From NCBI RefSeq assembly GCF_001027285.1, contig NZ_CP011509.1:4720501-4784500 (forward strand): 64,000 bases of DNA. The letters are read 5' to 3'. This document shows, piece by piece, positions 1-64,000 of this stretch. The position numbers and the translations under genes were made by a program. Origin of the DNA: Archangium gephyra (lineage in GTDB: Bacteria; Myxococcota; Myxococcia; Myxococcales; Myxococcaceae). Below the pieces are notes generated by a model. It made no database searches, had not been told where the DNA came from, and saw nothing but the letters and a program-made list of their open reading frames with translations. Position 1 is the stretch's first letter, and the number at the start of each line of letters is the position of its first letter.

Positions 1-49
1 TCAGCAGTGGCTCGAGCTCCAGTGGAGGGGAGGAATGCATGTCGTCCAT
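1..49 (-). CDS. Start of the next T6SS-operon gene (partial)
   Basis: An ATG at 47-49 (minus) opens a frame reading MDDMHSSPPLELEPLL up to the window edge, with a second possible ATG at 38-40. It begins only two bases after the stop of the TssM-like gene, so it is probably translationally coupled to it. An N-terminus rich in L and E with an LEPLL segment is compatible with a TssA/ImpA-type protein, but sixteen residues cannot decide this. The gene leaves the window. Confidence 0.45.
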   Translation of the reverse strand, partial: MDDMHSSPPLELEPLL

Positions 50-51
50 GG

Positions 52-1314
52 CTAGGGGCTCGGGGAGGAGGGGGGCGGTGGGGCGTCATCGAAGGAGGGC
101 TCTCCCGCCTTGGAAGGTTGGGGCGGAGGGGCATCGTCGAAGACGGCGGGCTGGGGAGGCCTGGGGGCCGGGCGGCGCCGGGCGGCAGCGGCCTTCCGCG
201 GAGGCGGGTCCTCGGGCGGCGGCTCCACCACCGCCACCGGAGGCGGAGCAGGAGGGAGGGGTTGCTCGTGGCCTCGTGCTCCCTTCCACAGCACGCCCAG
301 GACGAGCGCCGCGAGCAGCACGCACGCCGCGAGTGCTCCCTTGAGCAGGGTGGCGCCCCGCTGTCTGGCGCGCGCGGCCTCGACATCCAGGCTGGCCAGT
401 CCGCTCTCGGGGAAGGCCTTGCGCTCCAGCAGGTGGGTGACGAAGGCCGGCGAGCGCGGTGGGGCGCCAGGGCTGGTGGTGCCTTCCGCCTCGGGGTCCC
501 CGCAGAAGTAGAGGCCGCGCAGCAGCGTGGGCTGGATGAAGACGGAGGACTGGAAGAGGACGTCGAACAGCCGCCGCACCGGCCCGGCCAGCGCACGCAG
601 CTCGGACGGGAAGAGGAAGGCGGACTCCCGGTCCGGTTGCTTGCCGCGCCCGTCCGCGAGCAGCTCGAGCTGGAGCCCACACAGCTCCCGGTGGATGACC
701 TGGAAGGCCTCGTCCACCCAGGCGGGGGAGTAGGGCTCCTGGGGGGAGTAGGGACTGGACCAGCCGAGCATCTCCTCCCGTCTGTCCGGTGGCAGGGTCC
801 GGCAGAAGGAGGAGAAGCCGGGGATGACGTCCGAGCGGGTGATGATGACGGAGACGGGGACGCGCACGCCCAATTCGCCGCGCAGCGATTGAAGCCCCTT
901 GAAGAGCCCCTGGGCCATGCGCTCCAGCCCGACCTCATCCAGGGCCTTGGGACCGGTGAGGTGGGTAGCGGGCACGGTCAGCAGGAGTCCGTCGATGGGC
1001 CGCTGGCCGCGGACGCGCTTCAGGTGCTGGAGGATGCCCTGCCACTCCTCCGTGGGCTGCTCCGTCATGCCGGGCATGTCGAGCACGACGCCCTGATCGA
1101 AGAGCCAGACGCCCCAGCCGCCCGCCTCCATCTCCCTGCGGGTGGGCGAGCCGTAGGGACGGCGCAGGTTGGCCCCCGCGGCCAGCGAGGTGCGTCCCGA
1201 GCCGGGCTCACCCACCATCATCAACCAGGGCACCTGGTAGCGCCGCTCCCGGTGCCGCCCGGTAGCGCCCAGCCGGTGAAGTGCCGTGTGGAGGGTCGAG
1301 GACGAGGCGCTCAT
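52..1314 (-). CDS. Short TssM/IcmF-like GTPase-domain membrane protein of a T6SS
   Basis: 420 residues. Residues about 28-310 resemble the cytoplasmic GTPase-type domain of TssM/IcmF: a P-loop-like VGEPGSGRTSL (35-43), a DMPG switch motif (79-82) and ITRSD as a G4-like motif. The P-loop lysine is replaced by arginine. A single membrane span lies near 325-343, followed by about 77 residues rich in Pro, Ala and Arg. Canonical TssM is over 1000 residues with a large periplasmic domain, which is absent here. The start ATG overlaps the tssL stop by four bases (ATGA), which fixes it; longer upstream reading frames are antisense artefacts. In the T6SS envelope complex TssM partners TssL. Family call rests on context plus motifs. 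Confidence 0.75.
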   Translation of the reverse strand: MSASSSTLHTALHRLGATGRHRERRYQVPWLMMVGEPGSGRTSLAAGANLRRPYGSPTRREMEAGGWGVWLFDQGVVLDMPGMTEQPTEEWQGILQHLKRVRGQRPIDGLLLTVPATHLTGPKALDEVGLERMAQGLFKGLQSLRGELGVRVPVSVIITRSDVIPGFSSFCRTLPPDRREEMLGWSSPYSPQEPYSPAWVDEAFQVIHRELCGLQLELLADGRGKQPDRESAFLFPSELRALAGPVRRLFDVLFQSSVFIQPTLLRGLYFCGDPEAEGTTSPGAPPRSPAFVTHLLERKAFPESGLASLDVEAARARQRGATLLKGALAACVLLAALVLGVLWKGARGHEQPLPPAPPPVAVVEPPPEDPPPRKAAAARRRPAPRPPQPAVFDDAPPPQPSKAGEPSFDDAPPPPSSPSP

Positions 1315-2093
1315 GGCCGGAGCTCCAGAGGGGTGGGGGTGATGACGGCGGGGGGAGCGGGAGGGGCGGGCCGCAGGAGGACGAGGCTGGTGGAGAGGGT
1401 TCCGACGAGCACGGCGGCGATGGCGGCTCCCCAGGGCCAGCGGCGCGCGAAACGGAGATCCGTCCGCTCGTCGCGGGTGTGGGCGTAGGCCTCGTCCACC
1501 AGGCGGTGGGTGGCCGTGTCCGGCTCCGGAGGCCGCTGGAAGACGAAGAGGAAGAGCTGGCGCTGCAAATCCTGGAGCAGGGTGCCGGCCCCGAGTCCCC
1601 GGTAGCGGCCCTCGAAGCCGAGCGAGAGCGCCATCAGGTACACGAGCGCGAGCTGGGCGTGGGCCGGGTCGCGCTCGCGCAGCAGCCGCTCCACGTCCGC
1701 GAAGATGCGGTCCCCGGCCTCGTGGGTGCCGAAGAGCTCGTCCTCCAGCAGGTTTCCCTGCCACGCCTCGCGGCCATACCAGGGCGTGTGGACGAGCAGC
1801 TCATCGGCGAAGGAGGTGAGCACGTAGCGGCACTCCTCGAGGTCCCGCTCGAGGAGCGAGCCACGCGGGGTCCCCTCGGTGCGGGTCTGCTCCCGGATGC
1901 GCTCGAGCAGCCGCCGCCAGACCTCCTCGACGGTGGGGCCCTGCGGGGCCTTCGCGTTGAAGCGGCTGGGGAGGGAGATGGCCTGGAGCTGCTGGCGGAG
2001 CCGGAGGAGCTCCGCGAAGAGGACGCGTGCCCTTTCGAGCAGGGGTGAGCCTCCGAGCAATTCAGAATCGGTGGACAGGGTTGGATTTCGCAT
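1311..2093 (-). CDS. tssL: TssL/DotU-family T6SS membrane protein
   Basis: 260 residues. The alpha-helical cytoplasmic body contains the DotU-like segment FADELLVHTPWYGREAWQ and the GFEGRYRG motif typical of this family, followed by one C-terminal membrane span (about 219-240) and a short proline-rich tail with no peptidoglycan-binding domain. TssL anchors the T6SS baseplate to the inner membrane with TssM. The ATG at 2091-2093 lies five bases after the tssK stop and the gene overlaps the TssM-like gene by four bases, so tssK-tssL-tssM-like forms one tightly coupled operon. Confidence 0.88.
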   Translation of the reverse strand: MRNPTLSTDSELLGGSPLLERARVLFAELLRLRQQLQAISLPSRFNAKAPQGPTVEEVWRRLLERIREQTRTEGTPRGSLLERDLEECRYVLTSFADELLVHTPWYGREAWQGNLLEDELFGTHEAGDRIFADVERLLRERDPAHAQLALVYLMALSLGFEGRYRGLGAGTLLQDLQRQLFLFVFQRPPEPDTATHRLVDEAYAHTRDERTDLRFARRWPWGAAIAAVLVGTLSTSLVLLRPAPPAPPAVITPTPLELRP

Positions 2094-2098
2094 GGCGG

Positions 2099-3415
2099 TC
2101 AGGTGTCGTTGCGGATGAGCAGGAAGACCTCGGCGGGGGCCTGCACCTCGCCCGGCTCGAGGATGTTCTCCAGGAGCAGCCGCTCCTCGGGACGGATGAA
2201 GGCGGAGCCGGACTCCAGGGAGAAGAGGAGCGAGCCGGAGCGGGGCACCAGACCCGGGCGGCTGTCGACGAGCTCGCGGCGGGCCCCGAGCGTGCGCGTC
2301 TCGCGCATCATCCGGTGGCGGCTCTCCGAGCCGATGCGGCAGCCGGCCATCCACCCCATCACCTGCTGGCGGGTGGTCCCGGGCCGGCCGCGCACCTCGA
2401 GCACCAGCTCACGGTCCATCCATTTCGGGAGGAAGCGCGTGGTGAAGCCACCCCCCTCGGCCTGGAGCTGGACGCGGGTGTAGGCCTCGGAGACGCCCTG
2501 CTCCAGCGTGCTCTCGATGAAGGAAAAGACAGCCTGGAAGGAGCGCCGCGGATCCAGGTGCTCGTAGGCGGGGAAGGCGGGAGGAATCCCGCCCTGCGCC
2601 ATGGGGGCCAGGTGGCCGGCCAGGGTGCACAACGACAGGTAGAGGCCGAAGGGGTGGGGCGTGCCCGAGCGGAGCACGGCCTCGAAGGCGGGGAGCCCCA
2701 CGACGAGCCAGCGCAGCAGTTGCTGGCTCTCGGCGAGCTGCATGGGCTCGGCCGCACGGGCGCGCAGTTCATCCACCACGCTGGCGGCCTTCTGCCGGAT
2801 GCGCAGGGTCAGCCGATCGCACTGCTCTCCGAGCGGTGAATCGAACGGTACCGCGAGCAGGGGCGGCAGGTAGTCCTCCACGACGAAGGCTTCAGGGTCG
2901 CGGCGGACCTCGAGCAACGGAAGCGCGCTATAGCCAGCGGGCGGAGGCCCGGCGAACAGCTCGAGCCTTGGCTGGAGCTGGGGGATGCGAAGGGGCATGT
3001 CGCCGGTGCTCTCGTCGGCGAGCGGCTCGCTCGTGGTGGAGATGAAGCGGCTGGGGCCGGGGCCGCCACGCCGCTCGGAGGCCACGGCCACGTGCAGGCG
3101 CACCGGGCGTTGCCAGTCCACACCTGGTGGGCTTCCGAGCGCGAGCTGCAACTCGCCTCCCCCACCTGATGGGTGGGAGACGAGGAGCCCATCGGGAAGG
3201 ATGGCCTCCAGCTCCAGCACCCGCAGCGTGCCCGCGAGCAGCAGCGAGCGATCGTACTGGAAATGGCTCACGCCCCAATGGAAGGGCATGGCCATGCCGA
3301 GATGGAGTTGGAGGAGCGCCTCGTAGCGGCGGTCTTGTTGTTGGAAGTGCTGAGGGGCGAGCAGCATTCCCTCATGCCACTGCACGGCAGCGGGAAGATC
3401 GTGAGCGCGAGCCAT
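2099..3415 (-). CDS. tssK: T6SS baseplate protein TssK
   Basis: 438 residues, normal for TssK. The N-terminus has the family hallmark VQWHEGMLLAPQHFQQQD, and the C-terminal part ends in the expected receptor-binding-like domain (EVFLLIRND). TssK links the T6SS baseplate to the TssL/TssM membrane complex. A GAGGA ribosome site fits the ATG at 3413-3415 (about 9 bases away) better than the in-frame ATG at 3422-3424, which it nearly touches. It is the first gene of the visible T6SS cluster; about 200 bp separate it from rtcR upstream on the same strand, where no clear promoter was recognised. Confidence 0.9.
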   Translation of the reverse strand: MARAHDLPAAVQWHEGMLLAPQHFQQQDRRYEALLQLHLGMAMPFHWGVSHFQYDRSLLLAGTLRVLELEAILPDGLLVSHPSGGGGELQLALGSPPGVDWQRPVRLHVAVASERRGGPGPSRFISTTSEPLADESTGDMPLRIPQLQPRLELFAGPPPAGYSALPLLEVRRDPEAFVVEDYLPPLLAVPFDSPLGEQCDRLTLRIRQKAASVVDELRARAAEPMQLAESQQLLRWLVVGLPAFEAVLRSGTPHPFGLYLSLCTLAGHLAPMAQGGIPPAFPAYEHLDPRRSFQAVFSFIESTLEQGVSEAYTRVQLQAEGGGFTTRFLPKWMDRELVLEVRGRPGTTRQQVMGWMAGCRIGSESRHRMMRETRTLGARRELVDSRPGLVPRSGSLLFSLESGSAFIRPEERLLLENILEPGEVQAPAEVFLLIRNDT

Positions 3416-3614
3416 GGGAGTCATTCCTCGGGGCCACTCGCGATGAGTGGCGGCCATCGTCAGCGATGGAGAGGAAGGTGGCGCGCTGTGATGGGCCGTG
3501 CCCGGCACCAGCCGGGGCAATCGTCGAGCGGACGATGCCGTTGTCTGGCCCCTCGGTGTCGCTCGGGCCGCTCGCGCGACCGGGACGCCGGGAAGGAATG
3601 CTCGCGCCGCGGCG

Positions 3615-5240
3615 TTAGAGGGTGTTGCTCCGCACCGTCTCCCAGCTCAGCTCGAAGCGGGCGAGGTACTTGCGCAGCCGGTCCGCGTCATTGACGCTCT
3701 TCTTCTGCGCCCGTGACTGCGCGAAGAGGGCCCGTCCCGCGTCGGACAGGGTGCGCGCCTGCCGGCATACGGCGAGCACCTCCCCGAGCTGCGCCCGGTC
3801 GAACCGATCCAACGCCTCGGCCCGCTCCTCCCCGAGCACCTCCACCACGAGGTCCACCGACGCCTGCTGCTTCGGCCCGCTCCTGGCCCACGCGGCGCGC
3901 AGCCGCTCCAGCTCCTCGTCCACGCCCTCGCGGGTGATGCGTCCCCCGGGCGCGAGCGTCGCCATCCGCAGCACCGCCGCGTTGAGATCCCGGAAGTTGC
4001 CGCTCCAGCGCGCCTCGGGCGAGGTGGCGAAGCGCAGGAAGTGCTCCTGTGCCTCCTTGTTCATCGTCACCCGCGTCTCCAGCGCCCCGGAGGCCTGGTC
4101 CAGCTCGTAGAGGAGGTTGGGGGGGATGTCCTCGGGCCGCTCGCACAGGGGCGGCAGCCGGAAGGTCCACAGGTTGATGCGTGCCAGCAGGTCCTCCCGG
4201 AAGCGCCCGCGCTCCACCTCGGCCTGGAGGTCTCGGTTGGTGCCGGCGATCAGCTGGAAGTCACTCTCCGCCTCCTTGTCCGAGCCCACCGGCAGGAAGC
4301 GCTTGTCCTCGAGCGCCCGCAGCAGCATGGCCTGCTCGTCCGCGCCCAGCTCGCCAATCTCATCCAGGAACAGCACGCCACCATGGGCCTGGCGCAGCAG
4401 TCCCGGCCGGTCTCCCACCGCTCCGGTGAAGGAGCCCTTCACGTGGCCGAAGAGCGCGGACATGGCGCCGTCCCCCCGCAGCGTGGCGCAGTTGATGTCC
4501 ACGAAGGGGCCGCTCACATGCCGCCGTGTCTTCTTCAGTTGGTAGATGCGTTTGGCGAGCTGCGACTTGCCCGCCCCCGTGGGCCCGGTGAGCAGCAGCG
4601 GGGCGCGCGAGCTCGTGGCCACCTGCTCAATCCGCTCGATGAGCCGGTTGAAGGCCGGGTTGAGCGTGTCGATGCCCGCCTTGAGGAAGGACAGGCCTTC
4701 GCGCTGCTCCTGCTCGAAGCGCCGGGCCAGCGTGTCGTACTTCGAGAGGTCCAGGTCGATGATGGCATGGACGCCCGGCCTCCCCTGATCCCGGACTCCC
4801 TGGGGCGGGGACGTCTGCACCAGCCGCCCGGGGATGTGCCGGCTCTCCACCAGGAGGAACATGGAGATCTGCACGATGTGCGTCCCGGTGGTGATGTGGA
4901 CGAGGTAGTCCTCGTGCTCGGGGTGGAAGGGGTAGGCCTTCGCGTAGTCGAGCAGCGCGCCGTACGTCTCCTCCAGGTCCCACGGGTTGCGGATGTTCAG
5001 CTCGGTGGGGCGCACCTGCGTCTCGGGTGACACCTGGGCGATGTCCTCCATGACGGTCTGGACGAGCTCGGCATGTCCCGGCAGCGACAACAGTTCCAAC
5101 CGGTGCACCAGCAGGTCCTCCTGCTGACACAGCCCCACGGTGGGGCGCCACTTCTCCCACCGCCTGGGCCCCCGTCCCGTGTCCAGCGTCGTGCCCAGCA
5201 TCCCGAGCACCACCGTCTCGCGCGTCCGCGTCTTCGCCAT
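3615..5240 (-). CDS. rtcR: RtcR, sigma-54-dependent activator of the RNA repair operon
   Basis: 541 residues, as expected. The N-terminal 180 residues form the CARF-type sensor domain specific to RtcR (VHITTGTHIVQISMFLLVES). The AAA+ domain follows with Walker A GPTGAGKS (219-226), the sigma-54 contact loop GSFTGA (269-274) and Walker B VLFLDE (289-294). The C-terminus carries the RtcR-specific helical region. RtcR activates rtcBA through sigma-54 and in studied bacteria responds to RNA fragments bearing 2',3'-cyclic phosphate ends. It diverges from rtcB across a 139-bp spacer holding the target promoter, the classical arrangement. The start is the only ATG adjoining the spacer. Confidence 0.96.
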   Translation of the reverse strand: MAKTRTRETVVLGMLGTTLDTGRGPRRWEKWRPTVGLCQQEDLLVHRLELLSLPGHAELVQTVMEDIAQVSPETQVRPTELNIRNPWDLEETYGALLDYAKAYPFHPEHEDYLVHITTGTHIVQISMFLLVESRHIPGRLVQTSPPQGVRDQGRPGVHAIIDLDLSKYDTLARRFEQEQREGLSFLKAGIDTLNPAFNRLIERIEQVATSSRAPLLLTGPTGAGKSQLAKRIYQLKKTRRHVSGPFVDINCATLRGDGAMSALFGHVKGSFTGAVGDRPGLLRQAHGGVLFLDEIGELGADEQAMLLRALEDKRFLPVGSDKEAESDFQLIAGTNRDLQAEVERGRFREDLLARINLWTFRLPPLCERPEDIPPNLLYELDQASGALETRVTMNKEAQEHFLRFATSPEARWSGNFRDLNAAVLRMATLAPGGRITREGVDEELERLRAAWARSGPKQQASVDLVVEVLGEERAEALDRFDRAQLGEVLAVCRQARTLSDAGRALFAQSRAQKKSVNDADRLRKYLARFELSWETVRSNTL

Positions 5241-5242
5241 AC

Positions 5243-5270
5243 GGATAGGACTTTATCCCAAGGGATAGGA
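5243..5270. promoter_or_regulatory. Repeated motif between rtcR and rtcB, candidate RtcR binding site
   Basis: GGATAGGA occurs at 5243-5250 and again at 5263-5270, 20 bp apart (about two helical turns). The second copy overlaps an inverted repeat TATCCC-AA-GGGATA (5254-5267). It lies 40-67 bp upstream of the sigma-54 promoter, where enhancer-type sites for such activators are often found. Binding by RtcR is inferred from position only. Confidence 0.5.
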
Positions 5271-5309
5271 AAAGGGGTGGGGAAGGGGAGTCCTCCCTCG
5301 AAAGGGGGT

Positions 5310-5325
5310 TGGCACGCGCCCTGCT
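5310..5325 (+). promoter_or_regulatory. Sigma-54 (-24/-12) promoter of rtcB
   Basis: TGGCAC-N5-CTGCT matches the consensus TGGCAC-N5-TTGCW with one mismatch and has the required GG-N10-GC spacing (5311-5312 and 5323-5324). It lies 55 bp upstream of rtcB, directly downstream of the repeated motif and opposite rtcR, so transcription should start near 5336. Confidence 0.85.
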
Positions 5326-5379
5326 CTACCTCCTCACGTGCCCGGGACAGCCCGGGCTAACGGACTGAAGGAGACGGTC

Positions 5380-6615
5380 ATGCAGACGCAGCGCAACTAC
5401 GAGGTTCTGTCGAACGAGGCGGGTGGGGTTCCCATCAAGGCGTGGACGGTGGGCGTGCCGTTCGAGGACGAGGCGAAGAAGCAGCTGCGTGCGATGGCGT
5501 CCCTGCCGTTCATCCACAAGTGGATCGCCGTGATGCCGGACGTGCACCGCGGCTTCGGCGCGACGGTGGGGAGCGTGGTGGCGACGGCGGGTGCGGTGAT
5601 TCCGGCCGCGGTGGGCGTGGACATCGGCTGCGGGATGATCGCCGTGCGCACGACGATGCGCGCGGAGCAGCTCCCGGACTCGCTGGGGAAGGTGCGCTCG
5701 GCCATCGAGAAGGCGGTGCCGCACGGCCGGACGGACAACGGCGGCCGCAATGACCGGGGTGCGTGGCAGGACGCGCCCGCGATGCACCGCGAGGCGTGGG
5801 CCCGCCTGAAGCCCGGCTATGACGCCATCCTGGAGAAGCACCCGCGCCTGGGCCGTGGCCCGGACCTGGGTCACCTCGGGACGCTGGGGACGGGAAACCA
5901 CTTCATCGAGCTGTGCCTGGATGAGGCCGGCCAGGTGTGGCTGATGCTGCACAGTGGTTCGCGCGGGGTGGGGAACCGGATTGGAAGCCACTTCATCGAG
6001 CTGGCGAAGGAGGACATGAGCCGCTTCTTCATCCACCTGCCGGAGCGGGATCTGGCGTACCTGCCCGAGGGGACGGAGTACTTCGAGGACTACCTGCACG
6101 CGGTGAGCTGGGCGCAGGAGTACGCGGCGATGAACCGCGAGCTGATGCTGCGCTCGGTGGTGGAGTCGCTGAAGGCGAGCGGTGAGCTGCCGGAGTTCGA
6201 GCTCACGGAGGCGGCTGTGAACTGCCACCACAACTACGTGGCGCGTGAGCACCACTACGGGAAGAACGTGTTCGTGACGCGGAAGGGAGCGGTGCGGGCG
6301 CGCGAGGGGGACCTCGGGATCATCCCCGGCAGCATGGGGGCGCGTTCGTACATCGTGCGAGGGAAGGGGAACGCGGAGGCCTTCCATTCGTGCAGCCACG
6401 GGGCGGGGCGGGTGATGTCGCGTGAGGCGGCGAAGCGGCACTTCACGCTGGAGGACCACGCGAAGGCGACGGCGGGCATCGAGTGCCGCAAGGACGCGGA
6501 GGTCATCGACGAGACGCCCGGTGCGTACAAGCCGATCGACGCGGTGATGGCGGCGCAGGCGGACCTGGTGGACGTGGTCCACACGCTGCGTCAGGTGGTG
6601 TGCGTGAAGGGTTGA
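5380..6615 (+). CDS. rtcB: RNA-splicing ligase RtcB
   Basis: 411 residues, close to the usual 408. RtcB joins RNA 2',3'-cyclic-phosphate or 3'-phosphate ends to 5'-OH ends using GTP and Mn2+. Visible signatures are MPDVHRGFGATVG, the metal-binding cysteine in GVDIGCGM (C84), GTGNHFIEL, HSGSRGVGN, NCHHNYV and FHSCSHGAGR, which carries the guanylylated histidine. The start ATG at 5380 is chosen because the protein then begins MQTQRNYEVL and the sigma-54 start point lies about 44 bp upstream; the upstream in-frame ATG would fall within or next to the transcription start region. Confidence 0.97.
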   Translation: MQTQRNYEVLSNEAGGVPIKAWTVGVPFEDEAKKQLRAMASLPFIHKWIAVMPDVHRGFGATVGSVVATAGAVIPAAVGVDIGCGMIAVRTTMRAEQLPDSLGKVRSAIEKAVPHGRTDNGGRNDRGAWQDAPAMHREAWARLKPGYDAILEKHPRLGRGPDLGHLGTLGTGNHFIELCLDEAGQVWLMLHSGSRGVGNRIGSHFIELAKEDMSRFFIHLPERDLAYLPEGTEYFEDYLHAVSWAQEYAAMNRELMLRSVVESLKASGELPEFELTEAAVNCHHNYVAREHHYGKNVFVTRKGAVRAREGDLGIIPGSMGARSYIVRGKGNAEAFHSCSHGAGRVMSREAAKRHFTLEDHAKATAGIECRKDAEVIDETPGAYKPIDAVMAAQADLVDVVHTLRQVVCVKG

Positions 6616-6676
6616 GCGCAGTGAACGAGAGGAGCACCTGACCCGGGAGGGACCCATGAGGGGATAGAGACATTGA

Positions 6677-6727
6677 GATGCCCGCTCTCTCCGAGACTTC
6701 GGTCGCCAGGATGAGGGAGCGGGCATC
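6677..6727 (+). other. Long hairpin in the rtcB-rtcA spacer
   Basis: GATGCCCGCTC (6677-6687) and GAGCGGGCATC (6717-6727) are perfect 11-bp complementary arms around a 29-nt loop that contains a second small stem (CCGA-GACT-TCGG). The 216-bp spacer between two genes that should be co-transcribed from the sigma-54 promoter encodes no convincing protein. It could be an attenuator, an RNA-processing site or a small structured RNA; the sequence does not look like a tRNA. Confidence 0.6.
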
Positions 6728-6755
6728 GCTACGTGCGGGCGGTGCGCAGTATCCT

Positions 6756-6789
6756 CCCTCTCCCCTCGGGAGAGGGTCGGGGTGAGGGT
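6756..6789 (+). repeat. REP-like intergenic repeat, copy 1
   Basis: A CCCTCTCCCCTCGGGAGAGGG palindrome followed by TCGGGGTGAGGGTG. The same unit occurs in opposite orientation at 33125-33160, and a shortened relative (CTCCCTTTCCCTTTGGGAG) lies after the SH3 lipoprotein near 16667. All three are intergenic, as expected of small dispersed palindromic elements. Confidence 0.6.
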
Positions 6790-6831
6790 GCCGGGGCCTT
6801 GGGTTGGCACAGTGGAATGGGGAGTTCTGTG

Positions 6832-7845
6832 ATGATTCGCATCGATGGTTCGAAGGGAGAGGGCGGAGGACAGGTGCTGCGCACGTCGCTGGCGCTGTCG
6901 CTGGTGACGGGGAAGCCCTTCCAGATGGTGAATATCCGGGCGGGGCGCTCGAAGCCGGGGCTGCTGCGGCAGCACCTGACGGCGGTGAAGGCGGCGGCGG
7001 CGGTGGGGGAGGCGGAGCTGGAGGGGGCGGAGCTGCACTCGAAGGAGCTGACGTTCCGGCCGAAGAGCCTGACGTCCGGGGACTACCACTTCGCGGTGGG
7101 GACGGCGGGGAGCGCGACGCTGGTGCTGCAGACGGTGTTGCCGGCGTTGCTGGCGGCGAGCGGGCCGTCGACGCTGGTGCTCGAGGGAGGGACGCACAAT
7201 CCGGCGGCGCCGCCGTTCGACTTCCTGACGAAGGCGTACCTGCCGCTGGTGCGGCGGATGGGGCCGGGCGTGGAGGCCATGCTGGATCGGCCCGGGTTCT
7301 TCCCGGCGGGGGGAGGGAAGTTCGAGGTGCTGGTGCAGCCCGCGCCGCTGAAGCCCTTGCACCTGCTGGAGCGGGGGAACGTGGTGCGGCGGCAGGCGAC
7401 GGCGATGATCGCGCAGGTGCCTTACGACGTGGCGAAGCGGGAGCTGGAGACGGTGGGGAAGAAGCTCGGGTGGCTGGCGGAGGAGCGGCGGGTGGAGGAG
7501 CTGAAGCGCTCGACGGGGCCGGGGAACGTGCTGTGGCTGGAGGTGGAGAGCGAGCACGTCACGGAGGTGTTCACCGGGTTTGGTGAGCGGGGCGTGCGAG
7601 CGGAGGACATCGCCGAGGCCGTGTCGGAGGAGGCTCGGGTCTACCTGGAGGCCGGTGTGCCGGTGGGGCACCACCTGGCGGACCAGCTCATGCTGCTGCT
7701 GGCACTGGCCCGAGGGGGCTCATTCCGGACCCTGCCGCTCGATGGGCATGCGCAGACGCAGATCGAGACGTTCGCACACTTCCTCGACGTGAAGGTCTCG
7801 GTCGAGGAGGTGTCACCGCAGGTGAGAGAGGTCTCGGTGCGGTGA
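6832..7845 (+). CDS. rtcA: RNA 3'-terminal phosphate cyclase RtcA
   Basis: 337 residues, normal length. RtcA converts RNA 3'-phosphate to 2',3'-cyclic phosphate with ATP, making ends usable by RtcB. The N-terminal signature DGSKGEGGGQVLRTSLALS and the C-terminal PVGHHLADQLMLLLAL, which carries the adenylylated histidine, are both present. The ATG at 6832 is preceded by GGGGAG at good spacing and gives the family-typical start MIRIDG; an in-frame ATG 15 bp upstream lacks a ribosome site. Second gene of the rtc operon; its stop codon lies in a hairpin shared with the convergent GST-fold gene. Confidence 0.95.
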   Translation: MIRIDGSKGEGGGQVLRTSLALSLVTGKPFQMVNIRAGRSKPGLLRQHLTAVKAAAAVGEAELEGAELHSKELTFRPKSLTSGDYHFAVGTAGSATLVLQTVLPALLAASGPSTLVLEGGTHNPAAPPFDFLTKAYLPLVRRMGPGVEAMLDRPGFFPAGGGKFEVLVQPAPLKPLHLLERGNVVRRQATAMIAQVPYDVAKRELETVGKKLGWLAEERRVEELKRSTGPGNVLWLEVESEHVTEVFTGFGERGVRAEDIAEAVSEEARVYLEAGVPVGHHLADQLMLLLALARGGSFRTLPLDGHAQTQIETFAHFLDVKVSVEEVSPQVREVSVR

Positions 7846-7867
7846 AGGCACTCGTGTCTGCCTTCAC
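7842..7867. terminator. Shared hairpin covering both stop codons (rtcA / GST-fold gene)
   Basis: GTGAAGGCA (7842-7850) and TGCCTTCAC (7859-7867) are perfect 9-bp arms with an 8-nt loop. The rtcA stop (7843-7845) and the opposite-strand stop of the GST-fold gene (7864-7866) lie one in each arm, so the hairpin can act on both strands. There is no T-run on either side. Confidence 0.6.
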
Positions 7868-8505
7868 GTGTCGAAGCGGAAGGGGGTCTCGCTGGCGGAA
7901 GCGCGTGTGGCGAATTGCTGGCGGAACTCGTTCAGCGCGGAGTAGGGGGCCGTCGGCAGAACATCCCGGAACTCCAGATGGGTCACGAGGCAGAAGAGCG
8001 TGACCTCCAGATAGCTCAGGTCCCGAGGCGGGAGTGCGGCGAGGATGGGCCTCGCGTTCTCCTCCAGCCAGGACATCATGTTGACCAGCGCCTGCCGCAT
8101 TTTTGTGTGGTGGGTACTGCTGTCACTGGTGCCAGCGGCCTTGCCCATGATCAGCGACACTTCCGTCGACATGGCCTGAAGAACGAGCTCCTGCGCATTG
8201 GCAAGCAGCGGTTGGTCGAGGTCCTCGGGCCAGACCACGCGAGGCCTGGGGCTGGACCGGCGCCATAGCTCGCGACAGACATTGAGGGAGCCGAACCAGA
8301 CACCTTGGGGCGTCTGCAAGCTCGGGATCTTGAGCGCGGGGTTGCCGCCGTAATCCTCCGCGGTAGGGGACATGAGATCTCGCACTACCCGCAGGGAGTA
8401 GTCGACGCGCATCTCTGCGGCGAAGATCCGCGTGACGCGCGTGAAGTGTGAGCTCGAGCGGCCGATGATGACGGGCCTGGCGAGTTCTTCTGACGTTGCT
8501 GGCAT
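7864..8505 (-). CDS. Glutathione S-transferase-fold protein
   Basis: 213 residues. The N-terminal 80 residues read as a GST-type thioredoxin fold: RPVIIGRSSSHFTRVTRIF, then NPALKIPSLQTPQG in place of the usual NP-x-KVP-L segment, then FGSLNVCREL where GSTs have D/E-S-x-x-I. The rest is the expected all-alpha domain (EVTLFCLVTHLEFRD). The usual ES pair that contacts glutathione is replaced by GS, so real glutathione chemistry is doubtful. GGAGGA sits six bases before the ATG at 8503-8505, excluding the longer in-frame start. It diverges from the dehydrogenase gene. Confidence 0.72.
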   Translation of the reverse strand: MPATSEELARPVIIGRSSSHFTRVTRIFAAEMRVDYSLRVVRDLMSPTAEDYGGNPALKIPSLQTPQGVWFGSLNVCRELWRRSSPRPRVVWPEDLDQPLLANAQELVLQAMSTEVSLIMGKAAGTSDSSTHHTKMRQALVNMMSWLEENARPILAALPPRDLSYLEVTLFCLVTHLEFRDVLPTAPYSALNEFRQQFATRASASETPFRFDT

Positions 8506-8615
8506 GCGTGTTCCTCCGATCCGGGGAGCGATACCTCGGCTCAAGGTCATCGTACTCGGGATGAATTGGAACAGGCCGTTGCCTCCACCCCCTGGGAGAG
8601 GAGATTCTCCCGTCC

Positions 8616-9581
8616 ATGGAATCCAGGAGAATCAAGAGAATCGGTATGGTGGGTGGTGGTGCAATGGGGTGCGGTATCGCGCTCGAGTTCGCCACCGCTG
8701 GCCGGCAGGTGACGCTCTACAACACCCGTGCGGACAGCAGCGCCCAGGCCCAGGTGCGCATCGAGCGCGATGTGGCGCTGATGGTGGAGACGGGGCTCCT
8801 CTCCGCTGCGCAGGCCTCCGCCGCGCTCGGACGCATCCGGCGCACCACCGTCCTCGCCGAGGCCGTCGCGGACCAGGACTTCGTCATCGAGTCCGTCCCC
8901 GAGGAGCTCGCCCTCAAGCAGCGCGTCTTCCAGGAACTGGATGGGCTCGCGTCGCCGGGCACCATCCTCGCCTCCAACACCACCGCCCTCAGCGTGACCG
9001 CGATCGCCAGGGACTGCTCCCGGCCCGAGCGTGTCCTTTCCGCGCACTACTACCTGCCCGCGCACCTCGTTCCCCTCGTGGATGTCATCCCCGGTGAGAA
9101 GACGTCCCCGGAGGTCGTCGAGGCCACCCGGCTCCTGCTCGAGGAGGTGGGCAAGGCCCCCGTGGTGTTCCAACGCGATGTGCCGGGCTCCGTCGGTCCC
9201 CGTCTTCAGCAGGCGTTGATCGCCGAGGCCCTCCGCCTCGTCCAGGAGGGCGTGGCCACCCCGGACATGGTGGACCGGGTCATCACCCACGGCATCGGGC
9301 GGCGCTTCGGTATCACCGGCGTCTTCGACCGGTTGGATCTCGTGGGCCTGGATCAGCTGGCGGCCATCATGCGTGCCTCCGGCCGCCCCGTGCCCCCTGT
9401 CATCGCGCAGAAGGTCGAGCGGGGAGAGCTCGGGCTCAAGTCGGGACAGGGCTTCTACTCGTGGACGCCCGATGCCACCGCCGCCTTCGAGGAGCGCGTG
9501 GCGCGGCACCTCGGCTCCCAGCTCCGCGAGGAGCGTGCCGCGGGCCGGCTGCTCACTCCGTCGCCGGAGGCGGAGCCGTGA
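8616..9581 (+). CDS. 3-hydroxyacyl-CoA dehydrogenase family protein
   Basis: 321 residues. It has an N-terminal NAD-binding Rossmann fold (GMVGGGAMGCGIA, residues about 10-22; IESVPEELALK; ILASNTTALSV) and a C-terminal dimerisation domain ending GLKSGQGFYSW, the usual signature of 3-hydroxyacyl-CoA and hydroxybutyryl-CoA dehydrogenases. The catalytic-loop histidine is in LSAHYYLPAHLVPLVDVI, where the common form is GMHFFNP, so the substrate may not be a standard fatty acyl-CoA. The leader contains GGGAGA-N6-TCTCCC (8594-8611), a hairpin that would hide the only Shine-Dalgarno-like stretch. Its stop overlaps the next start (GTGA). Confidence 0.88.
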   Translation: MESRRIKRIGMVGGGAMGCGIALEFATAGRQVTLYNTRADSSAQAQVRIERDVALMVETGLLSAAQASAALGRIRRTTVLAEAVADQDFVIESVPEELALKQRVFQELDGLASPGTILASNTTALSVTAIARDCSRPERVLSAHYYLPAHLVPLVDVIPGEKTSPEVVEATRLLLEEVGKAPVVFQRDVPGSVGPRLQQALIAEALRLVQEGVATPDMVDRVITHGIGRRFGITGVFDRLDLVGLDQLAAIMRASGRPVPPVIAQKVERGELGLKSGQGFYSWTPDATAAFEERVARHLGSQLREERAAGRLLTPSPEAEP

Positions 9582-10162
9582 CGCCCGACACGGTGTTGCT
9601 GGACCTGTCGGTGCTCGCCGACTTCTACGGCGACTCGGTGCGCGAGTACGAGTCGTGTACCCCCGAGCTCCCGCCTCGCTGCTGGGCCATCCTGCTCGGG
9701 CGCTTCGTCGAGGATGCCATGTCCGTGGAGCGTGTCCGTTTCGCGCGCAACATCCGCGAGTCCGACGACGCGGTGCTCGAGGAGTTCCAGTCCACCATCA
9801 TCCCGCGCTTCGGCGCCTGTTACTCCAATGGCCGCCGTGGCTTCTGGTGCGAGCCCAAGGAGCTGCTGCGCATCACCCGGGAGGCCGAGGCCGAGGGGCT
9901 GGAAGTGCTCGGCTCCATCCACCTGCACCCGGACTGGCACCGCATCGGCCCGCCCCATGAGCGCGGCCTGCGCGTCAGCCAGGAGCCCACCCCCATGGAC
10001 CGGCACCTCTTCTGTGGCTCCGGCTGGCCGCTCAACATGATCCTCTACCTGGAGCGGCGCGAGGGGCGGCTCTACCACTCGCTCGGGGCCTGGGCTCCTC
10101 CGTCCGAGTCCGGCGCCAGTTGCCGTCCCCTGGCCCTCCGGTTCACCGTGCGGGGGGGCTGA
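9578..10162 (+). CDS. JAB/MPN-like metalloprotease-fold protein
   Basis: 194 residues from a GTG whose last bases overlap the dehydrogenase stop. The pattern AILLG ... GLEVLGSIHLHPD ... PTPMDRHLF ... NMILYLE resembles the JAMM core (H-x-H-P followed by S/T-x-x-D), which holds zinc in isopeptidases and related hydrolases. The glutamate normally just before the LLG strand is not evident (PPRCWAILLG), so the domain may lack catalysis. Tight coupling to the dehydrogenase suggests a common pathway, but none can be named. Recognition is by motif only. Confidence 0.5.
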   Translation: MTPDTVLLDLSVLADFYGDSVREYESCTPELPPRCWAILLGRFVEDAMSVERVRFARNIRESDDAVLEEFQSTIIPRFGACYSNGRRGFWCEPKELLRITREAEAEGLEVLGSIHLHPDWHRIGPPHERGLRVSQEPTPMDRHLFCGSGWPLNMILYLERREGRLYHSLGAWAPPSESGASCRPLALRFTVRGG

Positions 10163-10191
10163 GTTTCCCGTCGCGAGCTCCGGCCCCGGGA

Positions 10192-10219
10192 GGGCTCCAC
10201 GCGGCCGTGCGCGGAGCCC
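10192..10219. terminator. Hairpin between convergent genes
   Basis: GGGCTCC (10192-10198) and GGAGCCC (10213-10219) form perfect 7-bp arms with a 14-nt loop, and flanking GGGA/CTCCC can extend the stem. It lies between the JAB-like gene and the convergent lectin gene. No T-tract is present. Confidence 0.5.
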
Positions 10220-10240
10220 ACTCCCCGGACCTTCGTTCCC

Positions 10241-11008
10241 CTACCGCTCGTAGGCGAGCTGGCCATTCTGGTTCTTGATGCCGTCCAGCACGAACGTGGT
10301 CGGCTTCATGGTGCCCTGCTTCGTCTTGCAGCTGGCCGACAGGAGCACCCGCGACTTGTCCGCGGCGAGCGCCACCTTGCTGTCATTGCACGTCTTCTGG
10401 AACGAGCTCTCCAGGACGCCCAGCGACAGGTCGCCATCGCTGTTCTGGATGCCCTTGAGCACCAGGCTGGAGCTCACCGGCTGCTGCGTCCCGTTCTCGC
10501 AGGAGGCCTTGAGCGTCGGCACGCCGTTCTTCTGCTCGTAGGCGATGTTCGAGCAGGTGCGCTGGAAGCTGCTCGAGCCGATGCTCCACCACTGCGCCCA
10601 CGGCTCGTAGGCCAGCGTGCCGCCGTCGTTGCGGATGGCGTCCAGCGACAGCTTCGCCGGCTTCATGGCGCCTGTCTTCGTCTTGCAGGCCGCCGAGAGG
10701 AGCACCTCCGTCTTGTTGGGCGAGACGGTCAGCTTGCTGTCGTTGCACGTCTTCTGGAACGTGCTGTCGCCGCTGGCCTGCACCAGGGTGCCATCCATGT
10801 TCTGGAGGCCGACCAGCACCAGGCTGCTCTTCACCGGCTGGCCCGCGCCGTTCGTGCAGGTCGCCGACAGCGTCGCGGTCCCATTGTTCGTCGTGAAGGA
10901 GATGTCCGTGCAGGTGCGCTGGAAGCTGCTCTCCGCGAGGGCCTGGGTCGCACCGAGGCAGGTCAGGGCGAACATGGCAGCGGACAGACGGGTCGGGTTC
11001 TTGGACAT
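10241..11008 (-). CDS. Secreted protein with two cyanovirin-N (CVNH) lectin domains
   Basis: 255 residues. A Sec signal peptide ends at TQALA (about 1-27). Two consecutive CVNH domains follow (about 28-128 and 142-255), separated by AYEPWAQWWSIGSS. Each has the internal two-fold repeat and paired cysteines typical of cyanovirin: SSFQRTC, LSATCTNG, FQKTCNDS and SAACKTKTG in the first; SSFQRTCSNI, LKASCENG, FQKTCNDS and SASCKTKQG in the second. CVNH proteins bind high-mannose glycans. Eight cysteines allow four disulfides. GGAGAA six bases before the ATG at 11006-11008 decides the start over the longer frame. Probable role: extracellular carbohydrate binding. Confidence 0.9.
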   Translation of the reverse strand: MSKNPTRLSAAMFALTCLGATQALAESSFQRTCTDISFTTNNGTATLSATCTNGAGQPVKSSLVLVGLQNMDGTLVQASGDSTFQKTCNDSKLTVSPNKTEVLLSAACKTKTGAMKPAKLSLDAIRNDGGTLAYEPWAQWWSIGSSSFQRTCSNIAYEQKNGVPTLKASCENGTQQPVSSSLVLKGIQNSDGDLSLGVLESSFQKTCNDSKVALAADKSRVLLSASCKTKQGTMKPTTFVLDGIKNQNGQLAYER

Positions 11009-11201
11009 GATGGGTTCTCCAATGAGCGTCTTGCTCGTCAGGAGCACCGGGGATTCGGTGCCGCTGATGGACACCGTTGTGCCCGAGCCGCCGCTCCGGG
11101 GCTGTGCGCGTCATCACCCTCAGAAGGTGAGCTGCGTCACGGCCCTCGGCGAGCGGCGGTGCTCTCCCCATCTCGTCCAGCCGCGTGCTTAAACTCGGGC
11201 C

Positions 11202-11438
11202 GTGGCCGACTTCACCGAAGAACAGATGGATACCGCGCTCCACCTCGCCAGCCAGGAGCTGTCCTTTCCCTCCTACTACGAGCCCTGTGTCCGGCCCCTC
11301 CTGCGCAACCCCGAGGGCCATTGGCCCCGGTGCTGCGCCGGGGGTTGTGAGCCTTGTGCCCAGACGTTGATCCGCGTGGCCCTGCGCACGCTGGAGCTCC
11401 TGGGCACTCCCCGTGTCACTCCCATTCCCGAGTGGTAG
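11202..11438 (+). CDS. Small cysteine-rich protein of unknown function
   Basis: 78 residues from a GTG start. The centre carries YYEPCVRPLLRNP and a CCAGGCEPC cluster, five cysteines within about 24 residues, followed by an amphipathic helix. There is no signal peptide, so the cysteines may bind a metal rather than form disulfides. Coding-type codon use continues to a stop four bases before the convergent beta-barrel gene. No family is recognised and no clear ribosome site is visible. Confidence 0.55.
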   Translation: MADFTEEQMDTALHLASQELSFPSYYEPCVRPLLRNPEGHWPRCCAGGCEPCAQTLIRVALRTLELLGTPRVTPIPEW

Positions 11439-11442
11439 GTCT

Positions 11443-12132
11443 TCAGAACAGGCGCACGCCCAATCCCAGGCGCACTCCGTAGCCCAGCCGCGTCTGTGTC
11501 ACGCCGCGCAGCTCCTTGAACACGTCCACCCCCAGCTCGCCCACCGCCGACAGCGACAGGTCCTCGCCCAGGTAGATCTCCGCTCCGCCCCCGGCCATCG
11601 GCTTCACCCGCCACGTCCCCGCCGGGCTCAGCCCCAGCTCGTACGGCACCTCCACCAGCCCCACCGCCGTCACCGTCTCCGCCACCTTCCAGCTCGCCAC
11701 CACCGCCGGGTTCACCCGCAGGAACCACCCCTCCAGGTTCTGCTCGTCGAAGTACCGGCTCCCCGTGTTCCCCGTCACCCCCAGCCCCAGCTCCGGCGCC
11801 ACCGCCCACGCTCCGCTCGTCCACACCTGCCGCCGCGCCACGCCCTCCGCCGTCACCGCCAGCCGCAGATAGTCGAACCGCGCCCGCGCCCCCACCTCCC
11901 AGCCTCCCGTCCCCTGGCGGTACGCCGCCCCCACTTCCGGCACGCCCACCCACCCGGACACCGCCGTCGCCCCATCGGGCAACGCCGCCGGCGCCACCAC
12001 CGCTCCGAAGTTCTCCCGCTTCGCCTCCAGCCTCACCGCCTCCGCCGTCGTCTCCGTGGTGGCCGGGGCCGTCGTCTCCTGCGCCGCCGCCATCAGCGGC
12101 GTGAGCACACACACCAGCATCAGTCGCGTCAT
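11443..12132 (-). CDS. Probable outer-membrane beta-barrel protein, function unknown
   Basis: 229 residues with a signal peptide (MTRLMLVCVLTPLMAAAQ) and a threonine/alanine linker. After that come regularly alternating polar/hydrophobic beta segments with glycines at turns (GWVGVPEVGAAYRQG, WEVGARARFDYLRL, GGGAEIYLGEDLSL) ending in YGVRLGLGVRLF; a C-terminal phenylalanine is the usual outer-membrane insertion signal. The length fits an 8-strand barrel. The ATG at 12130-12132 is chosen because the signal peptide begins there. Convergent with the Cys-rich gene. Confidence 0.65.
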   Translation of the reverse strand: MTRLMLVCVLTPLMAAAQETTAPATTETTAEAVRLEAKRENFGAVVAPAALPDGATAVSGWVGVPEVGAAYRQGTGGWEVGARARFDYLRLAVTAEGVARRQVWTSGAWAVAPELGLGVTGNTGSRYFDEQNLEGWFLRVNPAVVASWKVAETVTAVGLVEVPYELGLSPAGTWRVKPMAGGGAEIYLGEDLSLSAVGELGVDVFKELRGVTQTRLGYGVRLGLGVRLF

Positions 12133-12358
12133 AGGCCGCCCACTCTGGCGCCTCGCCCCCGGCCCGTCGAGCGTTTCCTCGTCTCCCCGCTGACGCTTAC
12201 CCAACAATTTCAAGCCCTTGGCTTCCGCCGCCGCGTTCCTCTCCCCCGGGGCAGGGAGTACTCTCGTTTCGTGGTAGTCTTCTTTCTCGGAAAGTTATAG
12301 TTTTTCACCCGCAGTGAGTGCCCGGTTTCTCCCAGGATCGCCGCTCCAGGAGTTCTCC

Positions 12359-13504
12359 ATGGCCGACAGCCCGCACCGCGCCACCATCCTCGAGCCCGCC
12401 CCTTCGTCCGTCTCCGCCGACGTCAGTCCCCGGCGGCGCTCCACCCGTTTCCGCCCCCGCGTCCTGCTCGTCGAGCCCGACAAGGACACGCGCTCCTCGC
12501 TCGCCCTGGGCCTCGTCGGCGCGGGCTTCGAGGTGCTCGCCGCCCCCGCCATCGAGGACGTCCTCGGAGAGCTGGGCGAGGGCCGCCCGTTGCCCCACCT
12601 CGTCATCGCCCCCGCCGAGGCCAGCGGGGATGGCCTGGACGGCTTCACCTTCTGCGAGCGGCTGCGCGCCGACGCCCGCACCGAGCACCTCCCGGTGTAC
12701 CTCCTGTCGCGCCACGAGGAGCCCCACCACCGCTCGCGCGCCGAGGCCGTGCGCGCCGATGACTACCTCCTCCAGCCCCTGCCTCCGCAGGTGGTGGTGT
12801 CCCTCGCCCGCCTGAAGGCCGGCCGCAGCGCCTTCGCTCCCGCCTACGAGGCCCATACCGTCCGCATGCCCCTGGCCCAGGTCGTCCACGCCCTCCTGTG
12901 GGGCTCGCGCTCCGGCCGCGTGGAGCTGCGCGACAACGAGGGCTGGCTCTCCTTCCACCAGGGCCATGTGGTGGACGCCTCCTTCGAGGGCGAGCGCGGC
13001 CTCACCGCCATCCGCCGCATGCTCCTCTTCGGCTCGGGCGCCTACGCCGTCTCCTTCGCCGAGGTGCTCGCCGAGGGGAAGCTCCTGCTCACCCTGAAGA
13101 TCTACGCCTCGCTGCTGCTGCCCGCCGCCGAGCGCTTCGCCGCCCTGTGCGCCCTGGGCATCCCCCTGTCCGCGCGGCTCGTCGTGGACTTCAAGCGGCT
13201 GGCGGACATCCTCAAGTCCCTGCCCGATGACGTGGGCCAGGTCATCCGCCTCTTCGATGGCCAGCGCACCGTGCACACCGCCCTGCTGGAGTGCCGCATG
13301 CCGGAGGTCACCACCCTGGAGGTGGTGACGTGCCTCTACGCCCAGGGCGTGCTCGTACCGGCCAACCTCGTCGCCGAGCGCGAGCCGGTGCCCCAGTCCA
13401 TTCCGCCCTTCTTCGAGCCGGTGCTGTCCTCCGGCTCCCTCGAGGACGAGGAGGCGCCCTTCTCCGAGTCGTTCGAGACGCCGGGCCCCTCCCGGGCGGC
13501 CTGA
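12359..13504 (+). CDS. Pseudo-receiver/DUF4388 regulatory protein
   Basis: 381 residues. Residues about 30-155 have the shape of a response-regulator receiver domain (RVLLVEPDKDTRSSL at the start, ADDYLLQPLPPQVVVSL at the end), but the strand that should end in the phospho-accepting aspartate reads LVIAPAEASGDG, so phosphorylation is unlikely. The rest matches the DUF4388 (PATAN-type) pattern common in myxobacterial regulators: SGRVELRDNEGWLSFHQGHVVDASF and EGERGLTAIRRMLLFGSGAY. AGGAG six bases before the ATG decides the start. Likely a protein-protein signalling adaptor; partner unknown. Confidence 0.72.
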   Translation: MADSPHRATILEPAPSSVSADVSPRRRSTRFRPRVLLVEPDKDTRSSLALGLVGAGFEVLAAPAIEDVLGELGEGRPLPHLVIAPAEASGDGLDGFTFCERLRADARTEHLPVYLLSRHEEPHHRSRAEAVRADDYLLQPLPPQVVVSLARLKAGRSAFAPAYEAHTVRMPLAQVVHALLWGSRSGRVELRDNEGWLSFHQGHVVDASFEGERGLTAIRRMLLFGSGAYAVSFAEVLAEGKLLLTLKIYASLLLPAAERFAALCALGIPLSARLVVDFKRLADILKSLPDDVGQVIRLFDGQRTVHTALLECRMPEVTTLEVVTCLYAQGVLVPANLVAEREPVPQSIPPFFEPVLSSGSLEDEEAPFSESFETPGPSRAA

Positions 13505-13548
13505 GGCGGGCCTGGACCGGCCCCACGCCGGAGGTTAGAAGACGCGCC

Positions 13549-14298
13549 ATGTCCGGTCACAATCGGTGGTCGAAGCTCAAGCGGTACAAGGCCGTGATGG
13601 GCGCGAGCAAGGGCAAGCTCTACAGCAAGCTCATCAAGGAGCTCACCGTCGCGGCGCGGTTGGGGGGCGGCAGCCCGGACAACAACGCCCGGTTGCGCGT
13701 GGCCATCCTCGCGGCCCGCGAGGCCAACATGCCCAACGACAACATCCAGCGCGCCATCAAGAAGGGCACCGGCGAGCTGGAGGGCGAGAGCTACGAGGAG
13801 ATCGTCTACGAGGGGTACGGCCCCGGCGGCGTGGCCATGCTCGTGGAGTGCCTCACCGACAACCGCAACCGCACCGCCAGCGACATGCGCTCCATGTTCT
13901 CCAAGGAGGACGGCAACCTGGGGGCCGAAGGCTCGGTGAGCTGGATGTTCCACAAGAAGGGCCTCATCACCGTGAAGCCCGGTCCCTCCGAGGACGAGGT
14001 GATGGAGAAGGCCATCGAGGCCGGCGCCGAGGACGTGCTCAACCACGGCCCGGACGGCTTCGAGGTGCGCACCGCCCCGGCGGACCTGCACGCCGTGGCC
14101 GCCAGCCTGGAGCAGTCCGGCCTGAAGCTGGGCGAGCAGAAGTGGACGTACTTGCCGCAGACCACCGTGCGCATCGAGGGCGACAACGCCCGGAAGCTGC
14201 TCAAGCTGATGGAGCTGCTCGAGGACAACGATGACGTGCAGAACGTGCACGCCAACTTCGAGATGGACGAGGCCCTCATGGAGTCGCTCTCCGCGTAG
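13549..14298 (+). CDS. YebC/PmpR-family protein
   Basis: 249 residues. The N-terminus MSGHNRWSKLKRYKAVMGA is a variant of the YebC signature, with the motifs PDNNARLRVAILAAREANMP and YEGYGPGGVAMLVECLTDN. The family includes transcriptional regulators and factors that relieve ribosome stalling at proline stretches. In many bacteria it precedes ruvC, as here, where it is 86 bp upstream of ruvC-ruvA, so co-transcription is likely. Confidence 0.95.
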   Translation: MSGHNRWSKLKRYKAVMGASKGKLYSKLIKELTVAARLGGGSPDNNARLRVAILAAREANMPNDNIQRAIKKGTGELEGESYEEIVYEGYGPGGVAMLVECLTDNRNRTASDMRSMFSKEDGNLGAEGSVSWMFHKKGLITVKPGPSEDEVMEKAIEAGAEDVLNHGPDGFEVRTAPADLHAVAASLEQSGLKLGEQKWTYLPQTTVRIEGDNARKLLKLMELLEDNDDVQNVHANFEMDEALMESLSA

Positions 14299-14384
14299 TG
14301 GGGCGGACGGGCACATCGACACGGGGGCGGCCCGCGCGTTATAGGGCTGGCTGAACCCCTGTTCCGTTGTCCCCGGAGAGGCAT

Positions 14385-14960
14385 TTGCGCGTCCTAGGCA
14401 TCGACCCCGGCAGCCGCTTCATGGGGTATGGCGTGGTGGAGGAGCGGCGAGGCCGGCTGGTCCACGTGGGCCATGGCGTCATCAAGGTGGATCCCGACGC
14501 CCCCCTGGAGCTGCGGCTCAAGGAGTTGCACGGCGCGCTGCTGACGGCCGTGAAGCTCTACAAGCCCCAGTCCGTGGCGGTGGAGGGCGTCTTCACCTTC
14601 CGCAATGCCCGCAGTGCGCTCATCCTCGGGCATGCCCGCGGGGTGGCGCTGCTGGCCGCCGCCCAGGCCGGGCTCTCCGTGTACGAGTACCCGCCCGCCC
14701 GGGTGAAGCGCGCGGTGGGAGCCGGTGGCGCCGCCGACAAGGACGCGGTGGCGCGCATGGTATGTACCTTCCTCGAGGTCGAGGTGCTGGAGCGCTCGGA
14801 CGCCAGTGACGCGCTGGCGGTGGCGATCTGCCACCTCAACCATGGCCGGTCCGCCGTGCCGGTGTCGGGCGCCAAGCCCTCGAAGACGCGCCGCAAGTCG
14901 GCGCAGGCGCAGCTCGCGGACAAGCTGACGCCGTCCTACAGGAGGCCTGAGGCGCGATGA
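14385..14960 (+). CDS. ruvC: Holliday junction resolvase RuvC
   Basis: 191 residues from a TTG start. RuvC cuts Holliday junctions symmetrically. Catalytic acidic residues appear in VLGIDPGSRFMGYGV (Asp), AVEGVFTF (Glu) and DASDALAVAICHL (Asp pair). TTG at 14385 is chosen over the in-frame TTG at 14367 because GGAG lies six bases upstream and the protein then begins MRVLGIDPG, as in the family. The C-terminus has an unusual basic tail (KTRRKSAQAQ). Its stop overlaps the ruvA ATG by four bases. Confidence 0.95.
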   Translation: MRVLGIDPGSRFMGYGVVEERRGRLVHVGHGVIKVDPDAPLELRLKELHGALLTAVKLYKPQSVAVEGVFTFRNARSALILGHARGVALLAAAQAGLSVYEYPPARVKRAVGAGGAADKDAVARMVCTFLEVEVLERSDASDALAVAICHLNHGRSAVPVSGAKPSKTRRKSAQAQLADKLTPSYRRPEAR

Positions 14961-15568
14961 TCGCGGCACTGCGTGGCAACGTTCTGGAGAAGAGCCTCGA
15001 GGAGGCCACCATCGACGTGGGGGGCGTGGGCTACCGCGTCTTCTTCTCCTCGCTCACGTTGGGGCGGCTGCCCGAGGAGGGCCAGCCCGTGCAGGTGCGC
15101 GTGCGCACCGTGGTGCGCGAGGACGCCTTCGAGCTGTTCGGCTTCCTCAGCCGCGCCGAGGAGGAGCTCTTCCTCATGCTCAACTCGGTGTCCCACGTGG
15201 GGCCGAGGCTCGCGTTGGCGGTGCTCTCCGGCATGGAAGTGCCGGAGCTGGTGGCCGCGCTGAGCCGGGGCGAGGTGGCACGTCTCACCAAGATTCACGG
15301 GGTGGGGAAGAAGACCGCCGAGCGGCTCGTGCTGGAGCTCCGGGAGAAGGTGAAGACGCTGCACCTGGAGCAGGTGGCCACCCAGGCGAAGCCCGCCGCT
15401 CCCGAGTCCGGGCAGATGGCGGACCTCGTCTCCGCGCTCATCAACCTCGGCTACAAGCAGCCCCAGGCGGAGAAGGCCGCGGAGTCCGCCAGCGAGCGGC
15501 TCGGTGCCGAGGCCGCCTTCCAGGCCCTCTTCCGCGAGGCCCTCAAGTCCCTGCGCACCAGCGCCTGA
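14957..15568 (+). CDS. ruvA: Holliday junction DNA helicase subunit RuvA
   Basis: 203 residues, normal. RuvA tetramers bind four-way junctions and load RuvB. The N-terminal OB domain (MIAALRGNVLEKS, VGYRVFFS) is followed by two helix-hairpin-helix motifs (LNSVSHVGPRLALAVL and LTKIHGVGKKTAERLVLEL) and a C-terminal RuvB-binding domain (ALINLGYKQPQAEKAAE). ruvB, its motor partner, is not adjacent but lies at 35654-36694. Confidence 0.96.
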   Translation: MIAALRGNVLEKSLEEATIDVGGVGYRVFFSSLTLGRLPEEGQPVQVRVRTVVREDAFELFGFLSRAEEELFLMLNSVSHVGPRLALAVLSGMEVPELVAALSRGEVARLTKIHGVGKKTAERLVLELREKVKTLHLEQVATQAKPAAPESGQMADLVSALINLGYKQPQAEKAAESASERLGAEAAFQALFREALKSLRTSA

Positions 15569-15603
15569 CGTCCATCTGGAAAACGACAAAAACAGTGATT
15601 CCT

Positions 15604-15632
15604 GCTCTATCCGGGAAGTCCCGTGATAGAGC
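15604..15632 (+). terminator. Hairpin after ruvA
   Basis: GCTCTATC (15604-15611) pairs with GATAGAGC (15625-15632), with an inner CGGG-AAGT-CCCG stem, giving 12 bp with a single bulged T. It follows ruvA by 35 bp and lies 54 bp before the next start. There is no T-tract, so it could equally be a leader structure of the next gene. Confidence 0.5.
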
Positions 15633-15685
15633 GGGGAGGCCGCCTGGCGCCCCGTGGCGGTCACCCCCTCTCGAGGAGTCACCCC

Positions 15686-16663
15686 ATGCAGCTCCCTGGC
15701 TCGCGTTCGCTGTTGCCGTTCCTTCTCGCCACCGCGCTGGTGGGCTGCGGCCCGGAGCTGGATGCGTCCTCCCCGGTTCCCGCGGGTGAGCTGGAGACGG
15801 ACACCGCCGCGGTCATCAGCGGGGCCTCGCGGGGCTCCACCGTGCAGGTGTCGGCGACGGATGGTGTCAACCTGCGCTCGGGCCCCGGTACCACGTACGG
15901 CGTCCTCACGACGGTCCCGTACCTGAAGACGGCCACCGTGCTCAACGCCACGCCGAGCAACGGCTTCTACCAGGTGGACTACCAGGGCACCGTCGGCTGG
16001 GCGCATGGGGACTACTGGAATGTCGTCGCCGGGCTCTGGGTGAATGGCTACCAGCTCAACGCCACCCAGGAGAAGTGGGTGCGGTGGATCGCCACGTACA
16101 CCGTGCCCAAGCTCCAGGGCACCCGCGATGCGCGCCTCACCGTGGCCTCGCGCGTGGCGTGGTGGTCGCTCAAGGAGGGCGTGCTCGACCTGACCAACCC
16201 CTTCCCGTACTCCAACTGCAACACCACCAGCGGTGACGTGCGCTACGGCCCCCTGGACGTGTGCGCGGCGGGCCGGGCCTGGCAGGTGGGCATCTCCGGG
16301 GTCCAGGTGCCCAACTTCAGCATGACCACGGTGCAGAACACCTCGGCCTCCATCCACTCCACCCTCACCGAGGCCCAGGTGCTGGGGGCCAGCGCCAACC
16401 AGGCCGGCTACGCCACCGGGACGAGCACGTACAACAGCATCGTCAATTCCACGGGGGACCTGCGGAAGTCCTGGCTGCTGCGCAACCACGCGGTGGGCAT
16501 CACCCTGCAGGAGACCACCGTCACCTACGAGTGCGTCACCAACAGCTACAGCTGGTGCTACGGCACCGGCTGGTCCACCACGGCCCGGTACGCGCCCAAC
16601 CGCACCGAGGCCCTCGAGTCCATGCGCGAGCTGAAGGCCGCCATGGACGGCCTCGCGCCGTAG
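15686..16663 (+). CDS. Lipoprotein with bacterial SH3 domain
   Basis: 325 residues. The lipobox ATALVGC marks a lipoprotein (acylated Cys about residue 22). A bacterial SH3 domain follows (STVQVSATDGVNLRSGPGTT, then VDYQGTVGWAHGDYW), a fold that often binds peptidoglycan peptides. The C-terminal half (about 125-325) contains GVLDLTNPFPYSNCNT and TGWSTTARYAPNRTE; no catalytic signature is recognised, though its layout resembles a secreted enzyme domain. GAGGAG seven bases before the ATG fixes the start. Cell-wall binding is inferred. Confidence 0.72.
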   Translation: MQLPGSRSLLPFLLATALVGCGPELDASSPVPAGELETDTAAVISGASRGSTVQVSATDGVNLRSGPGTTYGVLTTVPYLKTATVLNATPSNGFYQVDYQGTVGWAHGDYWNVVAGLWVNGYQLNATQEKWVRWIATYTVPKLQGTRDARLTVASRVAWWSLKEGVLDLTNPFPYSNCNTTSGDVRYGPLDVCAAGRAWQVGISGVQVPNFSMTTVQNTSASIHSTLTEAQVLGASANQAGYATGTSTYNSIVNSTGDLRKSWLLRNHAVGITLQETTVTYECVTNSYSWCYGTGWSTTARYAPNRTEALESMRELKAAMDGLAP

Positions 16664-16756
16664 CTCCCTTTCCCTTTGGGAGAGAGGGGATGTCCCTACC
16701 CGTGGTGATTCCATCAGCCGCGCCATCGCCCGGCGCGTGGTGGAGGGGGCGCGCGC

Positions 16757-17416
16757 TCAGAAGTAGGTGACGGCCACTTCGGGCTCCGGCGCCACGTCCG
16801 GGACACCCTCGCGCTTGCGCTGGCAGGCCGCGCAGCACTCGGCCCACGGCACGAGCTGCAGGCGCTCGAGCAGGATGGTGGTGCCGCAGTCCTCGCACTG
16901 GCCGTACGTCGTGGGGTCCGCGGCCAGCTTCCGTAGTGCCCGCTGCACCCGTGGGAGGAGCACCGGATCCCTCTCCTCGCCGGACTCCGCCGCATCCCGG
17001 AGCTGCTGTTGCTGCTCCTCGTCGATCGTCGACATCACCCAGTCGGGTGGCTCCTGGCCGGACAGGACGAAGTGCAGCACGTGGAGCTGGTGCTCGGCCT
17101 CGCGGCGCTGGGCCTCGCGGCGCATGTTCACCAACGCCGGGGTCTCCATCAGGCGGGCCAGACGCTTCTGGACCTCTCGCCGCATCCCGGCGTCCCGGGT
17201 GATGACGTCGATGTAGGCCTCGGGGCTGACGCCCTGGGGCTGGCAGATCTGCTGGAGCACGCGCTCGAAGACGGGCTCGATGCCGACCGTGGCGGCGGTG
17301 GGGATCCATCCGGTGGACGAGGCCAGCGCATCAAGCGTGGAGAGGACCGTTCGGTGGATGTCCGGCCATGGGGGCGGGGGGCCTTCTTTGGAACCAATCG
17401 TCATGCCTGGGGACAT
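16757..17416 (-). CDS. DksA/TraR-type zinc-finger protein
   Basis: 219 residues. The C-terminus has the DksA/TraR four-cysteine zinc finger: YGQCEDCGTTI, then 17 residues later CCAACQRKRE. The middle is helical and rich in Glu, Gln and Arg (DEEQQQQLRDAAESGEERD), like the DksA coiled coil, but it lacks an obvious DxxDxA tip motif. The first 130 residues are unlike DksA. Family members bind RNA polymerase through the secondary channel; whether this one does is not evident. The start could also be the ATG at 17402-17404; neither has a good ribosome site. Confidence 0.65.
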   Translation of the reverse strand: MSPGMTIGSKEGPPPPWPDIHRTVLSTLDALASSTGWIPTAATVGIEPVFERVLQQICQPQGVSPEAYIDVITRDAGMRREVQKRLARLMETPALVNMRREAQRREAEHQLHVLHFVLSGQEPPDWVMSTIDEEQQQQLRDAAESGEERDPVLLPRVQRALRKLAADPTTYGQCEDCGTTILLERLQLVPWAECCAACQRKREGVPDVAPEPEVAVTYF

Positions 17417-17528
17417 CTAATCACACGGAGGCGGGGGGACACACTGGCCTACCCGTTCAGTGCGCTTGAAACCGGGTGCGGTCCGGGGCCAGATAAGGCC
17501 CCAGGTGTACTGCCAGGAGGACTCTGGG

Positions 17529-18164
17529 ATGTCCGGTGCTTCGCGGTGGTGGGAGAGCGCGCGGGAGTGGGTGGGGAAGCTGCCCTCGGGGCTGTCCGGC
17601 CAGGTGACGGTGGACGTGGCCCGGAAGCGGGTGCGCCTGCCGCACCCCCGGGTGGAGGCCCTCGCGCGCAAGGCGCTCAAGGACGTGAAGGCGCTCTCGG
17701 TGGGCGAGTGGGCGTACGGGCCCCGGGCCTATGACGTGCGGTTGGAGGTCTCCGGCTGGAAGCTGCGCGTGGAGGTGGCCCTGGAGCGGCTGGAGCTCGC
17801 CTCGGGCCGCTACCACCTGACGTTGCTGACGCCGGGCCGGGTGGACCTGGAGGAGTCCCGGGCGGCCTCGGCGCTGGTGCAGGGCGTGCTGCGCCTGGGT
17901 GGCGGCAAGGCCGCGCTGCGCACCGTGCTGGATCAGGTGATGCCCAAGGGGCTGAGCTGGGATGGACAGCGCTTCCAGGTGTCCGGGGCGCTGCCCAAGG
18001 AGGGCGCGGTGCCGGCGCGGCTCTTCGAGTCCACCTCGCTCGTGGTGAACGCCGAGCACGACGCCGAGGGCGTGTGGCTGTCGGCCGAGGCGTGGCCCGG
18101 GTTGATGGACCTGATGCAGGCCGCGCTCAGCGTGGACCTGCCGCGCAAGCCGCCGGGTGCCTGA
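17529..18164 (+). CDS. Conserved-type protein of unknown function
   Basis: 211 residues, no signal peptide or membrane span. Alternating strands (AYDVRLEVSGWKLRVEVALE, YHLTLLTPGRVDLEE) follow a basic N-terminal segment (RKRVRLPHPRVEALARKAL), suggesting an alpha/beta cytoplasmic protein that might bind nucleic acid or lipid. AGGAGGA seven bases upstream supports the ATG at 17529 rather than the longer frame. No family is recognised. It converges with the small Cys-rich lipoprotein gene. Confidence 0.65.
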   Translation: MSGASRWWESAREWVGKLPSGLSGQVTVDVARKRVRLPHPRVEALARKALKDVKALSVGEWAYGPRAYDVRLEVSGWKLRVEVALERLELASGRYHLTLLTPGRVDLEESRAASALVQGVLRLGGGKAALRTVLDQVMPKGLSWDGQRFQVSGALPKEGAVPARLFESTSLVVNAEHDAEGVWLSAEAWPGLMDLMQAALSVDLPRKPPGA

Positions 18165-18207
18165 GCAGCCCGGCGATTCAATGCGGCCATGCCGGACGGG
18201 GGCTCAG
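18161..18207. terminator. Hairpin enclosing two convergent stop codons
   Basis: CTGAGC (18161-18166) pairs with GCTCAG (18202-18207), and CCGGC with GCCGG inside. The stops of both convergent genes lie in the outer arms, as at 7842-7867 and 43378-43393. No T-run. Confidence 0.45.
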
Positions 18208-18482
18208 AGGCCCACGACGGTGATGCAGTCGTCCAGGCACTGCTTCATGGTCTCGGAGCAGGTCCGGCCCTTGACGCACTGGGAGCACTCCTGCGCCTGG
18301 GCCGCGAAGTCCTTGTCCTTCTTGACCTTCTGCTCGCACGACTCGGTGCACTTGGCCACGTCGAGGCCGGAGGACACGCACTCCTGCTTCTTGTCGCACG
18401 CGACACGGCACTCGCTCTTGCAACCGGCCAGGGTCATCGCGAGGCCCAGGGCCGCCACTGCCATCACAATCCGGTTCTTCAT
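18204..18482 (-). CDS. Small cysteine-rich lipoprotein
   Basis: 92 residues. The signal peptide ends at the lipobox MTLAGC. The mature part carries ten further cysteines arranged mostly as spaced pairs (CRVAC, CTESC, CSQC, CLDDC) in a charged helical context, suggesting a disulfide-stapled helical hairpin on the cell surface or periplasmic face. GGAGGAG just before the ATG at 18480-18482 confirms a real gene. Function unknown; it lies between an unknown cytoplasmic protein and a peptidase. Confidence 0.8.
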   Translation of the reverse strand: MKNRIVMAVAALGLAMTLAGCKSECRVACDKKQECVSSGLDVAKCTESCEQKVKKDKDFAAQAQECSQCVKGRTCSETMKQCLDDCITVVGL

Positions 18483-18549
18483 CGACTCCTCCGATGCGGC
18501 GCATCATGCACGGAGATGAGCGCCGTGCGAAGAAACTGTGGGCCCCGCC

Positions 18550-20325
18550 TCAGGGCGCCTTCGCCTTGCGCGCCGGGACGAACTCCTCCCGTACGGCCTT
18601 CGCCACCAGATCCGGCGGCAGCAGGCCCTGGCCGAGGATGAAGTTGTTGAAGGCCAGGCGGTCGAACTTCGGGCCGAGGGCGAGCTCGGTCTCGGCGCGC
18701 AGCTCCAGGAGCCGGGTGTAGCCGTAGAAGTAGCTGCCGGCCTGGCCCGGGGCGCGGAAGGTGTAGCGATCCACCTCCTGACGGGCCAGGGGGGCGGAGA
18801 GTCCCACCTCCTCGGTGAGGATGCGGCTGGCCTCCTCGCGGGAGAGCTGCCCCAGGTTGAGCATGGGATCGAGCATGGCCCGCGCCGCGCGCACCAGCCG
18901 GAATTGCAGCGCGATGAACTGGCCGTCGAGGGGCTCGTAGGGAACCATCTCGGCCTCGGCGTAGAGCGCCCAGCCCTCGACGTTGACGGAGTTGAAGGCG
19001 AACAGGCTCCGCGCGAGCGGCACGCCGCGCTCGATCATGGCGGCGAACTGCAACTCATGGCCGGGGCGGCCCTCGTGGGCGGAGAGCGACCAGGCCGCGG
19101 CGCCGAAGGTGAAGTCGTCGTAGGCCTCGCCCTTTCCACCGCCACCCTTCGGGCCGCCCAGGGGGAGCACGAACTGGCCGCGCTCGCCGGTGTTGCCCAC
19201 CAACTGCGGCGTTCTCAGGTGCGGCGCGGGTTGCACGGCGCTCTCCGCCTCCGAGGCTAGGCGCATCACCATCGGGCGCTTCGGGAGGTCCACCACGCGG
19301 TGCTTCGAAATCAGCCGCTCCATCTCGCCGATGACCTTCCGGTAGTGTCCCTCGATGCGCTCGCGGCCGAGTTGCTCCTTCTTCAGCGCGCGCAGCACGT
19401 CGAGGTGGCCGGTGGCCTGGAAGCCCCTGGCCTTCGCCACCAGGGGCGCCAGCATCTGCAGCTGCGCGCGGAGCTCCAGGAACTCGAACTGTGCGCGGCG
19501 CATCAACTGCTCCGGCGGAATGTCGATGCCGAACTGCTTGAGCTCGAAGGCATAGAGCTCCGGAGGGAGGCGGAAGTCCTCACGCGCCCGGGGCAGCACC
19601 ACCTCGCGCTGCCAGGTGCCGTAGTCCGAGATCTGCTTCTCGAGCGCGGCCAGGGCGGGCTCGGCCCCGGAGAGCTTGTATTCCGTGAACAGGTCCCGGA
19701 TGCCCTTCACATAGGTGGGCGCGTTGGAGAGCGCCTGCTCCACCTCGCGCTTCACCGGACCCAGCAGTCGAGGCTGGGACAGCCCCTCCTCGAAGCGGTC
19801 CCTGGCGAGCCCGGTCAGCGGCGTGCTGCCCGGCAGGAGGCCCGCGTAGCGCTGCAGGCGGACGAGTGCCCTGGCGCGGCGTTCCGGGGCGATGTCCTCT
19901 TCCAGCAGATCCTGCAGGCCCCGGAACATCACCTTCGGCGCATCGATCCACTGGAGGAGGTAGCGCTCGTTGAGCGTGGACCCCTCGATGGAGTCCTTCG
20001 CGGACTGGATGAGCACCTGCAGATCCTGGCGGACGTTGGGGTCCTTCTCCCCGGCGAGACGCTTCTCCAGCTCGGCCTGGGCCTGGGCCATCGCGGCGCG
20101 GGTGCGCTCGCCCACGCGCGGGCCGAGGTCGAGCACCTGCTCGTCCGAGGTGGTGACGCCGAGGGACGAGGCCTCCTCCGGGTTGAACCGCGCCAGGGTG
20201 TCCAGCAGCACCTGTGCATGGGCATTGCTGCGCTCCACCCAGCCCGTATCCCCGGTCTTCTGTTGGGCCAGTGCAGCGGAGGCGGTGATGAACAACGCCA
20301 GGCCGGCAATCCATCGTGAGTGCAT
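18550..20325 (-). CDS. DUF885-family secreted peptidase
   Basis: 591 residues with a Sec signal peptide (cleavage near ASAALA). The DUF885 pattern is clear: an N-terminal helical region with SSLGVTT, then AAWSLSAHEGRPGHELQF, whose HE-x4-H is the probable zinc site, then NVEGWALYAEAEMV supplying the third acidic ligand, and DRYTFRAPGQAGSYFYG near the C-terminus. The family resembles gluzincin carboxypeptidases. A GAGAGGA ribosome site supports the ATG at 20323-20325. It diverges from the M14 carboxypeptidase gene across 70 bp, so the two may be co-regulated peptide scavengers. Confidence 0.88.
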   Translation of the reverse strand: MHSRWIAGLALFITASAALAQQKTGDTGWVERSNAHAQVLLDTLARFNPEEASSLGVTTSDEQVLDLGPRVGERTRAAMAQAQAELEKRLAGEKDPNVRQDLQVLIQSAKDSIEGSTLNERYLLQWIDAPKVMFRGLQDLLEEDIAPERRARALVRLQRYAGLLPGSTPLTGLARDRFEEGLSQPRLLGPVKREVEQALSNAPTYVKGIRDLFTEYKLSGAEPALAALEKQISDYGTWQREVVLPRAREDFRLPPELYAFELKQFGIDIPPEQLMRRAQFEFLELRAQLQMLAPLVAKARGFQATGHLDVLRALKKEQLGRERIEGHYRKVIGEMERLISKHRVVDLPKRPMVMRLASEAESAVQPAPHLRTPQLVGNTGERGQFVLPLGGPKGGGGKGEAYDDFTFGAAAWSLSAHEGRPGHELQFAAMIERGVPLARSLFAFNSVNVEGWALYAEAEMVPYEPLDGQFIALQFRLVRAARAMLDPMLNLGQLSREEASRILTEEVGLSAPLARQEVDRYTFRAPGQAGSYFYGYTRLLELRAETELALGPKFDRLAFNNFILGQGLLPPDLVAKAVREEFVPARKAKAP

Positions 20326-20395
20326 GGTCCTCTCTCCCGTGCCGCCTCGTACCATCAAAGGGCGGCGGCTGGGCTACAGTCCGCCGGCACACGCC

Positions 20396-21739
20396 ATGAT
20401 GACCGCCCTGATTCTCTCCGCCTTGCTCGCGAGTACGCCTGCATCCCCCCGCCTGTCCAGGAACGACGTCCCGGGACCCCAGGCGCTCACGAAGCTGTGG
20501 GAGCAGGTCCACGCGAAGGAGCTCCCCCTGCCGCCGCTGGTGCGGCACTCCCACGTGGAGAAGCAGCTGAAGCGCCTGCGGGAGACGGCCCCCGAGCTCT
20601 TCCAACTCGAAGTGGTGGGGCAGTCGGTGGAGGGGCGCGCCCTCTACCATGTCTCGCTGGGCACCGGGCCCCGGCACGTCCTGCTCTGGTCCCAGATGCA
20701 CGGCGACGAGCCGACCGCCACCACGGCCCTGCTCGACTTCCTCGAGTACCTCCGCACGCACCGCGAGGAGCCCTGGGTCGCGCGAATCCTCTCCGAGCTC
20801 ACCCTCCACGCCGTGCCGATGATCAACCCCGACGGCGCCGAGCGCTACCAGCGCCGCAACGCCCAGGGCATCGACATCAATCGGGATGCGCTCGCCCTGC
20901 AGACGCCCGAGGCGCGGACCCTCAAGGCACTCCGGGACAGGCTCAAGCCCTTCATCGGCTTCAACCTGCACAACCAGAGCTGGCGCCACGCGGTGGGCAA
21001 TACGGGCCGCCCGGCCTCCATCTCGCTGCTCGCGGCGGCCTTCGATGAGGCCCGGAGCGACAACCCGGGCCGGGTGCTGGCCAAGAAGGTGTGCGCGGTG
21101 ATTCGCGATGCGCTGGAGCCGCTCGCGCCCGGTCAGGTGGGCCGCTACGACGACTCCTTCGAGGTGCGCGCCTTCGGCGACAACATGACGCGCTGGGGCA
21201 CGCCCTCCGTCCTCATCGAGACAGGGCCCTGGCCCTCGCGCACTCCGGATGCGCCCCTGATCCAGCTCAACTTCGTCGCGCTCGCCACGGCGCTGGATGC
21301 GCTCGCGAGCGGGAAGGCCGAGAAGGCGGAGGTGGCGCGCTACGAGTCCATCCCGGAGAACGACAGCACGGGCCTCGTCTATCTCATGCTCAAGGGCGTG
21401 GGCCTGTTCGGCGCGGATGGCAAGCCCTTCACCGCGGACGTGGGCATCTCCGTCACCCGCACGGTGCGAGACAATGGCCAGGGGCCCGCGCTCGCCCTCG
21501 TGGGCAAGGTGGACGAGCTGGGCGACCTGCGCGTCCTGGGGGCCCTGGAGACCGTGGACGGAAGCGGGCTGTTCGCCGTGCCGCTGTCCGCCACGGCGAA
21601 GGAGGGCGACACCCTCCAGCTGTCCCAGCCGAAACAACACACCGTCCAGACCGGCCAGCCCGCGGAGCTGATGTTGCTCAAGCCCCTGGAGAAGGCGTCC
21701 ACCTATCGCATCGAGCGCATCATCCGCTTCGAGCGCTGA
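20396..21739 (+). CDS. M14-family zinc carboxypeptidase, secreted
   Basis: 447 residues with a short signal peptide (MMTALILSALLASTPA). M14 zinc-site motifs are complete: SQMHGDEPTATTALL (HxxE), INPDGAERYQRRNAQGIDIN with the RN...DINRD substrate-binding segment, and the third ligand in FIGFNLHNQS. IETGPWPS near residue 280 supplies the probable catalytic acid region. The last 120 residues form a beta-rich extra domain. Two adjacent ATG codons (20396, 20399) are possible starts. Diverges from the DUF885 peptidase. Confidence 0.88.
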   Translation: MMTALILSALLASTPASPRLSRNDVPGPQALTKLWEQVHAKELPLPPLVRHSHVEKQLKRLRETAPELFQLEVVGQSVEGRALYHVSLGTGPRHVLLWSQMHGDEPTATTALLDFLEYLRTHREEPWVARILSELTLHAVPMINPDGAERYQRRNAQGIDINRDALALQTPEARTLKALRDRLKPFIGFNLHNQSWRHAVGNTGRPASISLLAAAFDEARSDNPGRVLAKKVCAVIRDALEPLAPGQVGRYDDSFEVRAFGDNMTRWGTPSVLIETGPWPSRTPDAPLIQLNFVALATALDALASGKAEKAEVARYESIPENDSTGLVYLMLKGVGLFGADGKPFTADVGISVTRTVRDNGQGPALALVGKVDELGDLRVLGALETVDGSGLFAVPLSATAKEGDTLQLSQPKQHTVQTGQPAELMLLKPLEKASTYRIERIIRFER

Positions 21740-21752
21740 GGCGGGTGGGGCA

Positions 21753-21779
21753 CGGCGTGCGCTCGATTCGCGCACGCCG
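21753..21779. terminator. Hairpin between convergent genes
   Basis: CGGCGTGCGC (21753-21762) and GCGCACGCCG (21770-21779) are perfect 10-bp arms around TCGATTC. It lies 14 bp after the M14 gene and 23 bp from the end of the opposite lipoprotein gene, so it can serve both. No T-tract. Confidence 0.65.
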
Positions 21780-21801
21780 CCGGGGTGCTACGCGAGCGGC
21801 C

Positions 21802-23106
21802 CTACGGGTGCGTCTCGATGTAGATGTGCGAGCTGCACGTGTGATCCCCGAGGACCACGTCGTTGAAGTCGATCGGGTTGCCGCCCGAGTCCTTGGGATA
21901 GCCCGGCGCGGAAGCGGGCGGGCCCGAGTTGTACTGGATGGCGTTACCCGTGACCGTGTACGGCCCCGGGGTCGCGCTCAGGGTCAGGTTGCCGGCGCAA
22001 TAAGCGGGGGCACCCGTCGGGAACGTCACCGCCAGTTGCAGGGGGGCGTTGAAGGGGAGGTTGTACTGCGCGATGAACGTCGCGCTGGAGCGCACGGTCC
22101 CGGGGCTCGTCCACAACGTCCCGCCCGAGGAGGTCTGCGAGAGCTCCAGGGTGAGCCCGGGCTCGGGGCTCGTGCCCAGCGGGTTGTAGCAATTCAGGGG
22201 GATGCCGACGAACTCGATGATGGAGCAGGACGGGGTGACCTTCTCGATGTCGGTGTTCCAGGTGCCCAGACCATCCGCGGGGTCGATGATGCCGCCCTGG
22301 CGCACGCCGGTGATCCGGAACGTCGTGGCCGTGGTGGAGAACTGGGGGCTCGCGCTCTGCTCGAGCCACAGGCCCGTGGACGGGCTGAACCGCCACATCA
22401 CGGTCCGGCAGGTCGCGTTGAGCACGCAGGCCGGCATGGTGCCGCCGAGGACGGCGGGCACGGGCAGGCGCACGTTCATCGTCGCCCCGGGGGCCAGCGC
22501 GAGCGTGTTGCCCTGGCCGTCCACGGCCGACAGCGTCACCGCGCCCACGGTCTCGAGCGCCACCGTCTGGCCGAGCGCGTTGCGCGCGGTGAAGTCACCG
22601 GGCATCGTGGTGGGGCCGTGCGGCACGATGGAGAACAGCACGCCGCCCGAGGGCAGGCTGCCCGCCGCGGTGCGCAGGGTGTTGGCGAGCAGCTCCACGC
22701 GGATGCCGGAGGCGGGATCCTGGATGACCGTGTTGACCGTGGGGCTGACCTGCTGCGTGTAGGCCCTGCCGAGCACATGCACCTGATTGAGCTCGCCCGA
22801 CGTCTGGAACTTGTTCACCGGACCGTAGCCGTCCTTGCGGACGTCGAGCCGGTAGCCCGCCGTCGATTCCGTCACCGAGACGGAGTACGCCCCCGTGCTG
22901 CTGGTGAGGCGGGTGACGCCATTCACCGTGACGCGGGCACTGGCGACGGGCCGGTTGTTGGCATCCAGGACGGTGCCGGAGAAGACCGCGGACAGCGCGG
23001 CGGAGCTGGCCTGGAGCTCCTCGGCGGGAAGGGGAGCGGGTCCGCTCTCGCCACAGGCGAAGCCGAACAGGACCGGGAGCAGCAGAAGTGCGGAGCGTCT
23101 CATCAT
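21802..23106 (-). CDS. Lipoprotein with carboxypeptidase-regulatory-like domain
   Basis: 434 residues. Signal peptide with lipobox LFGFAC. Residues about 40-105 form a carboxypeptidase regulatory-like beta sandwich (FSGTVLDANNRPVASARVTV, then STGAYSVSV). The rest is beta-rich with repeated hydrophobic strands and a few Cys pairs (ACVLNATC; CSIIEFVGIPLNCYN), no catalytic motif. GGAGAA lies four bases before the first of two tandem ATGs. Likely a surface lipoprotein for adhesion or matrix contact; function unproven. Confidence 0.75.
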   Translation of the reverse strand: MMRRSALLLLPVLFGFACGESGPAPLPAEELQASSAALSAVFSGTVLDANNRPVASARVTVNGVTRLTSSTGAYSVSVTESTAGYRLDVRKDGYGPVNKFQTSGELNQVHVLGRAYTQQVSPTVNTVIQDPASGIRVELLANTLRTAAGSLPSGGVLFSIVPHGPTTMPGDFTARNALGQTVALETVGAVTLSAVDGQGNTLALAPGATMNVRLPVPAVLGGTMPACVLNATCRTVMWRFSPSTGLWLEQSASPQFSTTATTFRITGVRQGGIIDPADGLGTWNTDIEKVTPSCSIIEFVGIPLNCYNPLGTSPEPGLTLELSQTSSGGTLWTSPGTVRSSATFIAQYNLPFNAPLQLAVTFPTGAPAYCAGNLTLSATPGPYTVTGNAIQYNSGPPASAPGYPKDSGGNPIDFNDVVLGDHTCSSHIYIETHP

Positions 23107-23310
23107 GGGGTTCTCCGGGGGTGGATGAGACGCGGCGGTTGCACGGTGCGTACCAGTCCGGGCGAAGCCGTCCTCGCCGCCTTCTCGGAGAGTGTGGCCG
23201 CACCGCATCTCTCCGTCCCTGTCGACGGTGGAGCAACAGGGAGGGCACGCGGGTGTGGCCTGCGGAGTTATGGAGCACGCCGCCGAGGGGCGATATAGGA
23301 GGCGCCACGT

Positions 23311-24234
23311 ATGGACTGGACGCCCTTCATCGTCGTCGGGTTCTTCTTCCCCTTGTTCGGCGGTCATTTCTTCTGGCAGCGGTGGATGAAGGAGGTCCGT
23401 CGCCGGAAGCTGGACGTGATGGCGGCTGCGCTCCGCCTCGAGATCTCGGAGCGGGACGTCTCCGAGACGCAGGCGCGCTACACGGGGCGTTCGCGCGGGA
23501 ACCTGGTGAAGCTCCTGGTGGGGCCGCTGGGGGGCGTGGACATCCGGATCACCCTGGATGTACCGCTGCCGTCCGGGCTCGTGCTGCGCCGCCCGGGCCG
23601 CCTGGGCCGGGACATCCAGGTGGGGGTGGCCGAGCTCGACAAGGTGCTCCAGGTCCAGGGGGCCCACCCGGCGGGCATCATCCGCTTCCTGCGGGAGCCG
23701 GCGCTCCGGGCACCTCTGCGGGAGCTCTTCACGGCGCATCCCGGGGCGAGAATCGCGGGGGGAGAGCTGTACCTCCCGGCGGGCGCCCTGTGGGCGGACG
23801 AGCATCTCGCCCAGGCGGCGGAGCAGGCCTCGAAGGCCGCCCAGGCGCTCGCCGGAACCGCGCGGGCCCTGGTGTCCGGCTCGGAGCCGGCACCGGGTTG
23901 GACGGAAGCCTCGGAGGCGCTCGCGTCCACCGACTGGGTTCGGGAGACCTTCGCCCGGCGGGCGCGCATCTATCTGGTGCTCGCCGTGTCGAGCTTCCTG
24001 GCGTTGGTTCCCGCCTTCGCCGTGACGATGGTCGTTTCCTGGGACAAGACCCTCAAGTACCAGTGGTGCTGCGCGTGGGTGGCCGTGACGCTGTTCTCCT
24101 GGTGGTTCACTGCTCGCGTCACGGTGTGCCCGGCCTGCTCCGGGACACCGCGGCGTCTCGTGGAGGATGATGACAGCGACGTGTCGTTGAGCAGCCCGAT
24201 GGTCTGCCGGGACTGTGGCGTCCAGCTCCAGTGA
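23311..24234 (+). CDS. Membrane protein with C-terminal zinc-ribbon-like cysteines
   Basis: 307 residues. One N-terminal span (IVVGFFFPLFGGHFFWQ), a soluble domain of about 190 residues with beta-alpha pattern (GVDIRITLDVPLPSGLVLRR, an LTDVPLP-like arrangement) and two spans near 225-270. The cytoplasmic tail has CPACSG and, about 25 residues later, CRDCG, a likely zinc ribbon. GGAGG upstream supports the ATG. No family recognised; it diverges from the preceding lipoprotein gene. Confidence 0.7.
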   Translation: MDWTPFIVVGFFFPLFGGHFFWQRWMKEVRRRKLDVMAAALRLEISERDVSETQARYTGRSRGNLVKLLVGPLGGVDIRITLDVPLPSGLVLRRPGRLGRDIQVGVAELDKVLQVQGAHPAGIIRFLREPALRAPLRELFTAHPGARIAGGELYLPAGALWADEHLAQAAEQASKAAQALAGTARALVSGSEPAPGWTEASEALASTDWVRETFARRARIYLVLAVSSFLALVPAFAVTMVVSWDKTLKYQWCCAWVAVTLFSWWFTARVTVCPACSGTPRRLVEDDDSDVSLSSPMVCRDCGVQLQ

Positions 24235-24260
24235 GCGTGGCGGCCCTCTGCCTCGGGCTA

Positions 24261-24290
24261 CCGGGACCCCGGAGGGCCCCGGTGTCCCGG
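24261..24290. terminator. Hairpin between convergent genes
   Basis: CCGGGAC (24261-24267) and GTCCCGG (24284-24290) are perfect 7-bp arms around a GC-rich loop, placed between the ends of the membrane protein gene and the DUF1501 gene. No T-tract. Confidence 0.5.
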
Positions 24291-24300
24291 ATGGCGCGGC

Positions 24301-25857
24301 TCAGGTGCGCACGAAGGCGCTCGCGTCGGGGAGCCCGCTGCCCGAGGTGTCGACACCCATGGCGGTCAGGACGCCCGAGAAGATGTCCGGCTCGTTCGTC
24401 GTCAGCTTGCCGGGCTCGGGCGCTCCGGTGCGCGGGTCGAAGCCGTAGGTCAGCCCCGTGAGCGGGTCCATGCCTCCCAGCACCGTGTTGCCCTTGAGCA
24501 TCGGGGACATCATCAGGAAGCCGTTGTTGAGGTCATGCCCGGAGCTGAACTCCACGGCGTCGTTGGGCCGATTGCGCGTGCGGCCGAACTCGGTCGCCAC
24601 GTAGATCAACGTGCGGTCCCACATGCTCTCGCCGCTCGTCTCATCGAAGGGCTCGGCCTTGAGCAGATCGACGAGCTTGTCCACCACGCCCAGCACCCGC
24701 GACCACATGAAGGCCTGGCCGGAGCGGTGCTCGGTGTGGCTGAAGTCGAAGGCCAGGGGCGGGCTGGCGATGAATTGCTCGCGCGTGCTGCCCACCGCCA
24801 CGTTGAAGGACGGGCCGAGCGTCACCGTCACCGACACCCGGTACTTGAGCAGCAGGAAGGCCAGGGCCGCCTGGCTCTGCACGGGGTCCGTCAGGTAGTC
24901 CGGGAAGAGCGCGCGCAGCCGATCCCCATCGGGAGAGCTGGACAGGCCGTACTCGGAGAGCGGCAGCGTGGGCGGCTGGTTGGGCAGCACGTTGAGGCGG
25001 TTGATGAGCTCCCTCGCCTCCAGCGACGGCTGCCCCACGATGCGCTGCTCGTTCCAGCGCTGGAGCGCCGGCGCGTTCTCGAAGGTCTTCCCGAAGACGG
25101 ACCGGGAGTCGAGCGTGTTGCGCGTGCGCCGGGCCAGCTCCACCACGTCGCGCGGGGGCGCGTCCTTGATGCCCTTGCTGCCATCGAGGCCCAGTGGCCA
25201 GAGCGAGGCATTGCTGACCACCTCACCGTAGCAGTACGAGGGCAGCGAGTGGTCGGTGCCGCGCTCGGAGTAGCCGCCCATGGCCATGTTGACGTTGGGA
25301 ATGGGGAAGCCCGCGCCGTACTGGAGGGCCACGCACTCCTGCAACGTGCGGCCGCGCCAGGCGGCGTTGCCGGTGAGGCTGCGCTTCTGCGCGATGACGT
25401 GGTTCACCGAGGTGCCCACCGAGGTGGCCACCAGCATGGAGTCCTTGTGCTTGCGCACGAAGGGGAGCTGATCCGTGTTCACCGCCTGGGGGATGTTGCC
25501 CAGCCGGGGGCTGCTCACCTTCACGGCGCGGAACGGGGAGCCGTCCACGCCCTGCACCTGCTCATCGGCGAAGGTGTTGAGCTTCGAGGCGTTGGCACCG
25601 GCCTCCGAGGCGCGCACGGCCAGGAAGCTGTCGACGATGGAGGCGCCACCGGCGGCGCCGATCACGATGAGGAAGCGGGGCTTGCCATCGAGACGGTCAC
25701 GGCGCACGCCGCCGAGCCGCTCGAGGGCCTCGGGTGTCGTGAGCGCATCACGGCAGCCCGACAACAGGGGTCCCAGGGTCGCGGAGCCCGCCGCGCACAG
25801 CGACAGCGCCTTCAACATCTCCCGGCGAGAGAGCCGGCCATTGTTGCGGAGTGACAT
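24301..25857 (-). CDS. Tat-exported DUF1501-like protein
   Basis: 518 residues. The N-terminus has a twin-arginine export signal (LSRREMLKALSLCAAGS) ending near the Cys of LLSGC. The mature protein has features of DUF1501 proteins, sulfatase-like alkaline-phosphatase-fold proteins: IVIGAAGGASIVDSF, a central GGYSERGTDHS, then IYVATEFGRTRNRPN followed by HDLNNGF. Catalytic activity is unproven in the family. It is the last gene of a three-gene operon with a c-heme protein and a lipoprotein, an arrangement repeated in myxobacteria and planctomycetes and thought to act on surface polymers. Confidence 0.72.
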   Translation of the reverse strand: MSLRNNGRLSRREMLKALSLCAAGSATLGPLLSGCRDALTTPEALERLGGVRRDRLDGKPRFLIVIGAAGGASIVDSFLAVRASEAGANASKLNTFADEQVQGVDGSPFRAVKVSSPRLGNIPQAVNTDQLPFVRKHKDSMLVATSVGTSVNHVIAQKRSLTGNAAWRGRTLQECVALQYGAGFPIPNVNMAMGGYSERGTDHSLPSYCYGEVVSNASLWPLGLDGSKGIKDAPPRDVVELARRTRNTLDSRSVFGKTFENAPALQRWNEQRIVGQPSLEARELINRLNVLPNQPPTLPLSEYGLSSSPDGDRLRALFPDYLTDPVQSQAALAFLLLKYRVSVTVTLGPSFNVAVGSTREQFIASPPLAFDFSHTEHRSGQAFMWSRVLGVVDKLVDLLKAEPFDETSGESMWDRTLIYVATEFGRTRNRPNDAVEFSSGHDLNNGFLMMSPMLKGNTVLGGMDPLTGLTYGFDPRTGAPEPGKLTTNEPDIFSGVLTAMGVDTSGSGLPDASAFVRT

Positions 25858-25868
25858 GGCGTTTCCCT

Positions 25869-26537
25869 TTAGAAGAAGACGGACTCGGCGGAAGAGAGGA
25901 CGGCGAAGCAGGCGGCCTTCATCCAGTCGCGGCCGGGCGCGGTGCTGCCCGTGGACTCGATGTCGGTGGCCAGTTGCACCAACGTTCCCACCTCGGCCTC
26001 CGTGGGGTCTCGCAGCAGGGCGCGCTGGTAGAGCGCGGTGATGGCGTTCTTCACCGGCTCCCCCTCGCGGCTCGCCAGGCGCCCCTGGGCGTCCAGCGCG
26101 ATGCCCCCGAAGATGACGGCCGAGGAGGGGGTGGTGACGTCGAGCGTGACACGCTGGCCACAGGCCGCCAGCGCCACGCGGTCGACGGCGATGGGGGTGG
26201 TGGCGCCGGTGAAGGGCAGAGGCTCGTAGAAGCCCAGGCCGTAGGGCTCGACGCCGCCCAGGGCCACGGTGTGCACGGAGGTGGTGCAGGGGTACTGGCC
26301 CAGCTCGTTGCACACCTGCTCGACGGGCAGCGACAGCGCCGTCGCGAAGTCGAGCGCCAGCCGCTCAGGCCCCTTGAAGCGCAGGTTGTTGCGCGAGGAG
26401 CGGGTCACCTCCGGGGGAGTCCCGGAGTCGCCGGGAGGAGGCGTGCCGGCGTCCGGCCCGGAGGGGGTGGGCGACGGGCAGGCGGTGAGGGTGCAGGCAG
26501 CGGACAGGAGCAACACGCGAAGAGAGTCAGGGCGCAC
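25869..26537 (-). CDS. Lipoprotein of the DUF1501 operon
   Basis: 222 residues from a GTG start. Signal peptide with lipobox CTLTAC, then a Pro/Gly-rich spacer, then a mainly helical domain: RFKGPERLALDFATALSLP, DRVALAACGQRVTLDV and TALYQRALLRDPTEAEV. The last resembles the C-terminal YQRALGRxPTxxE helix of DUF1800/DUF1592-type proteins, which suggests a small derivative of that family. The start overlaps the upstream heme-protein stop by eleven bases and the end is eleven bases before the DUF1501 start, so all three are translated from one mRNA. Confidence 0.7.
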   Translation of the reverse strand: MRPDSLRVLLLSAACTLTACPSPTPSGPDAGTPPPGDSGTPPEVTRSSRNNLRFKGPERLALDFATALSLPVEQVCNELGQYPCTTSVHTVALGGVEPYGLGFYEPLPFTGATTPIAVDRVALAACGQRVTLDVTTPSSAVIFGGIALDAQGRLASREGEPVKNAITALYQRALLRDPTEAEVGTLVQLATDIESTGSTAPGRDWMKAACFAVLSSAESVFF

Positions 26538-27948
26538 CGTAGGCCTCCGTGCGGATCAGATCGTGAAGCATGCGCTGCACGCGGTAGCCGTGCGTGCCCT
26601 TGAAGCGCTGCCAGGTGGAGACGAACTCGGCCTGCTCCTCGGGCTTGGGGGCGTGGCCGATGAGCAGCTTCCAGTAGTCGGTGACGGTGGCGATGGCGAA
26701 GGCGTCGCTGTTGGCGCCCACCTGTGCCCACTCCACGAGGTCCGCCACCGGCTTGCCGAGGAGGTAGCCGGACTCGGGGACCTGGGTGATGTCCGGCGCG
26801 ACGTCACTGAAGTACGTCTCGAGGCGGCTGGGGACGTAGCGGGCCGAGGTGGCGCGGGCCGTGAGGGAGAGGCCCTGGTAGTTGCGGAAGGGGTAGCTCA
26901 GCGGATCCAGCGTCGCGTGGCAGGCGGCGCAGGTCGGCGCCGTCACGCCCTTGGCGTCGTAGTCGCGGGGCTCGCCGGGGATGCTGTAGAGGCCCTCCTG
27001 TTTGGCGATGTCGAGGCCGAGGTACGCGCGGTAGGCCTGCGACGCGGCGTTGCGGGGCAGGGCGGTGAACATCACGAAGTAGATGAGGCTCCACGAGGAG
27101 GTGATGTTGCCCGCGCGGTGCGCCTCATCGACGAACTGTGTCGGCAGCGTCGTGGCGATCGAGTAGCGCGTGGGGTTGGTCTCCCGGCGCACGAAGTACT
27201 TCGCCGTCATCACCTCGCGCGCGTCGTGGTCGTCGAGCTGCGACCAGGCGAAGAGGTTGTAGTCGTCATAGTAGTCGGCGAGGGGAATGGCGCCCTTGTC
27301 CTCTCCGGCCTTGAGCGAGCCCACCGGGCGGATCTTCGGGTGGGCCAGCTTCCACAGCTGCCCGTTCTTGCCACGCCAGAACTCGCTGGTGGTGCAGCGG
27401 TCGAGCTCGGCGTCGAGTCGCGAGCGCTGCTCATCGGCGTTCAGCGCGGCGAACTCCTTGAGCTGCGCATAGGTGGGGGATTTGCCGCAGAAGTCGAGCA
27501 GCACGCGCCGGTAGGCGAAGCGTGTGTCATAGCGGCACACGTCGTACTGGGGGTTGTGGGGGTTGGAGCCCGCCACGCAGCCCCCCGTCTCGGCCGGAAC
27601 GCTGTTGGGGTCGGCCGGCTGGGTGCCGCGCTGGTGCTCCACGAGGTTCGACGCGCCGTCGCCATCGGCGTCCTGAGCCTCGACGGCCCTCAGGGCCGTT
27701 GGAAGTGCGTACATGAAGTCCGCGTCGGACAGCGGGCGCGGCGCACCGGGAGCCAACTGGGCCTCGAGCGCGGTGCCGAAGGCATTCCGCTGCGGCGGCG
27801 CGACATGGCAGTAGGTACAGGCCGGCTGCTGTCCGGTGCACGCGGGCGCCGTGGGGTAGGTGGCGCAGAACACATTGCCCGCGGGTGGCTTGGCCAACGC
27901 CTCCCCCGACAGACACAGGGCGGCCCCCAGAATGAGTCGTCGAAGCAC
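26527..27948 (-). CDS. Secreted c-type heme protein heading the DUF1501 operon
   Basis: 473 residues from a GTG with a strong AAGGAGG four bases upstream. A signal peptide ends at GEALA. Two CxxCH heme sites are visible: ACTYCHVAPP (about residue 47) and TCAACHATLDPLSYPF (about 335). The second is the form seen in DUF1588/DUF1592 planctomycete-type cytochromes (CAACH followed by DP-x-G/S-Y-F). Between them is DADGDGASNLVE, a calcium-loop-like segment. Probably periplasmic or surface electron-transfer or heme-dependent partner of the downstream Tat-exported protein. Substrate unknown. Confidence 0.8.
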   Translation of the reverse strand: MLRRLILGAALCLSGEALAKPPAGNVFCATYPTAPACTGQQPACTYCHVAPPQRNAFGTALEAQLAPGAPRPLSDADFMYALPTALRAVEAQDADGDGASNLVEHQRGTQPADPNSVPAETGGCVAGSNPHNPQYDVCRYDTRFAYRRVLLDFCGKSPTYAQLKEFAALNADEQRSRLDAELDRCTTSEFWRGKNGQLWKLAHPKIRPVGSLKAGEDKGAIPLADYYDDYNLFAWSQLDDHDAREVMTAKYFVRRETNPTRYSIATTLPTQFVDEAHRAGNITSSWSLIYFVMFTALPRNAASQAYRAYLGLDIAKQEGLYSIPGEPRDYDAKGVTAPTCAACHATLDPLSYPFRNYQGLSLTARATSARYVPSRLETYFSDVAPDITQVPESGYLLGKPVADLVEWAQVGANSDAFAIATVTDYWKLLIGHAPKPEEQAEFVSTWQRFKGTHGYRVQRMLHDLIRTEAYGAP

Positions 27949-28183
27949 CTGACCTCCTTGTGATGGGATTACTCAGGACAGATACGAATACCTGAATAGA
28001 CTTGAACTGGAAAGTCTCGTCAGCATGCGTTCAAAAGCACACATGCACCCCGGGCAAACAGCCAGGTCTCGCTCGGTTTTTGAGAAATCGGTCGCGCCTT
28101 CCAGCGTCCCAATATCTTTTGAGAGGGGGTGGAGCCAGGCTCGCCCGAGCCTGTCAAGCGACGGTTCAGTAAAACCAGACAAG

Positions 28184-28216
28184 AAGACGGGCAGCCCAGG
28201 TGGGGCCGCCCGTCTT
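28184..28216 (-). terminator. Terminator hairpin after the YvbH-like gene
   Basis: AAGACGGGC (28184-28192) and GCCCGTCTT (28208-28216) are perfect 9-bp arms with extra pairing inside. On the minus strand the stem begins 14 bases after the stop of the PH-domain gene and is followed by a T-rich stretch (CTTGTCTGGTTTT); on the plus strand TGTTTTC follows. A reasonable intrinsic terminator. Confidence 0.75.
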
Positions 28217-28229
28217 TGTTTTCACCACT

Positions 28230-28844
28230 TCATGCCTTGATATAGCGCTCGAACACGAAGCCGAAATCCTTCACCCAATACTTCTGCTGCGCGCCGGTGA
28301 ACCAGGCGAAGGCTGCCTGATTGAGCTCCTTGAACGACTCCACGATAGGCGTGGAACCCGCCTGGCCACGGCCGAGGGTGGTGGAGGCGACCTCGATGCT
28401 GGCCTTGGCATGGCCGAGCGCCACTTCGTTCTCGTGCATCAGCTCGGAGATGCGGAACAGCGCCTTGTAGAGGTCCTTGACCTGCTCGAGGTGCTTCTTG
28501 TGCACGTCGATCGAGAAGTCATTGGCGCCCAGGCGGAACTTGATCTCCACGTCCATGTCGATGTTGCCAGCGGTCTCGAGCAGCACGTGCGAGATCGGGT
28601 TGCTGCTGTAGTTGTAGCGGCGCAGCATGCGCTTCTTGCTGGCGGCGCTGGTGCCATCGAGGTGGATGAGGGCCTTGTTGGTGAAGCAGTACTCGTCCGA
28701 CTTGGACTTGATGAGGAAGTAGATCTTCTCCTGGTCCTCGTGCATCACGTAGTCGTCGGCGTCCACCTTGTCGTAGTCGGCCGGGGCGATGACCGAGCCG
28801 ATGTCGCTGAGTCCGAGGGCGTCCGCGGCGATTTTTCCGAACAT
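28230..28844 (-). CDS. YvbH-like bacterial PH-domain protein
   Basis: 204 residues. The N-terminal 120 residues form a bacterial pleckstrin-homology domain (DQEKIYFLIKSKSDEYCFTN, ALIHLDGTSAASKKRMLRR, VEIKFRLGANDFSIDVHKK) and the rest the helical YvbH oligomerisation region. It closely recalls Bacillus subtilis YvbH in length and wording, by memory and not by search. GGAGA lies six or more bases before the ATG at 28842-28844, favouring it over the ATG six bases upstream. A cytoplasmic family of unknown function, found mainly in Firmicutes, so transfer is possible. Confidence 0.82.
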   Translation of the reverse strand: MFGKIAADALGLSDIGSVIAPADYDKVDADDYVMHEDQEKIYFLIKSKSDEYCFTNKALIHLDGTSAASKKRMLRRYNYSSNPISHVLLETAGNIDMDVEIKFRLGANDFSIDVHKKHLEQVKDLYKALFRISELMHENEVALGHAKASIEVASTTLGRGQAGSTPIVESFKELNQAAFAWFTGAQQKYWVKDFGFVFERYIKA

Positions 28845-29221
28845 CTTCATTCTCCTGAGAAAGGTGCTGCGCGCCACCATAGTCGAGGGGGCATACCGGG
28901 TCCACGACATGCCGGCCACCGGTTGGAAGGGAAATTCCTCTCGCGGATGCAATGTATTGGATTGGCTCCCATCCCCCTGGAGCGATGCAAGTTCAAGGCA
29001 CCGGGGTGGAGCCAAGACATCCGCTCGAGGACGATGGCTCCCTGGCGGACGAGGACCTGGCACGAGGCGCCCCGCACCTTGGAGCTGGCGGAGCGCAGTG
29101 GCGCGGGCAGCTCGGAGAACATGGGTGGCCCCTTCATGCAACCCGGTTGCCAGAGCAACCGGTCCGTGCTCTGGTCACCGTGCTCGCGGACGCCCGAAGG
29201 CGCCGGAGCGGAGACCTTCTC
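28845..29221. other. 377-bp gap without a recognisable gene
   Basis: This stretch separates the divergent YvbH-like gene and the small protein at 29222. Open frames here have poor ribosome sites and no family-like sequence. It must hold the promoters of both genes; no clear -35/-10 or -24/-12 pair was found. Confidence 0.5.
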
Positions 29222-29650
29222 ATGGAGAGCCAGCGCGAGTGGACCCTCGGCACGCATCGACTTCGCTTCGAGCCTCCTGACGTTCTGTTGGTGGAGTACC
29301 GGGAGAAGATCTCCCTGGAGGATGCGACGCGGGTGGTGGACGTCTACCGGGAACTGAGCAGAACGGTGCGCTTCTTCCTGCTGGTGGACTTGAGTGGAAT
29401 CCCCCTGGTGGACGCGGAGATCCAGCGCTACTTCAGCGAACACGCGGATCCCGCGTGGCTCCATGCCAACATCATCATCGGAGCCCGGCTCGGGAACAAG
29501 GCGGTGGCCCGGGGCATCTTCCTCGCGTCTCACCTGACCGGACGCTCGGAGGAGGCGCACTTGTCCAGGGTCCAGTTCGTCTCCACCCAGGCCGAGGCCT
29601 ACGAACTCATGGCCTGGCTGCGCGCACGGCCCGACCGCCAGGAGTCCTGA
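29222..29650 (+). CDS. Small protein with STAS-like pattern, function unknown
   Basis: 142 residues from an ATG with GGAGA eight bases upstream. The alternating strand-helix pattern (PPDVLLVEYREKISLEDATR, VRFFLLVDLSGIPLVD, ANIIIGARLGNKAVARGIF, LSRVQFVSTQAEAYELMAW) resembles the STAS/SpoIIAA-like fold used in many myxobacterial modulators. No phospho-acceptor serine context is clear. The longer in-frame extension upstream does not look coding. Immediately upstream of a decayed haloperoxidase gene. Confidence 0.6.
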   Translation: MESQREWTLGTHRLRFEPPDVLLVEYREKISLEDATRVVDVYRELSRTVRFFLLVDLSGIPLVDAEIQRYFSEHADPAWLHANIIIGARLGNKAVARGIFLASHLTGRSEEAHLSRVQFVSTQAEAYELMAWLRARPDRQES

Positions 29651-29738
29651 CGGGCCGCAGGGGGATTGGGACCCGGACCAGAATCCGTGCGTCTGCTACT
29701 GCGCCGGTGCTCGGTGTTCGCGCTGGAGCGTACGGTGG

Positions 29739-31330
29739 ATGGCCACACATGGGCAGGAACTCATCGGCCCCACCATGACGCTGGCACTGGTGGAGGTTTG
29801 GTTCCAGAAACACGAAAACCGGGCCCGCACCTATCCCGTCAATGACGAGCTGCTCGACTCGCCGGTGTTGCAGCGGATGTTCGTGCGCAACCAGGTGCTC
29901 AACGGTGGCACGGAGGGCACCTACCTGCTGGCCCAGGCCTTCCCCGAGGGGTCGCCCGTACACCCGGCGTACGGTTCGGGCCACTCCACTTACGAGGGGG
30001 CGGGCATGACGATGCTCAAGGCGTTCTTCAAGACGGACCTGCCGGTGCAGAACCCCGTGGTGCCGAGCGCGGATGGCTGTCGCTGGTGCCCTACACCGGG
30101 CCGGCGCTGACGATCGAGAACGAGCTGGACAAGCTGGCCATGAACATCGGTGTCGGGCGGCTGTTCGGGGGAGTCCACTGGCGCACCGACCATGAGAACG
30201 CGGTGCGGCTGGGCGAGCTCATCGCGCTGCGGGTGCTACAGGACCTGGCGCGCACCTACAACGAGGACTTCGCTGGCTTCCAGGTGTGGACCTTCGGCGG
30301 CAACGTCCTGACCATCCACGCCACGACGCCCGCGCTCCCCAACTCCGTCAGTAATTCCGCTCCCTACATGCCGGGCGCTGATGCCCTCATGACGCCCGGT
30401 GCGCACAAGCTGGTGGCCACGCCCTTCAGTGGATCGGACGGGAGCGGCCTGGGCGGAGTCCCTCTCTCCCTCCGACTCCAGACGGAGAATCACTGGGTGA
30501 GGACGGGCTCGCTGAACAGGGGACGCATGAACCACCGCGCCGTCCTGCTGCCCAACGGGAAGGTGTTGATGGGGCCCACCTACAGTGAGACCACCACGGA
30601 GTTGCATGACCCGGCCACGGGGCAATGGAGCTACACCGGCTCCGCGAAGCATGTCCGCGTCAACTACACGGCCACACTGCTGCAGAACGGCAAGGTACTG
30701 GTCGCGGGAGGCGGGACGAGCCAGTTCAAGCCCACCGAGACCGAGTTGTATGACCCGGCCACCGGCACCTGGAGCGTGAGCGGCTCCATGATCCGGGCCC
30801 GCGAGCATCACACGGCGACGCTGCTGCAGGATGGGCGGGTGCTCGTGGTCGGCGGTTATGCCGATAGCAACACCGGGTATGGCGATCTGGTGGAGGCGTA
30901 TGATCCGGCGACCCAGACGTGGTCCTCCCTGCCGGCGGCTCCTTGGAACCAGGGGCAACACACGGCGACGCTGCTGCTGGATGGCCGGGTGCTGGTGGCG
31001 GGAGGCTCGCAGCACTCCTGGCTCTATTCACCCGCCACGGGGAACTGGACTCAGCAGGGCAACCTGTCCGTGGCCCGTGAAAGCCATACGGCGACGCTCC
31101 TGCCCGGCGACCGGGTGCTCATCACGGGGGGGGAAAACGCGAACGGGCTGATCCGGGAAGCAGAGCTGTACAACCCAACCACGGGAACCTGGACACGGAC
31201 GTCACCGATGTTCGAGTCCGGCCGGGCGCACACGGCGACACTGCTGCCCAATGGGAAGGTGCTGGTCGCCGGGAGCAATGACTACAACGCCCCGAATGCG
31301 ACCTGCGAACTCTACACGTCCGGGTTCTGA
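29739..31330 (+). pseudogene. Decayed vanadium haloperoxidase fused to kelch repeats (frameshifted, 5'-truncated)
   Basis: Two overlapping frames make one broken gene. The first (29739-30110) carries AFPEGSPVHPAYGSGHSTYE, the vanadate-site segment of vanadium-dependent haloperoxidases, and NPVVPSADG. The second frame continues SLVPYTGPALTIENELDKLA and FGGVHWRTDHENAV, which holds the axial histidine region. Inserting one C near 30078 restores SADGLSLVPYTG, so a one-base deletion separates them. Only about 70 residues precede the vanadate motif, and the usual WYQKW-x-VHRRLRPE stretch is reduced to WFQKH, so the N-terminal half is also lost. The C-terminal 270 residues contain about six kelch-type blades (TATLLQNGKVLVAGG and variants). 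Not expected to make active enzyme. Confidence 0.8.
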
Positions 31331-31707
31331 GTCCACAGCCTTGCCCCGTCGTCGCGAGTAGCGAGGCGTGACGGAAACACCATGGCTGGAAGTCAATGAC
31401 AAATCAGCGACTTCCGGCCTCGGCGTGTGGGTCCTTGTGGGGCCTTGACGCGAGGAGGATTGCCCTGAACCCGTGACGCACACGCCTTTCGCTGAGCTAT
31501 GAGTGAATCCAGGTATTTCAAACCCATGGGGCAATCCTTGCCATTCATGTCTGTTGTCCGAGGGTTTCGCTGGGTTTGAAAATATTTGAAGACAGAATGT
31601 CTTCGTCCCTCCTATACTCCTTACGTCGCAGCTCCGGGCCGTGGCTCTTCTAGGGAGGTAGACCCTGGTGAAAGAGTCACCGAGCCGTTGGATAAGGGAG
31701 ACACGAG
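31331..31707. other. AT-richer 377-bp gap
   Basis: No gene is seen. A 60-base stretch from 31561 is about 43% GC against roughly 70% around it. It contains an inverted repeat GAAGACA-GAA-TGTCTTC (31588-31604), perfect 7-bp arms, 104 bp before the next start and followed by CTCCTATACTCC, a candidate promoter -10 region. The repeat could be an operator. Confidence 0.45.
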
Positions 31708-32949
31708 ATGCGGGGACGAGTTCTGGGGAGGTTTGCTGTCGGTCTCATCATCATGCTGGGAGCACTTCCCGGATGTGGGATTTTCAGCGAGTCGGAAAGT
31801 CTTGGAAGCCTGGGGCAGGCTTTGACTCCGACTCGCACCCCTTGGGAGATGCATGAGGGTTTGGAGGTGACAACCGACAATCCGCTGGGGCTGCTGCGTT
31901 TTTCATGCGAGTCCCCGGGCCATGGTGATTCCTGTGAGTACACGGTAGCGAATATTCCACCTGTAGGTGCTTCGGGGTGGAAGTCCGCTCCCAATGGGGA
32001 CACCATTGGTTTTTCGCGTTACTCGTATGTTTGTCAGGCGCCAGGGGGTAATACATGCAGAGTGTATGGTGACTTCTCTTACTTCCAGACGTTCGTGAAC
32101 GTGCCGGCAGGTACTGAGGTCACTGAGTTCACCATCTGGTTCGAGGGCATGGATGATGGATCTCGTGTGACCATCTTCAATTCCCAATACCCGTTGGGGC
32201 TCGTCGTTCCTGGCAGCTACGTCTATATCCACGGACCGGAGCAGCAGACCGCGAACCTTGCTCCCTATGTCCAGGTCGGAGAGGTGAATCGGGTAGTCAT
32301 CACGCAGGTGGATGATTGCTGCAGCGGCAACACCCTCCACCGTGCGGAGGTGCGGCTCAACGGAGCGGGGATTCCACCGGGCTGTGTCGGGCCAGCGGAT
32401 TGTTCCGACGGCAATGTCTGTACCGAGGATGTATGTAATCCCGGCGGAAGTTGCGCCAATCCTCCCGTGAGCTGTGATGATGGTGATGCCTGTACGCTGG
32501 ACGCGTGCGATCCGGTGGGTGGTTGCTACAGCGTGGAGCAATGCCCCGATTGCAGTGCCGCCGTCTCGACGGTTGACATGATCTGGTCGCCCAATCATGA
32601 GCTTGTCCCCGTAGGAGTCACTGGAGTGACAGATCCGCAGGGGCAGACGGTTGGGATTCGCATGGATGCCATCCACCAAGACGAACCCTTGCTTGGATAT
32701 GGCGATGGGAATACCTGTGCGGATGCAAGTGGAGTCGGCGAGTCCGTTGCGATGGTCCGTGCGGAGCGCTCAGGCACGCCACTGACGCCGGGCAACGGGC
32801 GCGTTTATCACCTCTCTTTCACTGCGACGGATCCTGACGGGTACTCTTGCACTGGCGTCGTTACGACCTGCGTGCCACATGATCAGGGCGGTCGGCCTAT
32901 GTGCATCGACGAGGGGTCGCTGTATGACTCCCTGGTCTGTTCGCCGTAG
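31708..32949 (+). CDS. Cysteine-rich secreted lipoprotein, AT-richer than its surroundings
   Basis: 413 residues. Signal peptide with lipobox GALPGC. A beta-rich domain (about 45-225) is followed by the myxobacterial Cys-rich module ADCSDGNVCTEDVCNPGG and SCDDGDACTLDACDPVGGC (about 230-275), two copies of C-x2-DG-x2-CT-x-D-x-C, and then a domain starting VDMIWSPNHELVPVGVTGVT, a pattern seen in myxobacterial surface proteins. GGGAGAC before the ATG supports the start. Sampled 60-base lines are 52-62% GC with many A/T third positions, so recent acquisition or weak selection is likely. Confidence 0.72.
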   Translation: MRGRVLGRFAVGLIIMLGALPGCGIFSESESLGSLGQALTPTRTPWEMHEGLEVTTDNPLGLLRFSCESPGHGDSCEYTVANIPPVGASGWKSAPNGDTIGFSRYSYVCQAPGGNTCRVYGDFSYFQTFVNVPAGTEVTEFTIWFEGMDDGSRVTIFNSQYPLGLVVPGSYVYIHGPEQQTANLAPYVQVGEVNRVVITQVDDCCSGNTLHRAEVRLNGAGIPPGCVGPADCSDGNVCTEDVCNPGGSCANPPVSCDDGDACTLDACDPVGGCYSVEQCPDCSAAVSTVDMIWSPNHELVPVGVTGVTDPQGQTVGIRMDAIHQDEPLLGYGDGNTCADASGVGESVAMVRAERSGTPLTPGNGRVYHLSFTATDPDGYSCTGVVTTCVPHDQGGRPMCIDEGSLYDSLVCSP

Positions 32950-32973
32950 GGCGGCTGAAGATCACTCTCTCTG

Positions 32974-33003
32974 CGAGGCATCCCGTCAGGGTTGCCTCGT
33001 TTG
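32974..33003 (+). terminator. Intrinsic terminator after the Cys-rich lipoprotein
   Basis: CGAGGCA (32974-32980) pairs with TGCCTCG (32993-32999), with an inner CCC-GTCA-GGG stem, and a short TTT follows. It begins 25 bp after the stop codon. Confidence 0.7.
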
Positions 33004-33124
33004 GGGCGCCCTGATGTCCCGGGGGATGGCGAGAGGCACCGCCCTATCCTGATTTGTGTCCTCAATGAGATTCGAATCCTTGGGGCCGGGCCAATTGGAA
33101 ACGGATACAACCCGAGGCCCGTGG

Positions 33125-33160
33125 CACCCTCACCCCGTCCCTCTCCCGGAGGGCGAGGGG
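33125..33160. repeat. REP-like intergenic repeat, copy 2
   Basis: CACCCTCACCCC-GT-CCCTCTCCC-GGAGGG-CGAGGGG: the same unit as at 6756-6789 in inverted orientation, again between genes, here between convergent genes. Confidence 0.6.
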
Positions 33161-33227
33161 TTGTGACGCGGTGGGAATGAGAGTGCCTCGGGACGAGGGG
33201 GCCTCGGGCGGAGTGTGGCTTGGGGAC

Positions 33228-34301
33228 TCAGGCCGCGCGGCGGGCCGCGGCGGTCGGGCGGATGTCCCCGTGGTTCGGCGCGGGCAGGGTGATCGTCGGC
33301 GACAGGCCCGGCGCCACCAGTGAGCCCGTCAGCAGCGACGACGGGTGGAAGTTCACGAACGCCCCCTCCACTCGCGACGGGCCCGCGAACACCTTCTCCA
33401 CCACCATCGACGTGTACTGCTCCAGCGAGCTCTCCCGGGTGTTGCCGTTGAGCACCACCTCCCAGCCCATCTGCTCGGCGAAGGCGCGCACTCCCGGAAT
33501 CCTCGACTGCAGTGGCGTGTAGCTCTCCGAGGCCACGCCGTTCTCGCTCACCACGAACACTTCCTTGTCCGTGGCCACCGCCAGCGACATGTTCCCCATC
33601 GTGTGCCCTGGCGTCGACAGGATCGCCGCGCCCCGGCCGAGCCATGTGTCTCCGTCCAGCAGCACCACGCGCTCCTCCGGCACCCCGTCCGTCCCTCCCG
33701 GCACGTACCAGACCTTCTCGAACGGGTGCAGGTTCTTCACCGACTCCCACTCGGCCCGCTGCACCAGCAGCTTCGCCCTCGGGAAGTACGCCGGCTCTCC
33801 ATCCCCGCCCAGCCACCGCCGCACGTCCTGCACGTGCAGGTGATCGAACGCGATGTAGTCCACGTCCTCCGGCTTCAGCCCCAGCGCCGTCAGGTGGCTC
33901 TGCACCGTCCCGTGCCGCCGCGTCATCACCTTGTCCGAGACGAAATCGCCGTACTTCTCGCGCAGCGACTTGAAGAAGGGCGCCTCCTGGCCGCGCTCGT
34001 AGTCGCTCGGGTTGAAGAGCAGGGTGCGCGTCGCTCCGTCCTCCATGTACTGCACCACCTGCATCCGGTTCGTCATCATCACGTAGGGCGCCGGAGACAG
34101 CGCTCCTCCGCTGAAGGCGAACAGCGACGGGTAGGGGAACGTCACCAGGTCACACGTGGCCACCGCCGCCACCGGGCCTCCGGCCGTGAAGGCGTCTCGC
34201 GCCTCCTGCGCCGCCCGGCGGAGCTTCTGCAGGCGTACGCCGGACACCAGCTCGGCACGGGCCTCGTTGAGGAAGGGGAGGGGACGGAAGGGCGTGTTCA
34301 T
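33228..34301 (-). CDS. Metallo-beta-lactamase-fold hydrolase
   Basis: 357 residues. MBL-fold metal motifs are visible: FDHLHVQDVRR in place of the usual HxHxDH, and ILSTPGHTMGNMSL with the next histidine. A later NFHPSSLLTG may supply the last histidine. Cytoplasmic, no signal peptide. Such proteins include lactonases, thioesterases and other esterases; the substrate cannot be read from the sequence. The ATG overlaps the stop of the alcohol dehydrogenase gene by four bases, so the pair is co-translated and probably acts on one metabolite. Confidence 0.78.
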   Translation of the reverse strand: MNTPFRPLPFLNEARAELVSGVRLQKLRRAAQEARDAFTAGGPVAAVATCDLVTFPYPSLFAFSGGALSPAPYVMMTNRMQVVQYMEDGATRTLLFNPSDYERGQEAPFFKSLREKYGDFVSDKVMTRRHGTVQSHLTALGLKPEDVDYIAFDHLHVQDVRRWLGGDGEPAYFPRAKLLVQRAEWESVKNLHPFEKVWYVPGGTDGVPEERVVLLDGDTWLGRGAAILSTPGHTMGNMSLAVATDKEVFVVSENGVASESYTPLQSRIPGVRAFAEQMGWEVVLNGNTRESSLEQYTSMVVEKVFAGPSRVEGAFVNFHPSSLLTGSLVAPGLSPTITLPAPNHGDIRPTAAARRAA

Positions 34302-35539
34302 GGGTTCACCGTGAGCTCGAAGACGGTCTTCACTGACTGATGGCGCGCGCGGGCCAGGTTGGCCTCGATGGCCTCCTGGTAACGCGCGAGCGGAAAGGTA
34401 TGTGTCACCAGCATGCTCGGGTCCGGGCCTTCCCGCCGGGCGAGCAACCCCAGCACCACGTCGAAGGTGTGCTGGCGAACGCCCCGGAAGCTCTCCGGCC
34501 CGTACACGTAGGAGCCGAGCAGCGTCAGCTCGTTGCGCCACACCGTCGTCCAGTCCACCCGCTCGAGAATCCCCGCCGCCCCCACCAGCACCACCTTCCC
34601 CAGCGAGCGCGTGTAGCGCAGCGCGTCCTGCACCGAGCCCGCGCTGCCGATGCAGTCGAACGTCACCTCGTAGCCGCCCGTGAGCGCTGGCGGGCCCAGG
34701 ATGGGGCGGTACACCTTCGCCCCCGTGCGCCGCGCCACCTCCTCGGCCTCGGCGGTGTCGTCCCGCATCACCCGGAAGGCCTCGTCCGCCCCGAGCTGCT
34801 TCGCCAGCCGCAGCTGGTACTCCTCGGCCGCCAGCAGCGTCACGTGGCAGCGCGAGCCCAGCGCTCGAATGGCCCACAGGCACGCGAAGGCCACCGGCCC
34901 GCCGCCAATCACCAGCACCTTGTCCTCGTCCCGCGGCGGCACCTTCAGCACCGCGTGCAGGCTCACCGCCAGCGGCTCCACCAGCACGCCCGCCTTGTCT
35001 CCCACCCCCTCCGGCAGCGGGTGCAGCTGCGAGGGGTGCGCCACCTTCTCCGTCCCCATCCCCCCGGGCAGGTCCTTCTGGAAACCCAGCATCTGCCCCG
35101 GTGCCAGGCAGCCCTCGGCCGTGTGCTCGCAGCCGTTCTCCTGGCCGGCCGCGCACGCCTTGCACGGCGGCTGGATGCCCCGCAGGCGGCAGGGCAGCAG
35201 CGGATTCACCGCCACCTTCTGCCCCACCTCCACGCCCCGTGCCTGGGGCCCCAGCTCCGTCACCTCGGCGAGCACCTCGTGGCCCAGCACCGCCGGAAAG
35301 CTGTTGAAGGGCTCGTTCTGGGGGCTCATCTTGAAGAAGAGCGTCCCCATGTCCGAGCCGCACAGCCCCGTCAGCAGGGGCCGCAGCCGCACCCAGTCCG
35401 GCCCGGGCAGGGCAGGGGAGGCCAGCTCACGCAGGGAGAGGCAGCTCCCGCGCCCGTAGTGCAACTTCGGGTACATGCCCCCCACCCCCTTGGCGAGGAC
35501 ATACCGGGGGATGGAGAGGTCGAAAACGAGTCCCTTCAC
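34298..35539 (-). CDS. Zinc-dependent alcohol dehydrogenase family protein
   Basis: 413 residues from a GTG with AGGGAG eight bases upstream. MDR-type signatures: catalytic zinc ligand region GLCGSDMGTL and GHEVLAEVTELG; a variant structural zinc loop (PCRLRGIQPPCKACAAGQENGC); NAD(P)-binding VLVIGGGPVAFACLW; and HPLPEGVGDKAGVLVEPLAV. The structural-zinc region is longer than usual. Operon partner of the MBL-fold hydrolase; a two-step oxidation and hydrolysis of an unknown substrate is conceivable. Diverges from ruvB across 114 bp. Confidence 0.88.
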   Translation of the reverse strand: MKGLVFDLSIPRYVLAKGVGGMYPKLHYGRGSCLSLRELASPALPGPDWVRLRPLLTGLCGSDMGTLFFKMSPQNEPFNSFPAVLGHEVLAEVTELGPQARGVEVGQKVAVNPLLPCRLRGIQPPCKACAAGQENGCEHTAEGCLAPGQMLGFQKDLPGGMGTEKVAHPSQLHPLPEGVGDKAGVLVEPLAVSLHAVLKVPPRDEDKVLVIGGGPVAFACLWAIRALGSRCHVTLLAAEEYQLRLAKQLGADEAFRVMRDDTAEAEEVARRTGAKVYRPILGPPALTGGYEVTFDCIGSAGSVQDALRYTRSLGKVVLVGAAGILERVDWTTVWRNELTLLGSYVYGPESFRGVRQHTFDVVLGLLARREGPDPSMLVTHTFPLARYQEAIEANLARARHQSVKTVFELTVNP

Positions 35540-35653
35540 GGGGCAAGCTCCCTGGGCAGGCGGGCTGACGGCGGGGGCGTGGAGTCTAGCCCCACGAGAG
35601 GAGCCGCGACACCGGGGCCGTTCTGGTAGGGTGACAGCAGAGGAACGAGGGGT

Positions 35654-36694
35654 ATGGCGAAGGCGAAGCGGAAATCCGACGACACACTCTCCGAGGAGGC
35701 GCTCAACGACGAGGTCCGCGTCGAGGCCTCCCTGCGGCCGCGCTCGTTCGACGAGTACGTGGGTCAGAGTGCCGTCGTCGAGAAGCTCAAGGTGTACGTC
35801 CAGGCGGCCAAGAGCCGCGGTGAGGCGCTGGATCACTGTCTCTTCTCCGGGCCTCCGGGTCTGGGCAAGACGTCGCTGGCCTACATCATGGCCAACGAGC
35901 TGGGTGTGGGCATCCACGTCACCAGCGGCCCCGCGCTCGAGCGCAAGGGCGACCTGGCTGGACTGCTCACCAACCTCAACGAGCGCGACATCCTCTTCAT
36001 CGACGAGGTCCACCGCCTCAACGCCGCCATCGAGGAGTACCTCTACCCGGCCATGGAGGACTTCCGGCTGGACATCACCATCGACACCGGCCCCGCCGCC
36101 CGGGCGATGAAGATCGATCTGCCGCCCTTCACCCTCATCGGCGCCACCACCCGCACCGGCCTCCTCACCTCGCCGCTGCGCGACCGCTTTCAAATCCAGG
36201 AGCGGCTCGAGTACTACGAGCCCAAGCACCTGGAGCTCATCCTCAACCGCTCGGCGCGCATCCTCGGGGTGAAGCTGGACCGGGATGGTTCCCGGGAGAT
36301 CGCCACCCGCGCCCGCGGCACGCCCCGCATCGCCAACCGGTTGCTGCGCCGCCTGCGTGACTTCGCCCAGGTCGAGGGCGATGGCAGCATCACCCAGGAG
36401 CTGGCCTCCACGGCGCTCACCCGCCTGGGTGTGGACGCCTCCGGCCTGGACGCGATGGACCGTAAAATCCTGCTCACCATCCTCGAGAAGTTCGGAGGGG
36501 GCCCGGTGGGCGTGGAGACCATCGCCGCCGCCGTGGGCGAGCAGCGCGATACCATCGAGGACGTGTACGAGCCCTTCCTCCTCCAGGAAGGTTTCCTCCA
36601 GCGCACGCCGCGGGGCCGCACGGCCACGCACCATGCGTACAGCTATTTCAACAAGAAGGCGCCCACCTCCGGTGGGCAGGGGTCCCTCTGGTGA
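35654..36694 (+). CDS. ruvB: Holliday junction branch-migration helicase RuvB
   Basis: 346 residues, normal. RuvB is the AAA+ motor that drives branch migration with RuvA. Seen: [11 protein letters not shown], Walker [15 protein letters not shown] (about 64-77), Walker [11 protein letters not shown], sensor [18 protein letters not shown], and the winged-helix C-terminus with [15 protein letters not shown]. It is unlinked to ruvC-ruvA (20 kb away in this window) and its stop overlaps the GTG of a protein of unknown function, an unusual neighbourhood. Confidence 0.96.
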
Positions 36695-38181
36695 GCACCA
36701 CCGCCACCGCCGTCCCGGCTCCTTCCGTGTCCCGCGTTCCCCGTGACTTCTACGAGGAGCTCGTCCGCGCCTCGCAAGGCAACCGCGCCGGCTTCCTCAC
36801 CGAGCGCGAGCGCTGGCTGCGCGCCCTGTCCGTGGAGGCCCGCGAGGAGCTCCTCTTCGAGTTCGAGATGCTCCTGCGCGGCGTGGAGCGCTACGTCCAC
36901 CTCTACGACAACGGCGTCGTGGATCCCCAGGACAAGCCGCTCGTCACCCGAGACTTCCGCGAGGAGCTCAAGGACGTCCGCGCCACCCTCAGCCAGGCCA
37001 TCCGCCTCGCCCGGCACCTGTTGGATCCGGACTCGGACCAGAAGCTCCAGTTCCGCCGCTACGTCGAGACGCAGCTCGCCGACGACAACATGCGCCGCTC
37101 GCGGATCGAAGGCGAGCTGGACCAGGAGACGCCCCAGGAGAGCCTCTTCGTCCTGCGCCAGTCCTTCGAGTCGCTGCGCAACCTCATCGACCACCTGCTG
37201 CAGCTGCCGGTGTGCGGGCTGAGCCTCTTCAACGACGTGGGCAACCTCGTCCTGCGGGAGATCGTCCTCAACCGCTACTTCCGGCCCTTCCGGCTCACCG
37301 AGTTCCGCCTGGAGTACGACCGGCTGCGCTCGGTGCGTCTGCTGTCACTGCTGTCCACGGTGCCGGTGGAGACGCGGCCCCTCTTCACCACCGCCTACCT
37401 GAGCCTGTTCCGCCTGCTGCACTACCTGGCCTACGTGAGTCAGGACACGCAGGGCCCCATCCCCCGCCGCGTGCGCGTGCTGCTCACCCTGGTGCGCAGC
37501 GAGGCGCTCGGGCTCGTGGCCTACCTGAAGAACGAGCTGGCCCCCAAGGCCGGTCCCAAGCCCCTCCAGGCCGCGTGCCTGCGCGCCGCCCGCGACATCG
37601 CCCGCGAGACGGAGCGCATCGCCCGGGACGTGCTCGTCGAGCTGGACCGCGACCGCGCCGCCGCCGCCCGCGCCTCCTACTCCTTCACCCAGCTCTTCCA
37701 GACGCAGGTGGTGGCCCTCACCGAGGCGCTCTCTCCCGGCGCCGCCACCGGCGAGGCCCCCTTCGAGCAGCTCGCCTCTCCCATGGAGGCCGCCGAGCGT
37801 CTGCGCAAGGACCTGTGGGTCTTCTCCCAGCTGTGCCGCGCCGCCGAGGGGCACCTGCGCAACGACGACGTCACCTCCGCCGAGGCCGTCATCTCCAGCA
37901 TCGTGGCCTTCCTCGGCTACTTCCAGGACGGCAGCTACCAGCTGCTGCGCTACGTGGACTACGAGGCCTTCGACCGTTTCAGCGCGCTCCTCACCGAGCT
38001 GCCCTGGCCGCCCGAGGGCCCCGCCGTCCGCACCCGTCTCATCGAGGATTTGCGGAGCTTCTCCATGGTGCTGGAGAACACCTTCGCCGCCGTCAGCCGC
38101 CGTGCCCAGCTCCGGGGTTTCAACTTCGACCGGGCCGAGGCCGAGCTGCTGCGGGACCGCTTCCTCGCCGCGACCCGGTGA
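36691..38181 (+). CDS. Large helical protein coupled to ruvB, function unknown
   Basis: 496 residues from a GTG overlapping the ruvB stop (GTGA). Almost entirely alpha-helical and charged: [40 protein letters not shown] and [19 protein letters not shown]. No signal peptide, membrane span, zinc or nucleotide motif. The translational coupling implies a stoichiometric link with RuvB or simply co-expression. No family recognised; homologues are probably restricted to myxobacteria, by inference. Confidence 0.75.
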
Positions 38182-38193
38182 CGCCGTTGTCGT

Positions 38194-38231
38194 GAATCCG
38201 TCACCGTAAGTACGCCTTGTGTCACGGATTC
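38194..38231 (+). terminator. Inverted repeat after the ruvB-coupled gene
   Basis: GAATCCGT (38194-38201) and ACGGATTC (38224-38231) are perfect 8-bp arms with a 22-nt loop, starting 12 bp after the stop. No T-tract; could be a terminator or an operator. Confidence 0.4.
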
Positions 38232-38236
38232 GTTCG

Positions 38237-38248
38237 TCAAACGTTTGA
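38237..38248. promoter_or_regulatory. Perfect 12-bp palindrome upstream of lpxC
   Basis: TCAAACGTTTGA is its own reverse complement. It lies about 350 bp before lpxC in an AT-richer patch. It has the shape of a dimeric regulator site; the protein is unknown. Confidence 0.4.
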
Positions 38249-38320
38249 TTCCAGGCATCCGCTTGCGTTATTGGGTCGCGTCAATGATGCGCCTTGACGG
38301 GGTGCGGCGTGTGGAAGTTC

Positions 38321-38334
38321 TGACACATTTGTCA
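38321..38334. promoter_or_regulatory. TGACA-N4-TGTCA inverted repeat upstream of lpxC
   Basis: TGACACATTTGTCA with perfect 5-bp arms, followed immediately by CACGGTGACGG. Spaced 84 bp (eight helical turns) from the palindrome at 38237. A candidate operator. Confidence 0.4.
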
Positions 38335-38601
38335 CGGTGACGGGGTAGGTACACAGCGAGTCGAGGGGGGAAGGGTGACGGGCGGCTCGGGTCACCCAGG
38401 CGAACCAGCCAGAAACTCCAGTGGATTCCACCACTTGGGGGGCCCAGGGCACCCCATGGGTCTTCCTCCGGAGCATGGCTTCAGTGGCGTGTGGTTTGCA
38501 TCGATACGCGGCGCGTCAGATGGGCAGTGAACATTGACGGGCCCGTCCCCGGGAAGGGGAGGGCGAGCAGCACCCGCATCGATTCAGAGGCGACACCGAA
38601 C

Positions 38602-39531
38602 ATGGCTTACACCTCGTACAACCAGCGCACCCTTTCGCACCCCGTCCGTTGCCAGGGCGTGGGGCTCCACTCCGGCGCTCCGGTGAACCTCTCGTTGCTG
38701 CCGGCGCCGGTGAACCACGGCATCGTCTTCGTCCGCACGGACATGCCGCGCCCGGTCTCCATCCCCGCCCTCACCGAGTACGTGGTGGACACCTCGCTGG
38801 CCACCACCCTGGGCAAGGACGGCGTGAAGGTGAGCACGGTGGAGCACCTGATGTCGGCGCTGGCCGGCATGGGGCTGGACAACGTGCGCGTGGAGCTGGA
38901 CGGGCCCGAGGTGCCCATCATGGACGGCAGCGCCGCTCCCTTCGCCGCCCTCATCGCCGAGGCCGGCGTGCGCGAGCAGGAGGAGTCCCGCCGCGTGCTC
39001 GTCATCAAGAAGACGGTCTCCGTGGTGGACGGCGACAAGGAGGCGAGCTTCTCGCCCGCCAACCGCTTCCGCATCTCCTGCACCGTCGACTTCAAGCACC
39101 CACTCATCACCGAGCAGTCCTTCGATCTGGAGTTCTCCGATCGCTGCTTCCACCGGGAGATCTCCCGCGCGCGCACCTTCGGCTTCCTCCGGGACGTGGA
39201 GATGCTCAAGAAGATGGGCCTGGCGCGCGGCGGCTCGCTGGAGAACGCCATCGTCGTGGACGAGTTCTCCATCCTCAACCCGGACGGCCTGCGCTTCCCG
39301 GACGAGTTCGTGCGCCACAAGATCCTGGACGCCGTGGGAGACATCTCCCTGTTCGGCCGCCCGGTGGTGGGCCACCTCAAGGCCTTCAAGACGGGCCACG
39401 CGCTCAACCAGAAGCTGGTGAAGGCGGTGCTGGCGGACCCCTCCAGCTACGAGATCGTCCCGGCCCGCAAGCACCTGGAATTGCCGGAGCTGCGCCTGCC
39501 GGAGCTCGGCCTCGAGCCGCTGGTGGCCTGA
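38602..39531 (+). CDS. lpxC: UDP-3-O-acyl-N-acetylglucosamine deacetylase LpxC
   Basis: 309 residues, normal length. LpxC removes the N-acetyl group in the first committed step of lipid A synthesis and is a cytoplasmic zinc enzyme. Motifs: GVGLHSGAPVNLSLLPAP, zinc His in VSTVEHLMSALAGMGLDN, MDGSAAPF, the HKILDAVGDI pair of zinc ligands and the catalytic histidine in KTGHALNQKLV. The ATG at 38602 gives the family start MAYTSYNQRTL; the longer frame is in the regulatory region. A terminator follows directly. Confidence 0.97.
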   Translation: MAYTSYNQRTLSHPVRCQGVGLHSGAPVNLSLLPAPVNHGIVFVRTDMPRPVSIPALTEYVVDTSLATTLGKDGVKVSTVEHLMSALAGMGLDNVRVELDGPEVPIMDGSAAPFAALIAEAGVREQEESRRVLVIKKTVSVVDGDKEASFSPANRFRISCTVDFKHPLITEQSFDLEFSDRCFHREISRARTFGFLRDVEMLKKMGLARGGSLENAIVVDEFSILNPDGLRFPDEFVRHKILDAVGDISLFGRPVVGHLKAFKTGHALNQKLVKAVLADPSSYEIVPARKHLELPELRLPELGLEPLVA

Positions 39532-39542
39532 TAAAAAACAGG

Positions 39543-39584
39543 CCCCGGAGGGCATGAGAAATTTCTTTGCGAGTCCGGGGTTTT
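39543..39584 (+). terminator. Intrinsic terminator after lpxC
   Basis: CCCCGGA (39543-39549) pairs with TCCGGGG (39574-39580) and TTTT follows. The loop contains a second palindrome AGAAATTTCT (39557-39566). It separates lpxC from the DsbA-like operon. Confidence 0.8.
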
Positions 39585-39605
39585 CTCGACTAAGGACCCG
39601 TACCC

Positions 39606-40685
39606 ATGCTCATGCGCTCCACTTCCACTCTTCTGGCCGCTCTGATGGCGGCCTCTCTCTTCTCCGGATGCAACAAGGAGAAGGCCCCGGCGGCCGCCGC
39701 CACGGCGACCACCCCCACCACGGCCTCGTCGGAGCCCAGCCCGGATACGGTCGTGGCCACCTACGGTGACGGTCAGAAGATCACCTTTGGTGATCTCAAT
39801 GATCGCATCAAGGACCAGCTGGCCAACCTGGACAAGCAGAAGCACCAGCTGCGCAAGCAGGGCATCGAAGGCCTCGTGGTGGAGCGCCTGGTGCAGGCCG
39901 AGGCCAAGAAGCGCAACCTGACCGAGGAGCAGCTGATCAAGGCCGAGGTCGACGACAAGATTCCGCAGCCGCCCGAGGCGGAGCTGAAGAAGATGTACGA
40001 CGAGGCCAAGGAGCGGCTGCCCCCGGGCACCACCTTCGAGCAGGTGAAGCCGCAGATCGTCGACTTCCTCACCGGCTCCAAGAAGCAGGAGCGCGCGCGG
40101 GAGTTCTTCAACGAGCTGAAGAGCACCGCCAACGTGAAGATCAACCTGCCGGAGCCGGCTCGCGAGCGCAAGACGGTGGCCGCCACGGGCGCCGCGAAGG
40201 GCCCGGAGAACGCGCCCATCACCATCGTGGAGTTCAGCGACTTCCAGTGCCCGTACTGCAGCCGCGCCAATGAGTCGGTGGAGCAGGTGATGAAGGCCTA
40301 TCCCAACCAGGTGCGCCTGGTGTTCCGCCACTTCCCGCTGGACTTCCACCAGCAGGCGCCCAAGGCCGCCGAGGCCTCGCTGTGCGCGCAGGACCAGGGC
40401 AAGTTCTGGGAGATGCACGACAAGCTCTTCGCCAACCAGAAGGCGCTCGAGGTGCCGGCGCTCAAGGGCTACGCCAAGGAGCTGGGCCTGGACACCGGCA
40501 AGTTCGACAAGTGCCTGGACTCGGGTGAGAAGGCCGCCACCGTGCAGGCCGACCTGGCCGACGGCAAGAAGGTGGGCGTCAACGGCACCCCGGCCTTCTT
40601 CATCAACGGCGTCCTGCTGTCCGGCGCGCAGCCCTTCGACGAGTTCAAGAGCGTCATCGACTCCGAGCTCCAGGCGAAGAAGTAA
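39606..40685 (+). CDS. Lipoprotein: PPIase-like N-terminus fused to DsbA-type thioredoxin domain
   Basis: 359 residues. Signal peptide with lipobox SLFSGC. Residues about 45-175 resemble the chaperone arm of SurA/PrsA-type proteins (GDLNDRIKDQLANLDKQK, PPEAELKKMYDEAKERLP) without a rotamase core. Residues about 190-359 are a DsbA/DsbG-type thioredoxin domain: EFSDFQCPYCSRANE with the CPYC redox centre and VNGTPAFFINGVLLSG with the cis-proline. Probably a membrane-anchored thiol oxidoreductase with a substrate-holding arm. Heads an operon with two more genes and pyrF (next start 11 bp on). Confidence 0.88.
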   Translation: MLMRSTSTLLAALMAASLFSGCNKEKAPAAAATATTPTTASSEPSPDTVVATYGDGQKITFGDLNDRIKDQLANLDKQKHQLRKQGIEGLVVERLVQAEAKKRNLTEEQLIKAEVDDKIPQPPEAELKKMYDEAKERLPPGTTFEQVKPQIVDFLTGSKKQERAREFFNELKSTANVKINLPEPARERKTVAATGAAKGPENAPITIVEFSDFQCPYCSRANESVEQVMKAYPNQVRLVFRHFPLDFHQQAPKAAEASLCAQDQGKFWEMHDKLFANQKALEVPALKGYAKELGLDTGKFDKCLDSGEKAATVQADLADGKKVGVNGTPAFFINGVLLSGAQPFDEFKSVIDSELQAKK

Positions 40686-40696
40686 GGACGTTCCGC

Positions 40697-41275
40697 GTGG
40701 CGCAACGTCCCAAGGCCACGCCTCGTGTCGGGTTGAGCGGTGAGCCGGGCGCGCTCGAGTTGGAGCGCCCCCTCTCCGCCAGCCTGTCCCCCGGCCGTCC
40801 CCTCGTGGCGCACTTCCATTCGCCCGAGGGGATGGTGCTGTTGCGGGAGCCCGCGGCCCTCACCGGCTTCTTCGCTGGCAGCCTCAGCTCCCTGTCCGTG
40901 GAGGAGGTGCTCAGCCACATCCTCTCGGGCATCCGCAGCGGCCAGCTCATCCTTCAACACGGCCTGGTGCAGCGCACCGTCAGCTTCCGCGACGGGCAGC
41001 CCATCTTCGCCGTCTCCAGCGTGCACCATGAGCGGCTCGGCGCCGTGGTGGTGCAGCTGGGGCTCGTCTCTCCCGAGCAGCTGCACCAGGCGCTCGGCAA
41101 GGTGACGCCCACCCTGCGCATCGGCGCGGTGCTCACCCGCGAGGGTTTCCTCTCCGAGGCCAACCTCTACAGCGCCATGACGTACCTGGTGCGTGAGGTG
41201 GTGCTCAACCTCTTCGAGATGTCCGAGGGCAGCTTCCTCTTCCTCGAGGGCCGTCCTCCCGAGGGGACTCGGTGA
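40697..41275 (+). CDS. DUF4388-type protein
   Basis: 192 residues from a GTG with AAGGA upstream. The pattern FFAGSLSSLSVEEVLSHIL, SGQLILQHGLVQRTVSFRDG and AVSSVHHERLGAVVVQLGLV is the DUF4388 domain followed by the pilB-type N-terminal helices (LGLVSPEQLHQAL, IGAVLTREGFL) common in myxobacterial polarity and motility regulators. Its GTGA stop overlaps the next start, so it belongs to the pyrF operon. Confidence 0.78.
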   Translation: MAQRPKATPRVGLSGEPGALELERPLSASLSPGRPLVAHFHSPEGMVLLREPAALTGFFAGSLSSLSVEEVLSHILSGIRSGQLILQHGLVQRTVSFRDGQPIFAVSSVHHERLGAVVVQLGLVSPEQLHQALGKVTPTLRIGAVLTREGFLSEANLYSAMTYLVREVVLNLFEMSEGSFLFLEGRPPEGTR

Positions 41276-41958
41276 AGCTCCAGGAGCGCACCCGGGATCT
41301 CGTCCTGCAGGGGATGAAGCGCGGCGAGGTGGTGGCGCGCCTGCGCAAGCACTTCCCGGACGAAACGCCCGTGGTGGCCGGCCCCGAGTCTCCGCCTCCC
41401 GGCGAGGAGGCCCTCTTCGCCACGGCCGCCAACGGCACCACGCTGGGCGCGCTGCGCTCCGTCTGGGAGGGCAGCCTCTTCTCCTTCCTCACCTGGGTGG
41501 AGGAGCGCACGCGGGATGGGGCGCTCCTCGTCCAGCAGAAGAACGCCTCGCCGCCCATGCCCCGGCGTGCCTCGGGCACCTTCCTGGCGGTGCCCCCGCC
41601 GCCCGTGGCTCCCCTGGGCCCCGAGGACCGCTTCAACGCGCTGCTCGCCCAAATCCACACCGCGCTGCGCCTCGCGGGCGCCAACCCGGACCTGATGAAG
41701 GGCTTCCTCGAGTCGCCCCAGCAGGGCCTGGAGTCGGCCTACGAGGGCGTGACGCTCGGCCCGGATGGCCGGGTGGACGTGGAGCGCATCCGCCAGAATG
41801 TCTCCAGTGGCGGCGAGGCGCTGGCGCGCGCCATGACGCTCGAGGCGCTCGACGCCTTCGTTTCCTACGCGCTCTTCTCCGCGCGCAACGTGCTGCCGGG
41901 CGAGATGTCCGAGCGGCTCTACCGCGGCTACCGCGAGCTCCAGGAGGGACTCTCGTGA
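41272..41958 (+). CDS. Unknown protein between DUF4388 gene and pyrF
   Basis: 228 residues from GTG, overlapping genes on both sides by four bases (GTGA at each junction). A helical N-terminus (RTRDLVLQGMKRGEVVARLRK) and a Pro/Ala linker near residue 100 (AVPPPPVAPLGP) precede a second helical domain (DRFNALLAQIHTALRLAG). No motif recognised. Likely a partner of the DUF4388 protein. Confidence 0.7.
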   Translation: MKLQERTRDLVLQGMKRGEVVARLRKHFPDETPVVAGPESPPPGEEALFATAANGTTLGALRSVWEGSLFSFLTWVEERTRDGALLVQQKNASPPMPRRASGTFLAVPPPPVAPLGPEDRFNALLAQIHTALRLAGANPDLMKGFLESPQQGLESAYEGVTLGPDGRVDVERIRQNVSSGGEALARAMTLEALDAFVSYALFSARNVLPGEMSERLYRGYRELQEGLS

Positions 41959-42680
41959 CGGACACTTCCCAGGCGCGCGACAAGCTCGCGCTCGCCGCGG
42001 ACCTCCCGCTGGAGGACGGCCTGCGCCTCTACCAGCAGGTGGCGCCCCAGGTGGGCTACGCGAAGGTGGGCCTCTCGCTCTTCGTCGAGCACGGCCCGGC
42101 CGCCGTGGCCGCCTTCCAGAAGCTGGGCGCCCGGGTGTTCCTGGATCTGAAGCTGCACGACATTCCCAACACCGTGGAGCTGGCGGCCGCGCGCGCCGGG
42201 GCCCTGGGCGTGTCCCTGCTCACCGTGCACGCCGCCGGGGGCGAGGCCATGCTGAAGGCCGCCGTGAAGGGCGCACGCGAGGGCGCCCGGGCCAAGGGCC
42301 ACGAGGCACCCCGGGTGCTCGCGGTGACGGTGCTCACCTCCATGTCCGCCGAGGACGTGACGGCGGTGGGCTTCTCCGGCGCCCCGGACGTGGCGGCGCT
42401 GCGGCTGGCGAGGCTGGCCGTGGGCGCGGGGGTGGACGGGCTGGTGTGCTCGCCCCGCGAGGCCGAGGCCTTCCGCCGCGAGCTGGGCCCCACGCCCTTC
42501 CTGTGCACGCCCGGCATCCGCCCCGCCGGTGCGGCCAAGGGGGACCAGAGCCGCGCGGAGACGCCCGCCTTCGCGGTGCGTGCGGGCGCGGATCTGCTCG
42601 TGGTGGGACGTCCCATCCACACCGCGGCGGATCCGTTGAGCGCCGCGCGTTCCATCGCCGAGGAAGTTTTCACCGCCTGA
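41955..42680 (+). CDS. pyrF: Orotidine 5'-phosphate decarboxylase PyrF
   Basis: 241 residues from GTG. PyrF decarboxylates OMP to UMP, the last step of de novo pyrimidine synthesis. The catalytic Lys-Asp network is in VFLDLKLHDIPNTVELA; phosphate-binding segments are FLCTPGIRPAG and ADLLVVGRPI near the C-terminus. Standing last in an operon with a thiol oxidoreductase and DUF4388 protein is unusual for pyrF. The GTGA overlap fixes the start. Confidence 0.95.
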   Translation: MTDTSQARDKLALAADLPLEDGLRLYQQVAPQVGYAKVGLSLFVEHGPAAVAAFQKLGARVFLDLKLHDIPNTVELAAARAGALGVSLLTVHAAGGEAMLKAAVKGAREGARAKGHEAPRVLAVTVLTSMSAEDVTAVGFSGAPDVAALRLARLAVGAGVDGLVCSPREAEAFRRELGPTPFLCTPGIRPAGAAKGDQSRAETPAFAVRAGADLLVVGRPIHTAADPLSAARSIAEEVFTA

Positions 42681-42773
42681 CAGCGGCCCTTTCGGGTTTT
42701 GACTGTCCCCCTGGCCGCTCCTGGCCGCCGTCCCCAGGTTGCTCGCCAAGGCCATCCGGTCGGGGGAGAACAC

Positions 42774-43382
42774 ATGGACGCAAGGCGGTTGTTGGGGTGG
42801 GGCTTGCTCGCGCTGTGCACGGCGTGCAGCGGGGCGAAGCAGGCGGTGCGTGAGCCTTCCGAGCCGGGGACGGGTGGTTCCGGTGTGTCGGCCCGGCAGC
42901 AGTCCATGGCATCCGAGGAGCAGGCGTCCCGGCGCTACGTGGACGAGGCCATGGGCTTCGAGCTCATGCAGCCCGGTGGCACCTGGCTGTTGGATCAGAC
43001 GGACGAGCAGACCCCCGAGGGGCTCACCATTCCCGTCGTCCTGAGGGATCCGAGCAGCGGCGCGCAGGTGGTGCTGCAGGTGGCGCCCGCGGTGGCCACG
43101 CCGGCCCAGTTCGCCGAGCGGCTGACGATGGGCCTGCGCAGCCAGCCCGGCTTCGTCACCAGCGAGCCCGAGCCGCTGCCCATCTCCGACAGCGCCGTGG
43201 GCTTCGACTTCGCCGTGGGCGACAACGTGCGGGGCCGGGTGGTGGTGCGCGACGGTGGCGCCGACCGCGTCTTCATGATGCTCGCCACCTGGCCGGCCGG
43301 CGCGCCGGACGACGTGGCGCAGACGGTGAACGCCCTCTTCGAGAGCGTCCGCCCGCTGCCCATCGCGCCCGAGCAGACCTGA
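42774..43382 (+). CDS. Lipoprotein of unknown function
   Basis: 202 residues. Signal peptide with lipobox ALCTAC. The mature part reads ARRYVDEAMGFELMQPGGTW-like early and VVLRDPSSGAQVVLQVAPAV later, in the style of PsbP/DUF1795-type small beta proteins that begin with a GFEL-x-x-P segment. GGGGGAGAA upstream confirms the ATG. Ends six bases before the convergent pepA. Confidence 0.7.
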   Translation: MDARRLLGWGLLALCTACSGAKQAVREPSEPGTGGSGVSARQQSMASEEQASRRYVDEAMGFELMQPGGTWLLDQTDEQTPEGLTIPVVLRDPSSGAQVVLQVAPAVATPAQFAERLTMGLRSQPGFVTSEPEPLPISDSAVGFDFAVGDNVRGRVVVRDGGADRVFMMLATWPAGAPDDVAQTVNALFESVRPLPIAPEQT

Positions 43383-43393
43383 GAAGGCTCAGG
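43378..43393. terminator. Hairpin enclosing convergent stop codons
   Basis: CCTGAG (43378-43383) and CTCAGG (43388-43393) with loop AAGG. The stop of the lipoprotein gene and the opposite stop of pepA lie in the two arms. No T-run. Confidence 0.45.
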
Positions 43394-44981
43394 CCTTGGA
43401 CTTGCCGCCGCGCGCCGGCTTGGAAGCGGGAGCCTCGGTGGCCTCGCTTCCCTCCAGCTGGGTGGCGCGGCGCCGCACGTACTCCACCAGCGTGCGCACG
43501 CCCACGCCCGTGCCGCCCTTGCCCAGGTAGCCCCGCTCCTTGGGGCTCACCGACGGGCCGGCGATGTCCAGGTGCACCCACGGCGTGTCACCGACGAACT
43601 CCTTGAGGAAGAGGGCCGCGTTGATGGAGCCGCCCCAGCGCTCGCCGGAGTTCTTCATGTCCGCCACCTCCGAGCGCAGCGCGTCCTTCTGCAGCTCGCT
43701 CACCGGCAGACGCCACATCTCCTCGCCCGCCGCGCGCGCCGCCTCCAGCACGTCGTTCATCGTGCCGTCGTGATCGCCGAAGGCGCCCACGATGTAGTTG
43801 CCCAGGGCGATGACGCACGCGCCGGTGAGCGTGGCCAGGTCGATCAGCACCGCCGGCTTGTGCTCGATGGCCCACGACATCACGTCACCGAGCACCAGGC
43901 GGCCCTCGGCGTCCGTGTTGGTGATCTCCACCGTCTTGCCCAGGCGCGAGGTGAGGATGTCCCCGGGCCGGTACGAGGTGCCCGAGGGCATGTTCTCGCA
44001 GGAGCCGATGAAGGCGTGCACGGGGAAGGGCGGCTTGAGCGCGGCGATGACGCGCATGGCGCCCAGCACCGCGGCCGAGCCGGCCATGTCCGTCTTCATC
44101 TCGATCATCGAGTCGGAGGGCTTGAGCGACAGGCCGCCCGAGTCGAAGGTGATCGCCTTGCCCACCAGCGCCACCGGGGCGTTCTTGGCGTGCTTCGCGT
44201 TCTTCGGCGTGTACTCCACGTGGATGAGCTTGGGCTCGTTGATGCTGCCCTGGGCCACCCCGAGGAACATGCCCATCTTCAGCCGCTCGATCTCCTTGCG
44301 GCCGCTCACGGTGATCTTGATGCCGGCCTCCTTCGCCATGTCCTGCGCGGCGCGGGCGAGCGCCTCGGGGTTGACGACGTTGGGGGGCTCGTTGACGAGG
44401 TCGCGCGCCCAGTTGGTGGCCTCGGCCACGCGCTGCGCGAGCGCCACCGCCTGATCGTGCTCCTTCGTCTTGTCCACGCCGCCGGGCAGCGCCAGCCGCA
44501 CCGTGGTCAGCTTGGGGGCGTTCTTCTCCTCCTTGGCCGAGGACTTGTAGCGCTCGAAGCGGTAGGCGCCCAGCTCCAGGCCCTCCACCACGGCGCGCAG
44601 GGAGGCGATGGCGTCCTGCGTCTCGGGCACGGAGAACACGAGCGTGCGCACCTTGAGGCGCTGGGCCGTCTTCGCGGCACGGCCGGCCGCCAGACGCAGC
44701 ACCTCGGGGTTGTACTTGTTGCGCGAGCCCAGGCCCAGCAGCAGCACGCGCTCGGCCTCGAGCTTGCCGTGGGCGTGCATCACGAAGCTCTGCTCGCCCT
44801 TGCCCTTGAAGCCCTCCTGGGTGGCGGCGGTGAGCAGCCGGCCCTCGAAGGCCGTGTCGGCACCAGCCAGCGACGCGGGCGGCTTGTCCCCGGTCTCGCC
44901 TTCGAAGAGGGGAATCACGAGCAGCTCACCGCTCGCGCGGGCGGCCTCGCCGGAGATGAAGCTGTAGTTCATGAGGGACAC
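43389..44981 (-). CDS. pepA: Leucyl aminopeptidase (M17) PepA
   Basis: 530 residues from GTG (an ATG nine bases downstream is an alternative). M17 enzymes remove N-terminal residues with two metals. Seen: VGKAITFDSGGLSLKPSDSM (metal and catalytic Lys/Asp), KTDMAGSAAVLGAM, and the signature NTDAEGRLVLGDVMSWA with the metal-binding Glu and catalytic Arg. The N-terminal macro-type domain spans about 1-175. A C-terminal extension rich in Ala, Lys and Gly (SKPARGGKSKA) is unusual. AGGAG lies three bases before the GTG. Diverges from the phospholipase-like gene. Confidence 0.95.
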   Translation of the reverse strand: MSLMNYSFISGEAARASGELLVIPLFEGETGDKPPASLAGADTAFEGRLLTAATQEGFKGKGEQSFVMHAHGKLEAERVLLLGLGSRNKYNPEVLRLAAGRAAKTAQRLKVRTLVFSVPETQDAIASLRAVVEGLELGAYRFERYKSSAKEEKNAPKLTTVRLALPGGVDKTKEHDQAVALAQRVAEATNWARDLVNEPPNVVNPEALARAAQDMAKEAGIKITVSGRKEIERLKMGMFLGVAQGSINEPKLIHVEYTPKNAKHAKNAPVALVGKAITFDSGGLSLKPSDSMIEMKTDMAGSAAVLGAMRVIAALKPPFPVHAFIGSCENMPSGTSYRPGDILTSRLGKTVEITNTDAEGRLVLGDVMSWAIEHKPAVLIDLATLTGACVIALGNYIVGAFGDHDGTMNDVLEAARAAGEEMWRLPVSELQKDALRSEVADMKNSGERWGGSINAALFLKEFVGDTPWVHLDIAGPSVSPKERGYLGKGGTGVGVRTLVEYVRRRATQLEGSEATEAPASKPARGGKSKA

Positions 44982-45091
44982 GGGCTCCTGGAAATAGGGG
45001 GTCGCGACTGTAGCGCCACGAATGTTTCAGGCAAGAACGGTCGAGCGTTCCGTCATTGCATGGACGCCGCCCGGTGGCTACGTCCTGGCGC

Positions 45092-45985
45092 ATGCCCTCG
45101 TTGCTGCTGCACCTCACGGCGATCGAAAGACTGGCGGCCAACCCGGGAGACCTGCCCGAGGACTTCGTGCGGGCCCTGTCCGAGGACCTGGCCTACGCGC
45201 GCTTCGGCGCGGCGCTGCCGGACCTGCCCCTGTGTGAAGGCGTCCGGGGTGGGCTGCGCGCCTGTTACTCGGGGCAGGACTGGCCCCACTTCGCGCGGCT
45301 GTACCATGAGAAGGCGCCCGTGGGCATGGGCCTGAAGATGGCCGAGCTGGTCGCCGCCGGTGCGCTGGTGGGCACCGAGGCCGGGCTGGCGCTGCTGGCC
45401 GGCTACTTCACCCACCTGTCCCTGGATAGGGCGCTCCATCCACGGGTGGACAATCTGGTGGTGCGCCACCGGCGCCGGGGCGAGCACGCGCTCGCGGCGC
45501 ACCGGCAGATCGAATGGACGCAGACGCTCTTCTACCTGCGCGAGCTGCACGGGGTGGATCTGGTGGGCAGTCCGCGCCTGCGCGCGAAGTTCGAGGTGAC
45601 CAAGAGCGCGGGCTTCCCGGTGAAGGGCATCGGCCGCGGCATCTACGAGCTGGTGCGGCTGGCCTCGCAGGAGACGCTGCAGCAAGCGCCCACCAAACAA
45701 CAGGTGGACGGCTGGGCGCGGGGCCTCTACCTCGCGGGGCTCTATCTCTCCAGCCCCCTGGGGCGGATGCGCGCCTTGCCTGCCTGGTCCCAGCTCAGCT
45801 TCCAGGAGCTGTACCGCAACGACACGTTCGACTTCGCCGCCGAGGTGGAGCTCGCGGTGACGCAGGCCCGTGGGGTGTTGCGGCGTCTGCTGGCGTACAT
45901 GGCGCGCGGCATCTTCACCCCGCGGGCCCGCGCGCGCTTCCTCGAGGAGTTCCCCGAGGGCACCATTGGTGCATGCGCCGCATAA
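45092..45985 (+). CDS. Zinc-dependent phospholipase C-like protein
   Basis: 297 residues. Layout fits the zinc-dependent phospholipase C/S1-P1 nuclease-like family: an N-terminal LLLHLTAIERLAANP, then LAYARFGAALPDLPLCE, then FARLYHEKAPVG and GYFTHLSLDRALHPRVDNL, whose scattered His and Asp residues are the likely metal ligands. There is no signal peptide, unlike secreted members, so it probably acts in the cytoplasm. The ribosome site is weak. Function beyond the fold is not established. Confidence 0.7.
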   Translation: MPSLLLHLTAIERLAANPGDLPEDFVRALSEDLAYARFGAALPDLPLCEGVRGGLRACYSGQDWPHFARLYHEKAPVGMGLKMAELVAAGALVGTEAGLALLAGYFTHLSLDRALHPRVDNLVVRHRRRGEHALAAHRQIEWTQTLFYLRELHGVDLVGSPRLRAKFEVTKSAGFPVKGIGRGIYELVRLASQETLQQAPTKQQVDGWARGLYLAGLYLSSPLGRMRALPAWSQLSFQELYRNDTFDFAAEVELAVTQARGVLRRLLAYMARGIFTPRARARFLEEFPEGTIGACAA

Positions 45986-46008
45986 GCGTTCCCTGCACGA
46001 AGAGCAAC

Positions 46009-46029
46009 CGGCCGATCGAGCATCGGCCG
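46009..46029 (+). terminator. Hairpin between phospholipase-like and TauE genes
   Basis: CGGCCGAT (46009-46016) and ATCGGCCG (46022-46029) with loop CGAGC, 24 bp after the stop. Perfect 8-bp stem, no T-tract. Confidence 0.5.
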
Positions 46030-46084
46030 TCAAGGGGAATGCGGCTATCCGATCCGCGAGGCGGCCCCTATCCTCTGCGTGGGT

Positions 46085-46861
46085 ATGACGCTTCTCCTCT
46101 TGATATCCGCCGGTGTCCTCGCGGGACTCACGGGCGCACTGCTGGGTGTAGGTGGAGGGGTCATCCTCGTCCCCACCCTGGTGCTTGGCTTCAAGGTTCC
46201 GCTGGAGGACGCCGTCCCCGCGAGCCTCATGTGTGTGGTGGCCAGCTCCTGTGGCGCGGCGGCCAGCTATGTGGAGCGCCGGCTCAGTGACATCCGCCTC
46301 GGGTTGACGCTGGAGCTGGCCACGGTGATGGGGGCCATCGTCGGAGGGCTGGTGGCGGGCCTGCTGGCGCCGGCGTGGGTGGCCCTGGTGTTCGGCCTCT
46401 TCACCCTCTACGTGTCGGCGCAGATGCTGCTGTCGAGCCCGCCGCCGGAGCAGGGTATCGAGGAGTACGTGCCCACCAACTACCCGCTGGGCATCTCCGG
46501 CTCCTTCGTGGCCGGGAGCCTGTCGGCGCTGCTGGGGGTGGGAGGCGGTCCGCTCAAGGTGCCCCTGATGAGCTACGGCATGGGGGTGCCCTTCAAGGTG
46601 GCCAGCGCCACCAGCAACCTCATGATCGGCGTGACGGGGGCGGCGAGCGTGGCCGCCTACGCCTGGCGCGGGCACGTGAAGCTCGACCTGGTGGCGCCGC
46701 TGGTGGTGGGGGTGCTGGCGGGTGCGTCCGTGGGATGCCGGCTGATGCCGCGCGTGCCCACCTCGGTGTTGCGGCGGTTGTTCGCTCTGGTGCTGCTGGT
46801 GGTGGCGGCCCAGATGCTGTGGAAGGGAGGGGAGGGACTGTGGCCGAGCCTGCCGACATGA
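46085..46861 (+). CDS. TauE/SafE-family anion exporter
   Basis: 258 residues, about eight membrane spans. The family's repeated motif occurs twice: GALLGVGGGVILVPTLV near the N-terminus and SALLGVGGGPLKVPLMS after the middle. TauE/SafE proteins move sulfite, sulfoacetate or related organosulfur anions across the inner membrane. An in-frame GTG six bases upstream is possible. The ATGA overlap with the DUF1634 gene shows the two are one unit. Confidence 0.9.
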   Translation: MTLLLLISAGVLAGLTGALLGVGGGVILVPTLVLGFKVPLEDAVPASLMCVVASSCGAAASYVERRLSDIRLGLTLELATVMGAIVGGLVAGLLAPAWVALVFGLFTLYVSAQMLLSSPPPEQGIEEYVPTNYPLGISGSFVAGSLSALLGVGGGPLKVPLMSYGMGVPFKVASATSNLMIGVTGAASVAAYAWRGHVKLDLVAPLVVGVLAGASVGCRLMPRVPTSVLRRLFALVLLVVAAQMLWKGGEGLWPSLPT

Positions 46862-47307
46862 GGACGAGTGCGGTATCCCCCGTGGTGACGGGGGCCATTC
46901 CCATGAACCTGGAGAACGCCGTCCGGGCGAAGACGGCACCTCCCTTGCCCCAGACGGCCGCCGTGGCGCCCGTCATCCCGGGCGTGGTGGACAGCCCGGC
47001 GCACGTCCGGCGCGCGGAGGCGGGCGAGCAGTGGATCTCCCGGCTCCTCCGCGCGGGCTCCCTGTGCAGCGGAGGCCTCTTCCTCGCCTCCGTGGCGCTG
47101 GAGTTCCTGCCCCAATCCGAGACCGTGCACGTGGCCATCGACGTGCTGCGCAAGGGCGCGGCCTCGGCCCTGCTGGTGACGCCCGTGGTGCGGCTGGTGG
47201 TGGCCGGCACCAGCCTGGGTCTCCGGGGCGAGTGGAAGTACGCGCTCTACGCCGCCGGAGTGCTGGGACTGCTCGCGGTGGCGGTGGGCGCGGGACTCCA
47301 CGCCTGA
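46858..47307 (+). CDS. DUF1634 membrane protein, partner of TauE
   Basis: 149 residues. A 60-residue Pro/Ala-rich cytoplasmic N-terminus precedes WISRLLRAGSLCSGGLFLA, which has the DUF1634 look, and two more spans (ASALLVTPVVRLVVAGTS, YALYAAGVLGLLAVAVG). DUF1634 proteins commonly follow TauE/SafE exporters, as here, and may form a complex with them. Coupled by ATGA overlap. Confidence 0.78.
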   Translation: MRTSAVSPVVTGAIPMNLENAVRAKTAPPLPQTAAVAPVIPGVVDSPAHVRRAEAGEQWISRLLRAGSLCSGGLFLASVALEFLPQSETVHVAIDVLRKGAASALLVTPVVRLVVAGTSLGLRGEWKYALYAAGVLGLLAVAVGAGLHA

Positions 47308-47320
47308 GTCACCGCCCGGG

Positions 47321-48190
47321 TCACACCCCGCGCGCGTCGAAGTGGGCCAGCACCTTCCGGGCCTTGGCCACGTCGTCGGCGCGTCCCTGCTCCTCGAAGA
47401 GCGGAATCACCGCCTCGAGCTCGGCGCGCGCGGTCTTCCAGTCCTGCACGAAGGTGCACGCGATGCTCAGGTCCCACCGGGCCCGCGCCTCGTAGGCGTG
47501 ATCGTGCAGCTGCTCGTACAGCTCCGCCGCCGTGTGCAGGTGCGGACGCGCCGCCTCGTGGTTGCCCAGCAGGCCCTCGGCCTCGCCCAGCAGCAGCCGG
47601 CACAGCGCCAGGGGCTCCGGATCCTCTTCCTTCTCCAGCAGGGGCAGTGCCTCGGAGAAGCGCTTGCGCGCCGCTTCGTACTCGCCCGCTTCCATGCGGA
47701 TGTCGCCGATGTCCAGCAGCAGCTGGGCGATGCGCGGCCCGTTCTTCGCCTGCCGGTAGAGCAGCAGCGCCTCCTGGTACTTCTCCTCGGCCGCCTTGGT
47801 ATGGCCCAGCGAGCGCAGCGACTCGCCGATGGCCGCCCGGCACAGCGCCTCGTTCTCCTGATCCTTCAGCTCGTTGAAGAGGGCCGTGGCTCCGGAGATG
47901 TGCTCGATGGCGTGCCGGTGATCCTCGAAGTTGGCGCTCACCACCCCGAGGCCGAAGAGCGCCTGCGCCTGGCCGTACTTGTCCCCGGCCGTCTGGAAGC
48001 AGCCCAGCGCCTCCTCGTAGTGGCGGCGGCTCTCGGCGTGGTCCTCGAGCATGCCGTGCAGCTCGGCCAGGTGCACCAGCCCCTTGCCGATCTCCGCGGG
48101 GTCGCCGGTGATGCGCGTCACGGCGAGCGCGTTGCGCTGGTTCTTCAGGGCTTCTTGGATGTGGGCGCGTTCGGTATCGGAGAGGCTCAT
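47321..48190 (-). CDS. Tetratricopeptide-repeat protein
   Basis: 289 residues, almost entirely TPR helical pairs (about six): GKGLVHLAELHGMLEDHAES, YGQAQALFGLGVVSANFEDH, CRAAIGESLRSLGHTKAAEE, IAQLLLDIGDIRMEAGEYEA, LCRLLLGEAEGLLGNHEAA and RARWDLSIACTFVQDWKTA. Cytoplasmic scaffold. It lies nine bases after the frameshifted Xre-type regulator gene on the same strand, so it is probably in the same transcript. Confidence 0.82.
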   Translation of the reverse strand: MSLSDTERAHIQEALKNQRNALAVTRITGDPAEIGKGLVHLAELHGMLEDHAESRRHYEEALGCFQTAGDKYGQAQALFGLGVVSANFEDHRHAIEHISGATALFNELKDQENEALCRAAIGESLRSLGHTKAAEEKYQEALLLYRQAKNGPRIAQLLLDIGDIRMEAGEYEAARKRFSEALPLLEKEEDPEPLALCRLLLGEAEGLLGNHEAARPHLHTAAELYEQLHDHAYEARARWDLSIACTFVQDWKTARAELEAVIPLFEEQGRADDVAKARKVLAHFDARGV

Positions 48191-48199
48191 GGTGGGGGC

Positions 48200-49761
48200 T
48201 CAGTGCTCCTCGCCCTTGTTGCGTCGGCGCGGCTGCTTGTCCAGCGAATCCGCACGGCCCTCGCCATTGCTTCGCCCGGCCTCGTGCACCAGCAGGGGCG
48301 AGAAGAAGCAATCCTTCTTGGTGTATTCGTCGAAGGAGAAGGCGAAGCGGTAGCTGGCCGCCGCGCGCTGGTTGCAGTCGGTGCGCTCGCAGAAGCGGCA
48401 GGAGATGCCGCTGGGCACCGCGTCCTTGCGCAGATCCGTGGTGGGCAGCCCGTACGCCAGGTACTTGGCGTTCTCCGCGTGCGTGCCCAGGCCAATCGAG
48501 TAGGCCGTGCCGCGCACGATGGAGCCCTCAATCGGCTGCAACTGCACCTTGGCGAAGCAGAAGTACGAGGTGCCGTCCGGCATCATCGAGTACTGCCGGG
48601 TGATTTGAGACGGGTTGAGGAAGGCCAGGTGCACGGCCCACTTGCCGCACGAGCCGCCGCCCGTGGCGAACTTGATGCCGGTGCCGCTGTAGCGCTTGGA
48701 GATATTGCCGGCGATGTCCGAGCGCAGGAAGTGGAAGGGCAGGCCCTTGCGCTTGGGATCCGACAGGTTGCACAGGCGGTGGGCCACCGTCTCGTACGTG
48801 GTGCCGAAGAGGTTGGAGAGCAGCTCCACGTCGTAGCGCGTGCGCTCCACCTCCTTGAAGAAGTCCCCGTACGGCAGCATCAGCGCGCCGGCGAAGTAGT
48901 TGGCCAGGTTCACCTTGATGAGCCGCTGCGTCTCCGCGTGCCGCGTGCGCACCGCGCCCACGATCCGCTCCACCAGCTTCTCCTTGTCCAACACCATGAG
49001 GCCGATGGACGCGGCGAGCTGGAACTTGAGCGGCTGCTCGGTCAGGTCCGGCGAGAGGATGAGCTCCTGGGTCTCCGGATCGAACCGGCGCACCACCGAG
49101 GAGCCGCTGGCCGCGGACTCGAAGCGCACCCGGTAGCCGAAGCGCTCCTCCAGCAGTGGCACCAGCTGCTGGCTGGTGAGCAGGCGCCCCAGCTTGAAGT
49201 CACGCCGCAGCGCCTCGGCCTGCTCCTCCAGCTCGGGGAAGTAGTTGTGGTGCGTCTGGAGGAAGTCGCTCACCTCGTCGAAGGGCGAGTAGTCGAAGCG
49301 CAGGCCCGGCCCGGACGAGCTGCCCGGCACCGTCTGCGTGCGCGCCCGCTCCTCGGCATTGAGCTGCGCCAGCACGTTCTCCAGCTGCGTGCGCGTGTTC
49401 TTGTAGAGGTTGAAGAGCGCCGCCACCGTGCCCGCCAGCTTCGGCTCGGCCGACAGGCTCTGCAGGGACTCCGGATCGATGTCGAGGCTCTTGAGGAGCG
49501 GCTCGTCCAACAGCTTCGCGAGCGCCTCGTCCACCCGGCCCTCGCCGAGCGTGGACATGAACTGCTCGGGGTCCTGGTCGAAGTAGCGCAGGGCCTTCCA
49601 CAGCAGGGGAAGGGCATCACCCGCTTGCCCTTCTCGATGAGGTTCAGGTACGCCGGGGAGACCCCCAGGTCCTTGGCCGCGTCCGTCTGCTTGATGTTCC
49701 GCGCGAGCCTCAGACTGCGCAGCTTCAGGCCTACGTTCGCGTTGAGTGCGTTCTCGTTCAT
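48200..49761 (-). pseudogene. Xre/ScfR-type transcriptional regulator, split by a one-base frameshift
   Basis: The N-terminus (from 49761) is an Xre-type helix-turn-helix: VGLKLRSLRLARNIKQTDAA and LGVSPAYLNLIEKGKRVMPF. The protein then changes frame: at 49606-49609 one G (C on the coding strand) is missing. Restoring it gives PFPLLWKALRYFDQDPEQF and joins the 452-residue second frame, which has the short-chain fatty-acyl-regulator layout (HNYFPELEEQAEALRRDFK, the IrrE-like middle, and C-terminal CRFCERTDCNQRAA). Family members control acetate, propionate and glyoxylate genes. With the frameshift, only a truncated HTH fragment would be made, unless the base is a sequencing error. Confidence 0.82.
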
Positions 49762-50168
49762 CTCTGCGCGTCCTGGAGGGGAGGTGTCACTCCCAGTACC
49801 GGTTCCCTCCGACATGGCCACTGTGCGGAGGCTTTTACCGATTTGCAACCAACGTTTTCGAGCACGGGTCCCCGTGTTCTCGAGGGAACCCCGGGAGGGC
49901 CTCGTCCCCGTCCCCGCGTGTTCACTAACGGGTAAGCTGTTGATTTTACAGCGCTTGATGTGTGATTTCGCGCCTTGTACCACAGGACAACCCGCTGGTT
50001 GTCAAAATTTTACCCGTAACGTTTACCAACGCTGGGACGGTGCGCCGGGGGCTGGGAAGGTTGGGTGTGGGACAGGAAACCCGGGGGCCGGTCTCCCGCC
50101 GTGGTTGCATGGGAGCACGTGGGCGGGTTCCGCTGCGCCCGTTTCACCTGGAGTCAAAAGGGTTCGAC
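49762..50168. other. 407-bp upstream region with several inverted repeats
   Basis: No gene is seen. It separates the divergent regulator and gluzincin genes. AT-rich patches (49920-50020) hold the inverted repeats described next. TTTGCAA at 49842-49848 resembles half of the RamB-type site (TTTGCAAA) but is too short to weigh. Confidence 0.5.
49928..50017. promoter_or_regulatory. Paired ACGGGTAA/TTACCCGT sites, candidate operators
   Basis: ACGGGTAA (49928-49935) and its complement TTACCCGT (50010-50017), 82 bp apart (about eight turns), each flanked by TA-rich sequence. Between them GACAACC-CGCT-GGTTGTC (49986-50003) is a separate perfect 7-bp hairpin. They lie between the regulator start and the next gene, where an Xre-type protein would autoregulate. 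Confidence 0.45.
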
Positions 50169-51587
50169 ATGCCTCCATCCAGGCCGGGTCTCTCCCTCGT
50201 GGCATGGGCCGCCCTGCTGGGGGCGCTGTGCTCCTGTCTTCCCGTGCGGCCGCCGCCTTCCCGCGAGGAACCGGGCCGCCTGCGCTACCACGTCACCTAT
50301 GTCCGCGAGCCGCGGCACGCGCTGGAGGTGGGCATCCTCCGGGTAGGGGAGGGGGCTCCACGCGACTTCCTCTTCAGTCAACCGGGCGGTGTCGAGCGGG
50401 TGCGCATCTTTGGAGCGGATGGCTCGGAGCGCGAGCTGCCGGTGTCCGCCGAGGGCCACGTCCTCGTCCCGCCGGACACCCGCTCGTTGCGCTACCGCTA
50501 CGTGCTGGACGCGAGCCGGCGCGGGAGACACGCGGGCTTCTTCACCGGCCAGGGCGAGGACGACGCGAGGCAGGTCGCGGGCCGCGCCTGGCTGTTGCGC
50601 CCGCGCTCGGTGGGCCCGGCGCTGCGCGCGGAGCTCGTGGTGGAGGGCGTGGATGCGCTGCTGCCCTGGGTGCCGGACGCGCGCGGCGTCTACCAGCTGC
50701 AAGGCGATGATCTGGTGAACTCGGGCTTCCACTCCTTTGGCGGACGGCGGTGCACGGTGCGCCTGCCGGGCGGTGTGCTGGAGGTGGCGGTGCTCGGCCG
50801 TCCGTCCCACATGGATGACGCGGCGCTCTGCGCGTGGCTGGAGCGCTCCGCCCGCGAGGTGCTGACGGTGCGGCGCTCCTTCCCGTACCCCCGCGTCACC
50901 GTGGGCCTCGTCACGGTGCCGGCCCGCGAGGATCCCGTTCCCTTCGGCATGGTGCTGTGGAGCACGCCGCCGAGCATCTCGCTGTGGGTGGGCCAGGACG
51001 CGGCGCCGGCCGCCTTCACGCGGGACTGGGTGGCCGTGCACGAGCTCCTCCACCTGGCCCATCCGCCCATCTTCCCGCGCGTCGCGTGGCTGTCCGAGGG
51101 ACTGGCCACCTACTACACGGAGCTGGCGCGGGCGCGCTCGGGCCGGCAGACGCCGGAGCGCGCGTGGGTGGAGCTGCTGGCCGGCTTCGAGCGGGCGCGC
51201 CGCGCCGTGGGCTCGCGCACCATGGAGGACGTCGTCACCCGGGGCGACTCGTACCTGGGCACCTATTGGACGGGCGCGCTCGTCGCCCTGCACCTGGATG
51301 TCGAGCTGCGCCGCCTCACCGGCAACACGCGCGGCCTCGATGATGTGCTCGAGCGGCTCGCCGAGTCCGGCCCGGCTGCAACTTTCGACGCATTCGGCGC
51401 GGCGGTGGACGCCATCGCCGGCCGGCCGCTCTTCCACGAGGTGCTGTCCCGCCATCTGCCCCGGCCCGCTTTGGCCGAGCTGGAGCCTCTGTTAGAAGCA
51501 CTGGGCGTGGAGCCCGCGCCGGACGGAGTGCGGTTGGGCATCGCCCGCGACAGCACGCTCCGGGACGCCCTGGTGGCCCCGCGTTGA
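50169..51587 (+). CDS. Secreted gluzincin-type metallopeptidase (M1/M61-like)
   Basis: 472 residues with a hydrophobic signal (LSLVAWAALLGALCSC; the cysteines could serve as a weak lipobox). The zinc site is clear: WVAVHELLHLAHP (HExxH) followed 22 residues later by WLSEGLATYYTELA, the third-ligand glutamate. The N-terminal half is beta-rich, as in M61 glycyl aminopeptidase-like proteins (RVTVGLVTVPAREDPVPFGM). Ends before the MNIO operon and is on the same strand with 88 bp between. Confidence 0.82.
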   Translation: MPPSRPGLSLVAWAALLGALCSCLPVRPPPSREEPGRLRYHVTYVREPRHALEVGILRVGEGAPRDFLFSQPGGVERVRIFGADGSERELPVSAEGHVLVPPDTRSLRYRYVLDASRRGRHAGFFTGQGEDDARQVAGRAWLLRPRSVGPALRAELVVEGVDALLPWVPDARGVYQLQGDDLVNSGFHSFGGRRCTVRLPGGVLEVAVLGRPSHMDDAALCAWLERSAREVLTVRRSFPYPRVTVGLVTVPAREDPVPFGMVLWSTPPSISLWVGQDAAPAAFTRDWVAVHELLHLAHPPIFPRVAWLSEGLATYYTELARARSGRQTPERAWVELLAGFERARRAVGSRTMEDVVTRGDSYLGTYWTGALVALHLDVELRRLTGNTRGLDDVLERLAESGPAATFDAFGAAVDAIAGRPLFHEVLSRHLPRPALAELEPLLEALGVEPAPDGVRLGIARDSTLRDALVAPR

Positions 51588-51593
51588 GGGGCC

Positions 51594-51621
51594 TGTAACC
51601 CTCAAACCCGTCGTGCGTATG
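51594..51621 (+). promoter_or_regulatory. Candidate ECF-type promoter of the RiPP operon
   Basis: TGTAACC (51594-51600) and CGTATG (51616-51621) are 15 bases apart, an acceptable ECF-sigma -35/-10 arrangement with a GTAAC core. It lies 55 bp before the precursor gene. Some bufferin-type operons in Caulobacter are controlled by an ECF sigma factor using GTAACC-type -35 boxes; the assignment here is by resemblance. Confidence 0.45.
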
Positions 51622-51675
51622 ACACCGCGCGAGCTTCTCGCAGCCGTTCCACCCCCCGCAGTGAAAGGACACACC

Positions 51676-51912
51676 ATGAACATCAAGACCATGGCCGCCA
51701 TCGTTGGAACCCTCTCCCTCGGCACGCTCGCCACGGGCTGTGCGACGTCGAAGTCGGCGGCCCCCGCCGATCAGACGGGCACCGCCGCCGCCAGCCAGGA
51801 GAAGGGCGGCGAGTCCCAGTGCAGCGGCCAGAAGGCCGGCACCACCGAGGAGAAGGGTGGCGAGCACAAGTGCGGCGCCAATGGCTGTGGTGGCGCCACC
51901 AAGCCGCAGTAA
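51676..51912 (+). CDS. RiPP-type precursor peptide (HvfA/bufferin-like)
   Basis: 78 residues. A Sec-type signal or weak lipobox region (residues 1-22, TLATGC) is followed by a low-complexity hydrophilic part with two imperfect repeats: EKGGESQCSG (42-51) and EKGGEHKCGA (59-68), then NGCGG. Cysteines at 49, 66 and 71 are the only ones after the signal. EHKCG resembles the EGKCG core in HvfA-family peptides, whose cysteines are converted to oxazolone-thioamide groups that bind Cu(I). It directly precedes an MNIO (DUF692) enzyme and DUF2063 partner. AAAGGAC is seven bases before the ATG. Activity is inferred. Confidence 0.72.
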   Translation: MNIKTMAAIVGTLSLGTLATGCATSKSAAPADQTGTAAASQEKGGESQCSGQKAGTTEEKGGEHKCGANGCGGATKPQ

Positions 51913-51920
51913 CGAATAGC

Positions 51921-51944
51921 CCCCGGAGTCTCGGGGTTGTCTTC
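51921..51944 (+). terminator. Weak hairpin between precursor and MNIO genes
   Basis: CCCCG (51921-51925) can pair with CGGGG (51932-51936), and TTGTCTT follows. A leaky terminator here would give more precursor than enzyme, as is common in RiPP operons. The stem is only 5-6 bp. Confidence 0.35.
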
Positions 51945-52012
51945 CGGGCGGCTGGGGCCTCTTCCCGCCGCCCGTGTCTTTTGGTGGCCGTGTTTTTCCT
52001 GGAGGTTCGCCG

Positions 52013-52855
52013 GTGAGCTACGCGCGCAGACATGGACTGAAGCCGCTCGGAGCGGGCATCGGGTTGCGGCGCGAGTTCTACGCACGCCTCCCGGAGACGT
52101 CCCGCGCCCTGGACTGGGTGGAGATCATCCCCGAGAACTTCCTCACCCTGGGCGGCCGTCCGCAGCGCGCGCTGGATGCGTGCGTGGAGCGCTGGCCGGT
52201 GCTGCCGCACGGGGTGGCGCTGAACATCGGCGGGCCGGAGCCGCTCGACGAGGACTACCTTTCGGGGCTCAAGGCGCTGGTGGAGCGGGTGGACGCGCCC
52301 TTCTTCTCGGACCACCTCTGCTACTCGCGGCTGCGGGGCGCGTACCTGCACGATCTGTTGCCGCTGCCCTTCTCGGAGGAGGCGGTGGAGCACGTGGTGC
52401 CGCGGGTGCGCGAGGTGAAGGAGCGGGTGGGCCGGCCCTTCCTGCTGGAGAATCCGAGCTACTACGCGCGCATGCCGGGGGGCACCCTGGACGAGGCGGA
52501 CTTCCTGCGGCACGTGGCCGAGGAGGCGGACTGTGGCCTGCTGCTGGACGTGAACAACGTGTACGTGAACGCGCGCAACCACGGGTATGACCCGAGGGCC
52601 TTCCTGGACGCGCTGCCGCTGGAGCGGGTGGTGCAAATCCACCTGGCGGGCCACGAGCAGCAGCCGGACGTCATCATCGACACGCACGGGGCGCCGGTCT
52701 GCGACGAGGTGTGGTCGCTCTACCGCTACGTGCTCGAGCGCACGGGCCCCGTGTCGACCCTGTTGGAGTGGGACCAGGACATCCCCTCGCTGGAGGCGGT
52801 GCTGGACGAGGCGGACCGGGCGCGCGCGGTGTTGGCGGAGGTGGAGGCGCGATGA
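52013..52855 (+). CDS. MNIO-family (DUF692) multinuclear iron oxidase
   Basis: 280 residues from GTG with GGAGG seven bases upstream. TIM-barrel family of MbnB, HvfB and BufB, iron enzymes that oxidise cysteines in precursor peptides. Likely metal ligands are all visible: H67 in PHGVALNIGG, D100-H101 in FFSDHLCYS, E146 in FLLENPSYY, D179-N182 in LLLDVNNVYVNARNHG, H210 and H214 in VVQIHLAGHEQ, D223 and H225 in IIDTHGAPV, and E252/D254 in LLEWDQDIPS. Overlaps the DUF2063 gene by ATGA. Cytoplasmic; substrate presumably the peptide encoded upstream. Confidence 0.92.
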   Translation: MSYARRHGLKPLGAGIGLRREFYARLPETSRALDWVEIIPENFLTLGGRPQRALDACVERWPVLPHGVALNIGGPEPLDEDYLSGLKALVERVDAPFFSDHLCYSRLRGAYLHDLLPLPFSEEAVEHVVPRVREVKERVGRPFLLENPSYYARMPGGTLDEADFLRHVAEEADCGLLLDVNNVYVNARNHGYDPRAFLDALPLERVVQIHLAGHEQQPDVIIDTHGAPVCDEVWSLYRYVLERTGPVSTLLEWDQDIPSLEAVLDEADRARAVLAEVEAR

Positions 52856-53568
52856 AACCGGGACTGCGGGGCTTCTTCGACTCGATGGAGCAGTACCTCA
52901 CCCGGCCGGGCCCGGACGCGCTGGAGCGGCTGTACACGGCGCACCCGGGCTGGGACGCGCCGCGCTCGCGGGTGGCGCTCTACGGGCAGATGGTGCGCCA
53001 CCACGTGACGTCCACGCTGGAGAAGCTCTACCCGCTGACGCGCGCGGGCGTGGACGCGGCCCCGTGGGCGGAGCTGGTGCGGGCGTACGAGGCCTCGAGC
53101 CCCTCGCGCTCCTTCGAGATGAACCACCTGGGCGAGGGCTTCCCGGGCTTCCTCGCGGACGAGGCGGCACGGCGTGGGCTGCCGGACTTCCTGCCGGCGC
53201 TGGCGCGCTTCGAGTGGACGGACTTCGCGGTGTACACGTCCATGGAGCCGGTGCCGGAGCGGGTGGAGCGGCTCACGGTGAACCCGACGCTGGCGGTGCT
53301 GGAGCACCCCTTCCAGCTCTGCGCGTACGTGCGGCGGCAGGGGAGGGGACAGCCGGAGGCGGGGCAGGAGCTGGCGCTGCTGTGGCGTCACCCGGAGCGG
53401 CTGGTGACGATGTTCCTGGCCGCGAACGACCGCTCGCTGCTGGCGGTGAAGATGGCGGTGGAGGGACTCACGCCGTCCCAGGTGGCGGAGGCCACCGGCG
53501 TGGCCGAGGCCGACATCCGCGCCGTGGTGGAGTCGTGCGTGGCGGACGGCCTCGTCCTGTCGCCTTGA
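52852..53568 (+). CDS. DUF2063-family MNIO partner protein
   Basis: 238 residues. N-terminal helical DUF2063 domain (LRGFFDSMEQYLTRP, SRVALYGQMVRHHVTSTLEK, LYPLTRAGV) and a C-terminal beta-containing part ending in a helical ADIRAVVESCVADGLVLSP. HvfC/BufC/MbnC-type partners bind the precursor peptide for the MNIO enzyme; the family was annotated earlier as a DNA-binding protein. Translationally coupled to the MNIO gene (ATGA). Confidence 0.88.
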   Translation: MKPGLRGFFDSMEQYLTRPGPDALERLYTAHPGWDAPRSRVALYGQMVRHHVTSTLEKLYPLTRAGVDAAPWAELVRAYEASSPSRSFEMNHLGEGFPGFLADEAARRGLPDFLPALARFEWTDFAVYTSMEPVPERVERLTVNPTLAVLEHPFQLCAYVRRQGRGQPEAGQELALLWRHPERLVTMFLAANDRSLLAVKMAVEGLTPSQVAEATGVAEADIRAVVESCVADGLVLSP

Positions 53569-53575
53569 AGCCCCA

Positions 53576-53637
53576 CCGGGCGGCGGGTTGCCGCCCGGCG
53601 GGGGGTGGCTCCGGCGGGCACCAGGGCCGCCGGAGCC
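53576..53637. terminator. Two tandem strong hairpins ending the RiPP operon
   Basis: First: CCGGGCGGC-GGGTT-GCCGCCCGG (53576-53598), 9-bp arms. Second: GGCTCCGGCGG (53607-53617) and CCGCCGGAGCC (53627-53637), perfect 11-bp arms. They lie between the convergent DUF2063 and PD40 lipoprotein genes. No T-tract, so probably bidirectional structural termination or 3'-end protection. Confidence 0.7.
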
Positions 53638-53644
53638 GGTGCCA

Positions 53645-55987
53645 CTACCGGATGTCGGGCTGGCAGGTGCTGCGGCCACCCGCGCCGGCCACGCACAGCA
53701 GACCATCGCAGCACGCCGAGGCGCCGCCGCACGCCTGACCGAAGCCGGAGCACGGCGGGGTGCAGGTGCAGCTGCCGCCCGCGCAGTCGGCGCCGGTGGT
53801 GTTGTCCAGGCAGCGCAGACCCTCGCAGCAGGGCGCGACGGTCGAGCACGCCTCGAAGGACAGCTTGCACACGGGGATCGCCTCGCACACGCAGGCCCCG
53901 TCCACCTCACAGGGGATGGGCGGATCCTGGTTCTTCTGCACGCACTGCAGGCCGTTGCAGCAGGTGGAGCCGGTGCTGCACGACTCCTGGTCCGTGCGGC
54001 ACCCGTTGCTCACGAAGTAGCTGGCCCACTGGGCGATGTGGTTGGACGTGTTGATGTCCTGGAAGGGCAGCGCGAAGGCCGTGTAGGACGGATCGCCCGT
54101 GCCCACCTTGTCCGGGTCCACCGCCGCCATCCACAGCAGGGTGCCCCAGGAGTTCTCGCCCGAGGCCGTGACGGGCTGGCGCAGGCCGTACTTGCGCGAG
54201 GAGGAGAACGTCACCCACATGAGCCGGCTGGTGTCGCCGTTGTTGCCGCGCGTCACGAAGGGGCTCCACTTCGGGTAGCTGTTGGTCAGGTTGGCCTGCC
54301 CCTTGTCCATCACGCCGCCCTTGTTGGCGTTGGCCAGCTCCACCGGCGTCGCGTTGGCCTCCAGCTTCGCGGCCCACAGCTTGGCGGTCGGGTCCGTGTC
54401 GCCGTTGCAGTCCGTGTGCGACTCACCGGAGGGGCAGGTGGACTCGTTGAAGACGAGGAAGGACGAGTCGGGCGCGATGGCCGGGTAGTAGCGGTTGCGG
54501 CCGCCCAGCGACGACACCACCGTCACCGGCTCGTTCCAGCCGCCTTCCGTCTTCGCCGTCACCATCTTGATGGCGCCCTTGAAGCTGCGCTGGTTCGTGC
54601 CGGCCAGGCCCATGGACATGTAGGCGATCTTCTGGCCGTCCGCGCTCCAGTCCGGGTGGTTGGCGGGGTTGGTCGACGTGCCGGTCCCGGTGATCTCGCC
54701 CTCGTAGGCGGCGGTGTCGCCGTTGAAGAGCTTCAGCGTGTAGCGGCTGGAGCCGCTGTCGGCGTAGGTGCCGACGAACTTCGTGCCATCCGGGTTCCAC
54801 GACTCGAAGTTGCTCAGCTTCGTGCCACTCTGCGCCAGGTCCACCTTGCCCGTGGTGGAATCGAAGGCGGACAGGTCGATCAGCGCGAGCCGGCCGTCGT
54901 TCTGGCCGTTGACCTCGGCCACCAGCTTCTTGCCGTTGCGGCTCAGCGCGTGGCAACCCACGCAGCTGACGCTGGTGTTGATGTTGCCGGCGCGCAGCAC
55001 GGGCGTGGCGGAGGGGGTGCCCGTCCCGGCGAAGTCATAGCGCATCACGCCGGTGCCGCCCGACGTCGTCCAGTAGTAGAGGGCGCCCTTGATCTCGGCG
55101 CGGGCGAACTGGATGGAGATGGGGTCGGAGACGCCCACCTTGCCCGCGCCCGAGTCATCCGTGGAGCGCACGATGAGCCGGACGGGCTGGCCACCGCGGT
55201 TGCTCTCGGCCAGGAACTTCCACACCTTGTCCTCGGGCGTGTAGATGCAGCCGCGCTGGCCCGACGGCACCGCGCCCGTGGGGGGCGTGAAACCGCTGGG
55301 CAGGTAGCAGCGCAGGTAGACGCGCACGTCGGTGATGGTGTTGGAGAACTGGAGCTCGAAGAGCGTGTTGGTGCTGGGACCCGACAGGAAGTGGATCTCC
55401 AACTGCCCCAGGTTGGGCGGCACCATGACGCCGTGGTTGGGGTAGACGATCTGCGGCTTGAGCGCGACATCCACCGCGCCGCCGAAGCGGCCGTCCGGGT
55501 TGGGCGGCACGGGCGAGCCACTGGGGCCCGAGGTGTCCGACACCTTCTGGTCCAGCTTCACCGTGATGTCGGTGGAGACGGACTTGGTGCCAATGCGGGC
55601 GCGCACGAAGCTGGTGCCACCCACGGTGGTGCTCGAGTTGAAGTTCGACCCGAGGAAGAGGCCCAGCCGCGTGTCGTCGATGCTGAAGGTGGCCTTGCTC
55701 GTCACGTCCTCCGTGTGTCCATCGGAGTAGGTGCCCATGACGGTGAATTTCTGGGAGGCGCTGGTGCTGCCCGTGACGGTGAGCAGCGGCTTGGTGGGGC
55801 TGATGACCAGCGAGCCGATCGTCGGGCCGTCATCACCCCCTCCGTCCGTTCCGCCACCGTCCGGACCATTGAGCCCGCCGTCCGTCGAGCCTCCGCCGTC
55901 CGGACCTCCCGGAGTGGGACCACAGGAACAACCAGACAGCGCGGTGGCTGCCATCAGGATGCCAATGAGCCAGGTTTTCTTCCACAT
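53645..55987 (-). CDS. Large lipoprotein with c-heme motif, PD40 propeller and Cys-rich repeats
   Basis: 780 residues. Lipobox TALSGCSCG, then a Gly/Asp-rich linker. A beta domain (about 50-300) is followed by SVSCVGCHALSRNGKKL (CxxCH, about 323) leading into a TolB/PD40-type propeller (SNFESWNPDGTKFVGTYADS, NHPDWSADGQKIAYMSMGLA, NSYPKWSPFV). The C-terminus has three knottin-like repeats (ESCSTGSTCCNGLQC, EACSTVAPCCEGLRC, QACGGASACCDGLLC). Surface-exposed electron-transfer or sugar-binding role possible; no activity is shown. Confidence 0.78.
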   Translation of the reverse strand: MWKKTWLIGILMAATALSGCSCGPTPGGPDGGGSTDGGLNGPDGGGTDGGGDDGPTIGSLVISPTKPLLTVTGSTSASQKFTVMGTYSDGHTEDVTSKATFSIDDTRLGLFLGSNFNSSTTVGGTSFVRARIGTKSVSTDITVKLDQKVSDTSGPSGSPVPPNPDGRFGGAVDVALKPQIVYPNHGVMVPPNLGQLEIHFLSGPSTNTLFELQFSNTITDVRVYLRCYLPSGFTPPTGAVPSGQRGCIYTPEDKVWKFLAESNRGGQPVRLIVRSTDDSGAGKVGVSDPISIQFARAEIKGALYYWTTSGGTGVMRYDFAGTGTPSATPVLRAGNINTSVSCVGCHALSRNGKKLVAEVNGQNDGRLALIDLSAFDSTTGKVDLAQSGTKLSNFESWNPDGTKFVGTYADSGSSRYTLKLFNGDTAAYEGEITGTGTSTNPANHPDWSADGQKIAYMSMGLAGTNQRSFKGAIKMVTAKTEGGWNEPVTVVSSLGGRNRYYPAIAPDSSFLVFNESTCPSGESHTDCNGDTDPTAKLWAAKLEANATPVELANANKGGVMDKGQANLTNSYPKWSPFVTRGNNGDTSRLMWVTFSSSRKYGLRQPVTASGENSWGTLLWMAAVDPDKVGTGDPSYTAFALPFQDINTSNHIAQWASYFVSNGCRTDQESCSTGSTCCNGLQCVQKNQDPPIPCEVDGACVCEAIPVCKLSFEACSTVAPCCEGLRCLDNTTGADCAGGSCTCTPPCSGFGQACGGASACCDGLLCVAGAGGRSTCQPDIR

Positions 55988-56161
55988 GGCCGGCGAGCGT
56001 AACTCTGTTTCCGGCGTCTGGCGCGTGCTTCGTGGACGCTGCCCTGGAGGGCATCCATCCACAGCACAAGCTTGAAACGCAGCCGCAATGAGAAGGCAGG
56101 CGTCCCCCGGTTTCCCAGATTCTGAGAGCGATTGCGCCCCTGCCGTGCGGTCAGCCGGGCG

Positions 56162-56923
56162 TCACGGCGGGGAAGGGCGGCGCTCGGTGGTGTCGGGAGG
56201 CAGTGGGGTCTGGCACCGCTCGTCGCGGCACGCGAGGCCCGGAGCGCACTGCTCGTTGGAGAGGCACTCCACGCAGCGGCCATCCGAGGCGCACTGGGTG
56301 CCGCGCTCGCAGCCGGTGGTGGCGCAGCCCCGGTTGACGAAGTCCACGTCGTCTTCGGTGCCGGGCAGCTGGATCTTCACTTCCTTGGACTCGCTCTCCG
56401 TCACGCACGCCTCGGTCTTCTTCACCGGAAAGCCGCTGGCGGAGGCCTCCACGGTGTAGCAGCCCTCCGGGAGGGGACCCACCCGCAGGCTGCCGTCCTT
56501 GGCGAGGGGCTGCTGTTGGAAGGGGGTGCCCAGCACGGACGCCCGTCCCTCTTCCAGCTCCTGGCGCGCGGTGCCGCGCACGCGCAGCTCCAGGAAGCCG
56601 GCCGCGCGGGGCACCACGTCTTCCAGGCGCGCCGAGCCGCCTCCGGGCACCACCACCGGCAGGCGCACCGCCTTGTCCGCGGAGGCCACGATGAAGAGCT
56701 CGCCCGGGCCGGCCGGCACGCGCTCCAGCACGAAGGAGCCGTCCGCGGCCACGGTGCCGCGCACCTCCGGGTGGCCCACCAGCGACACCAGGGCCACCGA
56801 CGGATCGGCCTCGGTGAGCTGGCCCCGCACGGTGCCCGTCCGGAAGGGGGTGTTGTCGAAACCCCCGCATGCACTCGCGACGAGGGCGAGGGCCATCATC
56901 ACGCTGTAGGTGGTCTGGCGCAT
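56162..56923 (-). CDS. Lipoprotein closing the sigma/caspase operon
   Basis: 253 residues. Signal peptide with lipobox ALVASAC. Residues about 30-170 hold repeated beta-sandwich strands of the carboxypeptidase-regulatory/PEGA style (VRGTVAADGSFVLERVPAG, LRVGPLPEGCYTVEASASGF). The C-terminus is a Cys-rich module (GCERGTQCASDGRCVECL, EQCAPGLACRDERCQ). The start and the caspase stop share one base (TGATG), so the two are coupled and presumably co-localise at the outer membrane. Confidence 0.75.
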   Translation of the reverse strand: MRQTTYSVMMALALVASACGGFDNTPFRTGTVRGQLTEADPSVALVSLVGHPEVRGTVAADGSFVLERVPAGPGELFIVASADKAVRLPVVVPGGGSARLEDVVPRAAGFLELRVRGTARQELEEGRASVLGTPFQQQPLAKDGSLRVGPLPEGCYTVEASASGFPVKKTEACVTESESKEVKIQLPGTEDDVDFVNRGCATTGCERGTQCASDGRCVECLSNEQCAPGLACRDERCQTPLPPDTTERRPSPP

Positions 56924-58572
56924 CAGAAGCGGTACCCCACTCCGGCCCATCCGCCGGAGAAACCCACGGCCTGTCCCTGCCCATCCACCACCACGTACGT
57001 CACCATCAGCTGCGTCTGCGCGCTCAGCTCCAGCCGCTCGCCCAGCCGCCACACCACGCCGCCCACCACGCCCGGGCTGACGGTGAAGTACTGCTGCCCA
57101 CCGGTGAAGGCCTCTGTCTGGAAGGACCGCTGGAGGAACAGAGCGGCCACACGCGGGCCCGCATAAAGCGACAAATGCTCCCACCGCCAGGTGTAGGGCA
57201 CCGCGGCCCCCATCGACAGCGAGGTGTAGGTGAAGGGGACGGAGGTGCCGGGCGCCAGGTGCAGGTTCTGCCGGCCCCGGCCGCCACTCAGATCGAAGAC
57301 GAGGCTCAGGTCCGGCAACGGCCGCTCCTCCAGCCGCAGCACCAGCGCCAGCTCCGGCGAGGCGGGCAGCAGCTCGTTGCGGCTGCGTGCGTCCACGAAG
57401 GAGAACATGCCGCCCATCAACGACAGCGAGCGCCTCGGGAAGGTCTCCGACAGCAGGCGCTCCAGCGGCAGCCGCTCGCCCACGGAGATGTCCACCACCT
57501 CGCGCAGCAGGACGTCCTCCCCCTTGGTCAGCTCCACGGTGCGCCGGCCCGGCGGCACCGCGGCGCCCCCGGGCAGCTCCGTGCGCGTCTCTCCGTCCAC
57601 CTTCAGCGTGAAGCCGTCCAGCCGGGGGTTGTACGAGAAGAGCTCCGGGCGGCCCGTCCGGTCGATGTGGCCGGAGAGCACCACCGGATCCGCCCCCACC
57701 TCGAGGATCTCCGCCGAGGGCCGCTGCCGCCCCTGGGTGAAGGCGTAGGTGGAGCGGCGCGCGTGATCATGCGCCTCGGTGGCGGTGACGGCGCCGTCGG
57801 AGTTGCGGTCCGCCGCGCCATTCAGCCCGTCGATGAGGAAGTGGGTGTAGATGTCGTTCTGGAGCCCCTCGTCCTCGCGGGCCGTCTCGCCCCAGTCGCA
57901 GGCGGCGAACACCATGGAGGCCCGGCTCGACTCCTCGAGGGGGCGCGCGTAGAAGCCGGCCTTGATGCCGGCCAGCTCGGCCTCCAGCTCCTTGGGCAGC
58001 AGCGACTTGCCGCTGCCACTGTGGCAGGTGGCCAGCACCATGAGCCGGCGGCGCGAGGGCAGCTGATCGAACTCGGACTTCAGCTCGTCCATGGGCAGCG
58101 CCGTCTGCGCGATGGCCCGGAACGAGGCGTCCGTGGTGACCAGGTAGCGCTTGAGCTCGCCCCGGCCGTCGCGCGACAGCGTGCCGTGCGCGGAGAAGTA
58201 CACCACCACCACGTCATCCGGCCGCGTGGCCTCCTGCCGCAGCTGGCGCAGCGCCGCGAGGATGGAGGCCCGCGTCGTCTCCTCGGGGCGCGACAGGACG
58301 CGCACCGAATCGAAGTGGCCGCGCGCCGGGTCCCTCAGCGCCGCGCCCAGGTCCTCCGCGTCCTTGGTGGCGTAGCGCAGGTCCCTCCACTGCGCGTCCT
58401 GGAATTGCGACACGCCCACCAGCAGCGCCAGGCGCCGGGGGGCATAGGCCGTGGACAGCGCGCGCTCGTCCACCTTCACGGACACGAGCCCGCCCTTGTC
58501 GCCCTTCTCGAGCGAGCCCGGACTCGCGCAGGCCGCGAGCACCGCCAGCAACGTGATGACGAGTCGCCTCAC
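56923..58572 (-). CDS. Caspase-fold protease (C14-like) with C-terminal outer-membrane beta-barrel
   Basis: 549 residues from a GTG overlapping the upstream stop (GTGA). Lipobox LAVLAAC (Cys15) marks a lipoprotein. Residues about 45-300 are a caspase-like p20/p10 domain: LALLVGVSQFQD, catalytic VVYFSAHGTLSRDGRG (H129) and LATCHSGSGKS (C183), then FAACDWGETA and NDIYTHFLIDGLNGAAD. The common D before TCHS is replaced by alanine. After a PEGA-like stretch, residues about 370-549 alternate in beta-strand pattern with Gly turns and end in GWAGVGYRF, a C-terminal Phe typical of barrels. The domain order is unusual. Likely regulated by the linked ECF sigma factor. Confidence 0.8.
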   Translation of the reverse strand: MRRLVITLLAVLAACASPGSLEKGDKGGLVSVKVDERALSTAYAPRRLALLVGVSQFQDAQWRDLRYATKDAEDLGAALRDPARGHFDSVRVLSRPEETTRASILAALRQLRQEATRPDDVVVVYFSAHGTLSRDGRGELKRYLVTTDASFRAIAQTALPMDELKSEFDQLPSRRRLMVLATCHSGSGKSLLPKELEAELAGIKAGFYARPLEESSRASMVFAACDWGETAREDEGLQNDIYTHFLIDGLNGAADRNSDGAVTATEAHDHARRSTYAFTQGRQRPSAEILEVGADPVVLSGHIDRTGRPELFSYNPRLDGFTLKVDGETRTELPGGAAVPPGRRTVELTKGEDVLLREVVDISVGERLPLERLLSETFPRRSLSLMGGMFSFVDARSRNELLPASPELALVLRLEERPLPDLSLVFDLSGGRGRQNLHLAPGTSVPFTYTSLSMGAAVPYTWRWEHLSLYAGPRVAALFLQRSFQTEAFTGGQQYFTVSPGVVGGVVWRLGERLELSAQTQLMVTYVVVDGQGQAVGFSGGWAGVGYRF

Positions 58573-59378
58573 CGTGGGCCGGGATTCTGCCTTGTCTCGT
58601 CGCGGACGTGGAGATCGAACCGGGTGATGGCCAGCACCGAACGCTCCTCCATGTCGCCTCGGGTGAGTGCTTCGCGCACCTCCTCGGGAGGAGGCATCTG
58701 GTTCGAGGGGAAGCCCACCAGCCACAAGGTGAGGGGGCCGGACTCGCCCTCCAGGCTGATGCCCACCAGGCCCTGGGGGCCTTCCAGCTCATGCGTCCCC
58801 GCGGAGAGGGGGAAGCGGCCGAGCAGCTCGGGCTCGGCGTCCGCGCGCTGCTGGAAGAGGAGGGCCTCGCCGGCCTCGGTGGCGTGGTAGCGCAGCACCA
58901 GCACGTCCTGGTCCGAGGCGCTGGCGCCTGGATCCATCCGGCGCAGGCGGCCATCCGGCTCGCGGGCCACCACGGACGTCTCCAGCGCGAGGTTGCCCAC
59001 GCCCTTCAGGCCGTCCCAGGCGCCCTTTTCCCCTCCAGGAGGCTGCACCTGGGCACGGGTGAGGACGACGAGCCCCGCGAGGCCCGCCGCCACGGCCAGG
59101 GCCGCCGCCGCCTTGCTCCAGGGGCGAGCGGGCCCGCGCAGGCCCCGGCGGACGCGGGCGAAACCCACCTCGTCCAGCCGGGGCTCCTCCTGGCGGGCGG
59201 GCGCGAGGTGGAGCAACAGGGCGTCCACCTGCCCGTCGAGCAGCCCGGGGCCGGGGGTCTTCGCCAGGAAGTCGATGCACGCCTCGCACGGGTGGGCCAG
59301 GTGCTCGCGGAAGTACGTCACCGCCTCCGGCTCACCGGCGCTCAGGGCCCGCAGGGCTTCGGTATCCAGGTGTCTCAT
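58569..59378 (-). CDS. Anti-sigma-factor-like membrane protein
   Basis: 269 residues. The cytoplasmic N-terminus has a short zinc-type HLAHPCEACIDFL (H-x3-C-x2-C), as in ZAS anti-sigma domains. One membrane span near 93-112 (AAALAVAAGLAGLVVLT) leads to an extracytoplasmic domain of about 150 residues with beta strands (LETSVVAREPDGRLRRMD, VLVLRYHATEAGEALLFQQ), perhaps a sensor. The start is five bases after the ECF stop and the stop overlaps the caspase GTG, the expected sigma/anti-sigma order. Confidence 0.82.
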   Translation of the reverse strand: MRHLDTEALRALSAGEPEAVTYFREHLAHPCEACIDFLAKTPGPGLLDGQVDALLLHLAPARQEEPRLDEVGFARVRRGLRGPARPWSKAAAALAVAAGLAGLVVLTRAQVQPPGGEKGAWDGLKGVGNLALETSVVAREPDGRLRRMDPGASASDQDVLVLRYHATEAGEALLFQQRADAEPELLGRFPLSAGTHELEGPQGLVGISLEGESGPLTLWLVGFPSNQMPPPEEVREALTRGDMEERSVLAITRFDLHVRDETRQNPGPR

Positions 59379-59383
59379 GCGGC

Positions 59384-59968
59384 CTACTCCCACCGTCCGG
59401 CGAGCACGCGCCGGAGCAGCTCCTGCTTGATTCGGGCCCGGAAACGCTCCAGGCGCATCGTCACGGCGCTCTTGCCCACCCCGAGCTTCTCGGCGATCTC
59501 CCGGGCCGACAGCTCCCCCTCCACGTAGAAGAGGTGGACGGTCTTCTTCTCCTCGCCCTCGGGCAGCTCGGCGATGAGCTGGCGCACCACGGCCATGTCC
59601 CGCTCGAGCTGGAGGGCCTCGGGCACCACCGCGACGGTCTCCGGCTGGGGGTCGGACACCTCCTCGTCCATGCGGCGGGTCTGGCCCTTGCGCTCCAGGC
59701 GGGTGCGGGCGCGGTTGCGGGCGATGGACAGGAGCCACGCCTCGAAGGCCGCCGGCTCCTTGAGCCGGGGGAGCGCCTTGAAGGCGCGCACGTAGGTCTC
59801 CTGAATCACGTCTTCCACCTCATCCGCGTCCAATGGCGCGAAACTGGCCGTCAACCGGGCCACCAGGGGCCGGGTCCGCCGGTACAGCTCGCTGAAGGCA
59901 GGCGCCTCTCCTCGCGCGGCCCGCACCACCCACTCCGTCAGTTCCCGAGAGGAACCCACCCGGCTCAT
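59384..59968 (-). CDS. ECF-type RNA polymerase sigma factor
   Basis: 194 residues. Region 2: [39 protein letters not shown]. Region 4: [40 protein letters not shown]. It lacks region 3, as expected of ECF factors. GGGGGAG precedes the ATG at 59966-59968. First gene of a four-gene operon (sigma, anti-sigma, caspase-barrel, lipoprotein) that it probably transcribes; the signal sensed is unknown. Diverges from serC. Confidence 0.93.
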
Positions 59969-60092
59969 AGACTCCCCCGGTGCGGCAGCGGCCACACGCC
60001 GTCCGGTGGACGGACGCCACGCTTCCCGCTTCCCCTGGGGGGGCGTGGGGCAGAATGCCCGGGCGGTTGTTCACTTTCGTGAGGACACGACC

Positions 60093-61181
60093 ATGCGCGT
60101 CATCAACTTCAACGCCGGCCCCGCCGGGTTGCCCCTGCCCGCCCTCGAGCGCGCGCGGGACGAGCTGCTGGATTTCCAGGGTTCCGGCATGTCCGTCATG
60201 GAGCACAGCCACCGGGGCAAGGAGTACGAGTCCGTCCACAACGAGGCCATCTCCCTGCTCACCGAGCTGCTGGGCATCCCGGACACCCACCAGGTGCTCT
60301 TCCTCACGGGCGGGGCGTCGCAGCAGTTCGCCCAGGTGCCGATGAACTTCCTGCCCCCGGGCGCCAGCGCGGACTACCTGATGACGGGGGTGTGGAGCGA
60401 GAAGGCCTACGAGGAGGCGAAGCTGGTGGGCCAGGCGCGCATCGCCGCCACCACGGTGCTGCCGGACAAGCGCTACGTGCGGGTGCCCCGCCAGGACGAG
60501 CTGCAGTTGGATCCGAAGGCGGCCTACGTCCACGTGACGAGCAACAACACCATCTACGGCACGCAGTGGCACCGCTGGCCGGACGTGGGCAACGTCCCGC
60601 TGGTGGCGGACATGAGCTCGGACTTCATGTGGAAGCCGATGGACGTGAGCCGCTTCGCCTTCATCTACGCGGGGGCGCAGAAGAACCTGGGCCCCTCGGG
60701 CGTGCTGATCGCCGTGGCGCGCAAGGACTTCATCGCCCGCGGCCGCAAGGACATCCCGAAGATCTTCCGCTACTCGACGCACGCGGAAAACAACTCGCTC
60801 TACAACACACCGCCGACCTTGGCCATCTACCTGTGCCGCAACGTGCTGGCGTGGGCGAAGCAGGTGGGGGGGGTGGCGCGGTTGGAGCAGTGGAACCGGG
60901 AGAAGGGCGAGCTGCTCTATGGGGCGCTCGACAAGCACGCGGGCTTCTACCATGCGCCGGTGGAGCGCGAGTCGCGCTCCTACATGAACGTGGTCTTCAA
61001 GCTGCCCACGCCGGAGCTGGACGACACCTTCGTGGCCGAGGCGAAGAAGGCGGGGATGGTGGGCCTCAAGGGGTACCGGACGATGGGAGGCATCCGGGCG
61101 TCCATCTACAACGCGGTGACGGTGGACAACGTGCGGACGCTGGTCTCCTTCATGGAGGAGTTCGTCCGGAAGAACGGCTAG
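60093..61181 (+). CDS. serC: Phosphoserine aminotransferase SerC
   Basis: 362 residues, normal. A PLP enzyme making phosphoserine from 3-phosphohydroxypyruvate. N-terminus [18 protein letters not shown], glycine-rich [20 protein letters not shown] lysine in [13 protein letters not shown], and C-terminal [20 protein letters not shown] lies eight bases before the ATG. Cytoplasmic, serine biosynthesis. Confidence 0.97.
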
Positions 61182-61212
61182 GGTGCTCCCCTCCACGCTG
61201 CCAGGAGGGGTC

Positions 61213-61773
61213 ATGAAGAACGCCACGCTGTTCGCCGCTGTGATGGCCGTTGTGCTCGCGCTGCCCGCCACCGCCAAGGAGGTCGCGGGCGTGCAGTTTC
61301 CCGAGACGCTCAAGGCCGAGGGGAAGGACCTGAAGCTCAATGGCGCGGGCCTGCGCAAGAAGCTCGTCTTCAACGTGTACGCGGCCGGCCTGTACGTGGA
61401 GAACCCGTCGCAGAGTGCCCAGCAGGTCATCGAGTCGGATCAGGTGAAGCGGGTGCGCCTGTCGATGCTGCGTGACCTGGACAAGAAGACGATCACCGAG
61501 GCGATCGTCGACGGGTTCAAGAAGAACTCGAAGGACAAGCTGCCGGCGCTGCAGCAGCGGCTGGACACCTTCACGGCGGCGATTCCGGACGTGAAGAAGG
61601 GCGAGGAGCTGTTGCTGACGTATGTGCCGGGCAAGGGCACGACGATCGAGAGCAAGGGAGGGCAGAAGATCTCCGTGGAGGGCAAGGACTTCTCGGATGC
61701 GCTCTTCTCGGTGTGGCTGGGGAAGAGCCCGGTGGACGGGAGCCTCCGGGACGGGATGCTGGGCAAGGAGTAG
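61213..61773 (+). CDS. Secreted chalcone isomerase-like protein
   Basis: 186 residues with a signal peptide ending PATA. The body is the chalcone-isomerase fold found in bacterial envelope proteins: VAGVQFPETLKAEGKDLKL, LRKKLVFNVYAAGLYVENP, VRLSMLRDLDKKTITEAI and FSDALFSVWLGKSPVDGSLR. Bacterial members bind fatty acids and usually lack isomerase activity. GGAGGGG upstream fixes the ATG at 61213. Follows serC by 31 bp and may be co-transcribed. Confidence 0.85.
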   Translation: MKNATLFAAVMAVVLALPATAKEVAGVQFPETLKAEGKDLKLNGAGLRKKLVFNVYAAGLYVENPSQSAQQVIESDQVKRVRLSMLRDLDKKTITEAIVDGFKKNSKDKLPALQQRLDTFTAAIPDVKKGEELLLTYVPGKGTTIESKGGQKISVEGKDFSDALFSVWLGKSPVDGSLRDGMLGKE

Positions 61774-61868
61774 CCAGGAACCCCACGTCTCCCTCATCCA
61801 GACGTTGCAGCGGGCCGTGCGCCGGGTAGGGTGCGGCCCGCTTCGACTTCCCCATGGAGAAACACTGG

Positions 61869-63962
61869 ATGAGAAAGGCATTACTGGCCGCCTGTTGTCT
61901 CGTGGTGTCCGCCTGCAAGACCGCGGAGCCCACGCCCACCCCCCCGGCCCCGCAGCCTCCGCAGGAGCAGCCGGCGCCCGCACCGAAGCCGCTGCCGCCC
62001 GGACTGGATGGCACGGCGATCAACGAGCAGGCGAACCCGTGCGAGGACTTCTACGAGTACGCGTGCGGCAACTGGGTGAAGAACACGGAGATCCCCGCGG
62101 ATCGACCGCGCTGGTCGCGTGGCTTCGACTCGATCGCGGCGCGCAACGAGGAGGTGCTCCGGGAGCTCCTCGAGGCCTCCTCCACGGGCAAGGCGGCCGA
62201 GGGGACGCCGTACGCGCAGAAGCTGGGTGACTACTACGGCGCCTGCATGGACGAGGCGCAGCTGGAGGCCTCGCTGCCGGCGCTGAAGGCGGAGCTGGCG
62301 AAGCTGACGGCGGTGAAGAACGCGAAGGACCTGGCGCAGGTGGTGGGCACGCTGCACGCGCGCAGCGTGTTCCCGCTCTTCCATCTGGGCTCCAACAACG
62401 ACCTGAAGGACGCCAGCCAGGTGATCGGCGAGGTGGACCAGGGCGGGCTCGGGCTGCCGGACCGGGACTACTACCTGAAGGATGACGAGAAATCGAAGGG
62501 GCTGCGCACGGCGTACGCGGAGCACCTGAAGAACCTCTTCGTGCTGCTGGGCGAGACGCCGGAGCAGGCGGCGAAGAGCGCGGCCACGGTGCTGGAGACG
62601 GAGACGGCGCTGGCCAAGGCCTCCCTGACGCGCGTGGAGCGCCGCGAGCCCAAGAGCCTCTACCACCGGCTGGAGCGCAAGGGCCTGAAGACGGAGGTGC
62701 CGGCCTTCGCGTGGGACGTGTACTTCACGGCCGCGGGCGCCAAGGACCTCCAGACGCTCAACGTCACGCACCCGCCCTTCTTCAAGGAGGTGGAGCGGCT
62801 GGTGAAGACGGCGAAGCCGGAGACGTGGAAGCCGTACCTGACGGCGCACTACGTGCTGAGCGTCGTCCCGGCGCTGCCCAAGGCCTTCCAGGCGGAGCGC
62901 TTCCGCTTCACCTCGCAGAACCTGACGGGCGCGAAGGAGGACGTACCCCGCTGGAAGAAGTGTGTGCGCTTCACCAACAACGCGCTGGGCGAGGCGTTGG
63001 CGCAGCCCTTCATCACGAAGACGTTCGGCGCGGAGGGCAAGACGACCACGCAGCAGATGGTGGTGGAGATCGAGAAGTCCTTCGAGCGCAACCTGGACAC
63101 GCTGGCGTGGATGGACGCGCCCACGCGCGAGCAGGCGCTGGTGAAGGTGCGGAAGATCGCCAACAAGATTGGCTACCCGGACAAGTGGCGCAACTACGAT
63201 GCGCTGAAGGTGGAGCGCGGCTCGTTCCTGGGCTCTTGGGTGAACGCCTCGGCGTTCGAGCAGGCCCGGCAGCTGGCGAAGATTGGCAAGCCGGTGGACA
63301 AGGACGAGTGGATCATCCCGCCGCCCACGGTGAACGCCTTCTACAACCCGGCCCTCAACGAGATCATCTTCCCGGCGGGCATCCTGCAGCCTCCGTTCTT
63401 CAACCGCGAGGCGACGGCGCCCGTGAACTTCGGGGCCATGGGCATGGTGGTGGGGCATGAGATCACCCACGGCTTCGACGACGAGGGCCGCCAGTTCGAT
63501 GCCCAGGGCAACCTGCGGGACTGGTGGACGCCGGAGTCGGACAAGGCGTTCCGCGAGCGCGTGGCGTGCGTGAAGGAGCAGTACGACGGGTACACGGCCA
63601 TCGACGAGCTGAAGGTGAACGGAGCGCTGACGCTCGGCGAGAACGTGGCGGACCTGGGCGGCCTGAAGCTGGCGCACGCGGCCATGGAGGCGTGGCTGAC
63701 GAGGGACCCCGAGGCGGCCAAGCAGGTGAGTGGCTACCGCTACACGCCGAGCCAGCAGTTCTTCCTGGGCTACGCGCAGTCGTGGTGCTCGAAGTACCGG
63801 GATCCGTTCGCGCGGCAGATGGCGATGGTGGATCCGCACTCGCCGCCGCACTGGCGGGTGAACGGGCCGGTGGGCAACCTGAAGGAGTTCCAGAAGGCCT
63901 TCCAGTGCCAGGAGGGCGCGAAGCTGGTGCGCCCGGCCGCGCAGCGCTGCGAGGTGTGGTAG
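61869..63962 (+). CDS. M13-family (neprilysin-like) metallopeptidase, lipoprotein
   Basis: 697 residues. Lipobox LVVSAC, a Pro-rich linker, then the full M13 layout: CEDFYEYACGNWVKN early, zinc site MVVGHEITHGFDDEGRQFDA (HExxH), and GENVADLGGLKLAHAAM with the third ligand (ExxxD), ending in QCEGAKLVRPAAQRCEVW-like CxxW-type tail. The family hydrolyses oligopeptides outside the cytoplasm. The ATG at 61869, 9 bases after GGAG, is preferred to one 15 bases upstream. It converges with an outer-membrane protein gene. Confidence 0.95.
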   Translation: MRKALLAACCLVVSACKTAEPTPTPPAPQPPQEQPAPAPKPLPPGLDGTAINEQANPCEDFYEYACGNWVKNTEIPADRPRWSRGFDSIAARNEEVLRELLEASSTGKAAEGTPYAQKLGDYYGACMDEAQLEASLPALKAELAKLTAVKNAKDLAQVVGTLHARSVFPLFHLGSNNDLKDASQVIGEVDQGGLGLPDRDYYLKDDEKSKGLRTAYAEHLKNLFVLLGETPEQAAKSAATVLETETALAKASLTRVERREPKSLYHRLERKGLKTEVPAFAWDVYFTAAGAKDLQTLNVTHPPFFKEVERLVKTAKPETWKPYLTAHYVLSVVPALPKAFQAERFRFTSQNLTGAKEDVPRWKKCVRFTNNALGEALAQPFITKTFGAEGKTTTQQMVVEIEKSFERNLDTLAWMDAPTREQALVKVRKIANKIGYPDKWRNYDALKVERGSFLGSWVNASAFEQARQLAKIGKPVDKDEWIIPPPTVNAFYNPALNEIIFPAGILQPPFFNREATAPVNFGAMGMVVGHEITHGFDDEGRQFDAQGNLRDWWTPESDKAFRERVACVKEQYDGYTAIDELKVNGALTLGENVADLGGLKLAHAAMEAWLTRDPEAAKQVSGYRYTPSQQFFLGYAQSWCSKYRDPFARQMAMVDPHSPPHWRVNGPVGNLKEFQKAFQCQEGAKLVRPAAQRCEVW

Positions 63963-63965
63963 CGC

Positions 63966-64000
63966 TCAGAAGAAGCTGAGCTGCGTGCCCGGCTTCATGG
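63966..64000 (-). CDS. C-terminus of an outer-membrane protein (partial)
   Basis: The minus frame entering the window ends ...MKPGTQLSFF and stops at 63966-63968. A final phenylalanine after alternating residues is typical of outer-membrane beta-barrel C-termini. GCTCAG-AAGAAG-CTGAGC (63964-63981) forms a small hairpin over its end. Only eleven codons are visible. Confidence 0.4.
   Translation of the reverse strand, partial: MKPGTQLSFF

Follow-up and report, generated by a model that had tools for sequence, protein, structure and literature searches.

The small operon at positions 51595-53637 of the 64,000-nucleotide stretch of the Archangium gephyra genome analysed here (the window), which is conserved in fruiting-body myxobacteria, appears to represent a new branch, under stress control, of a bacterial family of copper-binding peptides that is already known. 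To judge from its sequence and from analogy with characterised systems, it probably encodes a lipidated captophorin, that is, a copper peptide carrying 5-thiooxazoles, which would be produced as part of an ECF16-like envelope stress regulon. A previous sequence-only reading had described a compact operon making a modified, copper- or metal-binding peptide of its own subtype; what it observed is confirmed at these coordinates, and its interpretation is partly supported. To this we add a signal peptide that ends in a lipobox and resembles a leader, a family of precursors spread across the order, and a promoter type common to MsrP.

Operon organization and conservation

The source genome consists of one contig of 12.49 Mb. 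From 5′ to 3′, the operon comprises a promoter, a gene for a Cys-repeat precursor peptide, an MNIO gene and a DUF2063 gene, followed by two hairpins. The features, in window positions, are as follows:

51595..51620, + strand: ECF-type promoter (-35 GTAACC at 51595-51600, 15-bp spacer, -10 CGTAT at 51616-51620)
51664..51669, + strand: precursor ribosome-binding site AAAGGA, read directly (AAAGGA or GAAGGA kept in related loci)
51676..51912, + strand: precursor gene (78 aa, ATG start; core Cys C49, C66 and C71 plus lipobox Cys22)
51676..51741, + strand: signal peptide ending in the lipobox LATG-C22, probable RiPP leader (from pN/pS constraint)
51820..51888, + strand: core with candidate modified Cys in ESQC49S, EHKC66G and NGC71G (from enrichment of Glu at -3 in the family)
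51945..51982, + strand: GC hairpin (51945-51974) and T-rich tail between the precursor and MNIO genes (covariation)
52001..52005, + strand: MNIO ribosome-binding site GGAGG, read directly
52013..52855, + strand: MNIO enzyme (280 aa, GTG start; PF05114 358.8 bits, E 1.9e-107)
52852..53568, + strand: DUF2063 partner with predicted RRE-type domain, PME type 1 (238 aa; PF09836 51.9 bits)
53571..53603, + strand: hairpin 3′ of the operon, possible transcript end (-32.3 kcal/mol, z -3.6)
53607..53637, + strand: second hairpin 3′ of the operon (-31.4 kcal/mol, folded as 53605-53650; z -3.0)

As had been noticed from the letters alone, the MNIO gene starts with GTG behind a GGAGG site, and the DUF2063 gene overlaps it, sharing an ATGA with the MNIO stop; the Pfam matches agree with both identifications. 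The reported lack of an adjacent DoxX gene also holds: elsewhere in the genome, a DoxX match comes no closer than about 1 Mb.

The closest relatives of the MNIO are found in Archangium violaceum (98%) and A. lansinium (97%), and 41 loci came out of a search through 84,980 species genomes. The identical three-gene order, including the precursor, occurs in 25 Myxococcota relatives, with a homologue of the small lipoprotein gene directly 5′ of the MNIO gene in 25 of 25 close relatives from this phylum. Some 65 kb upstream, the A. gephyra genome has the entire operon a second time as a paralogous copy, in which 3 bp separate the precursor and enzyme genes. A profile of the precursor matches 67 of the 145 genomes of the order, mostly strongly. 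Because the operon has been kept in 25 relatives, the precursor profile reaches this far and the internal hairpin covaries, we regard the arrangement as more than chance.

The sequence-only reading had the operon bounded by two strong hairpins. The hairpins are indeed strong, but there are three of them, one between the precursor and MNIO genes and two after the DUF2063 gene. The internal hairpin and its T-rich tail are present in most relatives (14 pairs, with 93.9% of cells paired), and five of its pairs have changed on both sides (covariation of 0.226 versus 0.159 when shuffled, 0/500); it is absent from the paralogous operon. It is probably a leaky terminator or an mRNA stabiliser, and the role of a leaky terminator that gives surplus precursor is a likely one. 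A scan of the operon against Rfam returned nothing.

Precursor peptide family

The repeats for which the peptide was originally singled out, two EKGGE-x2-C units and a GCGG end, are read in the sequence as EKGGESQC, EKGGEHKCG and GCGG. The family as used for alignment and selection tests consists of 27 collected sequences, and the number of core Cys per precursor ranges from 2 to 6. Glu occupies position -3 at 61 of 102 core Cys (shuffles: mean 12, maximum 24), and 34 of the 41 core Cys that lack it sit five residues after another Cys. The relaxed motif of the family can be read as E-x-x-C-[G/S]. In the window precursor, Lys precedes Cys at one site only, in its single EHKCG, and this Lys has been lost in most orthologues. 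Since one orthologue (L009) carries three true EGKCG units, the EGKCG (HvfA/fontiphorin) group is the closest in motif. Glu-x-x-Cys-Gly is the frame of EGKCG.

The precursor misses every family cut-off. It scores 15.4 bits against the 95 required for HvfA (NCBIfam NF050188), it has no match in Pfam, DUF2282 included, and no BufA or MbnA model of NCBIfam matches it, which upholds the proposal that it is of its own subtype. Generic lipoprotein models match it weakly, all under their cut-offs; the L009 precursor falls below the cut-off of NF050137 (14.2 versus 19.5 bits), and a plasmid collection searched with the precursor gave no match. A landscape study found hundreds of unnamed signal-peptide ORFs 5′ of MNIO genes (PMC12452194), and the present family may belong to them. 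A family of this kind is what a specialist would expect; its leader-like signal peptide, the paired change in motif and enzyme, and the MsrP-type promoter provide concrete tests.

Signal peptide, lipobox and probable leader role

The peptide had been called secreted. The peptide is there, but the lipobox at its N-terminus (LATG-C22, identified by eye from the sequence) leads us to amend "secreted" to probable lipoprotein. G21 and C22 are invariant, and in all family members collected, the hydrophobic N-terminal stretch ends at the lipobox Cys.

Selection on this region is stronger than a signal peptide would lead one to expect. Over the 27 precursors, pN/pS is 0.23 for the first 22 codons versus 0.88 for the remainder, and a different alignment gave a similar split. 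In the 12 species that have a YceI-family gene just upstream, the precursor signal peptide has a value of 0.175, compared with 0.87 in the signal peptide of YceI and 0.30 in the MNIO. The constraint thus exceeds that on both the enzyme and a neighbouring signal peptide, which suggests that the precursor signal peptide has the additional role of RiPP leader. Given that signal peptides usually tolerate change, the simplest inference is that the partner recognises this region through its RRE-type domain.

RiPP-lipoprotein hybrids are already known (PMC12636315), and the SPII lipobox LATG-C22, recognised by eye, is the feature by which the precursor would join these DAG-RiPPs. For instance, NedA, an EGKCG peptide, was isolated in tri-acylated form and with a loss of 12 Da over three motifs when co-produced with its MNIO in E. 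coli (PMC12636315). The myxobacterial peptide resembles NedA in its predicted combination of an SPII-type signal peptide with an MNIO-modified, EGKCG-like core, and it differs in that the Neisseria peptide has strict EGKCG units and its lipidation has been shown, while that of the myxobacterial peptide is predicted.

MNIO enzyme and DUF2063 partner

The MNIO was compared with 3BWW as a stand-in for the HvfB type (phmmer E 5.2e-61), and the conserved His, Asp, Glu and Asn metal-site motifs align. Among the NCBIfam families scored, BufB is the sole one whose cut-off it passes (NF050167, 332.8 versus 310 bits); it remains under those of HvfB (NF003818, 301.4 versus 360 bits) and of the MbnB type (TIGR04159, 55 versus 325 bits). 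In a tree, it falls within a 27-member Myxococcota clade with a support of 100/97.

In the model of FonB by Gadgil et al., Glu1 of EGKCG lies between Arg15 and Arg16, and Lys3 and Gly5 lie against Phe250 (PMC13097082). The Arg pair (R19-R20 in the window MNIO) is present in every Myxococcota member examined, including the more distant L030 and L032, and all close Myxococcota MNIOs, as well as L030 and L032, have Gln (Gln255 in the window) at the position of Phe in 3BWW and of Phe250 in FonB. In Planctomycetota, enzymes whose precursor is of the BufA2 type share this Gln but not the second Arg, and the DUF2282-type enzymes examined have neither the second Arg of the pair nor the Gln. The window MNIO therefore joins features of two enzyme groups. 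An enzyme with the Arg pair but with Gln255 fits a motif that retains Glu1 and drops Lys3, and the core motif and the specificity site of the enzyme appear to have changed together. Since FonB Phe250 is Gln here, substrate handling would be expected to differ. Characterised MNIO-PME1 pairs install 5-thiooxazole, and by analogy with these pairs, a loss of 4 H at the precursor Cys is likely (PMC13097082).

An AlphaFold model of the partner (pLDDT 87.4) has NGO1945 (3DEE) as its best PDB match (E 6.3e-8, 206 columns) and TglI of TglHI as the next, and because of these matches we assign the modelled protein to PME type 1.

Promoter and proposed regulon

The GTAACC-type promoter proposed 5′ of the operon is present and conserved. 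GTAAC(C/T)-N15/16-CGTA is found in 20 of 25 related loci, 5′ of either the precursor gene or, where one has been inserted, a gene of the YceI family (PF04264); L012, L017 and L045, which are loci of the M. xanthus type, have no such promoter. Genome-wide, the broad pattern GTAACC-N15-17-CGTA is not enriched in A. gephyra (12 matches versus 21 for the reversed control), and we therefore used only orthologous conservation and the strict pattern TGTAACC-N15/16-CGTAT, which has 63 matches versus 11 for its reverse in 96 genomes of the family. About 19 of the 63 precede MNIO operons and the others precede a DsbD/ScsB-like gene or unrelated genes. We rejected the idea that the strict matches form one single regulon, as many of them precede unrelated large proteins in Corallococcus- and Myxococcus-type genomes. 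A scan of the operon for sigma-70 promoters found none.

In a test by orthology, all 21 of the 21 genomes carry GTAAC(C/T/G)-N14-17-CGT(A/T) 37-50 bp 5′ of the MsrP start, whereas shuffling would predict 0.04; the DsbD/ScsB-like gene is preceded by this pattern in 11 of 20. The Caulobacter factor SigF, which recognises GTAACC-N16-CGAA, controls YedY/MsrP as well as two DUF2282-DUF692-DUF2063 operons (PMC3511200), and Msr genes recur across ECF16 regulons (PMC8315932). The same promoter motif also stands at MNIO operons on plasmids of Sphingomonas, Burkholderia, Cupriavidus and Nitrobacter.

A candidate regulator is encoded in the A. gephyra genome, which has one NrsF homologue (PF06532, 31.3 bits over a cut-off of 26.8, with an N-terminal extension), located behind a gene with ECF domains at 11.0148 Mb. 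The product of this ECF gene is the best match in the genome to a Sphingomonas sigma factor encoded beside an MNIO (bufferin) operon, although with a small lead (45.8 versus 43.7 bits), and the region 5′ of the gene has no GTAACC-type promoter. In another genome (G042), a close homologue of the ECF-NrsF pair adjoins a further MNIO-DUF2063 operon. With a promoter type common to MsrP, and with an ECF factor and an NrsF-type anti-sigma factor in the genome, conservation lends good support to the predicted place of the operon in an ECF16-like regulon of envelope stress. In the literature searched, no report described how the M. xanthus orthologue responds to copper.

Comparison with known systems

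By its gene content, the operon falls among the captophorins (MNIO-PME1 5-thiooxazole RiPPs) as defined by Gadgil et al. (PMC13097082), as it has an MNIO with the metal-site motifs, a DUF2063-RRE partner and an adjacent Cys-rich precursor. Because its precursor did not pass the HvfA and BufA profile tests, we file it as a variant and not as HvfA or a bufferin. Like HvfA/oxazolin, fontiphorin (FonA) and gonophorin, the precursor combines a signal peptide with repeated Glu-x-x-Cys-Gly units. The operon resembles those of the EGKCG captophorins in the Arg-Arg of the MNIO at the Glu1 pocket, the DUF2063-RRE partner, the identical gene order and the true EGKCG of L009, but departs from them in the relaxed E-x-x-C-[G/S], the Gln for Phe at the Lys3/Gly5 contact, the lack of DoxX and its occurrence in Myxococcota. 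Both precursor and enzyme are under the NCBIfam cut-offs for HvfA and HvfB (NF050188 and NF003818), and Phe is replaced by Gln255; HvfA/oxazolin membership was rejected for these reasons.

The MNIO is bufferin-like in passing the BufB cut-off, and ECF/NrsF genes and GTAACC promoters adjoin bufferin operons too. In contrast to bufferins of the BufA1 (DUF2282) and BufA2 types, the precursor has no match to these families in Pfam or NCBIfam, so that membership in either was rejected, and there is no DoxX gene, which is common but not universal in bufferin clusters. A methanobactin was rejected on the TIGR04159 score and the presence of a DUF2063 partner in place of MbnC. As for regulation, the Caulobacter SigF (ECF16) regulon likewise has a GTAACC -35 element, DUF692-DUF2063 operons with MsrP/YedY, and an NrsF anti-sigma factor, whereas the -10 element here is CGTA/CGTT instead of CGAA, the NrsF homologue is weak (31 bits) and extended at its N-terminus, and a DsbD/ScsB-like gene is included.

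Proposed mechanism and alternatives

We propose that transcription of the operon would depend on an ECF16-like sigma factor that is kept in check by an anti-sigma factor of the NrsF type. MsrP and, in some members of the family, a DsbD/ScsB-like gene would be co-regulated, and the whole would answer damage that copper or oxidants do to the envelope. The conserved hairpin 3′ of the precursor gene would leave the cell with more precursor than enzyme. The lipoprotein signal peptide would have a second role as leader, to which the DUF2063 partner would bind through its RRE-type domain, and the cytoplasmic MNIO, activated by this partner, would oxidise the core Cys of E-x-x-C-[G/S]; 5-thiooxazoles (-4 H each) are the most likely products. 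Sec would then export the peptide, Cys22 would receive the lipid, and signal peptidase II would cleave the precursor before it is sorted, with the outer membrane as the probable destination. There, the heterocycles with their thiols could bind surplus Cu(I) or a similar soft metal.

A different function for the same modified lipoprotein is conceivable, namely that of a mainly sacrificial or redox-buffering sink for envelope oxidants such as hypochlorite, similar to MrpX/BcrX, which are Met-rich peptides from other ECF16 regulons, with metal binding being secondary. The promoter type common to MsrP and the DsbD/ScsB-like reductase would suit such a role, as would the variable number of Cys, which a sink would predict, and ECF16 in Brucella and Azospira controls Met-rich scavenger peptides with MsrP (PMC8315932). 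Nevertheless, a plain thiol sink would have no need of an MNIO, the mature window peptide has no Met, and the products of characterised MNIO-PME1 pairs generally bind copper (PMC13097082), so we consider this function unlikely.

Somewhat less likely still is that the MNIO, with its specificity site changed, installs a Cys oxidation other than 5-thiooxazole and that the product has another role. The MNIO superfamily does catalyse many types of reaction (PMC12452194), and both Gln255 and the loss of Lys before Cys would fit such a change, but Phe250 variants of FonB still produced 5-thiooxazole (PMC13097082), and Gln also occurs in the Planctomycetota enzymes that accompany BufA2-type precursors. 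It is very improbable that the small gene encodes an ordinary structural or stress lipoprotein that neighbours the MNIO gene by chance, with the true substrate elsewhere: the sub-cut-off matches to generic lipoprotein models point that way, but they are set against the constant position beside the MNIO gene in the close relatives, the second paralogous pair in the genome, the Cys repeats with Glu at -3 and the leader-like constraint on the signal peptide.

Implications

If the reading as a lipidated captophorin is correct, captophorins gain a lipid-anchored branch that is nearly universal in fruiting-body myxobacteria and that pairs a motif of its own with a matching change at a mapped specificity site of the enzyme. 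It would also offer a clean test case for a lipoprotein signal peptide acting as a RiPP leader. The SigF/NrsF-type regulon of MNIO peptide and MsrP would reach into Myxococcota as well, which would connect these peptides with the repair of the envelope.

Kin cells of myxobacteria pass outer-membrane lipoproteins to one another, and ready-made copper- or oxidant-binding lipopeptides could thus reach neighbours. That a captophorin held by its lipid in the outer membrane, with its signal peptide as leader, is shared among swarm kin during predation or copper stress is a speculation to which we assign little probability.

Partner protein and related MNIO genes

Residues 93-238 of the DUF2063 partner in the window operon (window 52852-53568) match the model of the SbtM radical SAM maturase; the score, 64.6 bits, does not reach the model's cut-off of 350. 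This sequence match suggests that the two proteins have a peptide-binding part in common.

The genome that holds the window also carries a second, paralogous operon:

G000, C1:4704000-4712000 (about 4.707 Mb), minus strand, paralogous operon (L048)

Its genes run in the order precursor, MNIO and DUF2063, and the precursor is a 94-aa lipoprotein with six core cysteines. The GTAACC promoter is absent from this operon, and there is no hairpin 5′ of its MNIO gene. Three more MNIO genes, of other types, are found in this genome (L049, L050 and L051, at 0.63, 1.05 and 7.61 Mb). One of them follows a gene for a membrane protein whose Gly-rich tail is of the SSCGGG type, and another follows a short leader-type peptide that contains EECPTC. 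The remaining one, at 549 aa, adjoins a protein with NGLSL repeats.

Elsewhere, mutually related proteins of loci L030 and L081 contain CPAGCPA-type Cys repeats. Since the L030 gene lies directly upstream of an MNIO, its product may be a protein-sized MNIO substrate.

Variation in the operon and its promoter

In Corallococcus, Hyalangium and some Myxococcus, a YceI-family gene separates the precursor from its GTAACC promoter (L009, L010, L014, L016, L018-L025 and L027); Archangium has no such gene at this position. The L012 record (BNCN01000006.1), titled Comamonas sp. KCTC 72670, carries an operon of the Myxococcus type and, in the tree of MNIO enzymes, clusters with M. xanthus; it is probably mislabelled or contaminated.

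At L115 (genome G041) and L117 (G042), an ECF-NrsF pair is convergent with another MNIO-DUF2063 operon, and small secreted Cys-rich peptides with upstream GTAACC promoters lie close by. At other loci (L084, L086, L088, L093, L099, L100, L104, L105, L113, L120, L121, L130 and L131), the strict GTAACC promoter pattern stands upstream of large proteins whose N-termini are of low complexity, frequently with an F-x-D-x-F-like stretch.
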